Assembly (NCBI RefSeq): GCF_900111765.1 | Contig: NZ_FOIB01000004.1 | Location: forward strand, 62,001 to 126,000 | Source: Myxococcus fulvus | GTDB lineage: Bacteria; Myxococcota; Myxococcia; Myxococcales; Myxococcaceae | DNA length: 64,000 bases | Direction: 5' to 3' | Shown here: in pieces, positions 1 through 64,000 of the stretch | Layout of the letters: each line of letters opens with the position of its first letter | Numbering within the stretch: the stretch's first letter is position 1 | Program-made: the position numbers and the translations under genes | Notes under the pieces: model-generated | Database searches by the model: none | What the model was told of the DNA's origin: nothing | What the model saw: only the letters and a program-made list of their open reading frames with translations

Positions 1-377
1 TAGAGGTAGTCGATGAGCGCCGCGTCGCCCGCGTACCCCCGGGGCCGCTCGAAGGCGCGTCGGGTGAAGGGGCACTGGTGCAGGAACGAGCGCAGCGGGT
101 GCTTGCGCGCGGTGTCCTGGCAGAAGACCTTCCAGTCCTCCGGGCTCCAGCGCCGGCGCAGCGTGAGCAGCCCCAGGTGCAGCGAGTGCATGTCCTGGTG
201 CAGCACGTCATCGTCGGCCTCCAGCATCCGCGCGTGGATGCCGTCGAGCCACACTCGCGCCTCCGCGAGAGCTTCCTCGGCTGGACGCTCCGGGACGGGC
301 AGGACGAGTTGGTTGCGCTCGCGGTGACAGACAGGCTCGAGCGCGCGTTGGACCAGGTTCCTCTGGGGGTCTTGCAT
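1..377 (-). CDS. SAM-dependent methyltransferase, N-terminal part (cut by window edge)
   Basis: The frame opens with ATG at 377-375 and stays open to the left edge, so only about 125 N-terminal residues are present. They form a mostly helical leader ending in RGYAGDAALIDYL at about residues 113-125. An RxxGYAGD motif just ahead of the Rossmann core marks a group of SAM-dependent methyltransferases common in myxobacteria, some annotated as 3-hydroxypalmitic acid methyl ester (extracellular factor) enzymes. The catalytic core lies outside the window, so the family is inferred from this motif alone and the substrate cannot be stated. The gene is divergent from the S9 peptidase, with about 175 bases of shared upstream DNA. 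Confidence 0.55.
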   Translation of the reverse strand, partial: MQDPQRNLVQRALEPVCHRERNQLVLPVPERPAEEALAEARVWLDGIHARMLEADDDVLHQDMHSLHLGLLTLRRRWSPEDWKVFCQDTARKHPLRSFLHQCPFTRRAFERPRGYAGDAALIDYL

Positions 378-552
378 CGTCCAACACAACCCCGGAGGGC
401 CCCGGCTCCTCTTCCCGCGAAAAACCCTTGCCCGCTCGCTCCTTGAAGCGAGCTCGCGAGCGCATGCAATCCCGCCCGACGCCGTTCGTGTAAAGGTGGG
501 ACACCGGACGGCGGCGCCGCTTCCGGGTTCCACACCCTCACTGGAGTCCACC

Positions 553-2514
<1,962 letters not shown>

Positions 2515-3462
2515 GGCCCCTCCTCGGACGTGTGGGGACACGCCACGTCCCCGAGGGCGTCGAGCAGCGCGTCCATGGACGCGAAGCGCTGCTCGGGGCG
2601 CTTCTCCAGACACCGCCGCACCACCGCCTCCACCGCTTCCGGCACGGCCAGCTCAGGCCCCAGCTCCGAGAAGCGCGGAGGCGGCTCCTTGTGGTGGGCG
2701 AAGACCAGCTCGAGCAGGTCGTCCGACTCGAACGGCACCCGCCCCGTCAGCATGTGGAAGAGCACCACGCCCAGCGAGTAGATGTCCCCGCGCGCGTCCG
2801 CCACGTGCCGCGCCCGCTCCGGCGCCATGTACGCGGGCGCGCCGAGCCCCGCGTCGCCCTCGGTGAGTTCCCGGACCGACAGCCGCGCCGACTCCGACAT
2901 CACGGGCCGCGTGCGCCCGAAGCCGCGCAGCTTCACGTGCGCCCCCGCCTCCTCCACCAGGACGACGTTGCCCGGGGACACATCCCCGTGCACCACGCCC
3001 CGCTGGTGCGCCTGACGCAGGGAGCGCCCCAGCGCCCGGGCCCACGCCACCGCCCGCGCCCACGGCAGCGGCCCCGAGGCGAGCACCTCTTGCAGCGTGC
3101 GCCCCTCCAGCCACTCCGTGGCCACGAACAGCGTCCCGTCCTCCAGCCGGCCCGCGTCCAGCACGGTGACGGTGTGGGGATGGGCGAGCCTGGCCGCGGC
3201 GCGGGCCTCCTGGAAGAAGCGGCGCGGGGCCTCCAGGTCCTCGAATGGCGCGCCCAGCACGCGCAGCGCCACGGTGCGCTCCAGCGGGAGCTGGAGGGCC
3301 CGGTACACCCGCTGCGTGCCCGGACCCTCCAGCGGCGCCACCACCTGGAAACGGCCCTGCAACACCTGCCCGACGAGCGGGTCCGCGCTCCAGGCCGTGG
3401 GGGTGCTCGGGCTTGCCTGTCGGTCGGTGCGCATCATGAGGGGCCTCGCTCTTCGACTTTCT

Positions 3463-3816
3463 TCAGGCCCGGAGCGGGTTCACCGCCGCCGGGCACTCCC
3501 AGTACGTGTACTCACAGGTCTCCAGACGCTCATCGCAGGGGACCTTCACCACCGTCATCAGCTCGCACGGGTGACGAGGTGCCTCCGTCTCCCGCGCGCC
3601 TATCGCTCGTGCGTCCTCGCTCCGGACGGCCTTGGGAGCCTCGGGCGGAGCCACCACGGCCCGGCGCTCCGTCCTGCCCTTGCCATGCGCCGACACCGGC
3701 GCCTGGGCTTCCCGTCGTGCCTCTGCCGCGGGCATCTCCCCCGGCGGACAGGCTCCCGGCAGCAGCCCCGGCACGGTGCCCAGCACCGCGCCCAGGACAT
3801 ACAGCTTCCTGTTCAT
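3463..3816 (-). CDS. Small secreted or lipoprotein-like hypothetical protein
   Basis: A 117-residue protein. ATG 3816 is preferred over the longer frame from 3849 because it has a strong AGGGGG ribosome site a few bases upstream and begins directly with a signal-like segment (MNRKLYVLGAVLGTV). The cleavage area LLPGAC resembles a lipobox but has Pro at -3, so lipid attachment is uncertain. The C-terminal part holds four cysteines (PCELMT, VPCDERLETCEY, YWECP) that could form disulphides. The middle is rich in Ala, Arg and Glu. I do not recognise the family. It sits just upstream of the pseudokinase in the same direction. Confidence 0.6.
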   Translation of the reverse strand: MNRKLYVLGAVLGTVPGLLPGACPPGEMPAAEARREAQAPVSAHGKGRTERRAVVAPPEAPKAVRSEDARAIGARETEAPRHPCELMTVVKVPCDERLETCEYTYWECPAAVNPLRA

Positions 3817-4033
3817 GTAACCCCCTTGCCGGCTCGAACCGCCGGCCACGCCCTACGACGCAGGCCAGTACCGGTTCGGCGGCAGGGACGTCACTAGCCG
3901 GGGGGTCTGACATTCCCGGCACTTCTGGACAGGGTGGCCTTTGCCACCCGTCTTCGAGGGCAGGTGAAGCGTCGGGTATCGGAGTGTCACCGGCTGAGGC
4001 TAGGATGGCGCGCCTTCGGAGCCGTCACCGCCC

Positions 4034-4411
4034 ATGCCATTCCAGATCACCGTTCACGCGCAGGACCGAATCCTCGAGGTCGTCTATCCCCCGCAGGTCA
4101 CCTCGGCGGACCTCACCGAGTACCTCACGGAGGTGAAGAAGGCGATTGTCGGCTTCGCGGGGGAGTGGTCCGCGCTGGTGGACCAGTCCCAGCTGCGGGT
4201 GATGCCCACCGACGTGGTGGCGTCCATGGCGGCGCTCAACGCGTACGCGCAGTTGCACGGGATGAAGCGCTCGGCGCGGGTCGTCAGTGACGCCCCCTCC
4301 GGCCTGCAGGCGTGGCGGATGACGAAGCGGGCCATGCTCACCATCCCCACGCGCACCTTCGAGACGAAGCCGGAAGCCCTGGAGTGGCTGCGCAACCCCG
4401 AGGCGGACTGA
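4034..4411 (+). CDS. STAS/SpoIIAA-like single-domain protein
   Basis: A 125-residue soluble protein with alternating strands and amphipathic helices. It starts with a strand-type segment (MPFQITVHAQDRILEVVY), then a helix with DLTEYLTEVKKAI, a strand around WSALVDQSQL, a long helix around ALNAYAQLHGMKRSARV and a final FETKPEALEWL helix. This is the pattern of SpoIIAA-like/STAS-type proteins, which mediate protein-protein or lipid contacts and are frequent singletons in myxobacteria. No conserved phosphorylatable serine can be identified with certainty. It stands alone, about 95 bases before the trypsin-like gene. The family call rests on fold pattern only. Confidence 0.5.
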   Translation: MPFQITVHAQDRILEVVYPPQVTSADLTEYLTEVKKAIVGFAGEWSALVDQSQLRVMPTDVVASMAALNAYAQLHGMKRSARVVSDAPSGLQAWRMTKRAMLTIPTRTFETKPEALEWLRNPEAD

Positions 4412-4506
4412 ACCGCCCCGCCCTGCGCGGCCCCGGCGTCTCCGGTAGAGTGTGAGCCCCGCCCTTCCTTCGGGCGGGCCCGTTCCACTTCAGGAGTCGT
4501 CTCTTC

Positions 4507-6165
4507 ATGCACCACATCCGGAATGGCGCCGCCCGGCAGTTCTTGGGCGCGCTCCTGTGTTCTGTCGCCGTCACCGCCTGTCAGCCGGGCCCCGCGTCCC
4601 CCACGGGTGAGCCGGAGGTGCCGGAGGAGACGGGCTCCGGAGAGAGCCCCGTGGTGTACGGCACGGATGACCGCTTCGACGTGTACGCGCACGAGAACGC
4701 CACGCTGCGCCAGCGCGCCATGCAGTCCACCGTCGCGCTGATGTCCCCGGACATGCTCGACACGACCAACCCGGACGACGTCGGCTTCTACGCCTATACG
4801 CTGGGCGAGTACGAGAACCTGTGCACCAACCAGCGCTTCCGGAACGACCCCGCGGCGGCGTGGTGCTCGGGCACGCTCATCGACGACGACCTGGTGCTGA
4901 CGGCGGGCCACTGCGTCGAGACCGCGGCGGACTGCGCCGACACGCGCTTCGTCTTCAACTTCTACAACACGGGCCCCGACACCCTGCAGAAGGTGACGAC
5001 GGCGGACATCTTCTCCTGCAAGGCGCTCGTCACGCAGCGGCTGGACGACGACGGCAGCCCCATGCTCGACTACGCCATCGTCCGGCTGGACCGCTCCGCC
5101 GCGCCGCGCTTCACCCCCGCGCCCGTGCGCTCGGGCAACACCGCGCTGGCGGTGGGCACCAACGTGGCCGTCATCGGCTCGGGCAGCGGCATCCCCTTCA
5201 AGATTGATTCGGGCGGCAAGGTGCGCACGTCGCGCGCCAGCACGCTGGACTACTTCGTCGCCACCACGGACACCTTCGAGGGCAACTCCGGCTCGGGCGT
5301 CTACGAGACGGACGGCCACACCGTGGCGGGCATCCTGGTGCGCGGCGCCAACGACTACGTCTCCAGCGGCAGCTGCAGGGTCGTCAACAACTGCCCCGAG
5401 ACGGGCTGCGGCGGCGAGGGCATCACCTACGTGCAGCCGGCCATCACCGCGCTCTGCAAGGTGACCACCAGCCAGCGCCTGTGCGGCACCACGCAGCCTC
5501 CGACGGGCGGCTCCACCTTCACCTTCTCCGCCCAGAACACCTACAGCGCCACGGCCAACACCACCAACAAGTCGGTGGCGCTGACGGCGGGGCAGAAGAT
5601 CACCGTGGGCACCTGCGGCGTGCCGGACGCGGCCGTCGTCGGTGACTCGTACCTGCGCCTGTTCGGCCCGAGCGGCCTGCAGGTCGCGGAGAACGACGAC
5701 GCGTGCAACGGCCGGGGCTCCCAGCTGAGCTTCACCGCGACGGCCGCCGGCACCTACGAGGTCCGCGCGGGCTGCTACGACACCACCACCTGCTCGGGCA
5801 CGGTGGCCTGGAAGCTCGAGGGCGGCGGCTCCACCCCCGCGCCCACCAGCGGCGCGTTCGACTTCTCCGCCACCGCCACCAACGGCGCGCGCACGGGCAC
5901 CATCAACCACGACGTCACCCTCACCGCCGGCCAGTCGCTGTCCTTCGGCACCTGCACGGTGGCGGGCGCCGCCGGCACGGGCGACACCCTGCTGCGCCTG
6001 TACAACAGCGCGGGTCAGCAGGTGACGAGCAACGACGACGCCTGCGGCTCGCTGTCCCACGCCACCTACACCGTGCCCGCGGGCGCGGGCGGGACGTACC
6101 AGATTCGCGCTGGCTGCTACGGCGCCTCCACCTGCTCCGGCACGGTGGCCTGGACGCTCCGGTAG
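4507..6165 (+). CDS. Trypsin-like serine protease lipoprotein with two C-terminal pre-peptidase-type repeats
   Basis: A 552-residue exported protein. The N-terminus has a lipoprotein signal with lipobox VTAC (Cys about residue 25). The chymotrypsin-fold domain spans roughly residues 50-325. The triad is His135 in LTAGHC, Asp188 in LDYAIVRLD, and Ser261 in GNSGSGVYE. After it come two related beta-sandwich repeats (about 335-440 and 455-552), each with an NDDAC motif and ending in GCY..TCSGTVAW, like bacterial pre-peptidase C-terminal domains. Paired cysteines recur in the same places in both repeats. It is probably anchored in the outer envelope and acts on extracellular protein. It is transcribed alone. 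Confidence 0.85.
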   Translation: MHHIRNGAARQFLGALLCSVAVTACQPGPASPTGEPEVPEETGSGESPVVYGTDDRFDVYAHENATLRQRAMQSTVALMSPDMLDTTNPDDVGFYAYTLGEYENLCTNQRFRNDPAAAWCSGTLIDDDLVLTAGHCVETAADCADTRFVFNFYNTGPDTLQKVTTADIFSCKALVTQRLDDDGSPMLDYAIVRLDRSAAPRFTPAPVRSGNTALAVGTNVAVIGSGSGIPFKIDSGGKVRTSRASTLDYFVATTDTFEGNSGSGVYETDGHTVAGILVRGANDYVSSGSCRVVNNCPETGCGGEGITYVQPAITALCKVTTSQRLCGTTQPPTGGSTFTFSAQNTYSATANTTNKSVALTAGQKITVGTCGVPDAAVVGDSYLRLFGPSGLQVAENDDACNGRGSQLSFTATAAGTYEVRAGCYDTTTCSGTVAWKLEGGGSTPAPTSGAFDFSATATNGARTGTINHDVTLTAGQSLSFGTCTVAGAAGTGDTLLRLYNSAGQQVTSNDDACGSLSHATYTVPAGAGGTYQIRAGCYGASTCSGTVAWTLR

Positions 6166-6320
6166 TCCGCGCCGACGCAAGGCACCGGATGCACCGGGGC
6201 GGGCGGTCCGTGCGATGACGGGCCGCCCGCTTCTGTCTTCGGGGCCACTTCCTCCACGCACGGCGGGCCAGCGGCCTGCCTGCCCGAGACACCGGCCCCT
6301 CCCGCCTGCTCAAGCCGCGC

Positions 6321-6347
6321 TTGACACACCGGGGGCCCGGGAATAAC
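6321..6347 (+). promoter_or_regulatory. Possible promoter of serA
   Basis: A consensus TTGACA at 6321-6326 is followed, after 15 bases, by AATAAC at 6342-6347, an imperfect -10. The start codon is only 11 bases further on, so a transcript from here would be nearly leaderless. The evidence is motif match only. Confidence 0.3.
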
Positions 6348-6357
6348 GCACGGCGAC

Positions 6358-7611
6358 ATGAGCACTGCCCGGTTCCCGCCGTCCCCGACGCGCCCGATTC
6401 TCAACGAGGGTCCGTTCCGCGCCCTGCTGCTGGAGAACATCCACCCGTCCGCGGAGGAGCTGCTGGCCGCCGAGGGCTTTCAGGTGGAGCGCGTCAGCTC
6501 CGCGCTCAAGCCGCTGGAGCTGGCCGAGCGGCTCAAGGGCGTGCACCTGCTGGGCATCCGCAGCAAGACGACGGTGCCCCCCGAGGCGCTGGTGCACGCG
6601 GAGGAGCTGCTCGCCATCGGCGCCTTCTGCATCGGCACCAACCAGGTGGACCTGACGGCCGCCAACACGCACGGCATCCCCGTCTTCAACGCGCCCTTCA
6701 GCAACACGCGCAGCGTGGCGGAGATGGTCATCGCGGAAATCATCGTCCTCACGCGCCAGCTCTTCGACCGCAGCCGCGAGGTGCACACCGGCCAGTGGCG
6801 CAAGGTGGCCACCGGCAGCCACGAGGTGCGCGGCAAGACGCTGGGCATCATCGGCTACGGCCACATCGGCTCGCAGCTGGGCGTGCTCGCCGAGTCCCTG
6901 GGCATGCGGGTGATGTACTTCGACGTGATGACGAAGCTGCCGTTGGGCAACTCGCGCTCGGTGGCGACGCTGGACGAGCTGCTGGCCGAGTCGGACTTCG
7001 TGACGCTGCACGTGCCCGCGCTGACGTCCACGCACATGATGATGGGCACCGAGCAGTTCGCGAAGATGAAGCGGGGCGCGTGCCTCATCAACGCCAGCCG
7101 GGGCACGGTGGTGGACATCGCCGCGCTGGCAGCGGCGCTCAAGTCCAAGCACCTGGGCGGCGCGGCGGTGGACGTCTACCCGGAGGAGCCGGAGGGAAAC
7201 TCGGACGGCTTCGTGACGGAGCTGCAGAACCTGCCCAACGTGGTGCTCACGCCGCACATCGGCGGCTCCACCGAAGAGGCGCAGGCGTCCATCGGCAAGG
7301 AGGTGGCCACCAGCCTCTCCAAGTTCTTCCGCACGGGCGCGACGACGGGCTCGGTGAACTTCCCCATGGTGGAGGCGCCGCTCATCCCCGGCACGCACCG
7401 CATCCTCAACGTGCACCGCAACATCCCGGGCGTGCTGCGCGACATCAACCGCATCGTCTCCGACCTGAACGCCAACATCCACGCCCAGGTCCTCAGCACC
7501 GACGCCAACATCGGCTACCTGGTGATGGACCTGGACCAGGACGTGTCGCGCCCGGTGTGTGACGCCATCGCGGGCCTCACCACCGACATCAAGACGCGCA
7601 TCGTCTCCTGA
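6358..7611 (+). CDS. serA: D-3-phosphoglycerate dehydrogenase
   Basis: A 417-residue enzyme catalysing the first step of serine synthesis, NAD-linked oxidation of 3-phosphoglycerate. The NAD Rossmann motif GIIGYGHIGSQLG lies around residue 165. The catalytic elements of the D-2-hydroxyacid dehydrogenase family are visible: Arg in NASRGTVVD, Glu in the PEEPEGNSDGF region, and His in LTPHIGGSTEEAQ. A C-terminal ACT domain (about 345-417, starting GTHRILNVHRNIPGVL) matches the short E. coli-type SerA, in which ACT binds serine for feedback inhibition. Length agrees with that type (about 410). The gene converges on an FAD 2-hydroxyacid dehydrogenase 18 bases away, a neighbour that may recycle the D-2-hydroxyglutarate SerA can make. 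Confidence 0.95.
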   Translation: MSTARFPPSPTRPILNEGPFRALLLENIHPSAEELLAAEGFQVERVSSALKPLELAERLKGVHLLGIRSKTTVPPEALVHAEELLAIGAFCIGTNQVDLTAANTHGIPVFNAPFSNTRSVAEMVIAEIIVLTRQLFDRSREVHTGQWRKVATGSHEVRGKTLGIIGYGHIGSQLGVLAESLGMRVMYFDVMTKLPLGNSRSVATLDELLAESDFVTLHVPALTSTHMMMGTEQFAKMKRGACLINASRGTVVDIAALAAALKSKHLGGAAVDVYPEEPEGNSDGFVTELQNLPNVVLTPHIGGSTEEAQASIGKEVATSLSKFFRTGATTGSVNFPMVEAPLIPGTHRILNVHRNIPGVLRDINRIVSDLNANIHAQVLSTDANIGYLVMDLDQDVSRPVCDAIAGLTTDIKTRIVS

Positions 7612-7629
7612 CGGGGCGCCACGCCGCGC

Positions 7630-9036
<1,407 letters not shown>

Positions 9037-9205
9037 GGGCCTCAGGCGTATTGCAGGCGCCCGCGTATGACAAGGCGCGCCGTGGGCCCCCGGTCGCCTG
9101 GATGACCGGCGGGAAATCCCGGGGAAAGGCCAGGAAAATCCCCTTGAGGTGTATATGCGGCGGGGCTTCGTGTGCCCTGCCCACCCTCGTCCCAGGTTGC
9201 CCCAC

Positions 9206-9589
9206 ATGTCCCCGAGTCGAGTCCTCCGAAACCTCGCGCTGTCGACCGCCGTGGCGCTGCTTCCCGCGACGCTGGCGTGGAGCGAGACGCCCCAGGTGGA
9301 CGTGCCCTACGTCTTCGAGACGGTGGACAGCTACGTCATCAAGGAGGCCAACGTCATCGAGATACAGGGCGTGCTCCAGGGCGAGAGCGCGCCCCGGACC
9401 TTCGAGTTCGAGTTCTACTCCGCCCCCACGTACTACGACGCCAGCCAGCATGCCTCGCGGTGCGACCGGATGGCCCTGTTAGCCATGACGCGTCCGGGGC
9501 GCTACCTGCTCGAGCTGAAGGTCCAGCGATGGATTGGTGGACAGCCGTCCTGTCGCCTCACGCGTCGTTCGGCGCAGCCCACTCCCTGA
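9206..9589 (+). CDS. Small secreted protein of unknown function
   Basis: A 127-residue protein with a clear signal peptide (about residues 1-26, cleavage after TLAWS). The mature part is predicted to be mostly beta strand, with two cysteines (SRCDRMA and SCRLTRR) that could pair. ATG 9206 is chosen because the upstream 19 codons of the open frame are Arg/Pro-rich and precede the signal peptide. It lies 23 bases before the DCDD-repeat lipoprotein, so the two are probably co-transcribed exported proteins. I do not recognise a family. Confidence 0.6.
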   Translation: MSPSRVLRNLALSTAVALLPATLAWSETPQVDVPYVFETVDSYVIKEANVIEIQGVLQGESAPRTFEFEFYSAPTYYDASQHASRCDRMALLAMTRPGRYLLELKVQRWIGGQPSCRLTRRSAQPTP

Positions 9590-9612
9590 CAGCAAGGACG
9601 AGGGGCACTTCC

Positions 9613-11430
9613 ATGCGCACGACGCGAGGCAGCTGGTTGCCGCTCGCGCTCGCCCTGACGACGCTCCACGTCGGCTGTGGCAGCGGACTCGAGAAGGGCG
9701 GCGGGGAGACGCGACCGGACTCGGACGGCGACGGAGTCGTGGACGCGCAGGACTGCGCTCCGACGGACGGCCAGCGCTGGCACGAGATGTGGGGTTACGC
9801 GGACACGGACGGGGACGGACGGGGGCATGGACTCAGGGAGAGGGTCTGTGCCGCCCACGGCCTGCCGCCGGGCTGGACCGCGCTGGAGGGAGACTGCGCC
9901 CCGACGGACGCCAGCGCCTGGCGCAACGCCTCGGGGCTGTATCCGGACTCCGACGTGGACGGGGCCACGGGACCTGGCCCCGTGAGCGCCTGCGTGGGAG
10001 ACCTCCTCCTGCGCTACCGCGAGCAGCCGGGGCCGCCCGACTGCGATGACCAGGACGGGCGCTACCAGGAGTCCACCGTGGTCTACGCCGACGTGGATAG
10101 GGACGGCGTGGGAGATGGCGGTGCGCCCCTCACCGTCTGCGCCAGGAAGCCGCCACCCGCGGGCTACGCCAGCGTCACCGGTGACTGCGCGCCCGATGAC
10201 CCGCTGCGCAACGTGACCCGCGACTACCTCTACCGGGACCAGGACCTGGACGGGATGGGCGTGGAGACCTTCGGACAGCTCTGCCTGGGCCGCGACGAGC
10301 CGCTGCCCGCGGGGTACCTGGACGCCTGGGTACCCTCGGATTGCGACGACACGGATGCGACGAAGTACCGGATGGCCGAGCTCTTCGTGGACACGGATGG
10401 GGACGGGTTCGGCGCGGGCCTCGGCGTGTCCTCCTGCACGGGCCACACGCCGTCCGCCGGCCACACCTTCGTCAGCGGCGACTGCGCGCCCGAGGACGCC
10501 GAGCGCTGGCGGCGGTTCGACTACACCTACCGCGACGCGGACGGAGATGGAGACACGGTGTGGTCTCCCGGGAACGTCTGCGGCGGCGCCCAGCCTCCGC
10601 CGGGCTACCTCACCACCGGGAAGGGCGAGGACTGCGATGACCGGGATGCCACGGCGCGCGTGCGCTGGGACCTCTACCGGGATGCGGATGGAGACGACGT
10701 GGGCGTGGGCCCCAGGGTCCCCGTGTGCGCGGGCACCACGCGGCCCTCGGGTTACGCGACGACGGGCGAGGACTGCGCGGACGACGACGCCACGCGGTGG
10801 CAGTGGCTGTCCTATGCCTATCGGGACGTGGATGGTGATGGGTTCACCGTGGCCGCCCCGGGCCAGCTCTGCGCGGGCGAGGCGCTGCCCGCCGGCTACC
10901 TCAACCTCTCCGTGGGCCCTGACTGCGACGACACGAACGCGGCGGCGCACAAGACGCTGCGCACGTGGCCGGACCTGGATGGGGACGGCGTGGGCGCGGG
11001 CGTCGCGGAGAACCAGTGCACGAACGGGCAGACGCCCGCGAACAGGTCCCTGCTGGGGAGTGACTGCGCGGACGACGACGCCAGTCGCTGGGTGAGTCAT
11101 GCGTACCGGCACGTGGACCGCGACGGGGACGGCTTCACCACGCCCGAGTCCGGCACGCTCTGCGCCGCCGCCACGCTCCCCGCGCCCTACTTCATCCAGG
11201 CCACGGGCAACGACTGCGATGACGCGAACACGGCGCTCATCCGCTGGGCCGTGCTGTACCCGGACAACGATGGCGACGGCGTGGGCACCGAGCCCCGACG
11301 CATCCTGTGCATCGGCACCGCCGTGCCTCCGGGCATGTCCATCTTCGGCGACGACCCGAACGACAATGACCCGTCGACGATGACGGACCCCGAGCACGAG
11401 GAGCTCGAGACCTTCATCCTCGACCTGTAA
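9613..11430 (+). CDS. Lipoprotein with eleven alternating DCAP/DCDD metal-binding repeats (MopE-like)
   Basis: A 605-residue exported protein. The signal peptide ends LHVGC, a slightly atypical lipobox. The mature protein is almost entirely repeats: eleven DC[AD]x[DT]D units separated by calcium-loop-like DxDGDGxG segments. The units alternate strictly through most of the protein between a DCAP/DCAD form and a DCDD form. This matches the putative metal-binding motif of MopE-type proteins, together with thrombospondin-3-like acidic loops. A role in calcium or copper binding at the cell surface is inferred. ATG 9613 is used because it starts the signal peptide directly; upstream codons in the same frame belong to another gene. 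Confidence 0.75.
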   Translation: MRTTRGSWLPLALALTTLHVGCGSGLEKGGGETRPDSDGDGVVDAQDCAPTDGQRWHEMWGYADTDGDGRGHGLRERVCAAHGLPPGWTALEGDCAPTDASAWRNASGLYPDSDVDGATGPGPVSACVGDLLLRYREQPGPPDCDDQDGRYQESTVVYADVDRDGVGDGGAPLTVCARKPPPAGYASVTGDCAPDDPLRNVTRDYLYRDQDLDGMGVETFGQLCLGRDEPLPAGYLDAWVPSDCDDTDATKYRMAELFVDTDGDGFGAGLGVSSCTGHTPSAGHTFVSGDCAPEDAERWRRFDYTYRDADGDGDTVWSPGNVCGGAQPPPGYLTTGKGEDCDDRDATARVRWDLYRDADGDDVGVGPRVPVCAGTTRPSGYATTGEDCADDDATRWQWLSYAYRDVDGDGFTVAAPGQLCAGEALPAGYLNLSVGPDCDDTNAAAHKTLRTWPDLDGDGVGAGVAENQCTNGQTPANRSLLGSDCADDDASRWVSHAYRHVDRDGDGFTTPESGTLCAAATLPAPYFIQATGNDCDDANTALIRWAVLYPDNDGDGVGTEPRRILCIGTAVPPGMSIFGDDPNDNDPSTMTDPEHEELETFILDL

Positions 11431-11760
11431 CGGACACGGCGACACGCAAGCCCTTGCATTCATGCGAGTGCGGGTTCATTGTGATTGGCGGCGCGGGCAA
11501 CCGCGCTGTCCATGACCTCCTCCTACTGACACCTCCGCTCCTCGAAGCGCACCTCGCCCTCGGCTCTCTCGAGTCCGTGCGGGCGTCGAACGTGCTCGGC
11601 GTGAGTCCACGCGGACAGCGGAGTGTCCCCCAGGAATCCAGAGCGTGCGCCACGAGCCCTCGCGGCCCGTGACGCTTCCCTTCCCTGTCCCACCGCGGCC
11701 TTCCGGCGCGGAGCGCCACCCGTGCGCGCGGCGGGACATAGCCACTCTCGAGGTCTCCGT
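11431..11760. other. Gene-free stretch of 330 bases
   Basis: No frame here has a plausible start, codon pattern and length. It separates the repeat lipoprotein from the DHFR-like gene. I see no convincing terminator or promoter motif. Confidence 0.5.
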
Positions 11761-12300
11761 ATGCAATCCCAGACGCGCAAGCTCAGCTACCACGTCGCCA
11801 CCACCGTCGACGGCTACATCGCCCGCGAGGACGACTCCTTCGACTGCTTCGTCTTCGAGGGCGACCACGCCACCGAGTACATGGCCACGCTGCGCAACGA
11901 CTACGACACGGTGCTGATGGGTCGCAGGACATATGCCGTCGGCTTGAAGTTCGACGTCACGGACCCCTACCCGTACCTGGAGACGTTCGTCGTCTCGCGC
12001 AGCCTGAAGGAGACGCCGAACCCCCGGGTGAAGCTCATCTCGGACGACGTCGTCGGCGCGGTGCGCGCGCTGAAGGCGAAGGAGGGCAAGGGCATCTACC
12101 TGTCGGGCGGTGGCGCCCTGGCCGCGCAGCTCTTCGCCGCGGGCCTGGTGGACGAGGTGCTCATCAAGCTCAACCCGCGGCTGCTCGGCTCGGGCATCCC
12201 GCTGGTGTCCAGGCTGGACCAGCAGCTCAACCTGGAGCTGCGCTCGACCAAGGTCTACAGCAACGGCGTGGTGCTGCTGCGGTACGACGTCCAGCGCTGA
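11761..12300 (+). CDS. Dihydrofolate reductase/RibD C-terminal-fold protein
   Basis: A 179-residue protein of the RibD C-terminal/DHFR superfamily. Landmarks are the first strand ending in TTVDGYIAREDDS, a VLMGRRTYAVG helix start (like GRxTYE in the family), the nucleotide-binding glycine segment IYLSGGGALAAQLF, and GLVDEVLIKLNPRLLGSGIPL. Many such small reductases are orphan enzymes rather than true dihydrofolate reductases, so a NADPH-dependent reduction of an unknown substrate is the safest statement. ATG 11761 starts directly at the conserved fold. It converges on a membrane protein gene with a shared terminator-like hairpin. Confidence 0.85.
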   Translation: MQSQTRKLSYHVATTVDGYIAREDDSFDCFVFEGDHATEYMATLRNDYDTVLMGRRTYAVGLKFDVTDPYPYLETFVVSRSLKETPNPRVKLISDDVVGAVRALKAKEGKGIYLSGGGALAAQLFAAGLVDEVLIKLNPRLLGSGIPLVSRLDQQLNLELRSTKVYSNGVVLLRYDVQR

Positions 12301-12319
12301 GCACGTGACACCGGGAGGG

Positions 12320-12349
12320 CACCCGAGGTGGGCCTGCTCACTTCGGGTG
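12320..12349. terminator. Hairpin between convergent genes (possible two-way terminator)
   Basis: CACCCGAGGTG at 12320-12330 pairs with CACTTCGGGTG at 12339-12349 at 10 of 11 positions around an 8-base loop. It lies between the stop codons of two convergent genes. There is no T run, as is usual in very GC-rich genomes. Confidence 0.45.
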
Positions 12350-13642
12350 GCCTCCGCCCTCCGGCCAGAAGCCCAGCACCTTCTCCGTCGCACCCAGCGA
12401 GGACCACTCCACCTGTCCGCTGAGCACCCGATGTCCGTGGGAGAGCGTCAGTCGCTTCCACAGCGGCACATCGCCGCGTCGCGAGGTCTCCCAGGCCGAC
12501 CAGCTCACGCCCCCGGTGGCCTCCACCACGCGCGCCAGCACCCCGTCGAGCTCCGAGTCGGGCAGCCAGCGCAGCGAGTCCAACACCCAGTTCACCTCGG
12601 CCTGAATCGCGCTCGGCCGCCCCAGCACCGTGGCGAGCGCCTGGGGGCCCTGGCCATTGGGGACGAAGGACACGCCGCCGGGCCGCAGCACCGCCCAGCC
12701 CGAGCGCCCCTGCCCGTCCTCGCGCAGCGTCGCCGGATAGAGGACCGCGTTCTCCAGCCGCACCCCGGAGCGCGCCAGCCCTCGCAGCGGGGCCTGCGTG
12801 TGCAGCTCGAGCAGCGTGGCGACCAGGTTGGACTCCACCAGGTAGGGCACCGTGACGCCCGGCATCCCATCCACCTTCAAGGAGTACAGCTTGCTCACCT
12901 GGACTCCCCCCTGCGCGATGGACGACAGGGGCACCGACACGGCCTCTCCGAACACCGGGCTCCACATGAGCCGCTCGCTCGTCAGCGTGAGCCAGCCGGA
13001 GCGCAGCAGCATCATCACCATGGGGACGACGAGGAGCGCCATCAACAACCAGCCCCCCACCGGGCGCCCATCCACTGGCAGGAAGTAGATGAGCGCGGAC
13101 ACGCCCAGCAGCGCCAGCGCCAGCGAGGACCAGCGCAGCGGCGTCTGCCGGACGGGCACGGAGCCGGAGCGCTGGGTCTGGAACAACAGCACCTCGCCCT
13201 CCTCGAGCGTCTGGGACACCCGCTGCTTCGCCAGCGTGTCCAGCCGGCGCAGCTCCGTTGCCAGCGCGATGGGGCCGGACACGAACGCGTGCCGGGAGAG
13301 CCGCCGACGCACCAGCGGTGCCAGCCGCTTCGAGCACGCGTCCAGCTCACGCAGCACGCGCATCAGGGGCAGCGACTCGGGCCAGGCCTCGCGCTCGGCG
13401 CGGCGCTTCGCGTGCTCCAGGGCCTCCACGACTCGGGGTTGCTGCTCCAGCCACTCCTCGACGAGCGTGGGCTTCGCGCGCAGCTTGCGCTTCCAGGCGC
13501 GGCTGCGCAGCGCGGACTCCAACACGGAGGTGCGCGCGTGCGCGGACTCCAGCACCTCCGCGCGGCCCTCCAGTTGGAGACGCACGTCCTCGGAGGTGGG
13601 GCCTGCGTGAGGCGCCCTCTTGGCGAGGTCTTGTCGGGACAT
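12338..13642 (-). CDS. Two-helix membrane protein of unknown family, paralogue A
   Basis: A 434-residue protein. The N-terminal 160 residues are charged and helical (likely coiled coil). Two adjacent membrane helices follow at about 172-190 (SSLALALLGVSALIYFL) and 198-214 (WLLMALLVVPMVMMLL). After these comes a cytoplasmic-looking beta-rich domain with the segment LTSERLMWSP and a C-terminal WVLDSLRWLPDSELDGVLARVVEATGG region. The last segment is clearly shared with the upstream paralogue at 14003-15328 (WVLDALRWQPESELDAWLARAI), so the pair arose by duplication. A PH-like or lipid-responsive domain is conceivable but not shown. I know no function. Confidence 0.7.
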   Translation of the reverse strand: MSRQDLAKRAPHAGPTSEDVRLQLEGRAEVLESAHARTSVLESALRSRAWKRKLRAKPTLVEEWLEQQPRVVEALEHAKRRAEREAWPESLPLMRVLRELDACSKRLAPLVRRRLSRHAFVSGPIALATELRRLDTLAKQRVSQTLEEGEVLLFQTQRSGSVPVRQTPLRWSSLALALLGVSALIYFLPVDGRPVGGWLLMALLVVPMVMMLLRSGWLTLTSERLMWSPVFGEAVSVPLSSIAQGGVQVSKLYSLKVDGMPGVTVPYLVESNLVATLLELHTQAPLRGLARSGVRLENAVLYPATLREDGQGRSGWAVLRPGGVSFVPNGQGPQALATVLGRPSAIQAEVNWVLDSLRWLPDSELDGVLARVVEATGGVSWSAWETSRRGDVPLWKRLTLSHGHRVLSGQVEWSSLGATEKVLGFWPEGGGHPK

Positions 13643-13656
13643 GGCTTCGGGCGAGG

Positions 13657-13992
13657 TTACCGGGTCGGCACGCGGGATGCCCAGGCGTGGAGTCGCGCGA
13701 GGACGGTGCTCCGCTCCTTCGCGCCAGGCGTGCCCACGAGCGCGTCCTCACCACGCATCAGGTGGAGCTCCCGTGCGCCTTCGTCCCCTGGAGCCACCCG
13801 CACGTCCTCGGAAGGCCAGGCCGTGCCACCGGACGCCTCGACCGCGCGCGCCAGCATGGCCTCCAGCTCCGACTCGGGCCGCCAGCGAAGCCCCTCCAGC
13901 ACCCAGGCCAGCTCCACGCATCCGTCCAGCGTGCGCCCCGTCGCGGCCCTCAACAGCGCGCGCGCAGCATCGACAGACAGGCGCGCGGGTTG
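13657..13992 (-). pseudogene. Truncated third copy of the two-helix membrane protein (C-terminal fragment only)
   Basis: About 110 codons between the two intact paralogues encode only the family's C-terminal module. They include CVELAWVLEGLRWRPESEL, LARAVEASGGTAW and HLMRGEDALVGTPG, which align with WVLDALRWQPESEL, LARAIAQSNGAIW and HLSRGKEVLVGKPD of the upstream gene. No good start codon precedes it, and its frame differs by one from the upstream gene, whose stop lies at 14003. It is best read as a remnant of a tandem duplication. Expression as a fusion by frameshift from the upstream gene is an alternative. Confidence 0.65.
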
Positions 13993-14002
13993 GGAGAGAC
14001 CG

Positions 14003-15328
14003 TTACCCTCCGACACCCCAGCCGTGGAGCAGTTGGAGGACCGTGCCTCGGTCGTCCGAGTCCGGCTTGCCCACCAGGACCTCCTTGCCTCGCGACAGGT
14101 GGACGTCCTGCTCCTCCTCCACGTCGGGAGACACGCGCACGTCCACGGAGGCCCAGATGGCGCCGTTGGACTGCGCGATGGCCCGCGCCAGCCACGCATC
14201 CAGCTCCGACTCGGGCTGCCAGCGAAGCGCATCCAGCACCCACGTCAGCTCGACGCGTGAGTCGAGCCTCCGCCCCGTCGCGACCTTCAGCAGGACCGCT
14301 CCCACGTCCGAGCCCGAGCCCGGGAGGAAGTAGGCGCCCCGGTGCGACAGCACGAGCTGACCCGGCGTCCAGGAGTTGTTGCGACGAAGCTGCGCGGGAT
14401 AGGTCACGAGCACCACGGGCCGCTCGGCGCGCGAGGCGTTGGCACGGACCTGGGGCACGCGGAACAACTCGAGCAGCACGCGCAGCCGCTGCACCTTCTC
14501 GCGACCGAAGCGAGGCAGGTGGAGATACCGGTCACCACGCACCGTCAGCGTGCCCCGAAGCCCCTCTGGCTCGACCGCGCCATCTCCCAGTGAGTCCAAC
14601 CGCACGACCACCGGCGGCTCGCCTCCCGGCGCCAGCCACACCAGCCGCTCCGGCGTCAGCCAGAGGACGCCGGGTGTACGACGTCGCAACAGGCTCGCGG
14701 TGAGGAGGAGCAGCAACCACAGCGCGACCGCGGTGACCACGAGCGCCATCCCCCAATTGAATGAATTGCCCAGTCCCTCGAACAGCCCCATGCCCAGGAA
14801 CAAGCCCAGGACGAACTGCGCTGCGAGCACGTACTGCATCCCTCCTCCCGCCGAGCCGATGCGCAGCGAGAAGGGCTCCCCCGGTGTCCGCGCGAGCGAG
14901 ACATCCTGGAGACACACCTCCTCGAGCTTCACGAGGGCGTCCCGCAGCGGCAGCGACTCGGGGCGGCGGAGCAGCTCATCCAGCCGCTGGTCGACCAGGG
15001 TGGAGACTCGCGCCCGGAGGTCGCGCACGCGCCGCGCCGATGTGGGAATCCGGGCGTCGGCGGGCCAGCCCTCCAGCTCGCATCGGCGCTCCGTGCGCTC
15101 CAGGGCCTCGGTCAGCGAGCCCTCCAGCTCCCTGACCTCACGAAGCAGGCTCGGCGCGGCGCACACCTTGCGTCGCCAGCGACGGGACTCGAGCTGCTCG
15201 GCGAGCAGGCGGTAGCACCGGAGGGCTGACTCGATAAGCTCCACCCGCCCTTCCAGGCGGCGGCGCAGGTCCCCCTCCGACGCCCGTGACTCCGACAGGG
15301 CGGCGGCGGTTTGGGTGCGTTCGGACAT
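14003..15328 (-). CDS. Two-helix membrane protein of unknown family, paralogue B
   Basis: A 441-residue protein with the same plan as paralogue A. It has a charged, helical N-terminal half (heptad-like LEGRVELIESALRCYRLLAEQL), two membrane helices at about 165-190 (AAQFVLGLFLGMGLFEGL) and 198-216 (GMALVVTAVALWLLLLLTA), an LTPERLVWLAPGG motif and a C-terminal WVLDALRWQPESELDAWL region. ATG 15328 (MSERTQ) is preferred; an in-frame ATG 48 bases upstream is also possible. The downstream truncated copy and paralogue A show that the family expanded locally. No enzymatic motif is visible. Function is unknown; a membrane-anchored sensor or scaffold is only a guess. Confidence 0.7.
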   Translation of the reverse strand: MSERTQTAAALSESRASEGDLRRRLEGRVELIESALRCYRLLAEQLESRRWRRKVCAAPSLLREVRELEGSLTEALERTERRCELEGWPADARIPTSARRVRDLRARVSTLVDQRLDELLRRPESLPLRDALVKLEEVCLQDVSLARTPGEPFSLRIGSAGGGMQYVLAAQFVLGLFLGMGLFEGLGNSFNWGMALVVTAVALWLLLLLTASLLRRRTPGVLWLTPERLVWLAPGGEPPVVVRLDSLGDGAVEPEGLRGTLTVRGDRYLHLPRFGREKVQRLRVLLELFRVPQVRANASRAERPVVLVTYPAQLRRNNSWTPGQLVLSHRGAYFLPGSGSDVGAVLLKVATGRRLDSRVELTWVLDALRWQPESELDAWLARAIAQSNGAIWASVDVRVSPDVEEEQDVHLSRGKEVLVGKPDSDDRGTVLQLLHGWGVGG

Positions 15329-15458
15329 TGAGCGCACAGCATAGCCGGCAAGCTGCATGGACCGGGAACGGCGCACGGGTCAGGTGCCTAGCAGGTCTTC
15401 GTCTCTCCGCGCCGCGGCCCGGCGCATGCGACGATTCCCCGGCGACCCACCCAAGAAC

Positions 15459-16022
15459 ATGAGCCCGTCCATCCCACCCGAGGTCCTTGTCGAGGTCGAC
15501 CCGCTCCTGCTCTCCCGTGCGCTCTTCCCGGCCATCTTCCTGCTCCGGAAACGGACGGGCTGTTCGCTCGCCACGGCGGTCGAGCAGCTCACCTGGCGTT
15601 CCCAGGAGTTGGAGACGCTCCATCCCGCGTTCGGAGAGGCGGAGGCGGCGCGTCGGTGGAGGGAGAGCGCTCCCGAGGCGTGGCGAGCGCGGGCCCGTGA
15701 AGCGCTCGACGCGCTCGCGCGTCCTCCCGTGGTCATCGAGGTGCAATGGGATGGCGACTCGTTCGGATGGTCTCTCGATGTCTTCGCCATCCTGCCGGGT
15801 GCATCCGCCGCGCATCCTCGCTTCACCTGCGTCCCGCTGGTGACGATGCGCCCCAGTGGGCCGACGATGGGCGACGCGCGTGCGCTCGCCATCGAGGTGG
15901 GGCAGTGGGCCCAGGAGCGCTGGAGCAGCCTCTTCTACTTCCCTGCGCTCGAAGAGAGCCCGGACGAGCCACGCTGGTGGGACACCCTACCCGCCGAGCC
16001 AGGAGATGACGCGGGTTCGTGA
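15459..16022 (+). CDS. Hypothetical protein
   Basis: About 187 residues from ATG 15459 (MSPSIPPEVLVEV); an earlier in-frame ATG at 15426 is possible. The protein is acidic at the end and rich in tryptophan (EVQWDGDSFGWSLDV, WAQERWSSLFYF, PRWWDTL). No signal peptide or membrane helix is visible. I do not recognise the family. It is divergent from paralogue B (131 bases apart) and converges on the proline-rich protein of the tail-tube module, so a functional link to either side is unproven. Confidence 0.6.
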   Translation: MSPSIPPEVLVEVDPLLLSRALFPAIFLLRKRTGCSLATAVEQLTWRSQELETLHPAFGEAEAARRWRESAPEAWRARAREALDALARPPVVIEVQWDGDSFGWSLDVFAILPGASAAHPRFTCVPLVTMRPSGPTMGDARALAIEVGQWAQERWSSLFYFPALEESPDEPRWWDTLPAEPGDDAGS

Positions 16023-16147
16023 CGGCACGAATCCCCTGGAGCCACGGACCTCCCGGTGCACGCCGGACCCGCGGCGCACGGCTCGCGCATCGAACGCCCA
16101 GCCGATTCGCGCACCCTCAGGTGAGCTGGGACAGGCCCCTCGGGCCA

Positions 16148-17392
16148 TCACTCGCCTCGCTGCTCCCGCTCGAGCCGGCGCATCTGCTCCCACAGGCGCA
16201 GCTCGTGCGCGGCGTCCGCGTCGTCGGTGTCCCGCGACGAGGCGGAGGGCTGCCCCGCTTCTTGCTGGAAGGGATGTGCACCCTGCCTCGGCGCTTCCTG
16301 ACCGCTCTCGCCAGGCCACGTCTCCGTCCTCCCGGGAGTCGTCCGAGGCCCGCTCGCGACGTGCTGCTCGTGATGCACCGGCTCCGCGTGCACGGGCGCG
16401 GCCTCGGCGCCAGACCGGCGCGGAATCCACAGCTCCGCCGTGGAGCGGGCACGAGGCGCGGCCCCGGGGCCCTGGACGCCGGAGGCCTGGGACGCGGAGA
16501 TGCCCTGCGGCAGTCCCGACGAGCTGAGCCCATCATCATCGTCCAGCTCCCCCAGCGGCGGCACGCACACCTCCGAGGGAGACACCGGCGTGGACTCGAC
16601 GCGCACCGGATTGGGGAACGGCGCGCCCCGCAGCATCAGCGGGACGGGCGTCGTGGGTCCTTCCACCGGCAGCGGCGCGGGCTCCGACGGAATGGGCGCG
16701 TGCGGCGGCGATGCGAAGGGATGAGCCCAGGCGCCCTGCGTCCCGGTCCCCCCCGGAGCCGCCACCTCGGCGGAGTCCCGCGTGGGCGAGGCACTCACGG
16801 GCGGCGGAGAAGTCCCTCCCTCACGCCACATCGGCGCGGGGTTCTCCGCCGTGGGGATGGACTCGACCCGACGGGAGAGACGCGGAGGCGAGGGCCGCGT
16901 GCGGATGGAGGGCGACATCGTGGGAGGTGGCAGGGGACGCCGAGGCCCCGGGTCCGTGGCATTGCCCGAGAGCATCATGCGCGCGCGAGCGGACAGATGC
17001 GCATCACTCACGGGCGGCGAGGGCACCTCGTCCGTCATCCCCTCGACCAGGTGGGGCGCGACCTTGCGCACCCGCGCCACCCAGTCCGCCGGAGGTCCCA
17101 TGGCGCGCCGTGCCTGGATGTCCCGCACCCAATGCTCCGGCGGTCCCACGCCCACCGCGGGCGCCGTCACCATCTTGATGGACGCGGGTGGCATCGGAGG
17201 CCCGCGGGGCACGGTGATGGGCGGCCCGCTCGTCGCGGGACACGCGCGCTCCGGAGTCAACCGCGCCTGCGAGAGCGCCGCGGCGAAGTCAGCCTCCTCC
17301 TCGGAGAGCACCGCCCGCGCCCAGTCCTTCACCCGCCGGGCGACGGAGCGCAGCCACCCGCCGGGCACCTGTCCTCGCGCGCGCTCAGCCAC
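16148..17392 (-). CDS. Proline-rich protein downstream of tail-tube gene, unknown function
   Basis: A 414-residue protein from GTG 17392. This start forms an 8-base GTGGCTGA overlap with the tube gene's stop, implying translational coupling; a longer frame would overlap the tube gene by 68 bases. The N-terminus (about 1-45) is a basic helix (GGWLRSVARRVKDWARAVL). A tandem motif follows: PPEHWVRDIQARR and PPADWVARVRKVAP, about 17 residues apart. Residues from about 130 to 390 are low-complexity, Pro/Ser/Ala-rich and probably disordered, ending in a charged helix (ELRLWEQMRRLEREQRGE). Its place in the operon suggests a role with the tail proteins, but no known tail family is recognised. Confidence 0.65.
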   Translation of the reverse strand: MAERARGQVPGGWLRSVARRVKDWARAVLSEEEADFAAALSQARLTPERACPATSGPPITVPRGPPMPPASIKMVTAPAVGVGPPEHWVRDIQARRAMGPPADWVARVRKVAPHLVEGMTDEVPSPPVSDAHLSARARMMLSGNATDPGPRRPLPPPTMSPSIRTRPSPPRLSRRVESIPTAENPAPMWREGGTSPPPVSASPTRDSAEVAAPGGTGTQGAWAHPFASPPHAPIPSEPAPLPVEGPTTPVPLMLRGAPFPNPVRVESTPVSPSEVCVPPLGELDDDDGLSSSGLPQGISASQASGVQGPGAAPRARSTAELWIPRRSGAEAAPVHAEPVHHEQHVASGPRTTPGRTETWPGESGQEAPRQGAHPFQQEAGQPSASSRDTDDADAAHELRLWEQMRRLEREQRGE

Positions 17393-17837
17393 GGGTGATG
17401 GACTCGAAGACGAGGGTGAGTGAGTCGACGGCGATCTGCTGTCCGAGCACATCCAGCGGAGCCGCCCGCCACTTCTTCGGCCAGGCCTCGTTGAGGTCCC
17501 ACCGCAGCTTCTGCGTCATCCCATCGCCCTCCAGCAACAGCACGGAGACGTTCTTGCGCGACGGTCCCCCGTTCATCGACGCGAGGAACCAGTTCCACAG
17601 CTCCGGGGACTGGGTGACGCCGTAGCGCAGCGTCAAATCCCCCTGCATCACGGGCCCCGCGAGCCGCTCGCGGGGATGCGGCGTGATGACCTCCACCTCC
17701 AGGTCGGAGCACTGGGTGAAATGCCCCTCGTTCACCCCGTCGATGAGCAGCTTGAAGTTGTACGCGCGGAACGGGTCCACGCGCGTGCCCACTTCCTGCC
17801 GCGATGGGGCCACCTCGGGCGCCTTGCCGTCAGCCAT
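17385..17837 (-). CDS. Contractile-tail tube protein (T4 gp19 family)
   Basis: A 150-residue protein of the normal length for phage/extracellular contractile injection tube subunits. Typical features are DPFRAYNFKLLIDGVNEGHF near the N-terminus, the FTQCSDLEVEV strand, GDLTLRYGVTQSPELWNWF in the middle, and LNEAWPKKWRAAPLDV with AVDSLTLVFESI at the end. Subunits of this fold stack as hexamers to make the inner tube of contractile tails. It is preceded by a DUF4255-like gene and overlaps the next gene by 8 bases, forming a three-gene unit. No sheath, baseplate, spike or ATPase gene is present within the window. Confidence 0.85.
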   Translation of the reverse strand: MADGKAPEVAPSRQEVGTRVDPFRAYNFKLLIDGVNEGHFTQCSDLEVEVITPHPRERLAGPVMQGDLTLRYGVTQSPELWNWFLASMNGGPSRKNVSVLLLEGDGMTQKLRWDLNEAWPKKWRAAPLDVLGQQIAVDSLTLVFESITRG

Positions 17838-17875
17838 GGGTCACCTCCTCCACTTCGTCGAGGGCGCTCGGCACG

Positions 17876-18367
17876 TCAGTCCTCCTTCAGCGGCAAGCGG
17901 ATGAGCAGCGGTTGGGGCTCGGCGGCCGGCGCCTCCGCGGGCCCTCCTTGGGTGATGACCGGGAAGCGCACGCGGTGCACCACGGCCGCGGGCCGCTCGC
18001 GGCGGACAGGCAGGCGCAGCCGGAAGCCGGGGCGCGGTGGCACGCGCAGCCCTGCCCAGAGCGTGGCGGGCACGGGCGTCAGGTCCACGTCGAACTCCGC
18101 CTCCTCCATCGCGGAGAAGACCAGCTCGCCGAGCAGCCGGTGCGCCTGTTCGGGAGACTCCGCGCCGGCGGTGACCAGGTAGCAGACCGAGAACTGCGGC
18201 GGCCCCCGGCGCCCACCTCGCGCGGGAGGCGCGGGCCCCAGCTCCAGCAGGTACAGACACACCCCGCGCTCGATGGCCTCGCGGTCCGGGACGCCGAGGT
18301 ATACAGGCGCTTCGCCGGCGACGCGGCTCACCCATGCCTTCAAGCGTTGATCGACTTCGTCGATCAT
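17876..18367 (-). CDS. DUF4255/Pvc16-like tail-associated protein
   Basis: A 163-residue protein from ATG 18367. It opens MIDEVDQRLKAWVSRVAG, the usual helical start of the Pvc16/Afp16 N-terminal (DUF4255) family, and has the strand-helix segment FSVCYLVTAGAESPEQAHRLLGELVFSAME. In extracellular contractile injection systems this protein caps or ends the tube-sheath assembly. The next gene, 38 bases downstream, is a tube protein, which supports the assignment. The C-terminal strand region (RLRLPVRRERP, VHRVRFPV) also fits. The name rests on context plus pattern, not on a strong single motif. Confidence 0.7.
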   Translation of the reverse strand: MIDEVDQRLKAWVSRVAGEAPVYLGVPDREAIERGVCLYLLELGPAPPARGGRRGPPQFSVCYLVTAGAESPEQAHRLLGELVFSAMEEAEFDVDLTPVPATLWAGLRVPPRPGFRLRLPVRRERPAAVVHRVRFPVITQGGPAEAPAAEPQPLLIRLPLKED

Positions 18368-18665
18368 CCGGTCCCCCCAGGTCCTGGGCCGGCTTCCACG
18401 GGGCCTGTGCCGTCCGTGATATCCGGACTCGCAAGGTCGCACCGCCTGCGGGGCACCGGAAGTGCTCCCAGGGACAGCGCCGTCGTCGCGAGCCCAACAG
18501 CCCCCCACCGGCGACACCCGCTTCGTCCGGCGGAGCACACGCGCGATGCGCACGAATGAACCCACGACAAGTAGGCCCGGGGCGCACCTTCGACGCTTCG
18601 GCCGCACCAGGTGTCCATGGATGCGCGGGCATCGCGTCCTATCGTGGACCCGCTCGAAAGACTTC

Positions 18666-20921
18666 ATGCCACGCGCCCTCCTGCTGACCCTGCTGCTCGC
18701 CACGCTCGCGAAAGCCGCACCCGCCGATTTCGCGTCCCCCGCGTCCGAATCCCCCCAGGCGCTCGCGAAGGCGATGCCCGTGCTCGCGAGGGCCCTGCTG
18801 AAGGACCCTCCCGACGAGGACCTGGCCACCCGGCTGGGCCAGCGCTTCCGGCTCCAGTTGGTGTCAGGTGACTTCCTGGGTGCGGTCGCGTCCCTCCGCG
18901 AGCTCCGGCCGCTGTTGGAAGTGAACAGCGCGACGAAGGGCATCACCTTCCTGCAGTACGAGGCCCACGCGCTGGCGAAGCAGGCCCAGGCCGAGCGCGG
19001 GACGCCGTACGCCGAGGCGCTGCGCGGGGCGTTCGAGCGGACCTTCGGCGCGCTGGAGGACCCGGTCGCGCTCGATGCGCGGGGGATGTTCCGCTTCGAC
19101 CTGGAGCGGGCGCGACGGGAGCTGGACACCCGACTCGAGGAGGCGCGCGAGGCGGGGCGGCTGACACGAGCCCAGGCGGTGGAGCTGGTGCGTCACTACC
19201 AGGTCCATCAGGTGTTCCAGGAGCTGCTGCCCGCGAGCGAGCCCCTGTGGGCCCAGGACGAGGCGCGCCGTTATGTCATCGAGGAGGACGTCCTGGTGCC
19301 CACGCCCGACGGGGCACGGGTGTCCGTCACCCTCGCGCGACCCCGGAGGACCCAGGCGCCGCTGCCCACGGCGATGTCGTTCACCATCTACGCCAACGCC
19401 TTCAACAAGCAGGAGGCGGTGCGCTCGGCGGCGCATGGCTTCGTGGGGGTGACGGCGCTCACGCGAGGCAAGCGCAACAGTCCCGAGGCGCCGGTGCCCT
19501 TCGAGCATGACGGGGACGACGCCATCGCGGTCATCGACTGGGTGAGCCGCCAGCCCTGGAGCGATGGGCAGGTGGGGATGTTCGGGGGGAGCTACGAGGG
19601 CTTCACGCAGTGGTCCGCGGCGAAGCGAGGGCACCCGGCGCTCAAGGCCATCATGCCGTCGGTGCCGGTGGCGCCGGGCATCGACGTGCCGATGCAGGGC
19701 AACGTCTTCCAGGGCTTCTTCTACCGCTGGCCGCGCTACGTCACGCTCGACAAGGGATTGGCGGACGCGGACTACTTCGACGGGGCGCGCTGGGACGCGC
19801 TCCACGAGCGCTGGTACACGAGCGGCGAGCCCTATCGCGCGCTGGAGCGGCTGGACGGGCGTCCCAACCCCTTCTTCCAGCGCTGGCTCGGGCACCCGAC
19901 GTACGACGCGTACTGGCGGAAGATGATTCCATACCGTCAGGAGTTCGCGCGCATCCGCATCCCCGTGCTCACCACGACGGGCTACTACGACGGCTGTTCG
20001 TTGAGCGCGATGTACTACCTCACCGAGCACCTGAAGCACGCGCCGGACGCTCGCCACTACTTCGTCATCGGGCCGTACGACCACATGGGCGGGCAGCACG
20101 CGTCGAGCGATGAGCTGATGGGCTATCGCATCGACCCCGTGGCCCGGCTGGATGTGCACGCGCTGCGCTACCAGTGGCTGGAGCACGTGCTGAGACAAGG
20201 TCCGCTGCCCGCGTTGCTGAAGGACCGCGTCAACTACCAGGTGATGGGGGCGAACACGTGGAAGCACGCGCCGGACCTGGCGGGTGTGAGCAACGGCGCG
20301 GTGGAGTTGTTCCTCGCGCCGTCGGCCACGGGGACGCTGCACCGGCTGACGACCGCGGCGCCCGCTGCGAGCACCCGGCAGCGGCTGCGTGTGGACTTCA
20401 AGGACCGCTCGCCGGGACCGCACTACGAGCCCTCGGACATCGTGTCCAAGACGCTCGAGGCGCCGCGCGATGGCGTCGTCTACGTCGGCGAGCCGCTCAC
20501 GCAAGCCCTGGAGGTGAGCGGGCTGTTCTCCGGGCGGCTCGACTTCGTCACGAACAAGAAGGACTTCGACTTCTACGTGGTGCTCTACGAGCGCACGGCG
20601 AAGGGGGAGTACGTGTACCTGTCCTACGTGCTCCAGCGCGCCAGCCACGTGGAGGAGCGCGAGAAGCGGCGGCTGCTCGTTCCGGGCAAGCGTCAGCGCC
20701 TGACGTTCCAGAGCGGACGGATGACCAGTCGCAGGCTCGAGGTGGGGAGCCAGGTGGTCGCGGTGGTCGCCATCAACAAGCACGCGCAATCCCAGCTCAA
20801 CCTGGGCACGGGCAAGGACGTCAGCGACGAGCGCCTCGCGGACGCGAAGACGCCCCTCGACATCACCTTTCTCCCTGGGAGCCGGCTCACCCTGCCCGTG
20901 TGGAGGCAGCCCGCGCCCTGA
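18666..20921 (+). CDS. Secreted CocE/NonD-type hydrolase (X-Pro dipeptidyl peptidase S15-like)
   Basis: A 751-residue protein starting with a short signal peptide (MPRALLLTLLLATLAKAAP). A helical region of about 170 residues precedes the catalytic domain. The nucleophile lies in MFGGSYEGFTQW (GxSYxG); FVIGPYDHMGG holds the probable catalytic His and TTTGYYDG is nearby. The C-terminal 200 residues form the jelly-roll domain typical of the family, around YVGEPLTQALEVSGLFSGRL. Relatives are cocaine esterase, glutaryl-7-ACA acylase and X-Pro dipeptidyl peptidases, so it cleaves an ester or amide that cannot be specified here. It converges on the kinase-TPR gene with only 12 bases between stops. 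Confidence 0.85.
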   Translation: MPRALLLTLLLATLAKAAPADFASPASESPQALAKAMPVLARALLKDPPDEDLATRLGQRFRLQLVSGDFLGAVASLRELRPLLEVNSATKGITFLQYEAHALAKQAQAERGTPYAEALRGAFERTFGALEDPVALDARGMFRFDLERARRELDTRLEEAREAGRLTRAQAVELVRHYQVHQVFQELLPASEPLWAQDEARRYVIEEDVLVPTPDGARVSVTLARPRRTQAPLPTAMSFTIYANAFNKQEAVRSAAHGFVGVTALTRGKRNSPEAPVPFEHDGDDAIAVIDWVSRQPWSDGQVGMFGGSYEGFTQWSAAKRGHPALKAIMPSVPVAPGIDVPMQGNVFQGFFYRWPRYVTLDKGLADADYFDGARWDALHERWYTSGEPYRALERLDGRPNPFFQRWLGHPTYDAYWRKMIPYRQEFARIRIPVLTTTGYYDGCSLSAMYYLTEHLKHAPDARHYFVIGPYDHMGGQHASSDELMGYRIDPVARLDVHALRYQWLEHVLRQGPLPALLKDRVNYQVMGANTWKHAPDLAGVSNGAVELFLAPSATGTLHRLTTAAPAASTRQRLRVDFKDRSPGPHYEPSDIVSKTLEAPRDGVVYVGEPLTQALEVSGLFSGRLDFVTNKKDFDFYVVLYERTAKGEYVYLSYVLQRASHVEEREKRRLLVPGKRQRLTFQSGRMTSRRLEVGSQVVAVVAINKHAQSQLNLGTGKDVSDERLADAKTPLDITFLPGSRLTLPVWRQPAP

Positions 20922-20933
20922 GCCCTCGGGGGC

Positions 20934-24095
<3,162 letters not shown>

Positions 24096-24135
24096 GCCGT
24101 CCCCCCTTCACTCATCCCGGATAGACTCCCCCTCC

Positions 24136-25020
24136 ATGGGGGATGCATTGGGGCTGAGTCGGACCTTCGTCGCCGTGACACCCGTGAAGACGCCGTCGGA
24201 AGCAGACCTTGGAACGCTGGAGGCGCGACTGCAGGCCCTCCTCGCCCGCGCCCGACACGAGCAACCCACGCTCTGTTTCCAGCCCGAGGACTTCGTGCGC
24301 CACCTGGCCGCGCGCATGCCCGCCGCGAAGGACCCGTGCGCGCTGCTGGAGCAGGTGCACGCGGGCGAACTCCTGCTGACCTTCGCGTGCGCGCACGCGG
24401 ACACCTCCGCCCTGGCCCTGCTGGACGCGAGCGTGTTCGCCCGCGTGGGCGCATGGTTCCCCGCCGAGGACGCCGAGCGCGTCGCCGAGCTGAAGCAGCG
24501 CCTGCGCCACCGGCTCCTCGTCGCCAAGGGCACGCCCCTGCCGCGCATCGCCACGTACACGGGCCGAGGCCCCCTGGAGCGCTGGGTGCACGCGGTGGCC
24601 ACGCGGCTGCTCGCGGACCTGCACGCGGAGGCCCCCCGTCACGTGGCGCTGGACGCGCTGCCCTCGGACGCGGACGCGCTGGTGGGCGGGGACGCGGAGC
24701 TGAGCTTCATCCGGGCGCGGCACCAGGAGGACTTCCGGGAGTGTCTCCAGGAGGCCCTCGCCACGCTCTCCCCCCGGGAGCGCGGCCTGCTGCGCCTGCA
24801 CCATGTCGACAACCTCTCGGTGGACTCCGTGGGCCTCATGTACCAGACCTCCCGCTCCACCGCCGCGCGCTGGATTGCCCAGGCCCGCGAGCAGCTCGTC
24901 GAGCGCACCCGCGACGCGCTCATCCGCCGGCTCCAGCTGGCCCCGGACGAACTGGAGAGCCTGCTGGCCCTCATCCGCAGCCAGCTCGAGGTGAGCCTCC
25001 ATCGACTGTTACGCCCCTGA
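24136..25020 (+). CDS. Sigma-70-like transcription factor paired with the divergent kinase
   Basis: A 294-residue protein from ATG 24136. The C-terminal part has a region-4-type helix-turn-helix: LATLSPRERGLLRLHHVDNLSVDSVGLMY followed by TSRSTAARWIAQAREQLVERTRDAL. A region-2-like helical block is visible around PLERWVHAVATRLLADLH. Such ECF-like factors with a long N-terminal extension occur next to kinase genes in myxobacteria. It probably directs RNA polymerase under control of the kinase encoded in the opposite direction. Target promoters cannot be inferred. Confidence 0.75.
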   Translation: MGDALGLSRTFVAVTPVKTPSEADLGTLEARLQALLARARHEQPTLCFQPEDFVRHLAARMPAAKDPCALLEQVHAGELLLTFACAHADTSALALLDASVFARVGAWFPAEDAERVAELKQRLRHRLLVAKGTPLPRIATYTGRGPLERWVHAVATRLLADLHAEAPRHVALDALPSDADALVGGDAELSFIRARHQEDFRECLQEALATLSPRERGLLRLHHVDNLSVDSVGLMYQTSRSTAARWIAQAREQLVERTRDALIRRLQLAPDELESLLALIRSQLEVSLHRLLRP

Positions 25021-25109
25021 CAGTCCCAAAGGCACAACCAACCAAGAAAACTACCAAATCATCGCAAAACCTGCGAAGTCCTTGTCGCGACGCGTCACGG
25101 CGGTTATGT

Positions 25110-25131
25110 CCATTGATGGAGAAATCAATGG
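25110..25131. promoter_or_regulatory. Perfect 8-base palindrome upstream of the desaturase operon
   Basis: CCATTGAT at 25110-25117 and ATCAATGG at 25124-25131 are perfect inverted repeats around a 6-base spacer. The site ends 34 bases before the desaturase start codon, in the most AT-rich patch of the neighbourhood, where an operator or mRNA hairpin would be expected. Confidence 0.4.
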
Positions 25132-25165
25132 TTCCGGGGGGCCGGCCCGCAGCGTCGAGACAACC

Positions 25166-26248
25166 ATGACAGCGCATCCCACACCCCACACCCCACACCC
25201 CGCACCGCTCACCCGCTGGCAACCCCGCAGCACCCGAAGCCTGCTCCACGTGGTGGGCACGGCGGGCGCCTATCTGCTGCTCACCGCCGCCAGCTACGTG
25301 GCCCTCGCGCACTCATTGGCGATGGGCCTGGGGCTCGCGGTGCTCGCGGGCGTCACGCTGGTGCGAGTCTTCATCCTCCAGCACGACTGCTCCCACCGCT
25401 CGCTCTTCGCGCGCCCGTCGATGAATGACCGGGTGGGCACGTGGCTCGGGCTCCTCACGCTGGCGCCCCACGCGTACTGGCGCGCCATGCATCTGGTTCA
25501 TCACAGCACCAGCGGCGACCTGGAGCGCCGGGGCACGGGCGACATCGTGACGATGACGGCGGACGAGTACCAGGCGCTCCGCCCCGCCGAGCGACTGCGC
25601 TACCGGCTCTACCGCCACCCCGCGGTGCTGCTCGGCATCGGCCCGGTGTTCCAGTTCATGTTCCGCTTCCGCCTGCCCACGCTGGTGGCCAAGACGCGCG
25701 TGACGGAGCGCCGCTCCATCTGGGTGACGAACCTGGCGCTCGTCGCCATCCACGCGGGCTTCCTCGCCTTCGGTGACTGGCCGCGCTTCTTCCTGATGCA
25801 CCTCATCATCACCCAGGTGGCCGCGGGTCTGGGCATCTGGCTGTTCTTCGTGCAGCACCAGGTGGAGGAGCCGTACTGGGTGCCGCACGCGCGCTGGACG
25901 CTCAAGGACTCCGCGCTCAAGGGCAGCAGCTTCCTGATGCTGCCGCGCGTGCTCGAGTGGACCTTCGGCGCCATCAACCTGCACCACGTGCACCACCTCA
26001 AGCCGCAGGTGCCCAGCTACCTGTTGCGCGACTACATGAAGCACCACGACCTGGAGGGCCACGGCGTGCGCCTGGGCCTGTTCGAGTCGCTGAAGGCCTT
26101 CCGCCTCAAGGTCTACGACGCGTCGCAAGGCCGCATGACTGGCTTTCCCCCCACCCCACCCCGGGGCGCACCCGCGCTCCTGGCGGCTCCGGCCCCTTCA
26201 CCCGGTCGGCTGGACCGCCTGCTCACCCTCTCCGGAGAGGAGCACTGA
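25166..26248 (+). CDS. Membrane fatty acid desaturase
   Basis: A 360-residue integral membrane di-iron enzyme. The three histidine boxes are present: HDCSHRS (about residue 73), HLVHHSTSG (about 112) and NLHHVHHL (about 272). Hydrophobic segments flank them (YLLLTAASYVALAHSLA; FFLMHLIITQVAAGLGIWLFF). ATG 25166 is chosen because the coding pattern and hydrophobic topology begin shortly after it. The leader repeats His-Pro-Thr (HPTPHTPHPAP) from a CCCACAC-type simple repeat. It is first in a four-gene lipid operon (5-base gap to the next gene). Confidence 0.88.
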   Translation: MTAHPTPHTPHPAPLTRWQPRSTRSLLHVVGTAGAYLLLTAASYVALAHSLAMGLGLAVLAGVTLVRVFILQHDCSHRSLFARPSMNDRVGTWLGLLTLAPHAYWRAMHLVHHSTSGDLERRGTGDIVTMTADEYQALRPAERLRYRLYRHPAVLLGIGPVFQFMFRFRLPTLVAKTRVTERRSIWVTNLALVAIHAGFLAFGDWPRFFLMHLIITQVAAGLGIWLFFVQHQVEEPYWVPHARWTLKDSALKGSSFLMLPRVLEWTFGAINLHHVHHLKPQVPSYLLRDYMKHHDLEGHGVRLGLFESLKAFRLKVYDASQGRMTGFPPTPPRGAPALLAAPAPSPGRLDRLLTLSGEEH

Positions 26249-26253
26249 CTCCC

Positions 26254-26985
26254 ATGTCCGACCTCATCCATGTCTTCCTCGGGCTCGTGCTCGGCTACGT
26301 CATCGCCTCGTACATCGAGTCCTTCATGCACGAGTACGTGTCCGACGCGCGCCCCAAGGCCGTGCGCTTCTGGCAGCGCGCGCCGTGGCTGTTCCGGCCG
26401 CTCATCAACACGCACTTCTCCCACCACACCATCCACCACGTGCGCACCTTCCGCGGGGACCACGTCACCCAGTTCCGTGACGAGGAGGAGAAGACGAAGC
26501 TCACCGAGGAGCTGCTCCAGCGCGGCAAGCACGGCGTCACCATCATCAAGGGCGCGTTCGCCACGAAGCTGCACGGCGAGGGCGCGTTCGTGTTCGTCTC
26601 GCCGCTGGTCATCTTCTTCCCGCTCTTCTACTTCACGCTCAAGCCCATCGCCTTCCTGGCCGGGTGCGTGACGCTGCTCCTGCCGCCGTTCATGAGCCAC
26701 TTCGTGCACCCGTACCTGCACCGTCCCTTCGAGGAGGGACAGCGCACCGCCCCCCGGTGGCTCGCGTGGTTCCTGCGCACGCGCTACGGCCGCGCCATCT
26801 ACCGCAACCACTTCCTGCACCACCGCTACGGCGGCGTGTCCAACTTCAACCTGGTGCTCGGCGCCGACTACGTGCGCCGCCGCACGCGGCCCTACACGCC
26901 CAAGGATTTGGAGGTCATGGCGCGCATCGGCATGCCGCTGCCCGAGGACACCGCCACGCCGCCCGTCGAGGCTGTCCGTGGCTGA
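26254..26985 (+). CDS. Fatty acid hydroxylase/sterol desaturase-like membrane enzyme
   Basis: A 243-residue membrane protein with a histidine-rich di-iron pattern: ESFMHEYVSD (about 27), HFSHHTIHHVRT (about 55) and FLHHRYGG (about 190). Hydrophobic helices lie at about 3-20 and 115-150 (FVSPLVIFFPLFYFTL, AFLAGCVTLLLPPFM). These features suit the fatty acid hydroxylase superfamily, which oxidises acyl chains, sterols or carotenoids. It sits between a desaturase and a YheT-type hydrolase, so an acyl-lipid substrate is likely. Its stop overlaps the next GTG start by 8 bases (GTGGCTGA). Confidence 0.7.
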   Translation: MSDLIHVFLGLVLGYVIASYIESFMHEYVSDARPKAVRFWQRAPWLFRPLINTHFSHHTIHHVRTFRGDHVTQFRDEEEKTKLTEELLQRGKHGVTIIKGAFATKLHGEGAFVFVSPLVIFFPLFYFTLKPIAFLAGCVTLLLPPFMSHFVHPYLHRPFEEGQRTAPRWLAWFLRTRYGRAIYRNHFLHHRYGGVSNFNLVLGADYVRRRTRPYTPKDLEVMARIGMPLPEDTATPPVEAVRG

Positions 26986-28054
26986 GCCCGCCTCCGGCTT
27001 CCAGGCGCCGTGGTGGCTCAGGCACTCGCACGTGCAGACGGTGGCGCCGCACCTGGACCCGCGGCGCTATGACGTGGCCATCGAGCAGCGCCGGTACGAG
27101 CTGCCCGACGGCGACTTCGTGGACGTGCACTGGCTGAACCGCGAGGGGAAAGGGCCCCTGTTCATCCTGCTGCCGGGGATGCAGGGCACGCCCGACTCCA
27201 CGTACATCCGCGCGCTCCTGGGAGAGCTGTCCCGGCGCGGCCTGCGCGCGGCGGTGCTCTGCCACCGGGGCGGCGCGCTGCCCAACCGGCTGGCGCCCTT
27301 CTACCACGCGGGCTTCACCGAGCACCTGGGCTGGCTCGTCGCCACCGTGCGCGAGCAGGAGCCCACCACGCCGCTGTACGCGGTGGGCTTCTCGCTGGGC
27401 GGCAGCATGGTCATCCGCTACCTCGCGCAGACGGGCCACCACAGCCATCTTCGCGCCGCCGCGGCCGTGTCGCTGACGTTCGACCTGGCCAGCACCGCCG
27501 CCCGCGCGTACGAGGGCATCAACCAGCTCTACCAGCTGCGCGTGCTGCGCTCCTACCAGCGCGTGGCGCGGCTCAAGGGCCACCTGCCCGAGTACACCTC
27601 GCGCCTGGGCGCGCTGTCGGGCCTGCGCGGCATCCGCGACTTCGACGAGGTGTTCACCGCGCCGCTGCACGGCTTCAGCGACGCCCAGGACTACTACCGC
27701 CGCTGCAGCAGCCGGCAGTTCCTCGGCGACATCCAGACGCCCTTCCTCATCCTCAACGCCGGAGACGACCCGCTGGTGGCGCCCGACACGCTGCCCTCAC
27801 CGGGCGAGCTGCGCTCCCACGTGAAGCTGGAGGTCACTGCGCACGGTGGCCATCTGGGTTTCATGTACCGCCACGCTTCCGGCTTTGGCTACTATCCGCC
27901 GTCCCGCCTCATCTCGTTCTTCCTGCAGGAGCAGCGCGAAGCACATGAATCTCTATCTCCGGATGTTGTGGGTGCTGCTGTCCTCGCTGTGGAAGCCGCA
28001 GATGAAGGTGGACGCGCTGACCAGCACCCTCCAGCAGCGCGTGCTGCCCAATGA
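26978..28054 (+). CDS. YheT-family alpha/beta hydrolase
   Basis: A 358-residue protein starting at GTG 26978 inside the previous gene's end. It matches the YheT/ABHD1-3-type hydrolases: WWLRHSHVQTVAPHLDPRR near the start (compare the family's HxQT), the nucleophile elbow GFSLGGSMVIRYL, acid NAGDDPLVAPD and His in AHGGHLGFM. The family usually ends soon after the last helix, here FFLQEQREA; the extra 33 or so residues are read from within the thioesterase gene in another frame. This 110-base overlap is unusual and may reflect loss of the original stop. It probably hydrolyses a lipid ester. Confidence 0.82.
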   Translation: MAEPASGFQAPWWLRHSHVQTVAPHLDPRRYDVAIEQRRYELPDGDFVDVHWLNREGKGPLFILLPGMQGTPDSTYIRALLGELSRRGLRAAVLCHRGGALPNRLAPFYHAGFTEHLGWLVATVREQEPTTPLYAVGFSLGGSMVIRYLAQTGHHSHLRAAAAVSLTFDLASTAARAYEGINQLYQLRVLRSYQRVARLKGHLPEYTSRLGALSGLRGIRDFDEVFTAPLHGFSDAQDYYRRCSSRQFLGDIQTPFLILNAGDDPLVAPDTLPSPGELRSHVKLEVTAHGGHLGFMYRHASGFGYYPPSRLISFFLQEQREAHESLSPDVVGAAVLAVEAADEGGRADQHPPAARAAQ

Positions 28055-28427
28055 TTTGGACCTGAACCTGCACATGAACAACGGGCGGTTCCTCACGGTG
28101 TGTGACTTGAACCGGGTGGACCTGTTCGTGCGCACGGGGCTGGCGGCGCTGATGATGAAGAACAAGTGGGCGCCCATCATCGTGCGCCACACCATGGACT
28201 ACAAAAAGGCGCTGCCGCCGTTCCGCAAGTACACGGTGTCGATGACGATTTCGCGCTGGGACGAGAAGTACTTCTACGCCACGCACCAGTTCATCTCGAA
28301 CGGCAAGGTGGTGGCGGAGGGCGAGTCCACCGCGGTCATCCTGGGCAAGCAGGGCGTGATTGCTCCCGCGCAGGTCATCGAGGCCGTCAACGCGCGCCAG
28401 GGCCGCGCCGAGGCGCTCCAGGGCTGA
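27945..28427 (+). CDS. Acyl-CoA thioesterase-like (hot-dog fold) protein
   Basis: A 160-residue protein from ATG 27945. Hallmarks of the 4-hydroxybenzoyl-CoA-thioesterase-type fold are DLDLNLHMNNGRFLTVCDL (the conserved D/HxNNxxY-like segment) and the strand FYATHQFISNGKVVAEGEST. It lies wholly inside the lipid operon, starting 110 bases before the previous gene ends. Hydrolysis of an acyl thioester is likely, perhaps releasing or recycling the product of the two upstream oxygen-dependent enzymes. Substrate unknown. Confidence 0.8.
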   Translation: MNLYLRMLWVLLSSLWKPQMKVDALTSTLQQRVLPNDLDLNLHMNNGRFLTVCDLNRVDLFVRTGLAALMMKNKWAPIIVRHTMDYKKALPPFRKYTVSMTISRWDEKYFYATHQFISNGKVVAEGESTAVILGKQGVIAPAQVIEAVNARQGRAEALQG

Positions 28428-28641
28428 CGTCGCATGCAGGGCCCGAGGCGTGTGGGAGGTTTCGTTGCCTGGTGTACACCGGGCGAGGGGCCTTCCCTCC
28501 CCGGGGCCGGCGCTGGGAACCCGGGGCTTTCCGTGCCTCGATGGGGCCGCCGGCATCATTTTCGAGCGCGCGACTTCCGTTTCGGGGCGTGGCGCCGAAT
28601 GATGCTCGCCCGGGCCGGGACTTCCCTTCGTGGAACAGCAC

Positions 28642-29277
28642 ATGACGACGGCGACACCCTCGACGAGACGACGCGCGGCATTCCTACGACGACACGGCAC
28701 GGCGCTGGCCTGCCTCACGGCGCTGGCCACTGGCGCCGCCGCCCACGCCCAGGAGGGCGAAGGTGGAGGCGACTCGCCCTACCGCTTCGGCCTGCTGGTG
28801 GACGCGGGCGCGCCGCACGGCATCGGCCTGTCCGCGGTGCTCAAGCCGGTGCCCTGGCTGCGGCTGCAGGCGGGGCCCACCACCAACACGCTGAGCCTGG
28901 GCCTGCGCGGCGGGTTGAGCATCCTGCCCCTGCAGACCTTCATCGCGCCGTCCATCAACGCCGAGGCCGGGTACTACTTCGGCTCGGACTACAACGACGT
29001 GGTGGACTGGCTGGGCGCCAAGCCCTCTCGGGCGACGTCGGCCATCCAGGACATCAGCTACAACTACGTGGCCGGCAGCGTGGGCCTGGAGATTGGCGCG
29101 GCCAGCCGCTTCAACTTCTTCCTGCACCTGGGCCTGAGCTACGTGCGGCTGGGGGTGAAGGACGCCACCGCCCTCATCGAGGACGCCACCGACGAGTCGG
29201 ACATCACCGCCCGCAACCTCACCGTTCGCGCCACCATCCCCTCCGTCAAGGTGGGGTTCCTCTTCTACTTCTTCTAA
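28642..29277 (+). CDS. Outer-membrane beta-barrel-like hypothetical protein
   Basis: A 211-residue protein with an N-terminal signal peptide (HGTALACLTALATGAAAHA, cleavage near residue 37). The mature protein alternates aromatic and small residues in strands such as RLQAGPTTNTLSLGLRGGLSI and FNFFLHLGLSYVRLGV, and ends in FLFYFF, a terminal phenylalanine typical of outer-membrane barrels. An in-frame GTG four codons earlier is an alternative start. It precedes a lipoprotein gene by 17 bases, so the two may work together at the envelope. Confidence 0.65.
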   Translation: MTTATPSTRRRAAFLRRHGTALACLTALATGAAAHAQEGEGGGDSPYRFGLLVDAGAPHGIGLSAVLKPVPWLRLQAGPTTNTLSLGLRGGLSILPLQTFIAPSINAEAGYYFGSDYNDVVDWLGAKPSRATSAIQDISYNYVAGSVGLEIGAASRFNFFLHLGLSYVRLGVKDATALIEDATDESDITARNLTVRATIPSVKVGFLFYFF

Positions 29278-29294
29278 GGCCAGGAGCCCCCACC

Positions 29295-29840
29295 ATGCGA
29301 ACGACTTCCTTCCGCGCCCTGGTGCTCTCCACCTGCGCGCTCGTCGCCACCGGCTGCGACTCATTGTTCTTCATCGAGGCGGAGGCCGAGGAGATCTGCA
29401 AGGCCGAGCCGAACGTGGACTTCCCCGCCGCCTTCCCCGGCTCCGCCGACATCGAGTACACGCTCGACTTCCCGCTGGGCGACTTCGACGACGTGCTCCC
29501 CGAGGACACCGACGTGGAGACGGAGCTGCGGCTGCGCGGCTTCGAGGTGACGTCCAGCACGGACCTGAGCGGAATCGAACGCGCCAGCGTGTCCGTGGTG
29601 AAGCCGGGCACCACCGAGAGCATCCTCATCGGTGAGTACCGCCGCGCCAGCACCACGCCCACGCAGTCCATCCGGCTGACGGGCAGCGGCGCCGTGAACC
29701 TGTTGGACATGGCGCGCGAGGACTCGCTGCAGCTGGTCTTCAACGCGCGCGGCTCGCTGCCCACGCGCGATTGGTCCGCCAGGCTGGAGGCGTGCGCGGG
29801 CGTGCGCGCCAAGGCGAACTACTTCGACCTGGTGTTCTAG
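29295..29840 (+). CDS. Lipoprotein of unknown function
   Basis: A 181-residue protein with a standard lipoprotein signal (lipobox VATGC, Cys21). The mature protein is acidic and beta-rich (DFPLGDFDDVLPEDTDVETELRLRG split by short turns) and has two more cysteines (EICKAE, EACAGV). No catalytic motif is seen. It follows the barrel-like gene closely and converges on the hydroxylase-like gene 7 bases away. Confidence 0.7.
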   Translation: MRTTSFRALVLSTCALVATGCDSLFFIEAEAEEICKAEPNVDFPAAFPGSADIEYTLDFPLGDFDDVLPEDTDVETELRLRGFEVTSSTDLSGIERASVSVVKPGTTESILIGEYRRASTTPTQSIRLTGSGAVNLLDMAREDSLQLVFNARGSLPTRDWSARLEACAGVRAKANYFDLVF

Positions 29841-29847
29841 GTCCGCC

Positions 29848-30363
29848 TCACGGGTGCGCGGGGGAGGCCACGGAACGGCGCTCTCCCGCGTGCACGGGCT
29901 GCACGCCGAGGTACTCGCGGCGGGTGCCCAGGACGTTGTCGAAGAACGGATGGGTGACGCACCAGTTTGCGTTCTGGTCCGTGCCCAGGTGGTGGTCGCA
30001 GTGCCACGGCAGGTGCTCCCGGGCCCACTTCGGGTCCAGGTGGGCGCGGCGGTGGACGCGGTAGTAGTTGACCGCGCTGGCCCAGACGGTGCCCACGAAG
30101 AACGGCGCCACCGGCAACAGGGGCGCGTGCGCGAGCGCCAGCACCGCCAACCCCAAGAGCTCCTTCGTCTGCGCGGACCACGTCCACAAGGAGCGCAGGT
30201 ACTGGTCGTCCAGCATGTCGTGCCGGCGCGAGGCCTGGTGGTGCTCGTGCCAGTGGAAGCCCCAGAAGCTCCCGCGGCGGCGCCCCAGGCCATGCAGCAC
30301 GTACTTGTGCAGCGCCCATTCGCCGAAATTGGAGTACGCCCAGCCCAGAGGGATGCCAATCAT
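29848..30363 (-). CDS. Second fatty acid hydroxylase/sterol desaturase-like protein
   Basis: A 171-residue protein with four histidine clusters in the order expected of the fatty acid hydroxylase superfamily: EWALHKYVLH (about 15), FHWHEHHQASRR (about 37), YYRVHRRAHLD (about 100) and WHCDHHLG (about 120). Hydrophobic segments lie between them (LLGLAVLALAHAPLLPVAPFF). It is short for the family but keeps the full set of iron ligands. It is divergent from a TetR gene, and a 14-base palindrome between them suggests that regulator controls it. Confidence 0.75.
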   Translation of the reverse strand: MIGIPLGWAYSNFGEWALHKYVLHGLGRRRGSFWGFHWHEHHQASRRHDMLDDQYLRSLWTWSAQTKELLGLAVLALAHAPLLPVAPFFVGTVWASAVNYYRVHRRAHLDPKWAREHLPWHCDHHLGTDQNANWCVTHPFFDNVLGTRREYLGVQPVHAGERRSVASPAHP

Positions 30364-30411
30364 CGTCGCTCTCCCACGGAGCGCCCGGCCGACGCCCCGC
30401 CCTCGATATCA

Positions 30412-30425
30412 TGACTATTTGGTCA
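30412..30425. promoter_or_regulatory. Candidate TetR operator
   Basis: TGAC-TATTTG-GTCA is a perfect 4-base inverted repeat at 30412-30425, with further inward partial symmetry. It lies in the AT-rich gap between the divergent TetR and hydroxylase-like genes, just before TATGTA (a possible -10 for the TetR gene). TetR regulators usually bind palindromes in such positions. Confidence 0.4.
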
Positions 30426-30460
30426 CTCTTTATGTATCACGCGATGCGTCGGAGCGCACG

Positions 30461-31177
30461 ATGGTGAGTCCGAAGCGAGGGGCCAGGGAGGCGGACAAGC
30501 GTCCGGGGCGTCCTGGGGGCGTGCGGGAGACGGCGCGGCGGGAGCGGACGAAGGTGCTGGAGGACGCGGCGCTGACGCTCTTCGTGGAGCGGGGGCTGGA
30601 CGCGGTCACCATCGACGACATCACCCAGGCGGCGGGGGTGGCCAAGGGAACGTTCTACCGGTACTTCGCCGACAAGCCGGCGTTGGTGGAGGCGCTCCTG
30701 GCGCCCGTGCGCGCGGAGCTGTTGTCGGGGCTGGAGGCGTGTGGCCGGGCGCTCGCGGGGGCTCGCGGCGTGGAGGCGATGTTCGAGGCGTACCGGGCAA
30801 TGGCGGCGGTCATCGCCAGCGCGCTCTTGCAGTACCCGAGGGTGGTGCGGCTGTACCTGCAGGAGAGCCGGGGGCCCGCGGTGGGGGCGCGCACGAAGGT
30901 GGCGCAGCTGTCGGGTGAGGTATCCCGGCACGCGGTGGACATCACCCAGAAGGCGCACACGCACGGGCTCTTGCGGCCCATCCGTCCGGCGGTGAGCGGG
31001 CTCGCGGTGGTGGGGGCGGTGGAGCGGCTGCTCCTCGCGGTGTTGAGCGAGGAGGACATCGGCAACCCGCTGGAGCTGCCGGACGCGCTCACCACGTTGG
31101 TCTTGGATGGACTGAGGGTGCCGCCGGGTGAACGCGGAGGGCGCCGGAAGTTGGACGGAGGGGGAAAGCGCCCTTAA
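30461..31177 (+). CDS. TetR-family transcriptional regulator
   Basis: A 238-residue regulator from ATG 30461. The N-terminal helix-turn-helix is typical: VLEDAALTLFVERGLDAVT, then IDDITQAAGVAKGTFYRYFADK (helix 3 ending YRYF). The ligand-binding half is helical and non-conserved, ending with a basic tail (GGRRKLDGGGKR). It is divergent from the hydroxylase-like gene, with a palindrome between them, so it probably represses that gene and itself in response to an acyl or similar ligand. The downstream transglycosylase frame overlaps its end. Confidence 0.88.
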   Translation: MVSPKRGAREADKRPGRPGGVRETARRERTKVLEDAALTLFVERGLDAVTIDDITQAAGVAKGTFYRYFADKPALVEALLAPVRAELLSGLEACGRALAGARGVEAMFEAYRAMAAVIASALLQYPRVVRLYLQESRGPAVGARTKVAQLSGEVSRHAVDITQKAHTHGLLRPIRPAVSGLAVVGAVERLLLAVLSEEDIGNPLELPDALTTLVLDGLRVPPGERGGRRKLDGGGKRP

Positions 31178-32138
31178 GGGTGGGGAGGTGGGACGCAAGC
31201 GGGCCCTGGGTGGCTTCAGCATTCCGTGGTGGGCGTGGGTGGGGCTGGCGGCGGTGACGCCGTTGGTGCTCATCAACACGGCCGTCGCGTGGCTGGGGGA
31301 CACGCACATCTCGCCCCTGTCGCCCTCGTTCGTGGAGATGAAGGTGAACGCGCTGCGCTCGTATGCGGCGCATCGGCCCTCGTGTCTGTGGGATGGGCAC
31401 GAGCCGCTGGAGCCGCTCATCGCGCGGGCGGAGCGGCGGCACGGGCTGCCCGAGGGGTTGTTGCACGCGCTGGTGCTGGTGGAGTCGGAGGGGCGGGTGC
31501 ACCGCATCTCCCCGGCGGGTGCGATGGGGCCGGGGCAGTTGATGCCGACGACGGCGAAGATGCTCGGCGTGGAGGACCCGTTCGACCCGGAGCCGGCGCT
31601 GGATGGGAGCGCGCGGTATCTGGCCGAGCAGCTGCGGCGCTTCCGTGACGTGCGGCTCGCGGTGGCCGCGTACAACGCGGGGCCCGGTGCGGTGAACGGG
31701 CGCGTGCCGAGGAACGGGGAGACGGAGTACTACGTGCCGAAGGTGCTCACGGCGTGGGCACGGACGCGGCCACAGCCGCCTGCGCGTCCCGTGGTGGCGG
31801 CGCGCGCGCGGCCCGTGCCGGTGGTGGCGGTGGAGACGCCGGTGCGCGCCGCGGTGGTGGTGAAGCCGGCTCCGGCGGTGAGGCCGGCGCAGACGGGGGC
31901 GCGCAAGGCAGCCGTCGCGCCCGTGCGGCCCCAGCCCGCGGCGACGAAGGTGGAACCCGCGCGCCCCTCGGCGGCCGAGAAGACGGGGGCCGCGGTGGCT
32001 CGAGCGAAGCCGCCCGTGGCGAAGCCTGTCGCGGTGAAGCCCAAGCCTCCGGCGAAGCCACGGAGCGCGCCCGCGAAGGCCTCGACCCGCGCGACGCAGG
32101 CGAAGCCCGCTGTGACGCCCAGCACGCACCAGGGCTGA
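31128..32138 (+). CDS. Membrane-anchored lytic transglycosylase (SLT domain)
   Basis: The protein has a membrane helix near the start (WWAWVGLAAVTPLVLINTA), then an SLT domain (about 90-200). The catalytic Glu is in LVLVESEGRVHRISPAGAMG, followed by GQLMPTTAKMLGV and AAYNAGPGAV, standard lysozyme-like motifs. The tail of about 115 residues is rich in Pro, Ala, Lys and Arg (KPPVAKPVAVKPKPPAKP), probably a disordered, wall-spanning or peptidoglycan-binding region. Starts at GTG 31128 (overlapping TetR by 50 bases) or GTG 31188 are both possible. The enzyme cleaves glycan strands in peptidoglycan. Confidence 0.85.
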   Translation: MNAEGAGSWTEGESALKGGEVGRKRALGGFSIPWWAWVGLAAVTPLVLINTAVAWLGDTHISPLSPSFVEMKVNALRSYAAHRPSCLWDGHEPLEPLIARAERRHGLPEGLLHALVLVESEGRVHRISPAGAMGPGQLMPTTAKMLGVEDPFDPEPALDGSARYLAEQLRRFRDVRLAVAAYNAGPGAVNGRVPRNGETEYYVPKVLTAWARTRPQPPARPVVAARARPVPVVAVETPVRAAVVVKPAPAVRPAQTGARKAAVAPVRPQPAATKVEPARPSAAEKTGAAVARAKPPVAKPVAVKPKPPAKPRSAPAKASTRATQAKPAVTPSTHQG

Positions 32139-32174
32139 GCCGCGCGAACCGAGGGAGCCGGTCCGCTACGGCCC

Positions 32175-33170
32175 TCATCCGCGGTCGAAGTTGCCCGACC
32201 TCAGCAGGTCGTGGATCTCCGTCTTCATCCGCTCGAAGTAGGCATCCTCCTGGGAGACGACTCCCGAGTCCTCGAGGTCGCGGTACCGGCGCTTCTCGCC
32301 AAAGTCATCCCATGCGCGCTTGATGGAGCCGCGCCCCTGGAAATTCTTCGGGGTGTCTCCTCCGAGCTTGGGGTTCGGCAGGAAGTCCTCGAAGGGAAGG
32401 ACCAGGGCCTCGGCGAACTTGCCCTGGTTGTTGTAGTCCTGGACGGCGGTCAGGAGCTTCTCCCGTGAGGACGCGGCACAGAACATCACGACCTGGAACT
32501 TCTCCACGTCCGGGAAGGTGCGGGTGCTCAGGTACTTGCAGAGCGCCTTGAAGCTCCCGCCACTGACGCCATAGTCCGCAATCCCTACCGTCAGGTTCGG
32601 CGGCCCGGAGGGGTTCCAGGCCCTGGCCAGCTCGACGCCCTTCGCCAGCTTCCGGGCGAAGTAATCCTGCCAGGACATGGAGGGCATGGCGCTCTCCCCG
32701 CCGGTCGTGAGCGAGCCGGTCACCTTCACGCCGGGCAGCTTGCGCAGGACGCCCGTCTCCTGCAGGCGCTCGTTCACGAACCACCCCATGCAGCGCTTCA
32801 CCAGCGTCAGGCTCTCGCCCAGATACAACATCAAGCCGATGTCGTGCTTGTGCGACAGCCTGGCCAACTGGATGCTCATGTTGACATACGCCCCGAGCGT
32901 CGAGCCTTTCATCGGCTCGGCATTCCACGTCTGAGAGAAGAGGTTCCCTTCTCGGACCTTTCGCATCATCTCGGCGCTACAACACTTCACCAGCGTCCCA
33001 CCCTCTTCCGTGGATGACTCGATGGCCTCACCACAACCCGAACAGTAGCCGCGCGCCTTGGGCAGCATCTTCCGGCACTTCGCGCACAACTCCAGCACGG
33101 GATAGCCTTCGTTCCGGATGAGACCTTCGGAGAATTCTCCGGGTTCGAACGGACAGCCGCTGTAGCACAT
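32175..33170 (-). CDS. Zinc-ribbon protein of unknown family
   Basis: A 331-residue protein from ATG 33170 (MCYSGCPFE), with GGAAGAGG about 10 bases upstream. The N-terminus has paired cysteines, LCAKC and YCSGCG, 15 residues apart, forming a zinc-ribbon-like unit, followed by KCCSAE. The remaining 250 residues are a mixed fold with IGLMLYLGESLTLVKRC and LTVGIADYGVSGGSFKAL. No signal peptide or membrane helix is seen. I do not recognise the family. It begins the accessory island and stands alone, convergent with the transglycosylase gene. Confidence 0.65.
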   Translation of the reverse strand: MCYSGCPFEPGEFSEGLIRNEGYPVLELCAKCRKMLPKARGYCSGCGEAIESSTEEGGTLVKCCSAEMMRKVREGNLFSQTWNAEPMKGSTLGAYVNMSIQLARLSHKHDIGLMLYLGESLTLVKRCMGWFVNERLQETGVLRKLPGVKVTGSLTTGGESAMPSMSWQDYFARKLAKGVELARAWNPSGPPNLTVGIADYGVSGGSFKALCKYLSTRTFPDVEKFQVVMFCAASSREKLLTAVQDYNNQGKFAEALVLPFEDFLPNPKLGGDTPKNFQGRGSIKRAWDDFGEKRRYRDLEDSGVVSQEDAYFERMKTEIHDLLRSGNFDRG

Positions 33171-33382
33171 GAGGGAATCGCCTCTTCCGTTGAGCGAGTG
33201 CTGGAATTGAGGCCCGACGATAGCACACGGCGCAGACCCAGGCCGCCCCGAGGCACGCACGCGCCCCTATCGGTGCGCCGGGCCTGGGATGAAGACAGTA
33301 CGTCCCAGGCAGGGCCGCTCGGAGGCAGGCAAGAACGCAAGAGATGCGCGTCCACGAGCGCCCCTCCTCCCAATGCCTCGGG

Positions 33383-33816
33383 TCAGGCCACGTCCGAGTC
33401 CACGCGGGACTCAGCGAGCCTGGAGGGCCGAGTCCGCGAGCCTTCGTGTTCGCGGCGGCCGTCTTCGTGAACCCAGGACACCACCTCCCCCGTCTTGACC
33501 TTCACGCAGAGCAGGTTGGCGTGGCCGTTGTCATGGGGGAACGGGAACACGTCCGCCGGGTAGGTGGGCTGATGCTTCCGGATTCGCTGGTGGACCGTCG
33601 CCAGCGCATCGCGTCTCCCCCTCTGCTGAAGAAGCCGATCGACACCTCGATGGTGTGCTCCTGACTCTCGTAGAAGCTCCGTTCGGGGGAGCCGCCGGCA
33701 TACGTCTCGAACAGCTTCGCGAGCTCGGCGGGCATCTTCAGGCCCACCGCCGACTCCGTCGACGCGATGTCCCCGCGAGCGCGGGACACAGCCGCTCCAC
33801 GCATTGCCGAACGCAT
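33383..33816 (-). pseudogene. SMI1/KNR4-like gene broken by a frameshift
   Basis: Two overlapping minus-strand frames together make one SMI1/KNR4-type protein of about 144 residues. The first gives ESAVGLKMPAELAKLFETY and AGGSPERSFYES. The second gives YPADVFPFPHDNGHAN, then LLCVKVKTGEVVSWVHED. These are the family's LP-helix-GG start and the FPFxxDxxGNLLC...WxHE core. The frame changes near a run of five C at 33617-33621; one base more or less would restore it. SMI1 proteins often serve as immunity proteins to polymorphic toxins. The C-terminus runs into a repeat also found at 35.4 and 37.9 kb. Confidence 0.65.
33418..33472. repeat. Short third copy of the 35.4/37.9 kb repeat
   Basis: About 43 bases around GCCGAGTCCGCGAG...CTTCGTGTTCGCGG...GTCTTCGTG match the repeats at 35431 and 37904, apart from a 9-base deletion in the middle. 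It forms the 3' end of the broken SMI1 gene, read in a different frame from that used at 37.9 kb. Confidence 0.55.
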
Positions 33817-33871
33817 CGACCACGGGAGCCCGCCCCTCCTTGACAGTGAGCCTTCATCTAGGGAGCGACCC

Positions 33872-34094
33872 ATGAACTGGAGTGCGGGAATCCGACAGAC
33901 CCATCGATGGCTGTCCGTGGCATTCACGGTGGCCGTCATCGCCAACATCATCGTCATGGGGCCAGGAGGCCCCACCCGCGTGGGTCGCCTATCTCGCGCT
34001 GCCTCCTCTCCTCTTCCTGCTGCTCACCGGTCTGTATCTGTTCGTATTGCCATACACCGCCAAGGGGCGCGGCGCTCGGCACCGCGCCGATTGA
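33872..34094 (+). pseudogene. Frameshifted copy of the small two-helix membrane protein
   Basis: Frame one reads MNWSAGIRQTHRWLSV then AFTVAVIANIIVMG. Then a GGGG run (about 33957-33961) shifts the frame, and the other frame continues QEAPPAWVAYLALPPLL and LLTGLYLFVLPYTAKG. Joined, they match the intact 73-residue protein at 35649-35870 throughout. One extra G compared with that copy explains the break. Upstream sequences are also related (AGGGAGCG/AGGAGCG before the ATG). Confidence 0.7.
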
Positions 34095-34143
34095 ACCAGG
34101 GCCGACGCGACCGACCGGGCCCGCGAGCAGACCGCAGGTCGAC

Positions 34144-35094
34144 TCACTTCACGATGGAGTCCGGAACGAGGCCGGTCCTGCATTGGCCGAACTGGCAGAT
34201 CTCCCCCACACGGCAGTTCTGACCACAGCGGCCGCAGTTCTGTTCGTCGCTCTCCACGTCGGTGCAGACATTCTCACAGACCTGATTCGGTGGAGGGCAG
34301 GGCTCCTCATCCTCGCAGGTGTAGCCACCTGGATTGTTCACGCACCGCCGGGGCCATGAACAGTCATTGTCGGAGGGGTCCAGACACTCGTTGATGTCCT
34401 CGCAGTGACTAGGCTCTCCGTCGCAGGTGTAGCCCCGCTCCCACCTGCAATCCACTCCGCAGCCGTCACCCGGCTCAATGTCTCCGTCATCACAATTCTC
34501 GTCACCATCCACCCTGCCGTCTCCGCATTCCCCCACCTCCAGACCCGAGGACTCCACCGCGTCCACCTGATAGAGCGCGAGCCCTCCGTTCAGCCGGACA
34601 TAGCGATAGGGGTCGCGCTCTCTCAAGTACGGAACGAGCGCCGTGTGCACCCCCGCCTCCAGGTCCACCAGCGTCAAGGGTCCCGAGGCAATGACGCTCC
34701 CGTCCGACCGCAAGAAGTCCACCCACGTCAGGACGGAGACAACCAGGCCCCGATAGTGGACCTTCAAGTCGCCCGTGCCAGCTTCATCCGCGCCCATGTC
34801 AAGCACCAGGGCCCCGCCGAGCAGGCCCAGGACCACCGCGCCTCGCTCATCCGGCGCACCCAATGCCAGCCCCGGCTGGAGCACGCCCACCGTGGTGGTG
34901 GGCGCCACGGCATCCGCATAGCGGTCGGTCGCCAGCAGAGGCGTCGGCACGGACTCCGCGGCCATCTCCCAGCCGACGTTCCCGCGTGGCACCTCGGCGG
35001 GCGGAGCGTCGAGCTCGGCACCACAAGCCTCCAACAGCACCACCGCACACACCGCTTCCACACACCTCGACAGAAGGCCCTTCCCGTCACGCAT
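34144..35094 (-). CDS. Cysteine-rich lipoprotein with Myxococcus-type cysteine repeat and EGF-like module
   Basis: A 316-residue exported protein. The leader is hydrophobic and ends LLEACG, a probable lipobox. Residues 30-195 are a beta-rich domain without cysteines. Then come CGDGRVDGDENCDDG with GDGCGVDC and GYTCDGEPSHC (the DUF4215/Myxococcus cysteine-rich repeat), DINECLDPSDNDC with GGYTCEDEEPC (calcium-binding EGF-like) and VCTDVESDEQNCGRCG with CRVGEICQFGQC (another Cys module common in myxobacterial surface proteins). It is probably a surface adhesin or binding protein. Confidence 0.8.
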   Translation of the reverse strand: MRDGKGLLSRCVEAVCAVVLLEACGAELDAPPAEVPRGNVGWEMAAESVPTPLLATDRYADAVAPTTTVGVLQPGLALGAPDERGAVVLGLLGGALVLDMGADEAGTGDLKVHYRGLVVSVLTWVDFLRSDGSVIASGPLTLVDLEAGVHTALVPYLRERDPYRYVRLNGGLALYQVDAVESSGLEVGECGDGRVDGDENCDDGDIEPGDGCGVDCRWERGYTCDGEPSHCEDINECLDPSDNDCSWPRRCVNNPGGYTCEDEEPCPPPNQVCENVCTDVESDEQNCGRCGQNCRVGEICQFGQCRTGLVPDSIVK

Positions 35095-35430
35095 GATTCG
35101 ATAACCCCAAGTCCGCCCCCGCCGTTGTCAGCAGCGATGGCCCCGGGCGTGAGTCACCCTTCGTGTTCGAAGGCAAAGCCATCCTGGAGGCAAGCCTTCC
35201 ATGCGAAGCGTCACGCCTCACGGGCCCCCAAAGCTCGCAGACCTCGAGCGATGGCTTGCCGACGGATGGGGCCGCACCTGCCCCGGCTCCTCGACGAACG
35301 ACCTCGACTCCGGGGTCATTGGAGCCGAGGAAGCGTGCGCCTCCTGCGGGGCAGACCGCACGGCGACGAGTTACCCCGAGCGCAATGGCGCCGGACATGC
35401 TCATGCAGGCTGTCCGGTGGAGGAGAAGGC
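35095..35430. other. Gene-free stretch of about 335 bases
   Basis: It lies between the cysteine-rich lipoprotein and a gene remnant. Several open frames cross it on the plus strand, but none has a family motif or plausible start, and their codon use looks random. It probably consists of decayed sequence in the accessory island. Confidence 0.4.
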
Positions 35431-35634
35431 TCAGCGCTTCTGGAGCGCCGAGTCCGCGAGCGCGCGAGCCTTCGTGTTCGCGGCCGCCGTCTTCGTGGGC
35501 ACCTCACCGCTGACGGACGCGTGGCCCTTGAGTCGCTTCTCGGGTTTCACCCTATCCGCCGGAACGTAGCGCAGGCCGACTGAGCAGGATTCGAGAAGCA
35601 ATCGCCCGCACGAGACTCCACAGTGGCCACTCAT
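35431..35634 (-). pseudogene. C-terminal remnant of a paralogue of the 37.9 kb secreted protein
   Basis: A 67-codon frame ends with RLKGHASVSGEVPTKT and AAANTKARALADSALQKR, nearly identical to the end of the protein at 37904-38425. At the DNA level 35431-35534 and 37904-38008 differ at only about four positions. The upstream part (LRYVPADRVKPEK) is unrelated to that gene's body and there is no signal peptide, so this is probably a fragment copied without the rest. Confidence 0.6.
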
Positions 35635-35648
35635 CCCAGGAGCGTCCC

Positions 35649-35870
35649 ATGAGCTGGAACCGAGGAATCCGTCAGACCCACCGATGGCTGTCCGTGGCCT
35701 TCACGGTGGCGGTCATCGCCAACATCGTCGTCATGGGACAGGAAGCGCCGCCTGTCTGGGTCGCGTATCTGGCGCTGCCTCCGCTCCTCCTGCTCCTGCT
35801 CACCGGCCTGTACCTGTTCGTGCTGCCGTACAGGAGCCCGGCGCGCGGTGGAGCAAGACACTCCGACTGA
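35649..35870 (+). CDS. Small two-helix membrane protein
   Basis: A 73-residue protein with a short basic start (RGIRQTHRW) and two membrane helices, about 13-30 (LSVAFTVAVIANIVVMG) and 38-58 (WVAYLALPPLLLLLLTGLYLF), joined by a short QEAPP turn. AGGAG lies 6 bases before the ATG. No known family name comes to mind. A frameshifted copy lies 1.8 kb upstream (33872), so the gene belongs to a locally duplicated block. Confidence 0.7.
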   Translation: MSWNRGIRQTHRWLSVAFTVAVIANIVVMGQEAPPVWVAYLALPPLLLLLLTGLYLFVLPYRSPARGGARHSD

Positions 35871-35995
35871 GCGTCGCGGCACGGGAACAACCCTTCCCGG
35901 CCGCGGCGCCGATGCGGAGGTCAGCCAGCGGGGGCGAGTGACCTCAGTAAGTTCCAAAGGATCCGGATGACCTCCTTGCCCAAGTCCTCATCCGA

Positions 35996-36100
35996 TTAGA
36001 GGAGGATGTCGTCAGGAGGTCCCAACGCAGCGATGTCAGCTGCCCGGGCGGCGTCATACTCCGCCCAGGCGATCCACAGAGCGACCCAACCTACTGGAAT
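35996..36100 (-). pseudogene. Possible C-terminal gene fragment
   Basis: The minus strand reads VGWVALWIAWAEYD then AARAADIAALGPPDDILL and a stop, a natural-looking protein end, but the frame is closed by a stop just upstream and has no start. A following stretch in another frame (DLGKEVIRILWNLLRSL) also looks protein-like. It may be debris of an older gene. This is weak evidence. Confidence 0.25.
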
Positions 36101-36137
36101 TCAGCCCCATGCAGGAAGGTCATCGTCCCTCCGAGGC

Positions 36138-37511
36138 CTACAGAGTGCTCGAGGGATCCAAGCTCACCCAGCTCATCACGGCGTCATGGTCGGAGGCATT
36201 CGACAGCACCTTGATGGCACGCGCCACGGGAAGATTATGAGTCGTGAAGATGTAGTCGATGCGCACAGCAGAAGGGTTACCCGCGGCGAACCACGTATCC
36301 TGCATCGTATTCCGCACGGAACTCAACGAAGAGGCATTCTCGAAATCGTTGAGGTCGGCCATCAGGATCTTGGGGCCTGTTCCACCGTAATCATTGATGA
36401 ATGCCGTCAATGTATGTGCCTGGAAGGCACGAATCGTCTCTGGCATAGAACCTGCGCCATGCTGGAGGTGGGATGAGAAGATGGTGAACCGCGTGCCACC
36501 GATAGACACCTCGGCTCCGAGCACACTGCGGCGTTCGTAGTCGTCTGCCTGATAGAGGTACCCAATACTATCCGACAGGATCGGATAGCGACTGAGCAAG
36601 AGATTGCCGTACTGTCTGCGGTAGAGCGCATTGCAGTGCTGAGCATGGGTATCGAGACTCGCGCTGTAGCGCATGAACCATCCGGTCTGCTGCTGCAACA
36701 AGGCGGGTTGGTCCTGACACTCGCTACGTGGCGACCAATGGCGGTCCACATCCTGGAACCCCGCGAAGTGGGCACCCGAGGCCAGCAGCGTATTGGTGAT
36801 GCGCTGCAGATTCAGGTTCTCATCCAGTCCCACGCCGTGGTGGATGTTCCAGGTCATGAACTTGAGCAGCCGCAAGTACTCCGCCCTCCCAGGATACGTT
36901 GAGAACGTCCCTCCCCCATTCGAGAGAATGACAGTGGTTCTGGCCTCGTAGTTCACCGCGACGCGGTGATAGCCCGTGGGACAGAGTGCGGTGGAGGTAT
37001 CGAATGTCCGACTGAAGGAAAGGCCCGCCGTGGTGCCATTACCACTCTGGTCCTGATGGAACGAGGTGGTGAAGATCGTCTCCACGCCATCGAGATCACA
37101 TGTGACAGCGACGGTGCCCGACATCCTCAGGGTGTCCACTGCCGGGCCGGGGTTCACGTAGGCCACGAGGGAGAAGACGCGAGACAGAACAAACTGACGC
37201 AGCGGACCAGAACCCAGGCGATAGGCATAGATCTCGTTGTCGGTCCCCAATCCCACCGACTTCAGCGTGGGCAAGATCTCGATCGGGTTGCACACCCGAG
37301 CCTCGCATTCACTCCAGGTGCCTCCGACGCAGACCCTCTCCCCCGGGCACTCCTCGCCCACAATCTCGCAGGAGGCACGTACTCCGTTCGTACAAGCAGC
37401 ATGGCTTTCGGGTGACACCCAGAGAAGCCCCAACACACAGAAGGGCATGAGCTTGCGTGCCAGAACAGCTACACGCAGTGATGAAACATCTAGAACCGAA
37501 GCAGAAATCAC
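36138..37511 (-). CDS. Secreted endonuclease/exonuclease/phosphatase-family protein
   Basis: An exported protein with a DNase-I-like fold. Core motifs in order are FMTWNIHHGVGLDEN, a metal-site Glu/Asp region at FAGFQDVDRHW, LLLSRYPILSD, FSSHLQHG, LMADLNDFEN, RIDYIFTTHN and SDHDAVM. A Cys-rich module precedes it (CTNGVRASCEIVGEECPG, CVGGTWSECEARVC). GTG 37511 is chosen because it has GAGGA just upstream and gives a signal peptide with basic ARK before a hydrophobic stretch ending ESHAA; ATG 37448 or 37622 are alternatives. The substrate could be nucleic acid or phospholipid. GC content is visibly below that of its neighbours, hinting at transfer. Confidence 0.78.
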   Translation of the reverse strand: MISASVLDVSSLRVAVLARKLMPFCVLGLLWVSPESHAACTNGVRASCEIVGEECPGERVCVGGTWSECEARVCNPIEILPTLKSVGLGTDNEIYAYRLGSGPLRQFVLSRVFSLVAYVNPGPAVDTLRMSGTVAVTCDLDGVETIFTTSFHQDQSGNGTTAGLSFSRTFDTSTALCPTGYHRVAVNYEARTTVILSNGGGTFSTYPGRAEYLRLLKFMTWNIHHGVGLDENLNLQRITNTLLASGAHFAGFQDVDRHWSPRSECQDQPALLQQQTGWFMRYSASLDTHAQHCNALYRRQYGNLLLSRYPILSDSIGYLYQADDYERRSVLGAEVSIGGTRFTIFSSHLQHGAGSMPETIRAFQAHTLTAFINDYGGTGPKILMADLNDFENASSLSSVRNTMQDTWFAAGNPSAVRIDYIFTTHNLPVARAIKVLSNASDHDAVMSWVSLDPSSTL

Positions 37512-37622
37512 GAATTCCTCGAAGACAATCGGCAGACGAAGGTGAGTCCAGCGTCCGTTCTGGGTTTGGGCTGCATCGGACCATACGGACATGTCGCGAA
37601 TCCTTGAGTGGAACGGACTCAC

Positions 37623-37903
37623 GGCTAGGGTACCAATGACTGCTCTGACTCATGTTGCCTGACAGCCGTCCCGTCACTCAATCGTGCCAGCACTCCTGCA
37701 AAGCCGACTGAGAATCCATTCACGGGGGTAGTCCTACCCCCGTCTCGGACTCATTTCGCAAGCATCCCTCCATCGCACTCTCTGTCACTTGCGCGGAAAC
37801 ACCGGGACGCACCCTTGGTCATGCCTCTCAGTTTCCTTTGACGAGTCGCCGGAGATGCTTGGACCCGCTCCGTCCATGACCGACCATCACGCCCCGGGGC
37901 GTC
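37623..37903. other. Gene-free stretch of about 280 bases
   Basis: Relatively AT-rich sequence upstream of the DNase-I-like gene and downstream of the 37.9 kb secreted-protein gene. No convincing reading frame or motif is seen beyond the likely promoter region of the former. Confidence 0.35.
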
Positions 37904-38008
37904 TCAGCGCTTCTGGATCGCCGAGTCCGCGAGCGCGCGAGCCTTCGTGTTCGCGGCGGCCGTCTTCGTGGGCACTTCACCGCTGACGGACGTGTGGCCC
38001 TTGAGTCC
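37904..38008. repeat. 105-base repeat shared with 35431-35534
   Basis: The 3' end of the secreted-protein gene is about 96% identical to 35431-35534 (about four differences). A shortened form occurs at 33418. The copies lie in the same orientation and could recombine. Confidence 0.75.
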
Positions 38009-38425
38009 CCTCACGACCAGGTACTCCCCCAGCTTCTTGCCCGGTCCGGACTGCGCCTTGTCGAGGGCGAAGCACGTCACGCGCTGAATCACCGCGAAGG
38101 GCTTTCCGTCCTTCATGCGCCACTCCACCTTGTTGCTGAAGCGGGCCACGGGACACGCGGCCTTCGGTCGCAGCTCGATGGAGAACTGGGAGTCGCCCTT
38201 CAACGTGATGCGCCGGAAGTAATCGTAGGCACTGTAGGACTCCGTCAGCGTGTACTCGCCTCCGGGGGCCGGACAGTCCAGGGGCATGTCGCTGCCCTCT
38301 TCCTCCTCGGTGGCGGCCTCGCGCGGACACTTCTCCACGTCGGTGTACTCGAACGTGACGTCCTCCGCGAAGGCAGGCGTCGAGAGCGCGAGCAGGAGGA
38401 CGGGGACGACGTGGGATGGGCGCAT
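37904..38425 (-). CDS. Secreted protein of unknown function
   Basis: A 173-residue protein from ATG 38425, with a clean signal peptide (MRPSHVVPVLLLALSTPAFA). The mature part holds four cysteines (KCPREA, DCPAPG, ACPVAR, TCFALD) and beta-type segments (DSQFSIELRP, KVEWRMKDG). Its last 35 or so codons are duplicated at 35431 and partly at 33418. The hairpin at 38441-38479 lies 15 bases before the start codon. I do not recognise a family. Confidence 0.65.
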   Translation of the reverse strand: MRPSHVVPVLLLALSTPAFAEDVTFEYTDVEKCPREAATEEEEGSDMPLDCPAPGGEYTLTESYSAYDYFRRITLKGDSQFSIELRPKAACPVARFSNKVEWRMKDGKPFAVIQRVTCFALDKAQSGPGKKLGEYLVVRGLKGHTSVSGEVPTKTAAANTKARALADSAIQKR

Positions 38426-38440
38426 GTGTGAGTGCTCCAA

Positions 38441-38479
38441 GAATCGAGGCACGGAGTATTCCACCCCGTGCCTCGATTC
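38441..38479. terminator. Perfect 14-base inverted repeat after the RoxA-like gene
   Basis: GAATCGAGGCACGG (38441-38454) and CCGTGCCTCGATTC (38466-38479) pair perfectly around an 11-base loop. It lies 20 bases after the stop of the minus-strand cytochrome gene and just before the next minus-strand start. No T run follows. It fits a terminator or a translation-modulating hairpin for the downstream gene. Confidence 0.55.
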
Positions 38480-38499
38480 CAAACACCCACGGGACCTCG

Positions 38500-40563
38500 C
38501 TACAGCGTCTTCATGTACTCGATGAGCGCCAGTCGCTCCGGGTCGGTGAGCACGGAGTTGAACTCGTGCCCGCCGTTGTCCTGACCGAAGGCGTTCGAGT
38601 TGAAGATCTTCCGGTCCTCGATCTGCTGCCGCGTGCGCGTGGGCGGGAAGAGGATGTTCCAGGAGACGATGAGGTTGCTGAACAGCACGTTCATCAGCTC
38701 CTGCGCCAGCGGCGTGGTGAACTCATCCCCCGGCTGGCAGTTGATGTACGGCGACACCGCCGGGTTCAACGGCCCGCGCCACTTGCACGCAATCGTGTCG
38801 TACTTCCACCCCAGCTTCGTCGAGTCGAACGCGCGGTCCAGGTCCGTGTCGAACCCCATCACCACCAGCGGCTGGTCCCACCGCGGCGGCGTGGAGACCC
38901 GGCGCCAGATGGGCTTGCGGTCCGACGGCTTGAGCACCTCCCACACGTTCGGCACCGAGCCGTTGTGGAAGTACGGCGCCGTGGCCCAGACACCGTAGAG
39001 CGGCGGCGCCAGATAGCCCAGCGGCCGGTTGCCCCGGATGTGCGGCTGGTTCTGCGGGCCGCAGTCCTGGTCCGTCCCCGCCGTCGTCGGGTAGCCGAAG
39101 AAGTTCTTCGCCCCCGCCGACTGCACCGCGGCGTTGTTGGTGTTCACCCGGACAGGGTCCGTGCCGATGATGTTCAGCGGGACGATGTAGCTCGCCATGC
39201 CCTCCAGCTTCGGGGACGCGAGGAAGGACGGGTCATTGACGTACCGGGGCGCGTACGCGCCGTGGCAGCTGGCGCACGAGCCGTTGCCCTGCGGACGGGG
39301 CACCGTGTTGTTGCGCGAGGGCGCCCACATGTCGAGCGTGTGGAACAGCACCGCCCCCTGCTCCGCCAACGTCTGATTGATGGGCAAGGGATACGCAGGG
39401 GACTTGAGGGCGTCCACCCAGGTATTGAGCGCGGGGCCGTTCTCCCGCATCCAGTCCTGCCCCGCCTCGCTCACCGGCCCGCCAGCGGCTCCGAACAGGC
39501 CGATGAACGGCGTGTAGAACACCATGTCCACGCGCGGCGCATCCATCGGGAAGACGCCGTCCACGAACTTCACCGGACGGTGCCCCATGTTCCACCATGC
39601 GGGCGTGTCCATGCCGGCGGTGGAGCCGGAGTTGATGAGCCCAATCACCTCCGAGGGCCGCAGCAGCTTCTCGTCCGGGAACAGGAAGGCCAGGTTGATG
39701 TCGCTGGCGTTGTTCGTGCCACGGGTGCGGTTGAGGTTCAGGAACGTGGCCAGCGACGCCGGATATCCCAGCGGCAGCAAGTCACTCAGGAACAGGTCCA
39801 GGTCCGCCAGGCTGCTGCCACCTCCCACCTGCACCCCGAGCCCCGGGCCATCCGAGGGCTTCCCCACCACGCCGCTGTGGCAGGCATGGCAGGTGACGCC
39901 GATGCGCCCGCTCCAGCTCCCATCCGGGTTGCGCAGCTGCGTGAGCATCTCCGGCAGCTGCCCGCTCCCGCCGTCGGAGAGGTTCGGGAACTGCCCGGGC
40001 AGCGGGTAGGGGTTGCGCTTGGGACTCAACCCCGAGCCGTAGCGTTGGGACACCAGCGTGTCGAAGTTGTCGGGACGAAAGGGAAAGCCCCAGATGCGCC
40101 ACAGCTGGTTGTACTGGGCGGCGGAGAAGGTGGCGACGCCAAACGCCGACTCGGTCGCGGTGTAGTCGGTGCCGGTGAACAGCGCGCCCGCGCCAGGGTG
40201 GCCGTTGGTCAACAGCCCCTCGCCGTGCTCGAAGCGCGCGCGCAGCTCACCGCACGTCTTCGCCGCGCCGGCCTCCTTCACCGCCACCGGGTCGACGTGG
40301 CAGTTCTTCCAATAGGCGTTGAAGTGCACCGCCTTGCCATTGCTGATGCCGGGCTGCACCAGCGTGCGGGGGTCCACCGGCAACAGCGTGCTGTCCGACT
40401 TGCCGTAGCAGAAGTCCCACTGCACCGAACCGCCTCGACTGCTCTTCAACAAGTCATTCGCGGCGCCGACGCCGGGTACCGCCAGCGTCGCCACGGCAAC
40501 CCACGTGCGAATGAATGACACGGCGAAACTGCATCCTGTGAGTGACTTCCTGACGACGCGCAT
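38500..40563 (-). CDS. Dihaem c-type cytochrome related to rubber oxygenase RoxA/RoxB
   Basis: A 687-residue protein from ATG 40563, with AAGGAG seven bases upstream and a signal peptide (WVAVATLAVPGVGA). Two haem c motifs are present: CHACH at 225-229 and CASCH at 430-434. Their spacing of about 200 residues, the total length and the motif PYFHNGSVPNVWEVL near 540 match RoxA-type rubber oxygenases, which are known from Xanthomonas and several myxobacteria and cleave poly(cis-1,4-isoprene). MauG-like dihaem peroxidases share the PYFHNGS motif but are usually shorter. The gene is monocistronic. The RoxA name is my recognition of size, spacing and motifs; the distal-pocket Phe could not be aligned by eye. 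Confidence 0.7.
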   Translation of the reverse strand: MRVVRKSLTGCSFAVSFIRTWVAVATLAVPGVGAANDLLKSSRGGSVQWDFCYGKSDSTLLPVDPRTLVQPGISNGKAVHFNAYWKNCHVDPVAVKEAGAAKTCGELRARFEHGEGLLTNGHPGAGALFTGTDYTATESAFGVATFSAAQYNQLWRIWGFPFRPDNFDTLVSQRYGSGLSPKRNPYPLPGQFPNLSDGGSGQLPEMLTQLRNPDGSWSGRIGVTCHACHSGVVGKPSDGPGLGVQVGGGSSLADLDLFLSDLLPLGYPASLATFLNLNRTRGTNNASDINLAFLFPDEKLLRPSEVIGLINSGSTAGMDTPAWWNMGHRPVKFVDGVFPMDAPRVDMVFYTPFIGLFGAAGGPVSEAGQDWMRENGPALNTWVDALKSPAYPLPINQTLAEQGAVLFHTLDMWAPSRNNTVPRPQGNGSCASCHGAYAPRYVNDPSFLASPKLEGMASYIVPLNIIGTDPVRVNTNNAAVQSAGAKNFFGYPTTAGTDQDCGPQNQPHIRGNRPLGYLAPPLYGVWATAPYFHNGSVPNVWEVLKPSDRKPIWRRVSTPPRWDQPLVVMGFDTDLDRAFDSTKLGWKYDTIACKWRGPLNPAVSPYINCQPGDEFTTPLAQELMNVLFSNLIVSWNILFPPTRTRQQIEDRKIFNSNAFGQDNGGHEFNSVLTDPERLALIEYMKTL

Positions 40564-41148
40564 GAAACGCTCCTTCGCTGCGTGTTCCCGCTCCCCGGCC
40601 GCCAAGACACGGTGGGAAGCAGGCCAGGCCCGTCCTGAGCGCCGCCACCACGGCGGACTCCGGAGCGGGCATCCCTGACAGCGAGGCGGAAGTACGCGCG
40701 GAGGAAACATCGTCGGGCGCCTCGCCGAGCGCACCCGACAGCCCTCGTCCCACGCACGGTCGTCACTCCACTCGAGCGCGCGAGGAGCGAGACCTGCTCG
40801 GCAATCGAGGACCAGGGGAAGGAGCGCATGGGGGGGCCACTCGTCACTGCTTCGCCACGAAGGATGCCCTCTTATTGGCAGTCCGTCAACAAGCCCTCTT
40901 TCCTGAACTGTCCACTCCTCGACATTCACGACCGCGCGGGAGTCACGGACCTGAATCACCCGGGACGCCAATCCAAGACACCCAGGCCACGGCGCGCCGC
41001 CTCCGGTTCCTCACGCACGAGGGCATCGGGCGGATGACCGACCTCCTCCCGATGACCGACCTCGGGCGGATGACGGACGCGCGCGGTGGGGCGCCCATGA
41101 GACGAGTCCCTTCACGCAGCGCCTTCTTCCGCCACGCCCCGAGGCCTC
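40564..41148. other. Intergenic region of 585 bases between divergent genes
   Basis: It holds the upstream regions of the RoxA-like gene (minus) and the VWA gene (plus). Open frames cross it but lack coding features. Near the VWA side, ATGACCGAC occurs at 41034, 41052 and (with one change) 41070, three copies spaced exactly 18 bases apart, possibly binding sites. Confidence 0.45.
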
Positions 41149-42780
41149 ATGAGCAAGCGACTCACCCGCATCCTCACCACGCTGTTCGTCACGCTCGCGC
41201 TGCTCGGCGGCGTCGTCACGCTGTACGGCGACAACATCCGCAAGCTCTTCGGCGCCAGCTCGTCGTCGCTCTCGGGGAATGACGAAGCCTACGCCGAGGT
41301 CCCGGAGCACCTCCGGCGCAAGAGCATGAAGAGCTTCGGCAACAACGACGCGTATGGCGACTCCGACACCGGACAGCGGGCCAGCGTCCCCGTCGCACAG
41401 GCCCCGGCCCCCAGCGGCGCGCCCCAGGCCATCAATCCGCGCACCGACGTGCGCGAGGACGCCTTCTCCACCTTCGCGGTGGACGTGGACACCGCCTCCT
41501 ACACCCAGTTCCGCCGCTCCGTGACGGAGCACCAGCTCCCCCACCCCTCCAACGTGCGGGTCGAGGAGTGGGTCAACTACTTCCGCTACGCCATCCCCGC
41601 GCCGCCCCCCGGACAGGGCCCGTTCCACGTCGCGATGGAGGCCGCGCCCTCGCCCTTCGCGGACCGCCAGCACCTGCTCAAGGTGAGCCTCCAGGGGCGC
41701 CACGTCGCCAAGGCCGAGCGCAAGCCCACGCACCTGGTCTTCCTCGTGGACACCAGCGGCTCCATGCAGGGGCCCGACCGGCTGGCGCTCGTGCAGAAGT
41801 CGGTGAAGCTCGCGGTGGAGGGGCTCAACCCCAACGACACCGTGGCCATCACCACCTACGCCGGCGGCGTGTCCACGGTGCTCGAGCCGACGCCCGCCAA
41901 GGAGCGCAAGCGCATCAACGCCGCCATCGACTCTCTCTCCGCGGGTGGAGGCACCGCCATGGGGGACGGCCTGGAGCTCGCCTACCAGCAGGCGGTGCGG
42001 ATGGCGGGCTCACAGCGCGTCTCGCGCGTCATCGTGCTGACGGACGGCGACACCAACCTGGGCCGCAACCAGACGGTGGAGACGATGCTCGGCAGCATCC
42101 GTCGGTACGTGAAGGAGGGCGTCACCCTGTCCACGATTGGCTTCGGCATGGGCAACTACCGTGACGAGCTGATGGAGAGGCTGGCCAACCAGGGCAACGG
42201 CAACTGCTACTACATCGACTCGGAGCGCGAGGCGCAGCGCGTGTTCCGGGACCAGCTGGGCGGCACGCTGGAGGTCATCGCCCAGGACGTGAAGATTCAG
42301 GTGGAGTTCGACCGCACGGCGGTGCGTGCGTACCGGCTGCTCGGCTACGAGAACCGCGCCATCGCCGACGCGGACTTCCGCAAGGACGACGTCGACGCGG
42401 GCGAGGTGGGGGCGGGCCACACCGTCACGGCGCTCTATGAGCTGGATTTGACGGGCGAGGGGGACACGGTGGCCACCGTGCGCGTGCGCGCCAAGAAGCC
42501 GGGTGACTCCGAGGCCGCCGAGCAGCGCTTCGTGCTGAACCGCGCACAGGTGAAGGGGTCGCTGGACCGCGCCTCGGATGACCTGCGCTTCGCGGCGGCC
42601 GTCGCCAGCACCGCGGACCTGCTGCGCGGCACCCTCGCCACCGACGAGCGCAACTTCTCGCGCATCCACTCGCTCGCGGCGGACGCCACCCACGGCCAGG
42701 AGGACCGCGTGGAGTTCCTCACGCTGCTCGGCAAGCTGCGCCAGATTCTCGCCCCGCGCCTCGCCAGCAGCTCGCGCTGA
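41149..42780 (+). CDS. YfbK-type von Willebrand factor A protein
   Basis: A 543-residue protein with an N-terminal membrane anchor or signal (LTTLFVTLALLGGVVTLYG). The YfbK-type N-terminal domain follows (FSTFAVDVDTASYTQFRR, VRVEEWVNYFRY), then the VWA domain from about residue 190 with an intact MIDAS (FLVDTSGSMQG; later TDGDTNLG), then the C-terminal DUF3520-type domain (QDVKIQVEFDRTAV; GYENRAIADADFRKDDVDAG). Such proteins bind divalent metal and partner proteins at the envelope. It ends 4 bases from the convergent nagB. Confidence 0.9.
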   Translation: MSKRLTRILTTLFVTLALLGGVVTLYGDNIRKLFGASSSSLSGNDEAYAEVPEHLRRKSMKSFGNNDAYGDSDTGQRASVPVAQAPAPSGAPQAINPRTDVREDAFSTFAVDVDTASYTQFRRSVTEHQLPHPSNVRVEEWVNYFRYAIPAPPPGQGPFHVAMEAAPSPFADRQHLLKVSLQGRHVAKAERKPTHLVFLVDTSGSMQGPDRLALVQKSVKLAVEGLNPNDTVAITTYAGGVSTVLEPTPAKERKRINAAIDSLSAGGGTAMGDGLELAYQQAVRMAGSQRVSRVIVLTDGDTNLGRNQTVETMLGSIRRYVKEGVTLSTIGFGMGNYRDELMERLANQGNGNCYYIDSEREAQRVFRDQLGGTLEVIAQDVKIQVEFDRTAVRAYRLLGYENRAIADADFRKDDVDAGEVGAGHTVTALYELDLTGEGDTVATVRVRAKKPGDSEAAEQRFVLNRAQVKGSLDRASDDLRFAAAVASTADLLRGTLATDERNFSRIHSLAADATHGQEDRVEFLTLLGKLRQILAPRLASSSR

Positions 42781-42784
42781 AGCC

Positions 42785-43528
42785 CTACTGGACGCGCCCC
42801 GCCAATGCGCTCGCGGCGGGCGCGTCCAGCCACACCTCCACATCGCGGTGCAATTGCAGGAACGACGCGGGACACGAAGGCGTCAGCGGCCCCTCCACCA
42901 GCGCCTTCACCGCCTCCGCCTTCTGCGCGCCGAACGCCAGCAGCATCGCCCGGCGCGACTGGATGATGGCCCCCATCCCCAGCGTCAGCACCTCCAGCGG
43001 CACGCGGCTTGGGTCATCGCCGAAGAACATCGCGTTCGCCTCGCGAGCCCCTCGGCTCAGCTTCGCCCGGTGGCAGCGCGCGCGCAGGTGGTCCGACGGC
43101 GCGTTGAACGCCAGGTGCCCGTCCGCGCCCACGCCCACCAACACCAGGCCCAGCCCACCCTCCGCCATCAACTCCGCCTCGTAGCGCTCGCACTCCTCGG
43201 CGCAGTCCGACACCGCGCCGTCGAGGAAGTGGATGCGCTCCTTCGACAGATTCACATGTCGGAACAGGTGCCGCTCCATGTACGCGTGGAAGCTGCCCCC
43301 ATCCTCCGGCGACAACCCCACCCACTCCTCCAGGTTGAACGTCCGCGCCATCGACCAGTCCAGCCGCCGCCGGGCCTGCAGGGCCACCAGCTCCCGGTAC
43401 ACGTTGAGCGGCGTGCGCCCCGTGGGCAACCCCAACACCAACGAAGGATGCGCCGTCACCGCCTCGGCGATGCGCGCGGCGCACGCGGCGGCCGCTTCCT
43501 GCTCGGACTCGAAGACCCGGATGTGCAT
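42785..43528 (-). CDS. nagB: Glucosamine-6-phosphate deaminase
   Basis: A 247-residue enzyme of the NagB/6-phosphogluconolactonase fold. It converts glucosamine-6-phosphate to fructose-6-phosphate and ammonia. Motifs are VLGLPTGRTPLNVYREL (phosphate loop), ARTFNLEEWVGL (compare FNMDEYVGL in E. coli NagB), the SFHAYM segment and VGVGADGHLAFNAP with the catalytic His. These fit NagB better than lactonase. ATG 43528 starts at the conserved strand MHIRVFES. The gene is a singleton here. It may recycle amino sugars from peptidoglycan of lysed prey, which is inference. Confidence 0.85.
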   Translation of the reverse strand: MHIRVFESEQEAAAACAARIAEAVTAHPSLVLGLPTGRTPLNVYRELVALQARRRLDWSMARTFNLEEWVGLSPEDGGSFHAYMERHLFRHVNLSKERIHFLDGAVSDCAEECERYEAELMAEGGLGLVLVGVGADGHLAFNAPSDHLRARCHRAKLSRGAREANAMFFGDDPSRVPLEVLTLGMGAIIQSRRAMLLAFGAQKAEAVKALVEGPLTPSCPASFLQLHRDVEVWLDAPAASALAGRVQ

Positions 43529-43720
43529 GGAGGCTCCTCGCTCGAAAAGAGCCGCGCACACGAACATGTTCTCCGGCGCCTCAACACCACCCGGGAGTCA
43601 CGAAGCCGTTCACCCAGAGGCATGTCCGTGACTGTTGCAGCAACTGCCGTCATTGCCGACACCGCGCGAACGCGACGCGTCATACCGCGCGTGGCGCACG
43701 CACGGGTAGAGTGCCCGCCC

Positions 43721-45148
43721 ATGGACCCCTTCATCAGCCTCGACGCCACCGCCCAGGCCGACCTCGTGCGGCGCCGGGAGGTGACTCCGCTGGAGCTCGT
43801 GGACGCGGCCATCTCCCGCATCGAGCGCTGCAACCCGCGCCTCAACGCCGTCGTGCAGACGCAGTTCGAGACCGCGCGCCTCAGGGCGAAGACTCCACTG
43901 CCCGAAGGGCCCTTCACCGGCGTGCCCTTCCTCCTCAAGGACCTGCTCGCCGCGCAGGAGGGCTATCCACTCACGTTCGGCTCGCGCTTCGCGAAGGACT
44001 TCGTGCCGGGCCATGACAGCGAGCTCGTGAAGCGCTACCTGCGCGCGGGGCTCGTCGTCCTGGGAAAGACCAACACGTCGGAGCTGGGCCTGCTCCCCAC
44101 GACGGAGGGCTCGCTGCACGGGCCGTGTCGCAACCCGTGGGACGTGACGCGCACGCCGGGAGGCTCCAGCGGCGGCGCGGCGGCGGCGGTCGCCAGCGGC
44201 ATGGTGCCCTTCGCGCACGCCTCCGACGGCGGCGGCTCCATCCGAATCCCCGCGTCCGCGTGCGGCCTGTTCGGCCTCAAGCCCAGCCGGGGCCGCAACC
44301 CCACCGGGCCGGAGCTGGCCGACAGTGTCCACTGGCTGATAGGCGAGCATGCCCTCACCCGCACGGTGCGAGACAGCGCGGCGCTGCTCGACGCCACGGA
44401 AGGGCCTGACCTGGGCGCGCCCTACCACGCCCCGCCCAAGGCCCGTCCCTACGCACTGGAGGTCGGCGCGCCCCCGGGACGGCTGCGCATCGGCCTGACG
44501 CTGCGCAACGCGGTGGGCGCCCCCGTCCACCCCGAGTGCCTCAGCGCCGTCGTCGCCACCGCGAAGCGGCTCGAGGGCCTGGGCCACTCCGTCCTCGAGG
44601 GCAACCTCCAGATTCCCGGCGACGACACGCTCGGCCAGCACTTCATGACGGCCTGGGCCTGTGGCGTGGTGAACACCGTGGAGGGGCTCTCGCGCCGCCT
44701 GGGCCGCGCGCCCTCGTCCGAGGACTTCGAGCCCTTCACCTGGGCGCTGTATCAACATGGGCTGAGCCAGGGCCTGTCGGCCTACCTGCACGCGCAGATG
44801 GAAATCCTGCGCTTCGGCCGCGTCTTCGCCCGGCACTTCGAGGACGTGGACGTGTGGCTGCTGCCCACCGTCACCGAGCCCGCGCCCGTGCTGGGCACGT
44901 TCGCGTCCGCGCCCGACGCGCCGCTCGCTCCCCTGTTCCGCGCGGCGGGCTTCACGCCCTACTGCCCCATGGCCAACATGGCGGGCAATCCGGCGATGAG
45001 CGTGCCCCTCCACTGGAGCCCCGAGGGGCTGCCGGTGGGCGTGCAGTTCATCGCCCGCTTCGGGGATGAAGCCACGCTCTTCCGGCTGGCGTCGCAGTTG
45101 GAGGCCGCGCACCCGTGGACGCACCGCCGGCCGTCGGTGTTCGGCTAG
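43721..45148 (+). CDS. Amidase-signature-family hydrolase
   Basis: A 475-residue amidase from ATG 43721. The Ser-Ser-Lys triad is visible: Lys73 in FLLKDLLA, cis-Ser149 in [14 protein letters not shown], and nucleophile Ser173 in [12 protein letters not shown]. The spacing of 24 residues between the serines is exactly as in the family. The adjacent [13 protein letters not shown] is also standard. The start is supported by distance to the first helix ([17 protein letters not shown]). Family members hydrolyse diverse amides; the GatCAB transamidase subunit is another member, but no gatB or gatC is nearby. Substrate unknown. Confidence 0.9.
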
Positions 45149-45226
45149 GGGCCGCTCCTCCCGTCGCAGAGCGCTCGGGCAAACTTCATCAGCACGTCGG
45201 GTGCAAGGCGCGATAAAACATTCTTC

Positions 45227-46264
45227 ATGAAAGTCGCCGTGCTTACCGGCGGGGGTGACTGCCCCGGCCTCAACGCCGTCATCCGCGCCCTCGTCCGCCG
45301 CGCCTCCGCCCACGGTTTCGAGATGATGGGCCTCCGCGACGGGTGGAAGGGCCTGCTCGAGGACAACCACTTCCGCCTCACCCGCGAGACGACCTCCGGC
45401 ATCCTCCACCGGGGCGGCACCATCCTGGGCACCTCGCGCGTCAACCCGTTCAAGGTGGAGAACGGCCTGGAGAAGGTGAAGCGCGCCATCGAGCGCAACG
45501 GCATCCACGCCGTCATCGCCATCGGCGGCGAGGGCACGCTGTCCGCCGCCACGCGCATGTCCCAGGAGGGGCTGCGAATCGTGGGCGTGCCGAAGACCAT
45601 CGACAACGACTTGAACGGCACGGACTTCACGTTCGGCTTCGACACCGCGGTGGCCATTGCCACGGAGGCGGTGGACCGGCTGCACTCGACGGCCGAGTCG
45701 CACAAGCGCGTCATCGTCTGCGAGGTGATGGGCCGGCACGTGGGATGGATCGCCACCTACGCGGGCATCGCCGGCGGCGCGGACGTCATCCTGGTGCCGG
45801 AGATTCCCGCCGACCTGGAGCGCGTGGCCGAGCACATCCGCAGCCGTCACGCCGGCGGACGCAGCTTCTCCATCGTCGTGGTGGCCGAGGGCACGCGCAT
45901 CAAGCTCTCCGCGGACCAGGGCGAGCAGCTGGTGACGAGCGGCGCGCTGGACGAGGCGGGCCGCCCCCGGCTGGGCGGCGTGGGCAACATCGTCGCGCAG
46001 GAGATTGAACGCCGCACGGGCTTCGAGACGCGCGTGTCCGTGCTGGGCCACATCCAGCGCGGCGGCGCGCCCACCGCGCATGACCGCGTGCTGGCCACGC
46101 GCTACGGCGTGCACGCGTGCGACATGGTCGCCCGGGGAGAGTTCGGGAAGATGGCCGCGCTCAAGGGCAACGAAATCGTCAGCGTGGAGCTGTCCGCGGC
46201 CACCAAGGAGCTCAAGCGCGTCCCGACGGAGTTCTTCGAGGTCGCCCAGGTGTTCTTCGGCTGA
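45227..46264 (+). CDS. pfkA: 6-phosphofructokinase, group with Gly103/Lys123
   Basis: A 345-residue enzyme that phosphorylates fructose-6-phosphate. Motifs are LTGGGDCPGLNAVIR at the start, GGEGTLSAATRM (100-111) for nucleotide/metal, VPKTIDNDLNGTDFTFGF with the catalytic Asp in TIDND, EVMGRHVGWIA, and LGHIQRGGAPTAHDR. The position equivalent to E. coli Gly104 is glycine, as in ATP enzymes, while that equivalent to Gly124 is lysine, as in many PPi or actinobacterial forms. This mixed pattern suggests ATP use without classic allosteric control, but the donor should be tested. A GATAAAA sequence about 10 bases before the start may be a -10. Confidence 0.92.
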   Translation: MKVAVLTGGGDCPGLNAVIRALVRRASAHGFEMMGLRDGWKGLLEDNHFRLTRETTSGILHRGGTILGTSRVNPFKVENGLEKVKRAIERNGIHAVIAIGGEGTLSAATRMSQEGLRIVGVPKTIDNDLNGTDFTFGFDTAVAIATEAVDRLHSTAESHKRVIVCEVMGRHVGWIATYAGIAGGADVILVPEIPADLERVAEHIRSRHAGGRSFSIVVVAEGTRIKLSADQGEQLVTSGALDEAGRPRLGGVGNIVAQEIERRTGFETRVSVLGHIQRGGAPTAHDRVLATRYGVHACDMVARGEFGKMAALKGNEIVSVELSAATKELKRVPTEFFEVAQVFFG

Positions 46265-46365
46265 CGCAACGCGACAACGCACGGGCCGCGAGTGACGCGG
46301 GACGCTGGCCCGAGCGCGCATCCGGTAGCATCGGCGCCCCACCCTCGCCTCGAAGGGACGTGCCG

Positions 46366-48006
46366 ATGCTGCCAGGCCGCATGATGGACTTCCCGCTGAC
46401 GTTGACGCACTTCCTGGAGCGCGCGCGGACGTACTACCCGCGCTCCGAAATCGTCAGCCGCAATCCGGACAAGTCGATGCACCGCTACACGTACGCGGAC
46501 TTCTACCAGCGCACGTGCCGGTTGATGAACGCGCTGAAGCGGCTGGGGGTGAAGGCCGGCGACCGCGTGGCGACGCTGAGCTGGAACCACTACCGGCACC
46601 TGGAGGCGTACTTCGGGATTCCGGCGATGGGCGCGGTGGTGCACACGCTCAACCTGCGACTGCATCCGAATGATTTGGCCTACATCGCTCGCCACGCGGA
46701 GGACACGGTGGTGCTGGTGGACCGCTCGCTGTGGCCGCTGTTCGAGAAGTTCGCGGCGCAGGTGCCGAGCCTCCGGCATGTCATCGTCATCCCGGACGCG
46801 GGGCCGGCGCCGGAGGGGACGCTGGACTACGAGAAGCTGCTCGCGGCGGAGCCGGAGACGTTCGACTTCCCCACGCTGGATGAGAACAGCGCGGCGATGC
46901 TCTGCTACACGTCGGGCACGACGGGCAACCCCAAGGGGGTGCTGTTCAGCCATCGGTCCATCACGTTGCACACGTTGGTGTGTTGCATGAAGGACCTGAC
47001 GGGCATCGGCGAGGCGGACTCGGTGTTGCCGGTGGTGCCCATGTTCCACGCGGCGGCGTGGGGGTTGCCGTTCGACGCGCTGCTCACGGGGGCGCGGATG
47101 GTGATGCCGGGGCCGCACCTGGACCCGCCGTCGCTCCTGGAGCTGATGGCGACGGAGAAGGTGACGGTGGCGGGTGGGGTGCCGACCATCTGGCTGGGCA
47201 TCCTCGCGCTGTTGGACCAGGACCCGAAGAAGTGGGACCTGAGCGCGATGCGGACGATGTTGATTGGAGGCTCGGCGGCGCCGCCGGCGATGATTGACGG
47301 CTTCCGGCAGCGGCACGGGCTGGAGGTGACGCACGCCTGGGGCATGACGGAGATGAACCCGGTGGGCACGATGGCGAAGGTGAAGCAGGAGCTTCGCCAC
47401 GCGGACGCGAAGGCGCAGCTGGGAGCGCAGAGCTCGCAGGGCTTCGCGCTGCCGTTCGTGGAGACGCGGGTGATGGGGGAGGACGGGAAGGCGCTGCCGT
47501 GGGATGGCGCGACGATGGGCGAGCTGGAGGTGCGCGGGCCGTGGGTGGCGGGCTCGTACTACGGCGGAGAGGGCGCGGACCGGTTCACGGCGGATGGCTG
47601 GTTCAAGACGGGGGATGTCGTCACGTTGGACGCGGATGGGTATGTGCGCATCTGCGACCGGAGCAAGGACGTCATCAAGTCGGGCGGGGAGTGGATTTCG
47701 TCGGTGGCGCTGGAGAACGCGTTGATGAGTCACCCGGCGGTGCTGGAGGCAGCGGTGTTCGCCGGGCGGCATGCGCGGTGGGACGAGCGCCCACTGGCGG
47801 CGGTGGTGCTCAAGCCGGGACAGGCGGCGAGCAAGGAGGCGCTGACGGAGCACCTGGCGAAGCAGTTCGCCAAGTTCTGGCTGCCGGACGACTACCTCTT
47901 CATCGAGCAGATTCCGCGCACGTCCACCGGGAAGTTCCTCAAGACGAAGCTCCGTGAGGACTACGGCGACCACCTCATCAAGAACCCGAGCACCGCCGCG
48001 GGGTGA
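46366..48006 (+). CDS. Long-chain fatty-acid-CoA ligase (AMP-forming)
   Basis: A 546-residue enzyme of the ANL superfamily. It adenylates a fatty acid and joins it to CoA. Motifs are [16 protein letters not shown] (P-loop-like, about 183-198), [52 protein letters not shown] and the final catalytic lysine in [14 protein letters not shown]. The start ATG 46366 precedes [15 protein letters not shown], the usual start of medium/long-chain ligases. It stands alone, 102 bases after pfkA, and ends at a hairpin shared with the PIN gene. Confidence 0.93.
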
Positions 48007-48012
48007 GGCACC

Positions 48013-48049
48013 TGGGGCCCGCCGTCCGTGGAAGCACGGTGGGTCCCCA
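48013..48049. terminator. Two-way hairpin between acyl-CoA ligase and PIN genes
   Basis: The stretch has TGGGG near its start and CCCCA at its end, with CCGTG/CACGG forming the inner stem around GAAG. The arms pair imperfectly. It lies between the stop codons of convergent genes, where a bidirectional terminator is expected. Confidence 0.4.
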
Positions 48050-48056
48050 AAGCCCG

Positions 48057-48512
48057 TCAGCCCTGCTGGTCGATGAGCTGGATCTTCCGCTGCCGGCACA
48101 CGTCCTCGAAGTCGCCCCGGTTGAAGGTGACGAGGGCGTGGAGCCGGTTGCTCCGACTGAGCAGCATCAACCGCACCACCCGGTCCACCAGGCTCAGGGC
48201 GCGGTAGCCACCCTCCTTCGTCAGCTCCTCGAAGCACTCCGCGAGCGCCTGCTCGCGCATCTTCCGGTCGAACAACATCGACAGCAGGTTGCGCTGCCGC
48301 AGGCGCTTCAAGTCCCGATCCAGCAGCCCCATCGACGCGCTCCTGCGAGCCATGCGCGTCGACACCGTCTCGTAGAGGATGGGCCAGGGCACCACCAGCT
48401 CGTGGGCCGCTGAGTCGAACAGCTTCTCGAACAACGCCTGGGCGACGCCGTGGAGACCGTCCCTCGGGTCATAGAGCGCGAGCAGGAAGCAGGCATCGAC
48501 ACAGACCTTCAT
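48057..48512 (-). CDS. PIN-domain protein (probable toxin ribonuclease)
   Basis: A 151-residue protein with PIN features: the first acidic residue in VCVDACFLLALYDPRD, an ETVSTR segment (Glu), the third acidic in ALSLVDRVVRLML and the final acidic in LVTFNRGDFEDV. It begins inside the preceding gene with a 4-base ATGA overlap, so the two are translated together. PIN proteins in such pairs are usually RNA-cleaving toxins. The partner is unusual (see the gene at 48509-48811), so the toxin role is inferred from family and arrangement. Confidence 0.8.
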   Translation of the reverse strand: MKVCVDACFLLALYDPRDGLHGVAQALFEKLFDSAAHELVVPWPILYETVSTRMARRSASMGLLDRDLKRLRQRNLLSMLFDRKMREQALAECFEELTKEGGYRALSLVDRVVRLMLLSRSNRLHALVTFNRGDFEDVCRQRKIQLIDQQG

Positions 48513-48811
48513 GCGTCGTCCTGTTCCTCACCGGCGAGCTCGACGTAGCCGACCCACGGCGCGGGGCGCCGGTTGCCGAAGAGCCACTTGCCGCTCCACT
48601 TCCCCTCCTTGTCGGAGCCAATCAGGTAGGCCCGTCCCTTCTTCCCCACGATGGGCTTGAGGGCCCGCTTGAGCTGTGCGGGCGTCAGCTCCGTGGTGAA
48701 GGTCGCCATGCCGTCACCACACTCGCGCGCGTCCAGCTTCGCCAACCACCGGTAGAGGTCGTCGTAGTTACCCCGGAGCCCCAAGTCGAACGAAAGCCAG
48801 TACCGCGTCAT
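48509..48811 (-). CDS. Small protein upstream of the PIN gene, possible antitoxin
   Basis: A 100-residue protein from ATG 48811. It starts with a strand (MTRYWLSFDLGLRG), then a helix (NYDDLYRWLAKLDA), a strand with GMATFTTELT, and a helix (PAQLKRALKPIVG), then KGRAYLIGSDKEGKWSGKW. This beta-alpha-beta pattern is ferredoxin-like and reminiscent of Cas2-type small proteins, but I see no known antitoxin DNA-binding motif (no AbrB, RHH or Phd). It overlaps the PIN gene by 4 bases. An antitoxin or RNA-binding partner is the natural guess. Confidence 0.65.
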   Translation of the reverse strand: MTRYWLSFDLGLRGNYDDLYRWLAKLDARECGDGMATFTTELTPAQLKRALKPIVGKKGRAYLIGSDKEGKWSGKWLFGNRRPAPWVGYVELAGEEQDDA

Positions 48812-49133
48812 GAGCCCTCCCTGTCGAGCCCGAGCACCATCGCCTCGACGGACTTCGGGCCGAGCGGGCTCGAGGTCCACCCCGGGTGTCTCACCCTCCA
48901 GGTCGTGCTGTCTACTCCCTACCTTTCTTCGCGGCTCCCTCACGGCAGGGGCCGTATTGCTCGACGCTTCACTCGGACGATGCATGCAGTCTCACAGGTT
49001 GGATGGTCCGCGCCCCTTCACGAGCGCGGGCCATCACCACTGCAAGCCACACGCCTCACGGCTCACGCTCTTCGAGCCGGCGCGGAGCCATCCATGAACT
49101 TGTAACGACGGCTTACACGTTCATCCCACCGCG
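48812..49133. other. Gene-free stretch of 322 bases with one hairpin
   Basis: Apart from the promoter area of the PIN pair, the only clear element is TGAACTTGTAA (49095-49105) pairing with TTACACGTTCA (49113-49123) at 10 of 11 positions. This sits 10 bases after the stop of the minus-strand lipoprotein hydrolase and may be its terminator. Confidence 0.45.
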
Positions 49134-51164
49134 TCAGTTCGCTCCCAGGCAGATGCCGCCGCAGGTGGGCTCCACATCGCCATCGGGCCTGAGGAACAGG
49201 TCCACCTGCTCACGGCCCTTCGTGTTGCGACGCACTCCCTCGTGCACCGGGTTGTCGTCCGCCGGCAGGTTCGCCACCGTGCCCGGCAACGGCGAGGGCA
49301 ACCCGAAGTCGAACTGCACCAGCGCCGCGCCGTCGAGGACGCCCTCCACCGCCGGCAGCTCCGGCACCCGCCACGTCGCCGGCAACTGCTGCGTCAGCCC
49401 CATCGCCCGCGCATGCAGCTCCGTCGCCACGTTGGGCACCTGCGCATCGCCCAGGCCGTACTGCACCAACACCTTGCGCGACGCGGGGCCGCCTTCATAC
49501 GGCGTCTTCAACACGTGCGGCGCGTACGTCAACGGGTCGATGCGGTCGAACCCCGTCTGCGTCATCGCCGCGAACTTCTGCTGGTCCAACGCGTCCGGCA
49601 CCGCCGCCGCAATCGCCTGCAGGAACGGCGCGAAGGGCTTCGCCCGGAACATCATCAGCGAGAAGTCCGCCCCACCCACGCTGAACACCGCGCGCTCGAG
49701 GTGCGGCGAGAGCGCCACGTACGTCCCGCCCAGGATGTGCCCCTGGCTGATGCCGTAGAAGTACGTCTGCCCCGGCTCGTACACGAGCACCCCGTTGTCG
49801 CTCAGCTCCGGCACATCCCGGAGCGTCGTGCGCGCCGCGTACGTCACCGCCATCTGGTTCACCATCCCCTGATGCACCCGGTCCGTGAAGCGCATCGTCT
49901 GCCCCGGCTGCTGCGCCATCGCCCCCACCACCCCCGGCGCGTCCGCCTGCGACATGCCCCACCAGTCCACCGTCACCACCACCATCCGCGTCGCCTGCAC
50001 GAACGGCCGCACGAACGAACCGTCCGCCTCCCCCTGCCCACCGAAGAAGCCGTGCCCGTACTGGAGCAGCCGCACCGGCGCCACGCCCTGCCCCCAGACA
50101 CTCCGGGGAACCTGCAGCGTGAAGGGCACCTCCGCCTCGCCATTGCGCCGCACCCGCCCCTGTGCATCCCGCGCCAGCAGCGCCCCGGGCTGCGCCGTCT
50201 CCATGAACAGCGGCACCCTCAACGTCCCCTTGATGCGACGCGCGATGTTCGCGTCCACGTCGTTCGTCACCTCCGTCACCGTCACCACCGGCGGCGTGGC
50301 CTCCATCGCCTCCATCGCCAACCGACGCACGTCCAACATGTCCCGCGTGACGTTCTGCTCTGTCTCCGTCGTGAAGTCCCACGCGAGCTGCAGCTCCGCC
50401 CGTGGCACTCCCGCCGTCTCCAACGCCGGGAAGATGTCCGCCTCGTAGCGCTGCGCCAGCGGCGCCAGCAGCGCGTCCCCCGCCGTCTGGCCATCCCGGA
50501 TGCGGCGGAAGCCCTCGGGCACCGGCACCGGCGTGCCGTCCTTCGCCTTCAGCCCGCGCAGCGCCACGATGTAGCGCGTCCCACCCTTCAGCCGCACCGC
50601 CGGCCGCACCAGCAGCGCCCGCCGCGCGTCCGCCGCCGCGCGAGGGTCCAGCTCCGCGAAGTGCAGCACGCCCGTGCCGGCCTCCGCCTCCAGCAACACC
50701 GTGCTCCCCGACGTCGCCGCCGTGGGCCGCGTCACCGAGGGCAGCCCCGTGTCATCCACGCCCCCCGGGAACAGCGCCAGCATCTGCGTGCCATGCGAAT
50801 ACCCATCCGCCGGATGCAGGTCCGTGAAGTCGAACGGCGTCCCATCCCGCGTCTTGAGCTTCGCGGCCGCGCTCAGCGTCACCCGGTGCCCCGACGGCAG
50901 CGCCGCGTCCTCCTTCAGGAAGTAGTCGGAGGGATACGGCAACAGACAGTCATGCTCGGACGCCAACGGGTTGCAGCCCTCCGGCACCTGCAGCGGCGGA
51001 AGCTCCGAGCCGGAGTCCGGTGTGCCCGCGTCCGGTGTCCCCGCGTCGGGCTGCTCCCCGGCGTCCGGCGTCGGCAGGTCATCGTCCGAGTCCGAGCACC
51101 CGCTCAACGCCAACAACGACGCCGCCAACACCCAGCCGCCGTGCTTCCTCATCCGCTTCCACAT
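49134..51164 (-). CDS. Secreted alpha/beta-hydrolase-type lipoprotein
   Basis: A 676-residue lipoprotein (lipobox LALSGC, Cys23). A short acidic linker repeats PDAGTPDAG. The rest resembles large extracellular hydrolases of myxobacteria: CNPLASEHDCLLPYPSDYF near the start, the oxyanion area LLQYGHGFFGG, nucleophile FYGISQGHILGG (GxSxG), and LVQYGLGDAQVPN with the probable acid; a His occurs in DNPVHEGV. A C-terminal CGGIC pair ends the protein. The substrate could be an ester or lipid. ATG 51164 or the in-frame ATG four codons later are both workable. Confidence 0.78.
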   Translation of the reverse strand: MWKRMRKHGGWVLAASLLALSGCSDSDDDLPTPDAGEQPDAGTPDAGTPDSGSELPPLQVPEGCNPLASEHDCLLPYPSDYFLKEDAALPSGHRVTLSAAAKLKTRDGTPFDFTDLHPADGYSHGTQMLALFPGGVDDTGLPSVTRPTAATSGSTVLLEAEAGTGVLHFAELDPRAAADARRALLVRPAVRLKGGTRYIVALRGLKAKDGTPVPVPEGFRRIRDGQTAGDALLAPLAQRYEADIFPALETAGVPRAELQLAWDFTTETEQNVTRDMLDVRRLAMEAMEATPPVVTVTEVTNDVDANIARRIKGTLRVPLFMETAQPGALLARDAQGRVRRNGEAEVPFTLQVPRSVWGQGVAPVRLLQYGHGFFGGQGEADGSFVRPFVQATRMVVVTVDWWGMSQADAPGVVGAMAQQPGQTMRFTDRVHQGMVNQMAVTYAARTTLRDVPELSDNGVLVYEPGQTYFYGISQGHILGGTYVALSPHLERAVFSVGGADFSLMMFRAKPFAPFLQAIAAAVPDALDQQKFAAMTQTGFDRIDPLTYAPHVLKTPYEGGPASRKVLVQYGLGDAQVPNVATELHARAMGLTQQLPATWRVPELPAVEGVLDGAALVQFDFGLPSPLPGTVANLPADDNPVHEGVRRNTKGREQVDLFLRPDGDVEPTCGGICLGAN

Positions 51165-51353
51165 GGCTTGGACGCTCCTCGCGCGAACACAAATGTCTGT
51201 GTCACACGAGTGTCACAGGACACGCCGCGAGCGCAAAGCCTCATCTCACGACACACCGCGCCACGCACCGCCATGACATGCCCAGCGTATGTGCCCACGC
51301 ACGCAACAGCGTCAGCCCTCACCTGGGGCTGACGCTGAGCTTCCACGGATGTA

Positions 51354-51704
51354 TCAGATTCCGCAGATGTCCTCGGCGAGCGAGATGCACGCGGAGAGGA
51401 ACTGCGCCGGCGTGCAGCCGCCGTTCTGGGTGCAGACGATGTCGCCGGTGCCCGGCTCGCTGCACCACTGCAACGTCACCCAACACGCGGCCTGGGTGAC
51501 GGTGCGCTCACCTTCGATGGCCTGGGCGCTCACGTTGCTCTCGCCCGAGGCGTCCCGCACAATCACGGACCTCCCATCGTTCAGCGTGGCCTCGTACCGG
51601 GGCCCCTTGTCGTCTGCCGTCGCCTCCGGCGCGGAGCCCTCGCCACAACCCGCGAGCACGCCGACGGAAACAGCCGCGACCATCACGAATGACAGTGCCT
51701 TCAT
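51354..51704 (-). CDS. Small cysteine-rich lipoprotein
   Basis: A 116-residue lipoprotein with lipobox VLAGC (Cys20) and AGGAGAAG just upstream of the ATG. The mature part has six further cysteines in the C-terminal half (ACWV, WCSEP, VCTQNGGC, SACIS, DICGI), likely forming disulphides. The N-terminal part is acidic. I do not recognise the family. It is divergent from the FHA gene. Confidence 0.7.
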   Translation of the reverse strand: MKALSFVMVAAVSVGVLAGCGEGSAPEATADDKGPRYEATLNDGRSVIVRDASGESNVSAQAIEGERTVTQAACWVTLQWCSEPGTGDIVCTQNGGCTPAQFLSACISLAEDICGI

Positions 51705-52016
51705 GCGCTTCTCCTGGTGATGGAGCCCACCGACCCGAGCTCCGTGGGCGGATATGCAATGACTGTCGAGCCTTCTCCATCGTTGATAGCCACTAGCTGA
51801 AATGTTTCCAGCCTCGTCTCAAGTCTGGGATTACAGCCACTCGCAATCACTGCGCATGGATTGCGCCTCGCACATGCCTCCATGAAACCTTTCCGAAGAA
51901 CCCGGCCCCAACGCGCTCCATGTGCTCACGTGGGAGCGTTCGCTGGTGGACGGCGGGCCTCGGGCACGTGCGGGTGCGCGCCAGGACACGGGGCTTCGGG
52001 GTAGGTTCAAGCCACC
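51705..52016. other. Intergenic region of 312 bases between divergent genes
   Basis: It contains the ribosome site of the small lipoprotein on the minus strand and the upstream region of the FHA gene on the plus strand. A moderately AT-rich patch around 51780-51810 may hold promoters; no motif is strong enough to name. Confidence 0.4.
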
Positions 52017-52553
52017 ATGCCGTCCGTGAAGCAACTGCGCCCGTTCGCCCTGGCAACCCTGGAAGCCTTCCTCGACGCCTCCGGGCCCGTGGTCCTCGTC
52101 CAACAGCCGCCCGAGCCCGTCTTCCAACAGGTGGCGATGCGGCTGGGCGAGGCGCGCACCGTGGGCATGGCCCACCGCACCCGGCTGGTGGACCGGCTCT
52201 TCGTCATGCTGCGCGGCTTCGACGCGCTGGAGGTCCACTTCCTGCGTCCGGCCGTGGACGGGCAGGAGCTCACCGTGGGACGGATGGAGGGCTGCACGCT
52301 CATCGTCCCGGACCCGTCCGTGTCCAAGCACCACGCCACGCTCAAGTGGCACGCGTCGGCGGGGGACTGCTCGGTCCGGGACGTGGGCTCGATGAACGGG
52401 ACCTGGGTCAACACCGCCGCGCTGACGCCCGAGCAGGACGTGCTGCTCACCGATGGCGACGCGCTGGGTTTCGGCGATGCCCAGTTCCTCTACCTGCGCA
52501 CCGAGACGCTGCACGCGCACCTGCGCATGGCCAGCCCCAGCGCCCGGGGCTGA
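52017..52553 (+). CDS. FHA-domain protein
   Basis: A 178-residue cytoplasmic protein. The C-terminal FHA domain (about 75-160) has all phosphothreonine-binding landmarks: LTVGRMEGCTLIV, DPSVSKHHATLKW and VRDVGSMNGTWVN. The N-terminal 70 residues are helical and not recognised. FHA proteins dock onto kinases of the Hanks type, several of which occur in this window, though none is adjacent. It is transcribed alone. Confidence 0.9.
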   Translation: MPSVKQLRPFALATLEAFLDASGPVVLVQQPPEPVFQQVAMRLGEARTVGMAHRTRLVDRLFVMLRGFDALEVHFLRPAVDGQELTVGRMEGCTLIVPDPSVSKHHATLKWHASAGDCSVRDVGSMNGTWVNTAALTPEQDVLLTDGDALGFGDAQFLYLRTETLHAHLRMASPSARG

Positions 52554-52720
52554 ACCCACACCCCTGGGGAATGTCCCGGACAGCACGGACGTAGGGAGGA
52601 CGCCCTGGCGCCCAGGCGGGCCTCGGTGACAGGGGTGTCACCTACATTCAGCCACTTCGTGCGGCGGGGCATGTGGCCCGGCGCTATGACTGCGGTTCTC
52701 GTGCGCTTGGGAGCGTGTTG

Positions 52721-53980
52721 ATGGTCAGGCCGTTGCTTCTCCTCCTGGTCTACGTGGTCGCCTGGACCGTCCTGAAGTCGTTCTGGCCCGCGATGGCGCG
52801 AGGGTGGCGCCGGTGGGTGCTGCTCGGCGGCTCGGCGCTGTCCCTGGCCGTCTGGCTGGTGCCGGCCATCGCCGGCCGCAACGCCGAGGTCCCCGCCCTG
52901 CTGCGCATCCTCGCCACGGGCTGGTCCATCTCCGCCATCATCATCTTCCTCGTCGGCGGCCCCCTGGCCCTGCTGCGCCGGTGGCTGGACCGCCGCGCCC
53001 AGGCGAAGGCCTCCCCTGACGTCATGACGACCCAGGCCCCGGCCCCCGTGTCCGCCCCCAGCGGAACGCCCGCCCCCCACTCCACGCAGGCCAGCGCCCT
53101 GGAGTCGCTGACGTCCGCGCGGATGAGCCGGCGCAACCTGCTGACGAACGCGGGGCGCGCGGTGCCGCTGCTCGCGGTGGGGACGAGCACGGCGGGCCTG
53201 GCCAGCGGCTCCATGGGCTTCAAGGTGGAGTCGGTGGAGGTGCGCCTGCCCGGCCTGCCCGCCGCGCTGGATGGGTTCCGCATCGGCCAGATTACCGACG
53301 TGCACGTGGGCACCTTCATCGACACCCAGTACCTGCGCGACACCGTGGCCGCGATGAACGAGGCCAAGGTGGACCTCCAGGTGATGACGGGGGACCTCAT
53401 CGATGACCTGGACCAGCTCGACGCCACCATGGCCGCGCTGGAGGAGTGCCGCGCGCCTCACGGCATGCTCGCGGTGCTCGGCAATCACGAGCACTGGCGC
53501 GGGCTGGACGAGGTCGTCGGGGCCTACGCGAAATCGCAGTCACGTGGCGGCCCGGTGCGGCTGCTCGTGGACGAGTCCCACACCTTCGAGCACGGCGGTC
53601 AGCGCGTGCGCGTGGTGGGCGTGGACTACCCCATGTCCGGCCGCAGCCACCGCGTGAAGGCCGCGCGCATGAAGCAGTCCGCCGAGCAGGCCTTCCAGGG
53701 TGTCTCGCCCGACGAGGTCGTGCTGTGCCTCACGCACCACCCGGACTTCTTCGACCACGCCGCCGAGCGCGGGGCGCGGCTGACGCTGGCGGGCCACACC
53801 CACGGCGGCCAGGTGGCCTTCTTCGGCGTGCCGTTCTTCTTCTTCGCCTTCCAGTACATGCTCGGCCGCTACCGCCGGGGCGACCACCAGCTCTACGTGT
53901 CTGGCGGCACCGGACACTGGCTGCCCTTCCGCCTGGGCGTCCCGCCCGAGGTCACGGTGCTCACGCTCCGCTCGGCGTGA
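52721..53980 (+). CDS. Membrane-anchored calcineurin-like metallophosphoesterase
   Basis: A 419-residue protein from ATG 52721, with membrane helices near the start (LLLLLVYVVAWTVL; WVLLGGSALSLAVWLVPAIA; SISAIIIFLVGGPLALL). The phosphoesterase domain (about 180-419) has every metal motif: GQITDVHVG, MTGDLIDD, VLGNHEHWRG, CLTHHPDFF and LAGHTHGGQ. This fits the YkoQ/YaeI-like group with N-terminal helices, members of which act on phospholipids or UDP-sugar lipids. The last 20 bases overlap the convergent aldolase gene. Confidence 0.9.
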   Translation: MVRPLLLLLVYVVAWTVLKSFWPAMARGWRRWVLLGGSALSLAVWLVPAIAGRNAEVPALLRILATGWSISAIIIFLVGGPLALLRRWLDRRAQAKASPDVMTTQAPAPVSAPSGTPAPHSTQASALESLTSARMSRRNLLTNAGRAVPLLAVGTSTAGLASGSMGFKVESVEVRLPGLPAALDGFRIGQITDVHVGTFIDTQYLRDTVAAMNEAKVDLQVMTGDLIDDLDQLDATMAALEECRAPHGMLAVLGNHEHWRGLDEVVGAYAKSQSRGGPVRLLVDESHTFEHGGQRVRVVGVDYPMSGRSHRVKAARMKQSAEQAFQGVSPDEVVLCLTHHPDFFDHAAERGARLTLAGHTHGGQVAFFGVPFFFFAFQYMLGRYRRGDHQLYVSGGTGHWLPFRLGVPPEVTVLTLRSA

Positions 53981-54629
53981 GCACTGGCGCGGACTGCTGG
54001 CCGTAGGTCTTGAACTTCTCCAGCACCCGCGCCATCTCCGCGTCGTCGAGCAGCACGGGCTCGCCCACCTGGAGCGCGCGCCAGTACATGGCCGCGAGCG
54101 TCTCCACCTCCACCGCCAGCTTGAAGGCCGAGGGCAGGTCCCGCCCCAGCGCGAGCATGCCGTGGTTCGCCATCAGGCACGCCTTGCGACCCTCCAGCGC
54201 GTCCAGGACGTTCCGCGCCAGCTCCGCGGTGCCGAACGTGGCGTACGGCGCGCACCGCACGTCCACGCCGCCCGCCGCGCAGACCATGTAGTGGAAGGCG
54301 GGGATGCCGCGTCGCAGGCACGCCAGCGTGGTGCTGAACATGGAGTGCGCATGCAGCACCGCGCCTACCTCCGGGCGGGCCTCCAGGATGTCGCGATGGA
54401 GCTGCCACTCGGACGACGGGCGGCGGAGGCCCTCGTGGCTTCCGTCCATGCGCATGAGGACCATGTCCTCCGGCACCAGCGCGTCGTAGTCCATGCCGGT
54501 GGGGGTCAGGAGGAAGCCTCCGTCCACGCGCACGCTCAGGTTGCCGCTCGTGCCCTGGTTGAGCCCCGCCGCGTTCATCTTCCGGCAGGTGGCGATCATC
54601 GTCTCGCGCACCGCGCGCTCGTCCTTCAT
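53961..54629 (-). CDS. Class II aldolase (fuculose-phosphate aldolase family), probable 5-deoxyribulose/5-methylthioribulose-1-phosphate aldolase
   Basis: A 222-residue zinc enzyme. Motifs are GLNQGTSGNLSVR (phosphate site), SSEWQLHRDILEARP with the catalytic Glu, AVLHAHSMFST (zinc His pair) and LMANHGMLALG (third His). It follows mtnP and mtnA, an arrangement known from the DHAP shunt that salvages 5-deoxyadenosine and methylthioadenosine: MtnP releases the sugar phosphate, MtnA isomerises it and this aldolase makes DHAP plus acetaldehyde or methylthioacetaldehyde. Its ATG overlaps a mini-ORF's stop by 4 bases. Confidence 0.85.
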   Translation of the reverse strand: MKDERAVRETMIATCRKMNAAGLNQGTSGNLSVRVDGGFLLTPTGMDYDALVPEDMVLMRMDGSHEGLRRPSSEWQLHRDILEARPEVGAVLHAHSMFSTTLACLRRGIPAFHYMVCAAGGVDVRCAPYATFGTAELARNVLDALEGRKACLMANHGMLALGRDLPSAFKLAVEVETLAAMYWRALQVGEPVLLDDAEMARVLEKFKTYGQQSAPVLTPSGA

Positions 54630-54709
54630 GAGTCCACCCTCGCGCGCTCCGGGAACAGCGAGCGCAGGCCTGCATCACTCGCCGGACACACGCCTTGCGA
54701 GTCCTTCAC
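54626..54709 (-). CDS. Mini-ORF 2 of the mtnA-aldolase junction repeat
   Basis: A 27-residue frame from GTG 54709 whose stop overlaps the aldolase ATG by 4 bases (ATGA) and whose start overlaps the stop of mini-ORF 1 by 4 bases (GTGA). It reads [12 protein letters not shown] then [15 protein letters not shown], copying the mtnA C-terminus ([22 protein letters not shown]). It may be only a translational relay rather than a functional peptide. Confidence 0.5.
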   Translation of the reverse strand: MKDSQGVCPASDAGLRSLFPERARVDS

Positions 54710-54789
54710 GGCCCCACCTCCGCGTGCTCCGTGAAGAGCGAACGCAGGCCTGCATCACTCGCCGGACACACGCCTTGCGAGTCCTTCAC
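54706..54789 (-). CDS. Mini-ORF 1 of the mtnA-aldolase junction repeat
   Basis: A 27-residue frame from GTG 54789, overlapping the mtnA stop by 4 bases, and ending in a TGA that overlaps the GTG of mini-ORF 2. It reads [12 protein letters not shown] then [15 protein letters not shown]. Its first residues VKD mirror the aldolase start MKDE, showing that the repeat unit took in both sides of an ancestral mtnA-aldolase junction. Confidence 0.5.
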
Positions 54790-55892
54790 GGCCTCACCTC
54801 CGCGCGCTCCGGGAACAGCGAGCGCAGACCCGCCTCGCTCGCCGGACACACGCCCCGCTCGGTGATGAGCGCCGTCACCAGCCGCGCCGGCGTCACGTCG
54901 AAGGCGTAGTTGGCGGAGGGGCTGCCCTCCGGCGTCACCCGCACCGTGGCCACCTCCCCCGAGGCGAGCCGGCCGGTGACGTCGCTCAGCTCCGAGCCAT
55001 CGCGCTGCTCGATGGGAATCTCCCGCACGCCGTCGCGCAGGCGCCAGTCGATGGTCGGCGAGGGCAGCGCCACGTAGAAGGGCACGCCGTTGTCCTTCGC
55101 CGCGAGCGCCTTGAGGTAGGTGCCAATCTTGTTCGCCACGTCACCCTGCGCGGTGGTGCGGTCCGTGCCGACGATGCACAGGTCCACCTGGCCGTGCTGC
55201 ATGAGATGGCCGCCCACGTTGTCGGCGATGACGGTGTGCGGGACGCCGTGCTGCCCCAGTTCCCACGCCGTCAACTGCGAGCCCTGGTTGCGAGGGCGCG
55301 TCTCGTCCACCCAGACATGCACGGGCAGGCCCGCGTCGTGCGCCAGGTAGATGGGCGAGAGCGCCGTACCGAAGTCCACCGTCGCGAGCCACCCCGCGTT
55401 GCAGTGGGTGAGCACCTCCAGCCGGCCCTTCCTCCCCTTCTTCTCCCACGCGGCCTCCAACAACTTCAGGCCGTGCTCCCCCAGCGCGCGGTTGATGGCC
55501 ACGTCCTCGTCGCACAGCTCCGCCGCGCGCCGCTTCGCCGCCTCCACGCGCTCGACAGGGCGCAGCGGCGTCAACACGCGGCGCATCTCCTCCAGCGCCC
55601 AGTGCAGGTTGACGGCGGTGGGCCGCGTCTCGCCCAGCACCGCGAGCGCCCGTGTCAGCGCCGCGTCGGAGGCGTCCGCGCGCAACGCCAGCCAGACCCC
55701 GTAGGCGGCCGTCGCGCCGATGAGCGGAGCCCCCCGCACCCGCATCGCGCGGATGGCGTGCGCGGCCTCGTCCAGCGTCTCCAGCCGCGCGGTGACGAAG
55801 GCGTGGGGCAGCCGCGTCTGGTCGATGATGCCCACCGCGCAAGCATCCGGCTCCAGCCAGACGGCGCGGGTGGGCTTGCCGTGGACCTTCAT
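54786..55892 (-). CDS. mtnA: S-methyl-5-thioribose-1-phosphate isomerase
   Basis: A 368-residue enzyme, the usual length, that isomerises methylthioribose-1-phosphate (or 5-deoxyribose-1-phosphate) to the ribulose form. Family motifs are [35 protein letters not shown] with the catalytic Cys, [40 protein letters not shown] with the catalytic Asp, and [15 protein letters not shown] 55892 overlaps the mtnP stop by 4 bases. The C-terminal sequence is the source of the 80-base repeat downstream. Confidence 0.95.
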
Positions 55893-56773
55893 CGCCCGAG
55901 CACCCTTCCCGCCACCGAGGACAGCTTCGCCACCATCGCCGCGTCGCGGGCCTCGGGCGCGGTGATGAGCGCGTGCTCCAGCGCGCGCTGACACCCCTGC
56001 CGACAGGGCCCCTCGTGTCCACCGAGCAGCGGCACCACCTGCTTCACCAGCGAGCGCGCCTTGCTCGCGTTGCCCACCAGCACGGAGACGACCTGGTCCA
56101 CGGTGACGGCGTCGTGCTCGGGGTGCCAGCAGTCGAAGTCCGTCACCATGGCCACCGTCGCGTAGCAGAGCTCCGCCTCACGGGCGAGCTTGGCCTCCGG
56201 CATGTTCGTCATGCCGATGACGTCACAGCCCCACCCCCGGTACAGCCGGCTCTCCGCGAGCGAGGAGAACTGCGGCCCCTCCATCGCCAGATACGTGCCG
56301 CCCCGGTGCGCGGCCACGCCCAGCGCGTCGCACGCGGCCACCACCGCGTCGCCCAGGCGCGAGCACGTGGGCTTCGCCATGGACACGTGCGCCACCAGCC
56401 CCGTGCCGAAGAAGCTCTTCTCCCGCGCGAAGGTGCGGTCCACGAACTGGTCCACCACCACGAAGGTGCCCGGCGGCAGGTCCTCGCGCAGGCTGCCCAC
56501 CGCGGACAGCGACACCAGGTCCGTCACCCCACTGCGCTTGAGCGCGTCGATGTTCGCCCGGAAGTCAATGTCGCTCGGGGCGATGCGGTGCCCTCGGCCA
56601 TGGCGCGGGAGGAACACCACTTGCGTGCCCTCGAGCATGCCGAAGCACAGCTCGTCGGAGGGCTCGCCGAAGGGCGACGACACCTTCCTCCACGCGACGT
56701 CCTTCAGGCCATCCATCTGGTACAGGCCACTGCCACCGATGATGCCGATGACGGGCGCGGGGGCTCGGGACAT
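55889..56773 (-). CDS. mtnP: S-methyl-5-thioadenosine phosphorylase
   Basis: A 294-residue nucleoside phosphorylase. Motifs are [15 protein letters not shown] at the start, [22 protein letters not shown] (phosphate and MTA site), [41 protein letters not shown] and [21 protein letters not shown] with VTDFDCWH. It cleaves methylthioadenosine (and often 5-deoxyadenosine) to adenine and the sugar-1-phosphate. First gene of the salvage operon; divergent from the ArsR gene, 96 bases apart. Confidence 0.95.
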
Positions 56774-56834
56774 GGGTCTTCTCCGGGGTCGAGAGGCCCC
56801 GCCAGCGTACCAGCCTCCCCGGGACTCACGTGGG

Positions 56835-56878
56835 TTGACAGTGTCACGCGCGACTCTATATTCAACCTCATGGTTGAA
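56835..56878 (+). promoter_or_regulatory. ArsR operon promoter with operator palindrome over the start codon
   Basis: TTGACA at 56835-56840, a 16-base spacer, then TATATT at 56857-56862 form a strong promoter. TTCAACC (56861-56867) and GGTTGAA (56872-56878) are a perfect 7-base palindrome that overlaps the -10 edge and the ATG at 56870. Transcription would start at or near the ATG (leaderless), and a bound repressor would block it. Confidence 0.65.
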
Positions 56879-57241
56879 CAACACGCGAGCCAGCTCGACC
56901 ACACGTTCCATGCGCTGTCGGACCCGACACGTCGGGCGATGCTGCGCAACCTGTCGGTGCACGAGCGCAGCGTCGGAGAGCTGGCGGCCCCCTTCCAGAT
57001 GTCGCTGGCGGCGGCGTCCAAGCACATCAAGGTGCTGGAGCGCGCGGGGCTGGTGCACCGCGAGGTGAAGGGCCGCACGCACGTCTGCCGGCTCAACGCC
57101 CGGCCGCTGTCGGACGCGCAGGACTGGATTCGCTACTACGAGCGCTTCTGGAGCGAGCGGCTCGACATGCTGGAGAGCCTGCTGCGCGGTGAGGCGTCCA
57201 CGCCCCCTTCCCCTCCCCCCAAGAAAGGACGCACCCGGTGA
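56870..57241 (+). CDS. ArsR-family regulator of the SdpR/SRPBCC-associated type
   Basis: A 123-residue winged-helix regulator. The fold is clear: FHALSDPTRRAMLRNLSVHERSVGELA, then FQMSLAAASKHIKVLERAGLVHREVKGR (recognition helix AAASKHIKVL) and the tail RYYERFWSERLDMLESLL. No cysteine metal site is present, so it is not an arsenic or metal sensor; this type regulates adjacent SRPBCC (AHSA1) genes. Its stop overlaps the next gene's GTG by 4 bases. A palindrome over its start suggests autorepression. Confidence 0.92.
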   Translation: MVEQHASQLDHTFHALSDPTRRAMLRNLSVHERSVGELAAPFQMSLAAASKHIKVLERAGLVHREVKGRTHVCRLNARPLSDAQDWIRYYERFWSERLDMLESLLRGEASTPPSPPPKKGRTR

Positions 57242-57711
57242 ACCCCTCGAAGACGGTCCAGGTCCAACTCACCCGCTTCTTCGCCGTCAGCGCCGAGCGC
57301 GTCTTCGACGCGTGGCTGAGCCCCGAGACGCTCGGCCGGTGGATGTGGGGCCCGAGCGTGCGCGACGAGGAGGTGCTGCACCTGCGCCTCGACGCGCGCG
57401 TGGGCGGAGGCTTCTCGTTCCTGGTGCGCAGGAAGGGCCAGGACATCGACCACATCGGGACCTATCTGGAGATAGCCCGTCCCCAGCGACTGGTCTTCAC
57501 GTGGGCCATCCGCGAGGAGACGATGAGCGAGGAGAACATCAGCCGCGTCACCCTGGACTTCCGACCGAAGGACTCGGGATGTGAGCTGACGTTGACGCAC
57601 GTCATGTCCGACACGTGGGCGGAGTACGCGGACCGCACGCAGGCGGGCTGGGCCACCATGCTCACCACCCTGGCGCGCGAGCTCTCCGCGGAGGCCCCGC
57701 GCCATGGCTGA
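57238..57711 (+). CDS. SRPBCC (AHSA1-like) domain protein
   Basis: A 157-residue single-domain protein from GTG 57238 (GTGA overlap with the ArsR stop). The fold starts FFAVSAERVFDAWLSPETLGRWMWG, followed by VRDEEVLHLRLDARVGGGFSF, the strand LVFTWAI, and ends with a long helix (GWATMLTTLARELSAE). AHSA1 domains bind hydrophobic ligands; partner ArsR regulators often sense or respond through them. Ligand unknown. Confidence 0.9.
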   Translation: MNPSKTVQVQLTRFFAVSAERVFDAWLSPETLGRWMWGPSVRDEEVLHLRLDARVGGGFSFLVRRKGQDIDHIGTYLEIARPQRLVFTWAIREETMSEENISRVTLDFRPKDSGCELTLTHVMSDTWAEYADRTQAGWATMLTTLARELSAEAPRHG

Positions 57712-58237
57712 GCATGGCGTCGTCACCGAGCCCCAGACGGTGCGCCTGGAGCGCGTGCTGCCGGGCCCGCTGGAGCGCGTGTGGACGTTCCTCACGGACC
57801 CGGAGCTGCGGGGGAAGTGGCTCGCCGGCGGGGACATGGAGCTGCGCGAGGGTGGAAGCGTCGAGCTGCGCTTCCAGCACTCCAACCTCTCCCACGAGCC
57901 GGTGCCCCAGCGCTACCAGGTGATGCGCGACGGCCATCGCCACACGGGGCGCGTCCTCCGCTGCGAGCCGCCGCACGTGCTGAGCTACACCTGGGCCGAG
58001 CAGACGGGCGCCCCCTCCGAGGTCACCTTCGAGCTGAGCGCTCGGGGCCCGGACGTGCTGCTCGTCGTCACGCACCGTCGCCTCGTCACGCGCGAGGACC
58101 GCGTCAGCGTCGCGAGCGGCTGGGACACGCACCTGGGCATCCTCGAGGACCGGCTGCGCGGACAGACGCCTCGCGGCTTCTGGTCCACCCACGCCCGCCT
58201 GGAGGCCGAGTACGAGGAGCGCTTCCCCCGGGATTGA
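57704..58237 (+). CDS. Second SRPBCC (AHSA1-like) domain protein
   Basis: A 177-residue protein whose ATG overlaps the preceding stop by 8 bases (ATGGCTGA). It has the same fold: VLPGPLERVWTFLTDPELRGKWLAGG, GGSVELRFQH, LSYTWAEQTG, VTFELSARG and a final helix (SGWDTHLGILEDRLRG). Third gene of the ArsR-SRPBCC-SRPBCC operon. It is moderately different from the first SRPBCC protein, so a division of ligands is possible. Confidence 0.9.
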   Translation: MAEHGVVTEPQTVRLERVLPGPLERVWTFLTDPELRGKWLAGGDMELREGGSVELRFQHSNLSHEPVPQRYQVMRDGHRHTGRVLRCEPPHVLSYTWAEQTGAPSEVTFELSARGPDVLLVVTHRRLVTREDRVSVASGWDTHLGILEDRLRGQTPRGFWSTHARLEAEYEERFPRD

Positions 58238-58338
58238 AGTCCTCGGGCGCGTGACGGGCCCTCGCCCCGTTGCCCGCCGCGGCTCGGGACATCGAGGCGC
58301 ACCTTCCTGGGGAGATTCACGCTCCCTGGGAGGACGCC

Positions 58339-58779
58339 ATGAAGGTCGAAGAAGCCATGACCGCCAATCCCGTCACCTGTCTGCCCGACACGGGCATCGA
58401 ACAGGCGGCGCGATGGATGGTCGAGTGTGATTGCGGAGCCCTGCCCGTCATCGACGCCGACAACCGGCCGCTGGGCATCATCACGGACCGGGACATCACC
58501 TGCCGCATCATCGCCAAGGGGAAGGACCCCTACATGCTGGACGTGACGGCGGCGATGAGCGCGCCCGCGGCCACCGTGTACCGCGACACCACCCTGGAGG
58601 ATTGCCTGGCGTTGATGGAGCAGAACCAGGTGCGGCGCATGGTGGTGCTCGACGATGACAACACCGTGTGCGGCATGGTGGCGCAGGCGGACCTGGTGAA
58701 GTGTCTGGACGCGGAGGAGACCGCCGAGCTGATGCGCGAGGTCTCCGTCGACACGGAGTCCGCGTCGCAGGTGCACTGA
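58339..58779 (+). CDS. Two-CBS-domain protein
   Basis: A 146-residue protein from ATG 58339 with GGGAGG 6 bases upstream. It is a single Bateman module: first CBS VEEAMTANPVTCLPDTGIEQAARWM with LPVIDADNRPLGIITDRDIT, second CBS MSAPAATVYRDTTLEDCLALM with MVVLDDDNTVCGMVAQADLV. CBS pairs bind adenosine nucleotides and regulate partners; no partner is fused or adjacent. It stands alone. Confidence 0.92.
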   Translation: MKVEEAMTANPVTCLPDTGIEQAARWMVECDCGALPVIDADNRPLGIITDRDITCRIIAKGKDPYMLDVTAAMSAPAATVYRDTTLEDCLALMEQNQVRRMVVLDDDNTVCGMVAQADLVKCLDAEETAELMREVSVDTESASQVH

Positions 58780-58799
58780 CGACAGCGTGTCCTGGAGCC

Positions 58800-59609
58800 T
58801 CAGTCGCCGCCGAGCGCGAACGCGGCCATGCGCCGCACGCGGTCCGGCCCCGAGCGCTCCAGCACGTCGTTGTGCCCCGCGTCCGGCACCGTCACCACCG
58901 TGGCGCGAGGGAACCGCGTGCCCAGCTGACGCCCCATCTCCACCGGGATGAGCGTGTCCTGCTCGCCGTGGATGATGAGCACCGGCAGGTCGAGGCCCTG
59001 CGCCTTCGACAGGGTGTCGAAGCGGTCCCTCACGAGCAGCGCGGTGGGGAGGAAGGGCAGCATCGTCGCCGCCATGTCGGGGATGGAGGTGTAGGGCGCC
59101 ACCAGCATGACGCGCGCGCCATGGCCCCGGCGCGCCATCTCCACCGCCACGCCCGTGCCCAGGCTGCGGCCGCTGAGCACCGTGCGCTCCGGCGGGACAC
59201 CTTGGGTGCGCAGCATCGCGAGCGCGGCCTCCGCCGCCGCGTAGATGCCCTGCTCGGAGGGGGCTCCGGGGGAGGCGCCGTAGCCCGGGTACTCGACGGC
59301 CAGGAAGCCCAGGCCGTTCGACTGGAGGAACAGGCCCAGGTCGAGCTGGTCGAGGAGCTGCTCCCCGTTGCCGTGGAAGTGCACCACCGTCGGCGCGCCC
59401 TCGGGCCCTGGCAGTTGGAGCAGGTCCACGTAGGCCTCTTTGCTCAATGGCAGCTGGCTGAAGCCGTCCGCCGCGGGGAGCGCAATGGAGGCCTTGGGCG
59501 CGGGGAAGAGCAGTGAGCGCTGGAAGACGAAGGCCGCGACACACAGCGCGACGTAGAGGACCGCGAAGACGGAGAGGAGAATGGTGAGCATGCGGCGGAG
59601 GCGGACCAT
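58800..59609 (-). CDS. Membrane-anchored alpha/beta hydrolase (BEM46/ABHD13 type)
   Basis: A 269-residue protein with an N-terminal membrane helix (LTILLSVFAVLYVALCVAAF). Hydrolase motifs are VVHFHGNGEQLLDQ (oxyanion), the YPGYGASPGAPSE loop, nucleophile VLSGRSLGTGVA, acid IIHGEQDTLIPVEMG and His in VPDAGHNDVLE. This pattern (HGNG, YPGYG, GRSLGTG) is that of BEM46/ABHD13-like hydrolases. Substrate unknown. Confidence 0.88.
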   Translation of the reverse strand: MVRLRRMLTILLSVFAVLYVALCVAAFVFQRSLLFPAPKASIALPAADGFSQLPLSKEAYVDLLQLPGPEGAPTVVHFHGNGEQLLDQLDLGLFLQSNGLGFLAVEYPGYGASPGAPSEQGIYAAAEAALAMLRTQGVPPERTVLSGRSLGTGVAVEMARRGHGARVMLVAPYTSIPDMAATMLPFLPTALLVRDRFDTLSKAQGLDLPVLIIHGEQDTLIPVEMGRQLGTRFPRATVVTVPDAGHNDVLERSGPDRVRRMAAFALGGD

Positions 59610-59642
59610 GGACCCGCCCAGTCTGCCCCATTCCGGACCCCG

Positions 59643-60881
59643 CTATGTGAACAGGCCCAGCGGAGTGCCGGGGGAGTACCCCGGGAACACCCGGGTCAGG
59701 TCCACGCCAGGGCGACAGGCGCGCAGGACCTCGGACAGCGGGGCTCGCACATCGGTCCACGCGGGCACGTCCCGACCGTCCTGGAGCCGGTCCGCGGTCA
59801 GGGGCTCGAAGCGCCCGTACGCGCGGCCTCCGCGCACGCCGCCACCGAGCACGAGCATCGCGCTCCCGACGCCGTGGTCCGTGCCTCGACTGCCGTTCTC
59901 GCGCACGGTGCGGCCGAACTCCGTCAGGACCACCACCGTCACGTGTTCGAGCCGTGGGCCCAGATCGCGCGCGAAGGCGGACAGCGCGCCGGACAGCTCC
60001 GCGCAGCGATTGGCGAAGGTGCCTGTCGCCGCGCCCTGCGCCGCGTGGGTGTCCCAGCCGCCCATCTCCGTGGCGGCGACCTCCAGGCCCACGTCGCCCT
60101 TGATGAGCCGGGCGATGTCCGCCAGTCGCTGGCCCAGGGGCGCGCGGGGGTACTCGACGCCGGAGGTGGGCGGCAGCCGGGCGAGGTGCTCTTCGTCCAG
60201 GTGCGAGAGGGCCTCGAAGGCGCCCTGCCCCGTGGTGCGCAGCGCGTCGTCCACGGCGCCGGCATAGAGCGCCTCGAAGCCCCTCGTGGCCTGTGCTCCT
60301 CGATTGCCCACGCGCAGCCGGAACTCCTCCAGTCGCCCCATGGCCAGCGCGCCCGCGTCCCCGAAGAGCGCGCGGGGCAGCGTGGACTGGAGTGCCACCG
60401 CGCGCAGCGGCGCAGCGTGAGCCTGTGCCTCGGAGCCCAGCGCGCGATTGAGCCAGCCATCCGGCGTCGACTTGCGGCCCGGGGTTCCGGACTCCACGAA
60501 GTCCTGTGCATCGAAGTGCGAGCGGACCGGGGTGGGCAGGCCCACGCCGTGCAGCACCGCGAGCTGTCCTTCCTTCCACAGTGGGAGCAGGGGCTCCAGG
60601 CGTGGGTGCAAGCCGAAGGGTGAGGACAGGGACAGCGCGGCGCCGTCGCCCGAGGACTTCAGCGCGAGCGAGGGGCGCGCACGGTGATAGGCCGCGTCCT
60701 CGACGGGTGGGACGAGCGAGAGTCCGTCCACGCCGCCCCGGAGGAACACCGTCACCAGCGTGCGCCGCGAAGGAGGTGTGGCCGCCTGGACGCCACGCAG
60801 GAGACCTGGCGTGAACAGCAGCCCCACTCCGGACAGACCCAGCGCGTGCAGCAGGCGGCGTCGAGAGAGGGACTGAGACAT
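59643..60881 (-). CDS. DUF1501 family protein with Tat signal
   Basis: A 412-residue protein with a twin-arginine-type signal (SLSRRRLLHALGLSGVGLL), so it is probably exported folded. DUF1501 landmarks are LVTVFLRGGVDGLSLVPP, LAVLHGVGLPTPVRSHFDAQD, WDTHAAQGAATG and LTEFGRTVRENGSRGTDHGVGSAMLVLGGGVRGG, resembling alkaline-phosphatase-like metal sites. DUF1501 genes usually follow a DUF1800 gene; none is visible nearby, since the next gene upstream is a DJ-1 homologue. Confidence 0.9.
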   Translation of the reverse strand: MSQSLSRRRLLHALGLSGVGLLFTPGLLRGVQAATPPSRRTLVTVFLRGGVDGLSLVPPVEDAAYHRARPSLALKSSGDGAALSLSSPFGLHPRLEPLLPLWKEGQLAVLHGVGLPTPVRSHFDAQDFVESGTPGRKSTPDGWLNRALGSEAQAHAAPLRAVALQSTLPRALFGDAGALAMGRLEEFRLRVGNRGAQATRGFEALYAGAVDDALRTTGQGAFEALSHLDEEHLARLPPTSGVEYPRAPLGQRLADIARLIKGDVGLEVAATEMGGWDTHAAQGAATGTFANRCAELSGALSAFARDLGPRLEHVTVVVLTEFGRTVRENGSRGTDHGVGSAMLVLGGGVRGGRAYGRFEPLTADRLQDGRDVPAWTDVRAPLSEVLRACRPGVDLTRVFPGYSPGTPLGLFT

Positions 60882-61252
60882 GCGGCCGGAGCTCCAGGGT
60901 GGTCGGCCTCGCGAGGCGGCGAGGTCCGCCCATTCAACACCCGTTCGGTCCGGAAGTTACGAGCACCCGGGCACGCACCTCTGCCTCCATGACGGCACAC
61001 CATGCGGGAGGCGCATGATCGCCTCCGAGCCCTCACGTCCTGCCGCCAGAGCGGCCCTGAATCGTTTCAGGGCTCGGCTCCGCGCGGCATCTCCAGCCTC
61101 GCCCAGGACGGTGGGCCGCATCGAGGGTTTCGGACAGGCCCAGGCTCGGGCGCCGCTGCGTGCGGCTTCCTCCTCCAGGACAGCGGACCGCATCGAACAT
61201 CGAGGACTCGCTGACTCCGCGTCGCTTTCTCCAGCGAGTCCACGGACCTGCG
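60882..61252. other. Gene-free stretch of 371 bases with a hairpin
   Basis: GGACTCGCTG (61204-61213) and CAGCGAGTCC (61232-61241) pair perfectly around an 18-base loop, 11 bases after the stop of the DJ-1 gene, and may terminate it. Two related segments (GGACGGTGGGCCGCATCGA and GGACAGCGGACCGCATCGA) lie about 70 bases apart. No coding frame is supported. Confidence 0.45.
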
Positions 61253-61957
61253 TCAGGGCTGCTTCTTCTCGCGCAGTTGGTGGAGCACCTCGCGCGCGGT
61301 GGCGGCGGACGACGCCGGGTTCTGCCCGGTGACGAGCCGGCCGTCGGCCACGACGAAGCTCTCCCACAACGGGCCCGACTCGTAGCGGCCCCCCAGCTCC
61401 TTCAGCCGCGTCTCCAGCGCGAACGGGACGATGGCGTCGAACTTCGCCGCCTTCTCCTCCGCGTTGCTGAAGCCCGCCACGCGCTTGCCCTTCACCAGCG
61501 GCTGCCCGTCCGGCCCCTTCACCCCCACCAGCGCCGCGGGCCCGTGGCAGACCGCCGCCACCACCGCGCCCCGCGCGTACCCCGCGGACAACAGCTTGTG
61601 CGTGGGCGCGTGCTTCGACAGGTCCCACATCACGCCGTGCCCACCCACGACGAAGTACGCGTCGTACGTGTCCTTCACCTTCGCGAGCTTGAGCGTGTTC
61701 GCCAGCTTCTTCTTCGCCTGCGCATCCGACAGGAACGCCCGCGTGGACTCCGTCTGCTCCTTCTCGCTGCGAGGGTCCACCGGCGCGGCCCCGCCCTCCG
61801 GCGACGCGATGTCCACCTGCGCCCCCGCGTCGACGAACGCCTCGTAGGGCGCGGCCAGCTCCTCCAACCAGAAGCCGGTCTTCTCTCCCGTGTTCCCGAA
61901 CTGCGAATGGCTGGTGACAATCAACAGGACCTTCACGGCGGTCAGCATCTCTTCCAT
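61253..61957 (-). CDS. DJ-1/PfpI-family protein
   Basis: A 234-residue protein from ATG 61957. It has the large-DJ-1 (Hsp31-like) pattern: KVLLIVTSHSQFGNTGEKTG, FWLEELAAPYEAFVDAG, DIASPEGGAAPVDPRS, YFVVGGHGVMWDL, and AAVCHGPAALVGV with the nucleophilic Cys and following His. Members act as glyoxalase III, deglycase-like enzymes or chaperones. It is divergent from a LysR gene, 104 bases away, which probably regulates it. Confidence 0.9.
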   Translation of the reverse strand: MEEMLTAVKVLLIVTSHSQFGNTGEKTGFWLEELAAPYEAFVDAGAQVDIASPEGGAAPVDPRSEKEQTESTRAFLSDAQAKKKLANTLKLAKVKDTYDAYFVVGGHGVMWDLSKHAPTHKLLSAGYARGAVVAAVCHGPAALVGVKGPDGQPLVKGKRVAGFSNAEEKAAKFDAIVPFALETRLKELGGRYESGPLWESFVVADGRLVTGQNPASSAATAREVLHQLREKKQP

Positions 61958-62061
61958 GACACGGCTCCCTCGCGGGCCCACGAGGCGGGGCCCCACGGAC
62001 GAAGGGATACGCCCCGAGGTCCGCCAAGAAAACCGAGGGCTTCTTCACATAAGCTCAAGCC

Positions 62062-62988
62062 ATGCTTGGCAATCGCGAAGCCCTCTGGACGCTGTGGGAA
62101 GTCAGCCGCGCGGGGACCCACGCCGCCGCCGCGGCGCGACTGGGCATCACCGCGTCCGCCGTGGGACAGCAGCTCAAGGCGCTCGAGCGACACGCGGGCG
62201 TCGCGCTGTTCGAGCGCGTGGGAAGAAGGGCCCGGCTCACCCCCGCCGGAGCGGCGCTCGTCGCTCGGCTGGGAGAGCACCTGCCCGCGCTGGACGCCGC
62301 GGTGGAGGAAGCCTCCGAGACCCACCGCGTGGTGCGCGGCGAGGTGGCGCTGGGCGGCCCCTGGCCCTTCTTCCGCTACTGGCTGCGCCCGCGCCTGCCG
62401 TCCCTCCTGGCGGCGCATCCCGAGCTGCGACTGGACGTCCGCTTCGATGTCCCCAGCCGCGTCGCGCGCAGGCTCCTCGACGGCGAGCTGGACCTGGGCA
62501 TCGTCGGCTTGCTGCCGGAGGCTCCGGGACTGGAGCTGCACCCGGTGGCTCAGGAACAGTTCGTCGCAGTGGCCTCACCTGGCTACCTCAAGCGCTGGGG
62601 CACACCGAGGAGCGCCCGCGACTTCGCCGCGCATCGCTTCGTCGCCTTCGACTCGGACCTGGCCATGCTGCTGCCCTGGTGGCGCGCGGCCTTCGGCGCG
62701 AAGGAGCCCCTGCCGAAACAGGTGGTCTGCCGCATCGCCAACCTCGACGAGATGCTCGCGCTGGCGGAGGCCGGTGTGGGGCTGGCGGTGCTGCCCGACT
62801 ACCTGGTCCAGCCCGCACTGCGCGAGGGCCGGGTCCTGGAGCTCACGCCCGACGCACCGCGCCGCGCCGCGCGCCGTCCCTCGGGCACCCTCTGGGTGGC
62901 GTGGCGCAAGGCCGCCGCGCCCACTGCCCGATTCCTCGCGGTCCGCGACTGGCTCCTGGCGAAAGACAGACGGGGACAGCGTGCATGA
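62062..62988 (+). CDS. LysR-family transcriptional regulator
   Basis: A 308-residue regulator. The N-terminal helix-turn-helix is LWTLWEVSRAGTHAAAAARLG, ITASAVGQQLKALERHAG and LFERVGRRARLTPAGAAL. The effector domain follows from about residue 95 (VALGGPWPFFRYWLRPRLP). It is divergent from the DJ-1 gene, the common arrangement for a LysR regulator and its target. A small palindrome (CAAGC-CAT-GCTTG, 62056-62068) covers its start codon. It lies 24 bases before the ankyrin gene. Confidence 0.92.
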   Translation: MLGNREALWTLWEVSRAGTHAAAAARLGITASAVGQQLKALERHAGVALFERVGRRARLTPAGAALVARLGEHLPALDAAVEEASETHRVVRGEVALGGPWPFFRYWLRPRLPSLLAAHPELRLDVRFDVPSRVARRLLDGELDLGIVGLLPEAPGLELHPVAQEQFVAVASPGYLKRWGTPRSARDFAAHRFVAFDSDLAMLLPWWRAAFGAKEPLPKQVVCRIANLDEMLALAEAGVGLAVLPDYLVQPALREGRVLELTPDAPRRAARRPSGTLWVAWRKAAAPTARFLAVRDWLLAKDRRGQRA

Positions 62989-63012
62989 GTGGCTTTGTCT
63001 TAGAATGCCATC

Positions 63013-64000
63013 ATGCCCATCCCTTACGTCCCGCGCCTGCATTCCCACATGTTCCTGGCGGGACCGCTGGGGCTGTGGCTGATGGCCCACAACGTCTCCT
63101 CGCCACTCCCAGACAGACTCCCCGAGGCGTATGAAGACTGGGCCGCGAAGCGGTGCCAGGGAGGGCCTGTCCCCGCGCGGACCTTCAAGGGGTTCGTTCT
63201 GGAGAAGGCCCCCACGACGTTCGAGGGGAAATATCCCGCGTCCCAACTGGTCGGCTGTGAAATCCATGTCGTCCGGGTCATCGAGTCGCGCGCCACGAAC
63301 GCGACGATGAGCTCGCCGCCCCAGGTGGCACTCGCGGTGGAGGAGACGCTGCTGGGCCCCTCCTCCACGGGGCCCCTGCCCGCGGTCTTCAGCAAGTCCT
63401 CCTCCTCCAACCACTGGTGTGGCACGGGCGCCCGCGAAGAGGAGAGGCGACGCAAGGACAAGCCCGTCGAGGGCCCGGGCCTGGGCGAGCGGTTCCTCGT
63501 CCTGGGCGGATGGAACGCGGCTCGGACCTGGTTCCATGTCAGCGACCAGGGTCGCTGGAAGCTCACGCCGGAGCTGCGCACGCAATTCGAGGAAGGGCTC
63601 GCGGAGCTGCGACGTCGCGAGCCCGGCTTCGACACGGAGGCGGAGCTGCTTCGCCAGCACGACATCGACCACCAGCACGCCCCGGCGCTGCTCGCGGCGG
63701 TGAAGGCCGGTGATGTCCCGGGCGCCAAGGCCTTGCTGGCCCGGGGCGCGAGCGTGATTCCAGAGGACCTGTCCGTCGCGTCCCCGCTCTTCTTCGCCAT
63801 CCACCACGACCACGCGGAGATGACGCGCCTGGTACTGGCCGCCACACCTCCGGGCGTCCCGGACGAAGGCGCCATGGACGAAGCCATCCTCAAGGGGAAC
63901 GCCGACCTCGTCCAGCGGATGCTGGCCGCTGGCATCCGGGTGGAACAGCGCAAGGGCGTCAACGGGCCCCTCCACCTCGCGCTCACCGAGAAGAACTGCG
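63013..64000 (+). CDS. Ankyrin-repeat protein, C-terminus cut by window edge
   Basis: Open from ATG 63013 to the right edge (329 codons). The first 200 or so residues are not recognised (FKGFVLEKAPTTFEGKYPA, FLVLGGWNAARTWFHVSDQG). From about residue 235 ankyrin-type repeats appear: PALLAAVKAGDVPGAKALLA with GASV, then SPLFFAIHHDHAEMTRLVLA, and DEAILKGNADLVQRMLAAG. The order (unknown N-domain, then ankyrins) suggests a protein-binding role. It probably shares a transcript with the LysR gene. Confidence 0.7.
   Translation, partial: MPIPYVPRLHSHMFLAGPLGLWLMAHNVSSPLPDRLPEAYEDWAAKRCQGGPVPARTFKGFVLEKAPTTFEGKYPASQLVGCEIHVVRVIESRATNATMSSPPQVALAVEETLLGPSSTGPLPAVFSKSSSSNHWCGTGAREEERRRKDKPVEGPGLGERFLVLGGWNAARTWFHVSDQGRWKLTPELRTQFEEGLAELRRREPGFDTEAELLRQHDIDHQHAPALLAAVKAGDVPGAKALLARGASVIPEDLSVASPLFFAIHHDHAEMTRLVLAATPPGVPDEGAMDEAILKGNADLVQRMLAAGIRVEQRKGVNGPLHLALTEKNC

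What the first reader, a model, noticed from the sequence alone, without database searches (positions are those of the whole stretch)
16148..18367. Orphan three-gene tail-tube module without sheath or baseplate
A DUF4255/Pvc16-like protein, a gp19-type tube protein and a long Pro-rich protein form a compact coupled unit. Extracellular contractile systems and tailocins normally need sheath, baseplate, spike and ATPase genes; none is within the window. The third protein, with two PP-x-W-V repeats and a disordered body, has no known tail family. The module may be a reduced system, a remnant, or a unit whose partners lie elsewhere.
Basis: partly seen in the sequence, partly recalled or inferred. 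Interest (0 to 1): 0.6.

Follow-up and report, generated by a model that had tools for sequence, protein, structure and literature searches.

The report
Leftover of a dismantled injection machine
Three neighbouring bacterial genes are what is left of a larger phage-tail-like injection machine that close relatives still carry; the tube gene seems to be decaying, but the cap gene is still kept by selection, which hints that it has a job of its own.

Summary
In detail: window 16148-18367 (- strand) encodes a Pvc16/DUF4255-type cap, a gp19 tube protein and a Pro-rich disordered protein, without sheath, baseplate or spike genes in the window. It is not an orphan module. At the same chromosomal place 10 of 27 species of the genus carry a larger contractile-injection-system (CIS) operon (cap, sheath, tube, Pro-rich, CIS_tube/LysM, spike, PAAR, gp25, baseplate J, Tail_P2_I and two more). 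In the window the sheath is a 14-codon in-frame stub, all genes after the Pro-rich one are gone, the cap lost its C-terminal domain in frame, and the tube lost the [YF]REGG...RRL[PA]G segment. Sister genome G004 has the same sheath scar and has lost the tube too. Tubes of reduced loci have faster protein change (branch dN/dS 0.49-0.99 against 0.07-0.19 towards the complete relative G003; weakest for the window's own tube), but the cap does not (0.13-0.24). The cap is present in 27 of 27 species and constrained (0.11) in nine that show no sheath or tube at the locus. Best reading: eroding CIS remnant, no injector, with a cap retained for another, unknown purpose. The remnant is ordinary; the retained cap is the interesting part.

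The parts
17876..18367 (-). Pvc16/DUF4255-type cap (tail terminator), 163 aa; C-terminal carboxypeptidase-regulatory-like domain missing (223-233 aa in the other 26 genomes of the genus)
17934..17936 (-). approximate point of the 192-nt in-frame deletion that removed the C-terminal domain of the cap
17830..17874 (-). 14-codon in-frame stub of the deleted sheath gene (VPSALDEVEEVTHG*), ending in the 8-nt overlap ATGGCTGA with the tube start; same scar in the sister genome G004
17385..17837 (-). gp19-type tube protein, 150 aa, lacking the [YF]REGG...RRL[PA]G segment (24 nt) and 4 N-terminal codons (12 nt) relative to G003
17385..17396 (.). 12-nt direct repeat TCAGCCACGGGT at the tube/Pro-rich junction
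   Evidence: D4
17830..17841 (.). 12-nt direct repeat TCAGCCATGGGT at the sheath-stub/tube junction; in G004 the tube is gone between the two junctions
   Evidence: D4; G004 sequence
16148..17392 (-). Pro-rich disordered-looking protein, 414 aa, three better conserved segments (N-terminal WLRSVARRVKDWARAVLSEEE, central PPEHWVRDIQARRAMGPPADWVARVRKVAPHL, C-terminal ELRLWEQMRRLEREQRGE)
16147..16148 (.). boundary where CIS_tube/LysM, spike, PAAR, gp25, baseplate J, Tail_P2_I and two more genes follow in complete relatives and are absent here

Best explanation
The trio is the eroding remnant of a chromosomal contractile injection system. Shown: relatives at the same locus carry a larger CIS operon; here in-frame deletions removed the sheath, the C-terminal domain of the cap and a conserved segment of the tube, and the whole baseplate end is gone. 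Shown: tubes of reduced loci change faster in protein sequence than those of complete relatives, the cap does not in most comparisons. Inferred: the trio cannot assemble or fire a tail. Inferred: the tube reading frame stays open partly because gene junctions overlap by 8 nt (ATGGCTGA, GTGGCTGA), so that translation passes from gene to gene; G004 shows that removing the tube at these junctions leaves the next gene intact. Inferred: the cap protein is kept for a role outside its own particle, either as a stand-alone oligomeric adaptor or as a terminator acting on another tail in the same cell.
For: Larger operon in 10 of 27 species of the genus and in one genome of another genus (G033) between the same flanks (G025 is cut by a contig end within the spike gene); Pfam identities from one of them. 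Reduced states: cap+sheath+tube+Pro-rich 2 of 27, trio 5 of 27, cap+Pro-rich 1 of 27, cap without sheath or tube 9 of 27 (X363 seen in 8; G015 cut by a contig end). G000 and G004 share the sheath scar. gp19 score 105-112 bits in three tubes from complete loci, 62-80 bits in five from reduced loci. Branch dN/dS of the tube: G000 0.75, G013 0.49, G016 0.99, G010 0.70, against 0.07-0.19 towards G003; the dN difference excludes 0 in 4 of 4. dN to the outgroup G033: 6 of 7 reduced tubes (0.417-0.453) exceed all ten complete ones (0.248-0.356). Cap: branch dN/dS 0.13-0.24 in five genomes, 0.11 among the nine cap-only species, dN to G033 0.226-0.280 in all 27.
Against: All three frames are open and net length changes are multiples of three. 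The window's own tube is not faster than every complete one: dN to G033 0.346, inside their range, and its dN/dS interval is wide (0.32-1.84). In pairwise means the tube dN/dS is 0.39 in the complete G002 group, above the 0.28 of the four-species trio clade. For the cap, dN is raised on the G013 branch (difference interval 0.007 to 0.074), and Corallococcus-type loci give 0.24. Retention of the trio in five species could mean that it does something as a trio.
Confidence: 0.83

Rival explanations
1. The trio is a working reduced system (a sheathless tube or protein-binding ring with its own function) fixed by selection.
For: Trio kept with open frames in 5 of 27 species; tube dN/dS 0.28 among the four species of the G007 clade, below 1 and below the 0.39 of the complete G002 group; the window's own tube lies within the complete range of dN to G033.
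Against: Conserved tube segment lost in all 7 tubes of reduced loci and present in the complete-locus tubes shown; branch dN/dS 0.49-0.99 in four genomes; sister G004 lost the tube outright.
Confidence: 0.1
2. Partners act in trans: sheath and baseplate come from another CIS of the same genome.
For: Other CIS loci at C2:1065106-1085727 and C10:165003-184577; 27 of 27 genomes have at least one Phage_sheath_1C match, in 15 of them necessarily outside this locus.
Against: Those loci carry their own sheath, tube and cap, with 23-42% identity in the blastp pieces of sheath and tube against this family; the tube here lacks a conserved segment. G017 keeps the cap although its single sheath match is weak (E 1.8e-6) and of the kind seen at the C3 locus; this class assignment is my inference.
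Confidence: 0.07
3. The operon was reduced once in the clade of G000, G004, G007-G008-G013-G014 and G010-G016; the complete operon of G003-G012-G025 was regained by recombination. (This concerns the number of losses, not the remnant verdict.)
For: All 7 reduced tubes share a Leu-to-Pro change and a net loss of 7-8 residues at the same place; the tube tree without that segment groups the reduced tubes weakly (53/79), and cap and tube data do not reject G007 clade with G000 (and G004 for the cap) (p-AU 0.23 and 0.31).
Against: Species tree puts G003-G012-G025 next to G000-G004 (94/93); gyrB and gene 29295 weakly reject the alternative (p-AU 0.048, 0.022), while the other three flank genes do not decide (0.35-0.50); the cap data reject one clade of all eight reduced genomes (p-AU 0.036); the cap tree shows no tie of the three to the other complete group. 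The tube loss is split into several small gaps in the G007 clade, G010 and G016 but is 24 nt in one piece in G000.
Confidence: 0.3

Closest known systems
Complete CIS operon of relatives in the same genus (e.g. locus L044)
   Same: Same locus and gene order for cap, tube and Pro-rich protein; within the genus 56-75% identity of the tube and 77-86% of the cap over the part compared
   Different: Has sheath, CIS_tube/LysM, spike hub, PAAR, gp25, baseplate J, Tail_P2_I and two more genes
eCIS caps: Pvc16, Afp16, Alg16A, Cis16A
   Same: Cap fold by Foldseek; [quoted passage not shown]
   Different: Those caps sit on assembled particles; here there is no sheath or baseplate in the operon
gp19/Hcp tube proteins (Afp1, Pvc1, Streptomyces CIS tubes)
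   Same: Sequence and fold match (TM-scores 0.41-0.50 by query length in the first 21 rows)
   Different: Lacks a segment that the three solved tubes shown align through (YREGG...LP in the best one); model confidence under 50 at residues 54-61

Membership tests
eCIS / contractile injection system | sheath gene in the cluster | tested here: not met
   14-codon stub only; present in 12 of 27 species at this locus
eCIS / contractile injection system | baseplate (gp25, baseplate J) and spike genes | tested here: not met
   for the window; present in relatives
eCIS / contractile injection system | Pvc16_N tail terminator and tube | tested here: met
   (cap by fold; below the Pfam cut-off by sequence)
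eCIS / contractile injection system | AAA+ ATPase in the cluster (criterion from PMC10020575, passages) | tested here: inconclusive
   none among 20 proteins of the complete relative G002 scanned; not every gene of that region was scanned, and of the window's other genes only three neighbours were
Phage_T4_gp19 tube family (PF06841) | score above the curated cut-off | tested here: met
   80.4 bits against 28.2
Phage_T4_gp19 tube family (PF06841) | ability to form stacked hexameric rings | not testable with these tools
   conserved segment missing
Pvc16_N (PF14065) | score above the curated cut-off | tested here: not met
   14.7 bits against 27; fold match nevertheless
prophage or R-tailocin remnant | phage genes beside it (integrase, capsid, lysis) | not tested
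   no targeted search; flanking genes are shared with relatives

The most novel reading that the evidence does not exclude
Myxococcaceae have domesticated the cap (tail terminator) of a lost contractile injection system: the Pvc16-type protein is kept by purifying selection as a stand-alone cellular protein in every species of the genus examined and in Corallococcus, after sheath and tube were lost in several lineages, so it must do something that needs no particle of its own.
Probability: 0.45. Interest if true: 0.6.

Novelty: new variant of a known kind. Interest (0 to 1): 0.4.

Why it matters
The locus shows, in closely related species, successive stages of taking a CIS apart, and which part is kept. 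It also warns that a DUF4255 or gp19 gene alone is not evidence of a working eCIS.

Tried and rejected
Orphan module: rejected, larger operon at the same locus in relatives. Gain instead of loss: not favoured, because G033 (another genus) and two Archangium loci have the larger operon. Two trees were wrong because gyrB stretches were on mixed strands; one search replaces them. Codon-model dN/dS by IQ-TREE: omega was not obtained from the output, so Nei-Gojobori counts were used. A sigma-70 promoter and intrinsic terminator scan of 15900-18720 found none. Six library searches listed no paper on this locus; five of the six listings were capped below the number found, and no bioRxiv preprints are held. 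PMC10313047 (12 of 14 passages) mentions a CIS in its discussion, of Streptomyces. In the nine-species clade the ORF after the cap is short and variable (106-174 aa), so the Pro-rich protein is not counted as kept there, and those nine were left out of the conservation profile (19 rows used). Rows left out: G012 and G025 are missing from one and two flank-gene sets; G015 is cut by a contig end after the cap, so loss of its downstream genes was not seen directly; of the 26 loci, L153-L156 and L159 (Hyalangium, cap frame 175 aa) are not in the cap alignment. In scripts I trimmed 33 nt of a spurious upstream start from the G012 tube.

Full report
What is there. On the minus strand of window 16148-18367 lie a 163-aa cap protein, a 150-aa tube protein and a 414-aa Pro-rich protein. 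The tube is a clear gp19 protein. The cap is too diverged for the Pfam cut-off (E 0.025) and was not found by a Pvc16_N search of the own genome, but the five best PDB matches of its predicted model (mean pLDDT 76.5) are all caps of contractile injection systems, with modest TM-scores of 0.47-0.56. The Pro-rich protein has no Pfam or NCBIfam family and only an unknown-function match at E 0.022 in PHROGs; three short segments are better conserved among 19 orthologues, the PP-x-W motifs being in the central one (nine genomes of the cap-only clade left out).

What it was. A relative of the tube exists in 17 of 27 genomes of the genus, the window's own included, in one genome of another genus of the family (G033), and more distantly in G056 (61 genomes examined, 19 with a match at E <= 1e-15). 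The surroundings of the 18 other matches were fetched, as were those of the ten genus members without a match. In ten of the 27 the cap is followed by a sheath, the tube, the Pro-rich protein, CIS_tube/LysM, a Phage_GPD/base_V spike hub, a PAAR protein (weak match), gp25, baseplate J, Tail_P2_I and two further genes (Pfam names from G002); in G025 the contig ends within the spike gene. Genes on both sides are shared with the window, so this is the same locus.

How it was taken apart. In the window the sheath is reduced to 14 codons that keep its first and last codons in frame. The cap has lost 192 nt and the tube 12 and 24 nt relative to G003. The tube's lost segment is one that the three solved tubes shown align through. 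Everything after the Pro-rich gene is missing. G004, the sister species in the tree (100/100), has the same sheath scar, a 223-aa cap and no tube; the tube is missing between junctions that in the window carry 12-nt direct repeats (the automatic alignment puts part of the gap further along). Across the 27 species the states are: complete 10, cap+sheath+tube+Pro-rich 2, trio 5, cap+Pro-rich 1, cap without sheath or tube 9. In the last nine no tblastn match to sheath, tube, spike, gp25 or baseplate J was found in the fetched stretch at E <= 0.01; that of G015 is only 5.9 kb and ends soon after the cap. The cap is present in 27 of 27.

How many losses. If only losses are allowed on the tree, the baseplate end was lost at least four times and the sheath at least three times in the genus (my count on that tree; the tool's minimum with gains allowed is three changes each). 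Against this, all seven reduced tubes share one substitution and a net loss of 7-8 residues, and the cap and tube data do not reject a common origin of the G000 and G007 versions. A shared reduction of those with later regain in G003-G012-G025 is open; one clade of all eight reduced genomes is rejected by the cap (p-AU 0.036).

Selection. Since the split from G003, the tube branches of G000, G013, G016 and G010 have dN/dS 0.75, 0.49, 0.99 and 0.70 against 0.07-0.19 on the G003 side; the difference in dN excludes zero in all four. Measured by dN to G033, six of seven reduced tubes exceed all ten complete ones, but the window's own (0.346) lies within the complete range (0.248-0.356), above only its near relatives G003, G012 and G025 (0.27) and two others. 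Pairwise means do not show the contrast everywhere: 0.28 in the four-species trio clade, 1.03 between G010 and G016, 0.39 in the complete G002 group, 0.09 in the complete G003 group. The cap shows 0.14, 0.13, 0.22, 0.24 and 0.13 on the branches of G000, G004, G013, G016 and G010, with dN raised only on the G013 branch; 0.11 among the nine cap-only species; and dN to G033 of 0.226-0.280 in all 27. The sheath of the two species without baseplate genes has 0.56 against 0.11 and 0.19 in complete groups. So structural parts tend to relax once the machine is broken; the cap mostly does not.

Beyond the genus. A search of named genomes with the cap gave 26 loci, some from the same genus. Nine loci, eight named Corallococcus and one Myxococcaceae MAG, have the cap and no sheath or tube in the fetched stretch; Citreicoccus has the cap alone; two Archangium loci and one MAG have the larger type as far as the stretch goes. 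In two of three Corallococcus loci printed (L149, L161) the ORF after the cap holds a segment like the N-terminus of the Pro-rich protein; in L152 the called ORF starts later.

Partners elsewhere. The genome has two other CIS loci with their own sheath, tube and cap (C2, C10), a further sheath match at C3 and a shortened sheath beside a tube at C11. Phage_sheath_1C is matched in 27 of 27 genus members, so action of the cap in trans is not excluded.

Mechanism and verdict. Most likely the trio builds no injector. The 8-nt overlap of tube stop and Pro-rich start, found in 17 of 18 genomes with a tube, suggests translational coupling as a reason why the tube frame stays open; this is inference. 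The cap probably serves another purpose, unknown. As a remnant the finding is ordinary; as a case of a retained tail terminator it is worth a bench test.

Noticed in passing
L044:3346-5441: In the complete relative G002 a Tox-REase-5 protein and an Imm52 immunity protein lie about 2.5 kb upstream of the cap on the same strand, with other genes between; perhaps an antibacterial cargo pair.
   Followed up: partly
L008:16692-17431 (contig C11 of the window's genome): An 81-aa piece of a sheath and a 160-aa tube beside genes that look like an IS66-type element, perhaps a second remnant (the IS naming is from recall).
   Followed up: no
window 12338-13642 and 14003-15376, - strand: Two related proteins with hydrophobic stretches (seen by eye) and no Pfam family above the cut-off; homologues lie past the end of the CIS locus in relatives, just upstream of the cap in two Archangium loci and G033, and after the cap in Corallococcus.
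   Followed up: partly
L142: The record titled 'Comamonas sp. KCTC 72670' carries this locus with Myxococcus-type neighbours and has the contig length of G024:C19; the title looks mislabelled.
   Followed up: no
L160: A MAG titled Thermoflexales bacterium has cap, sheath and tube of this kind, with the tube's conserved segment present.
   Followed up: no
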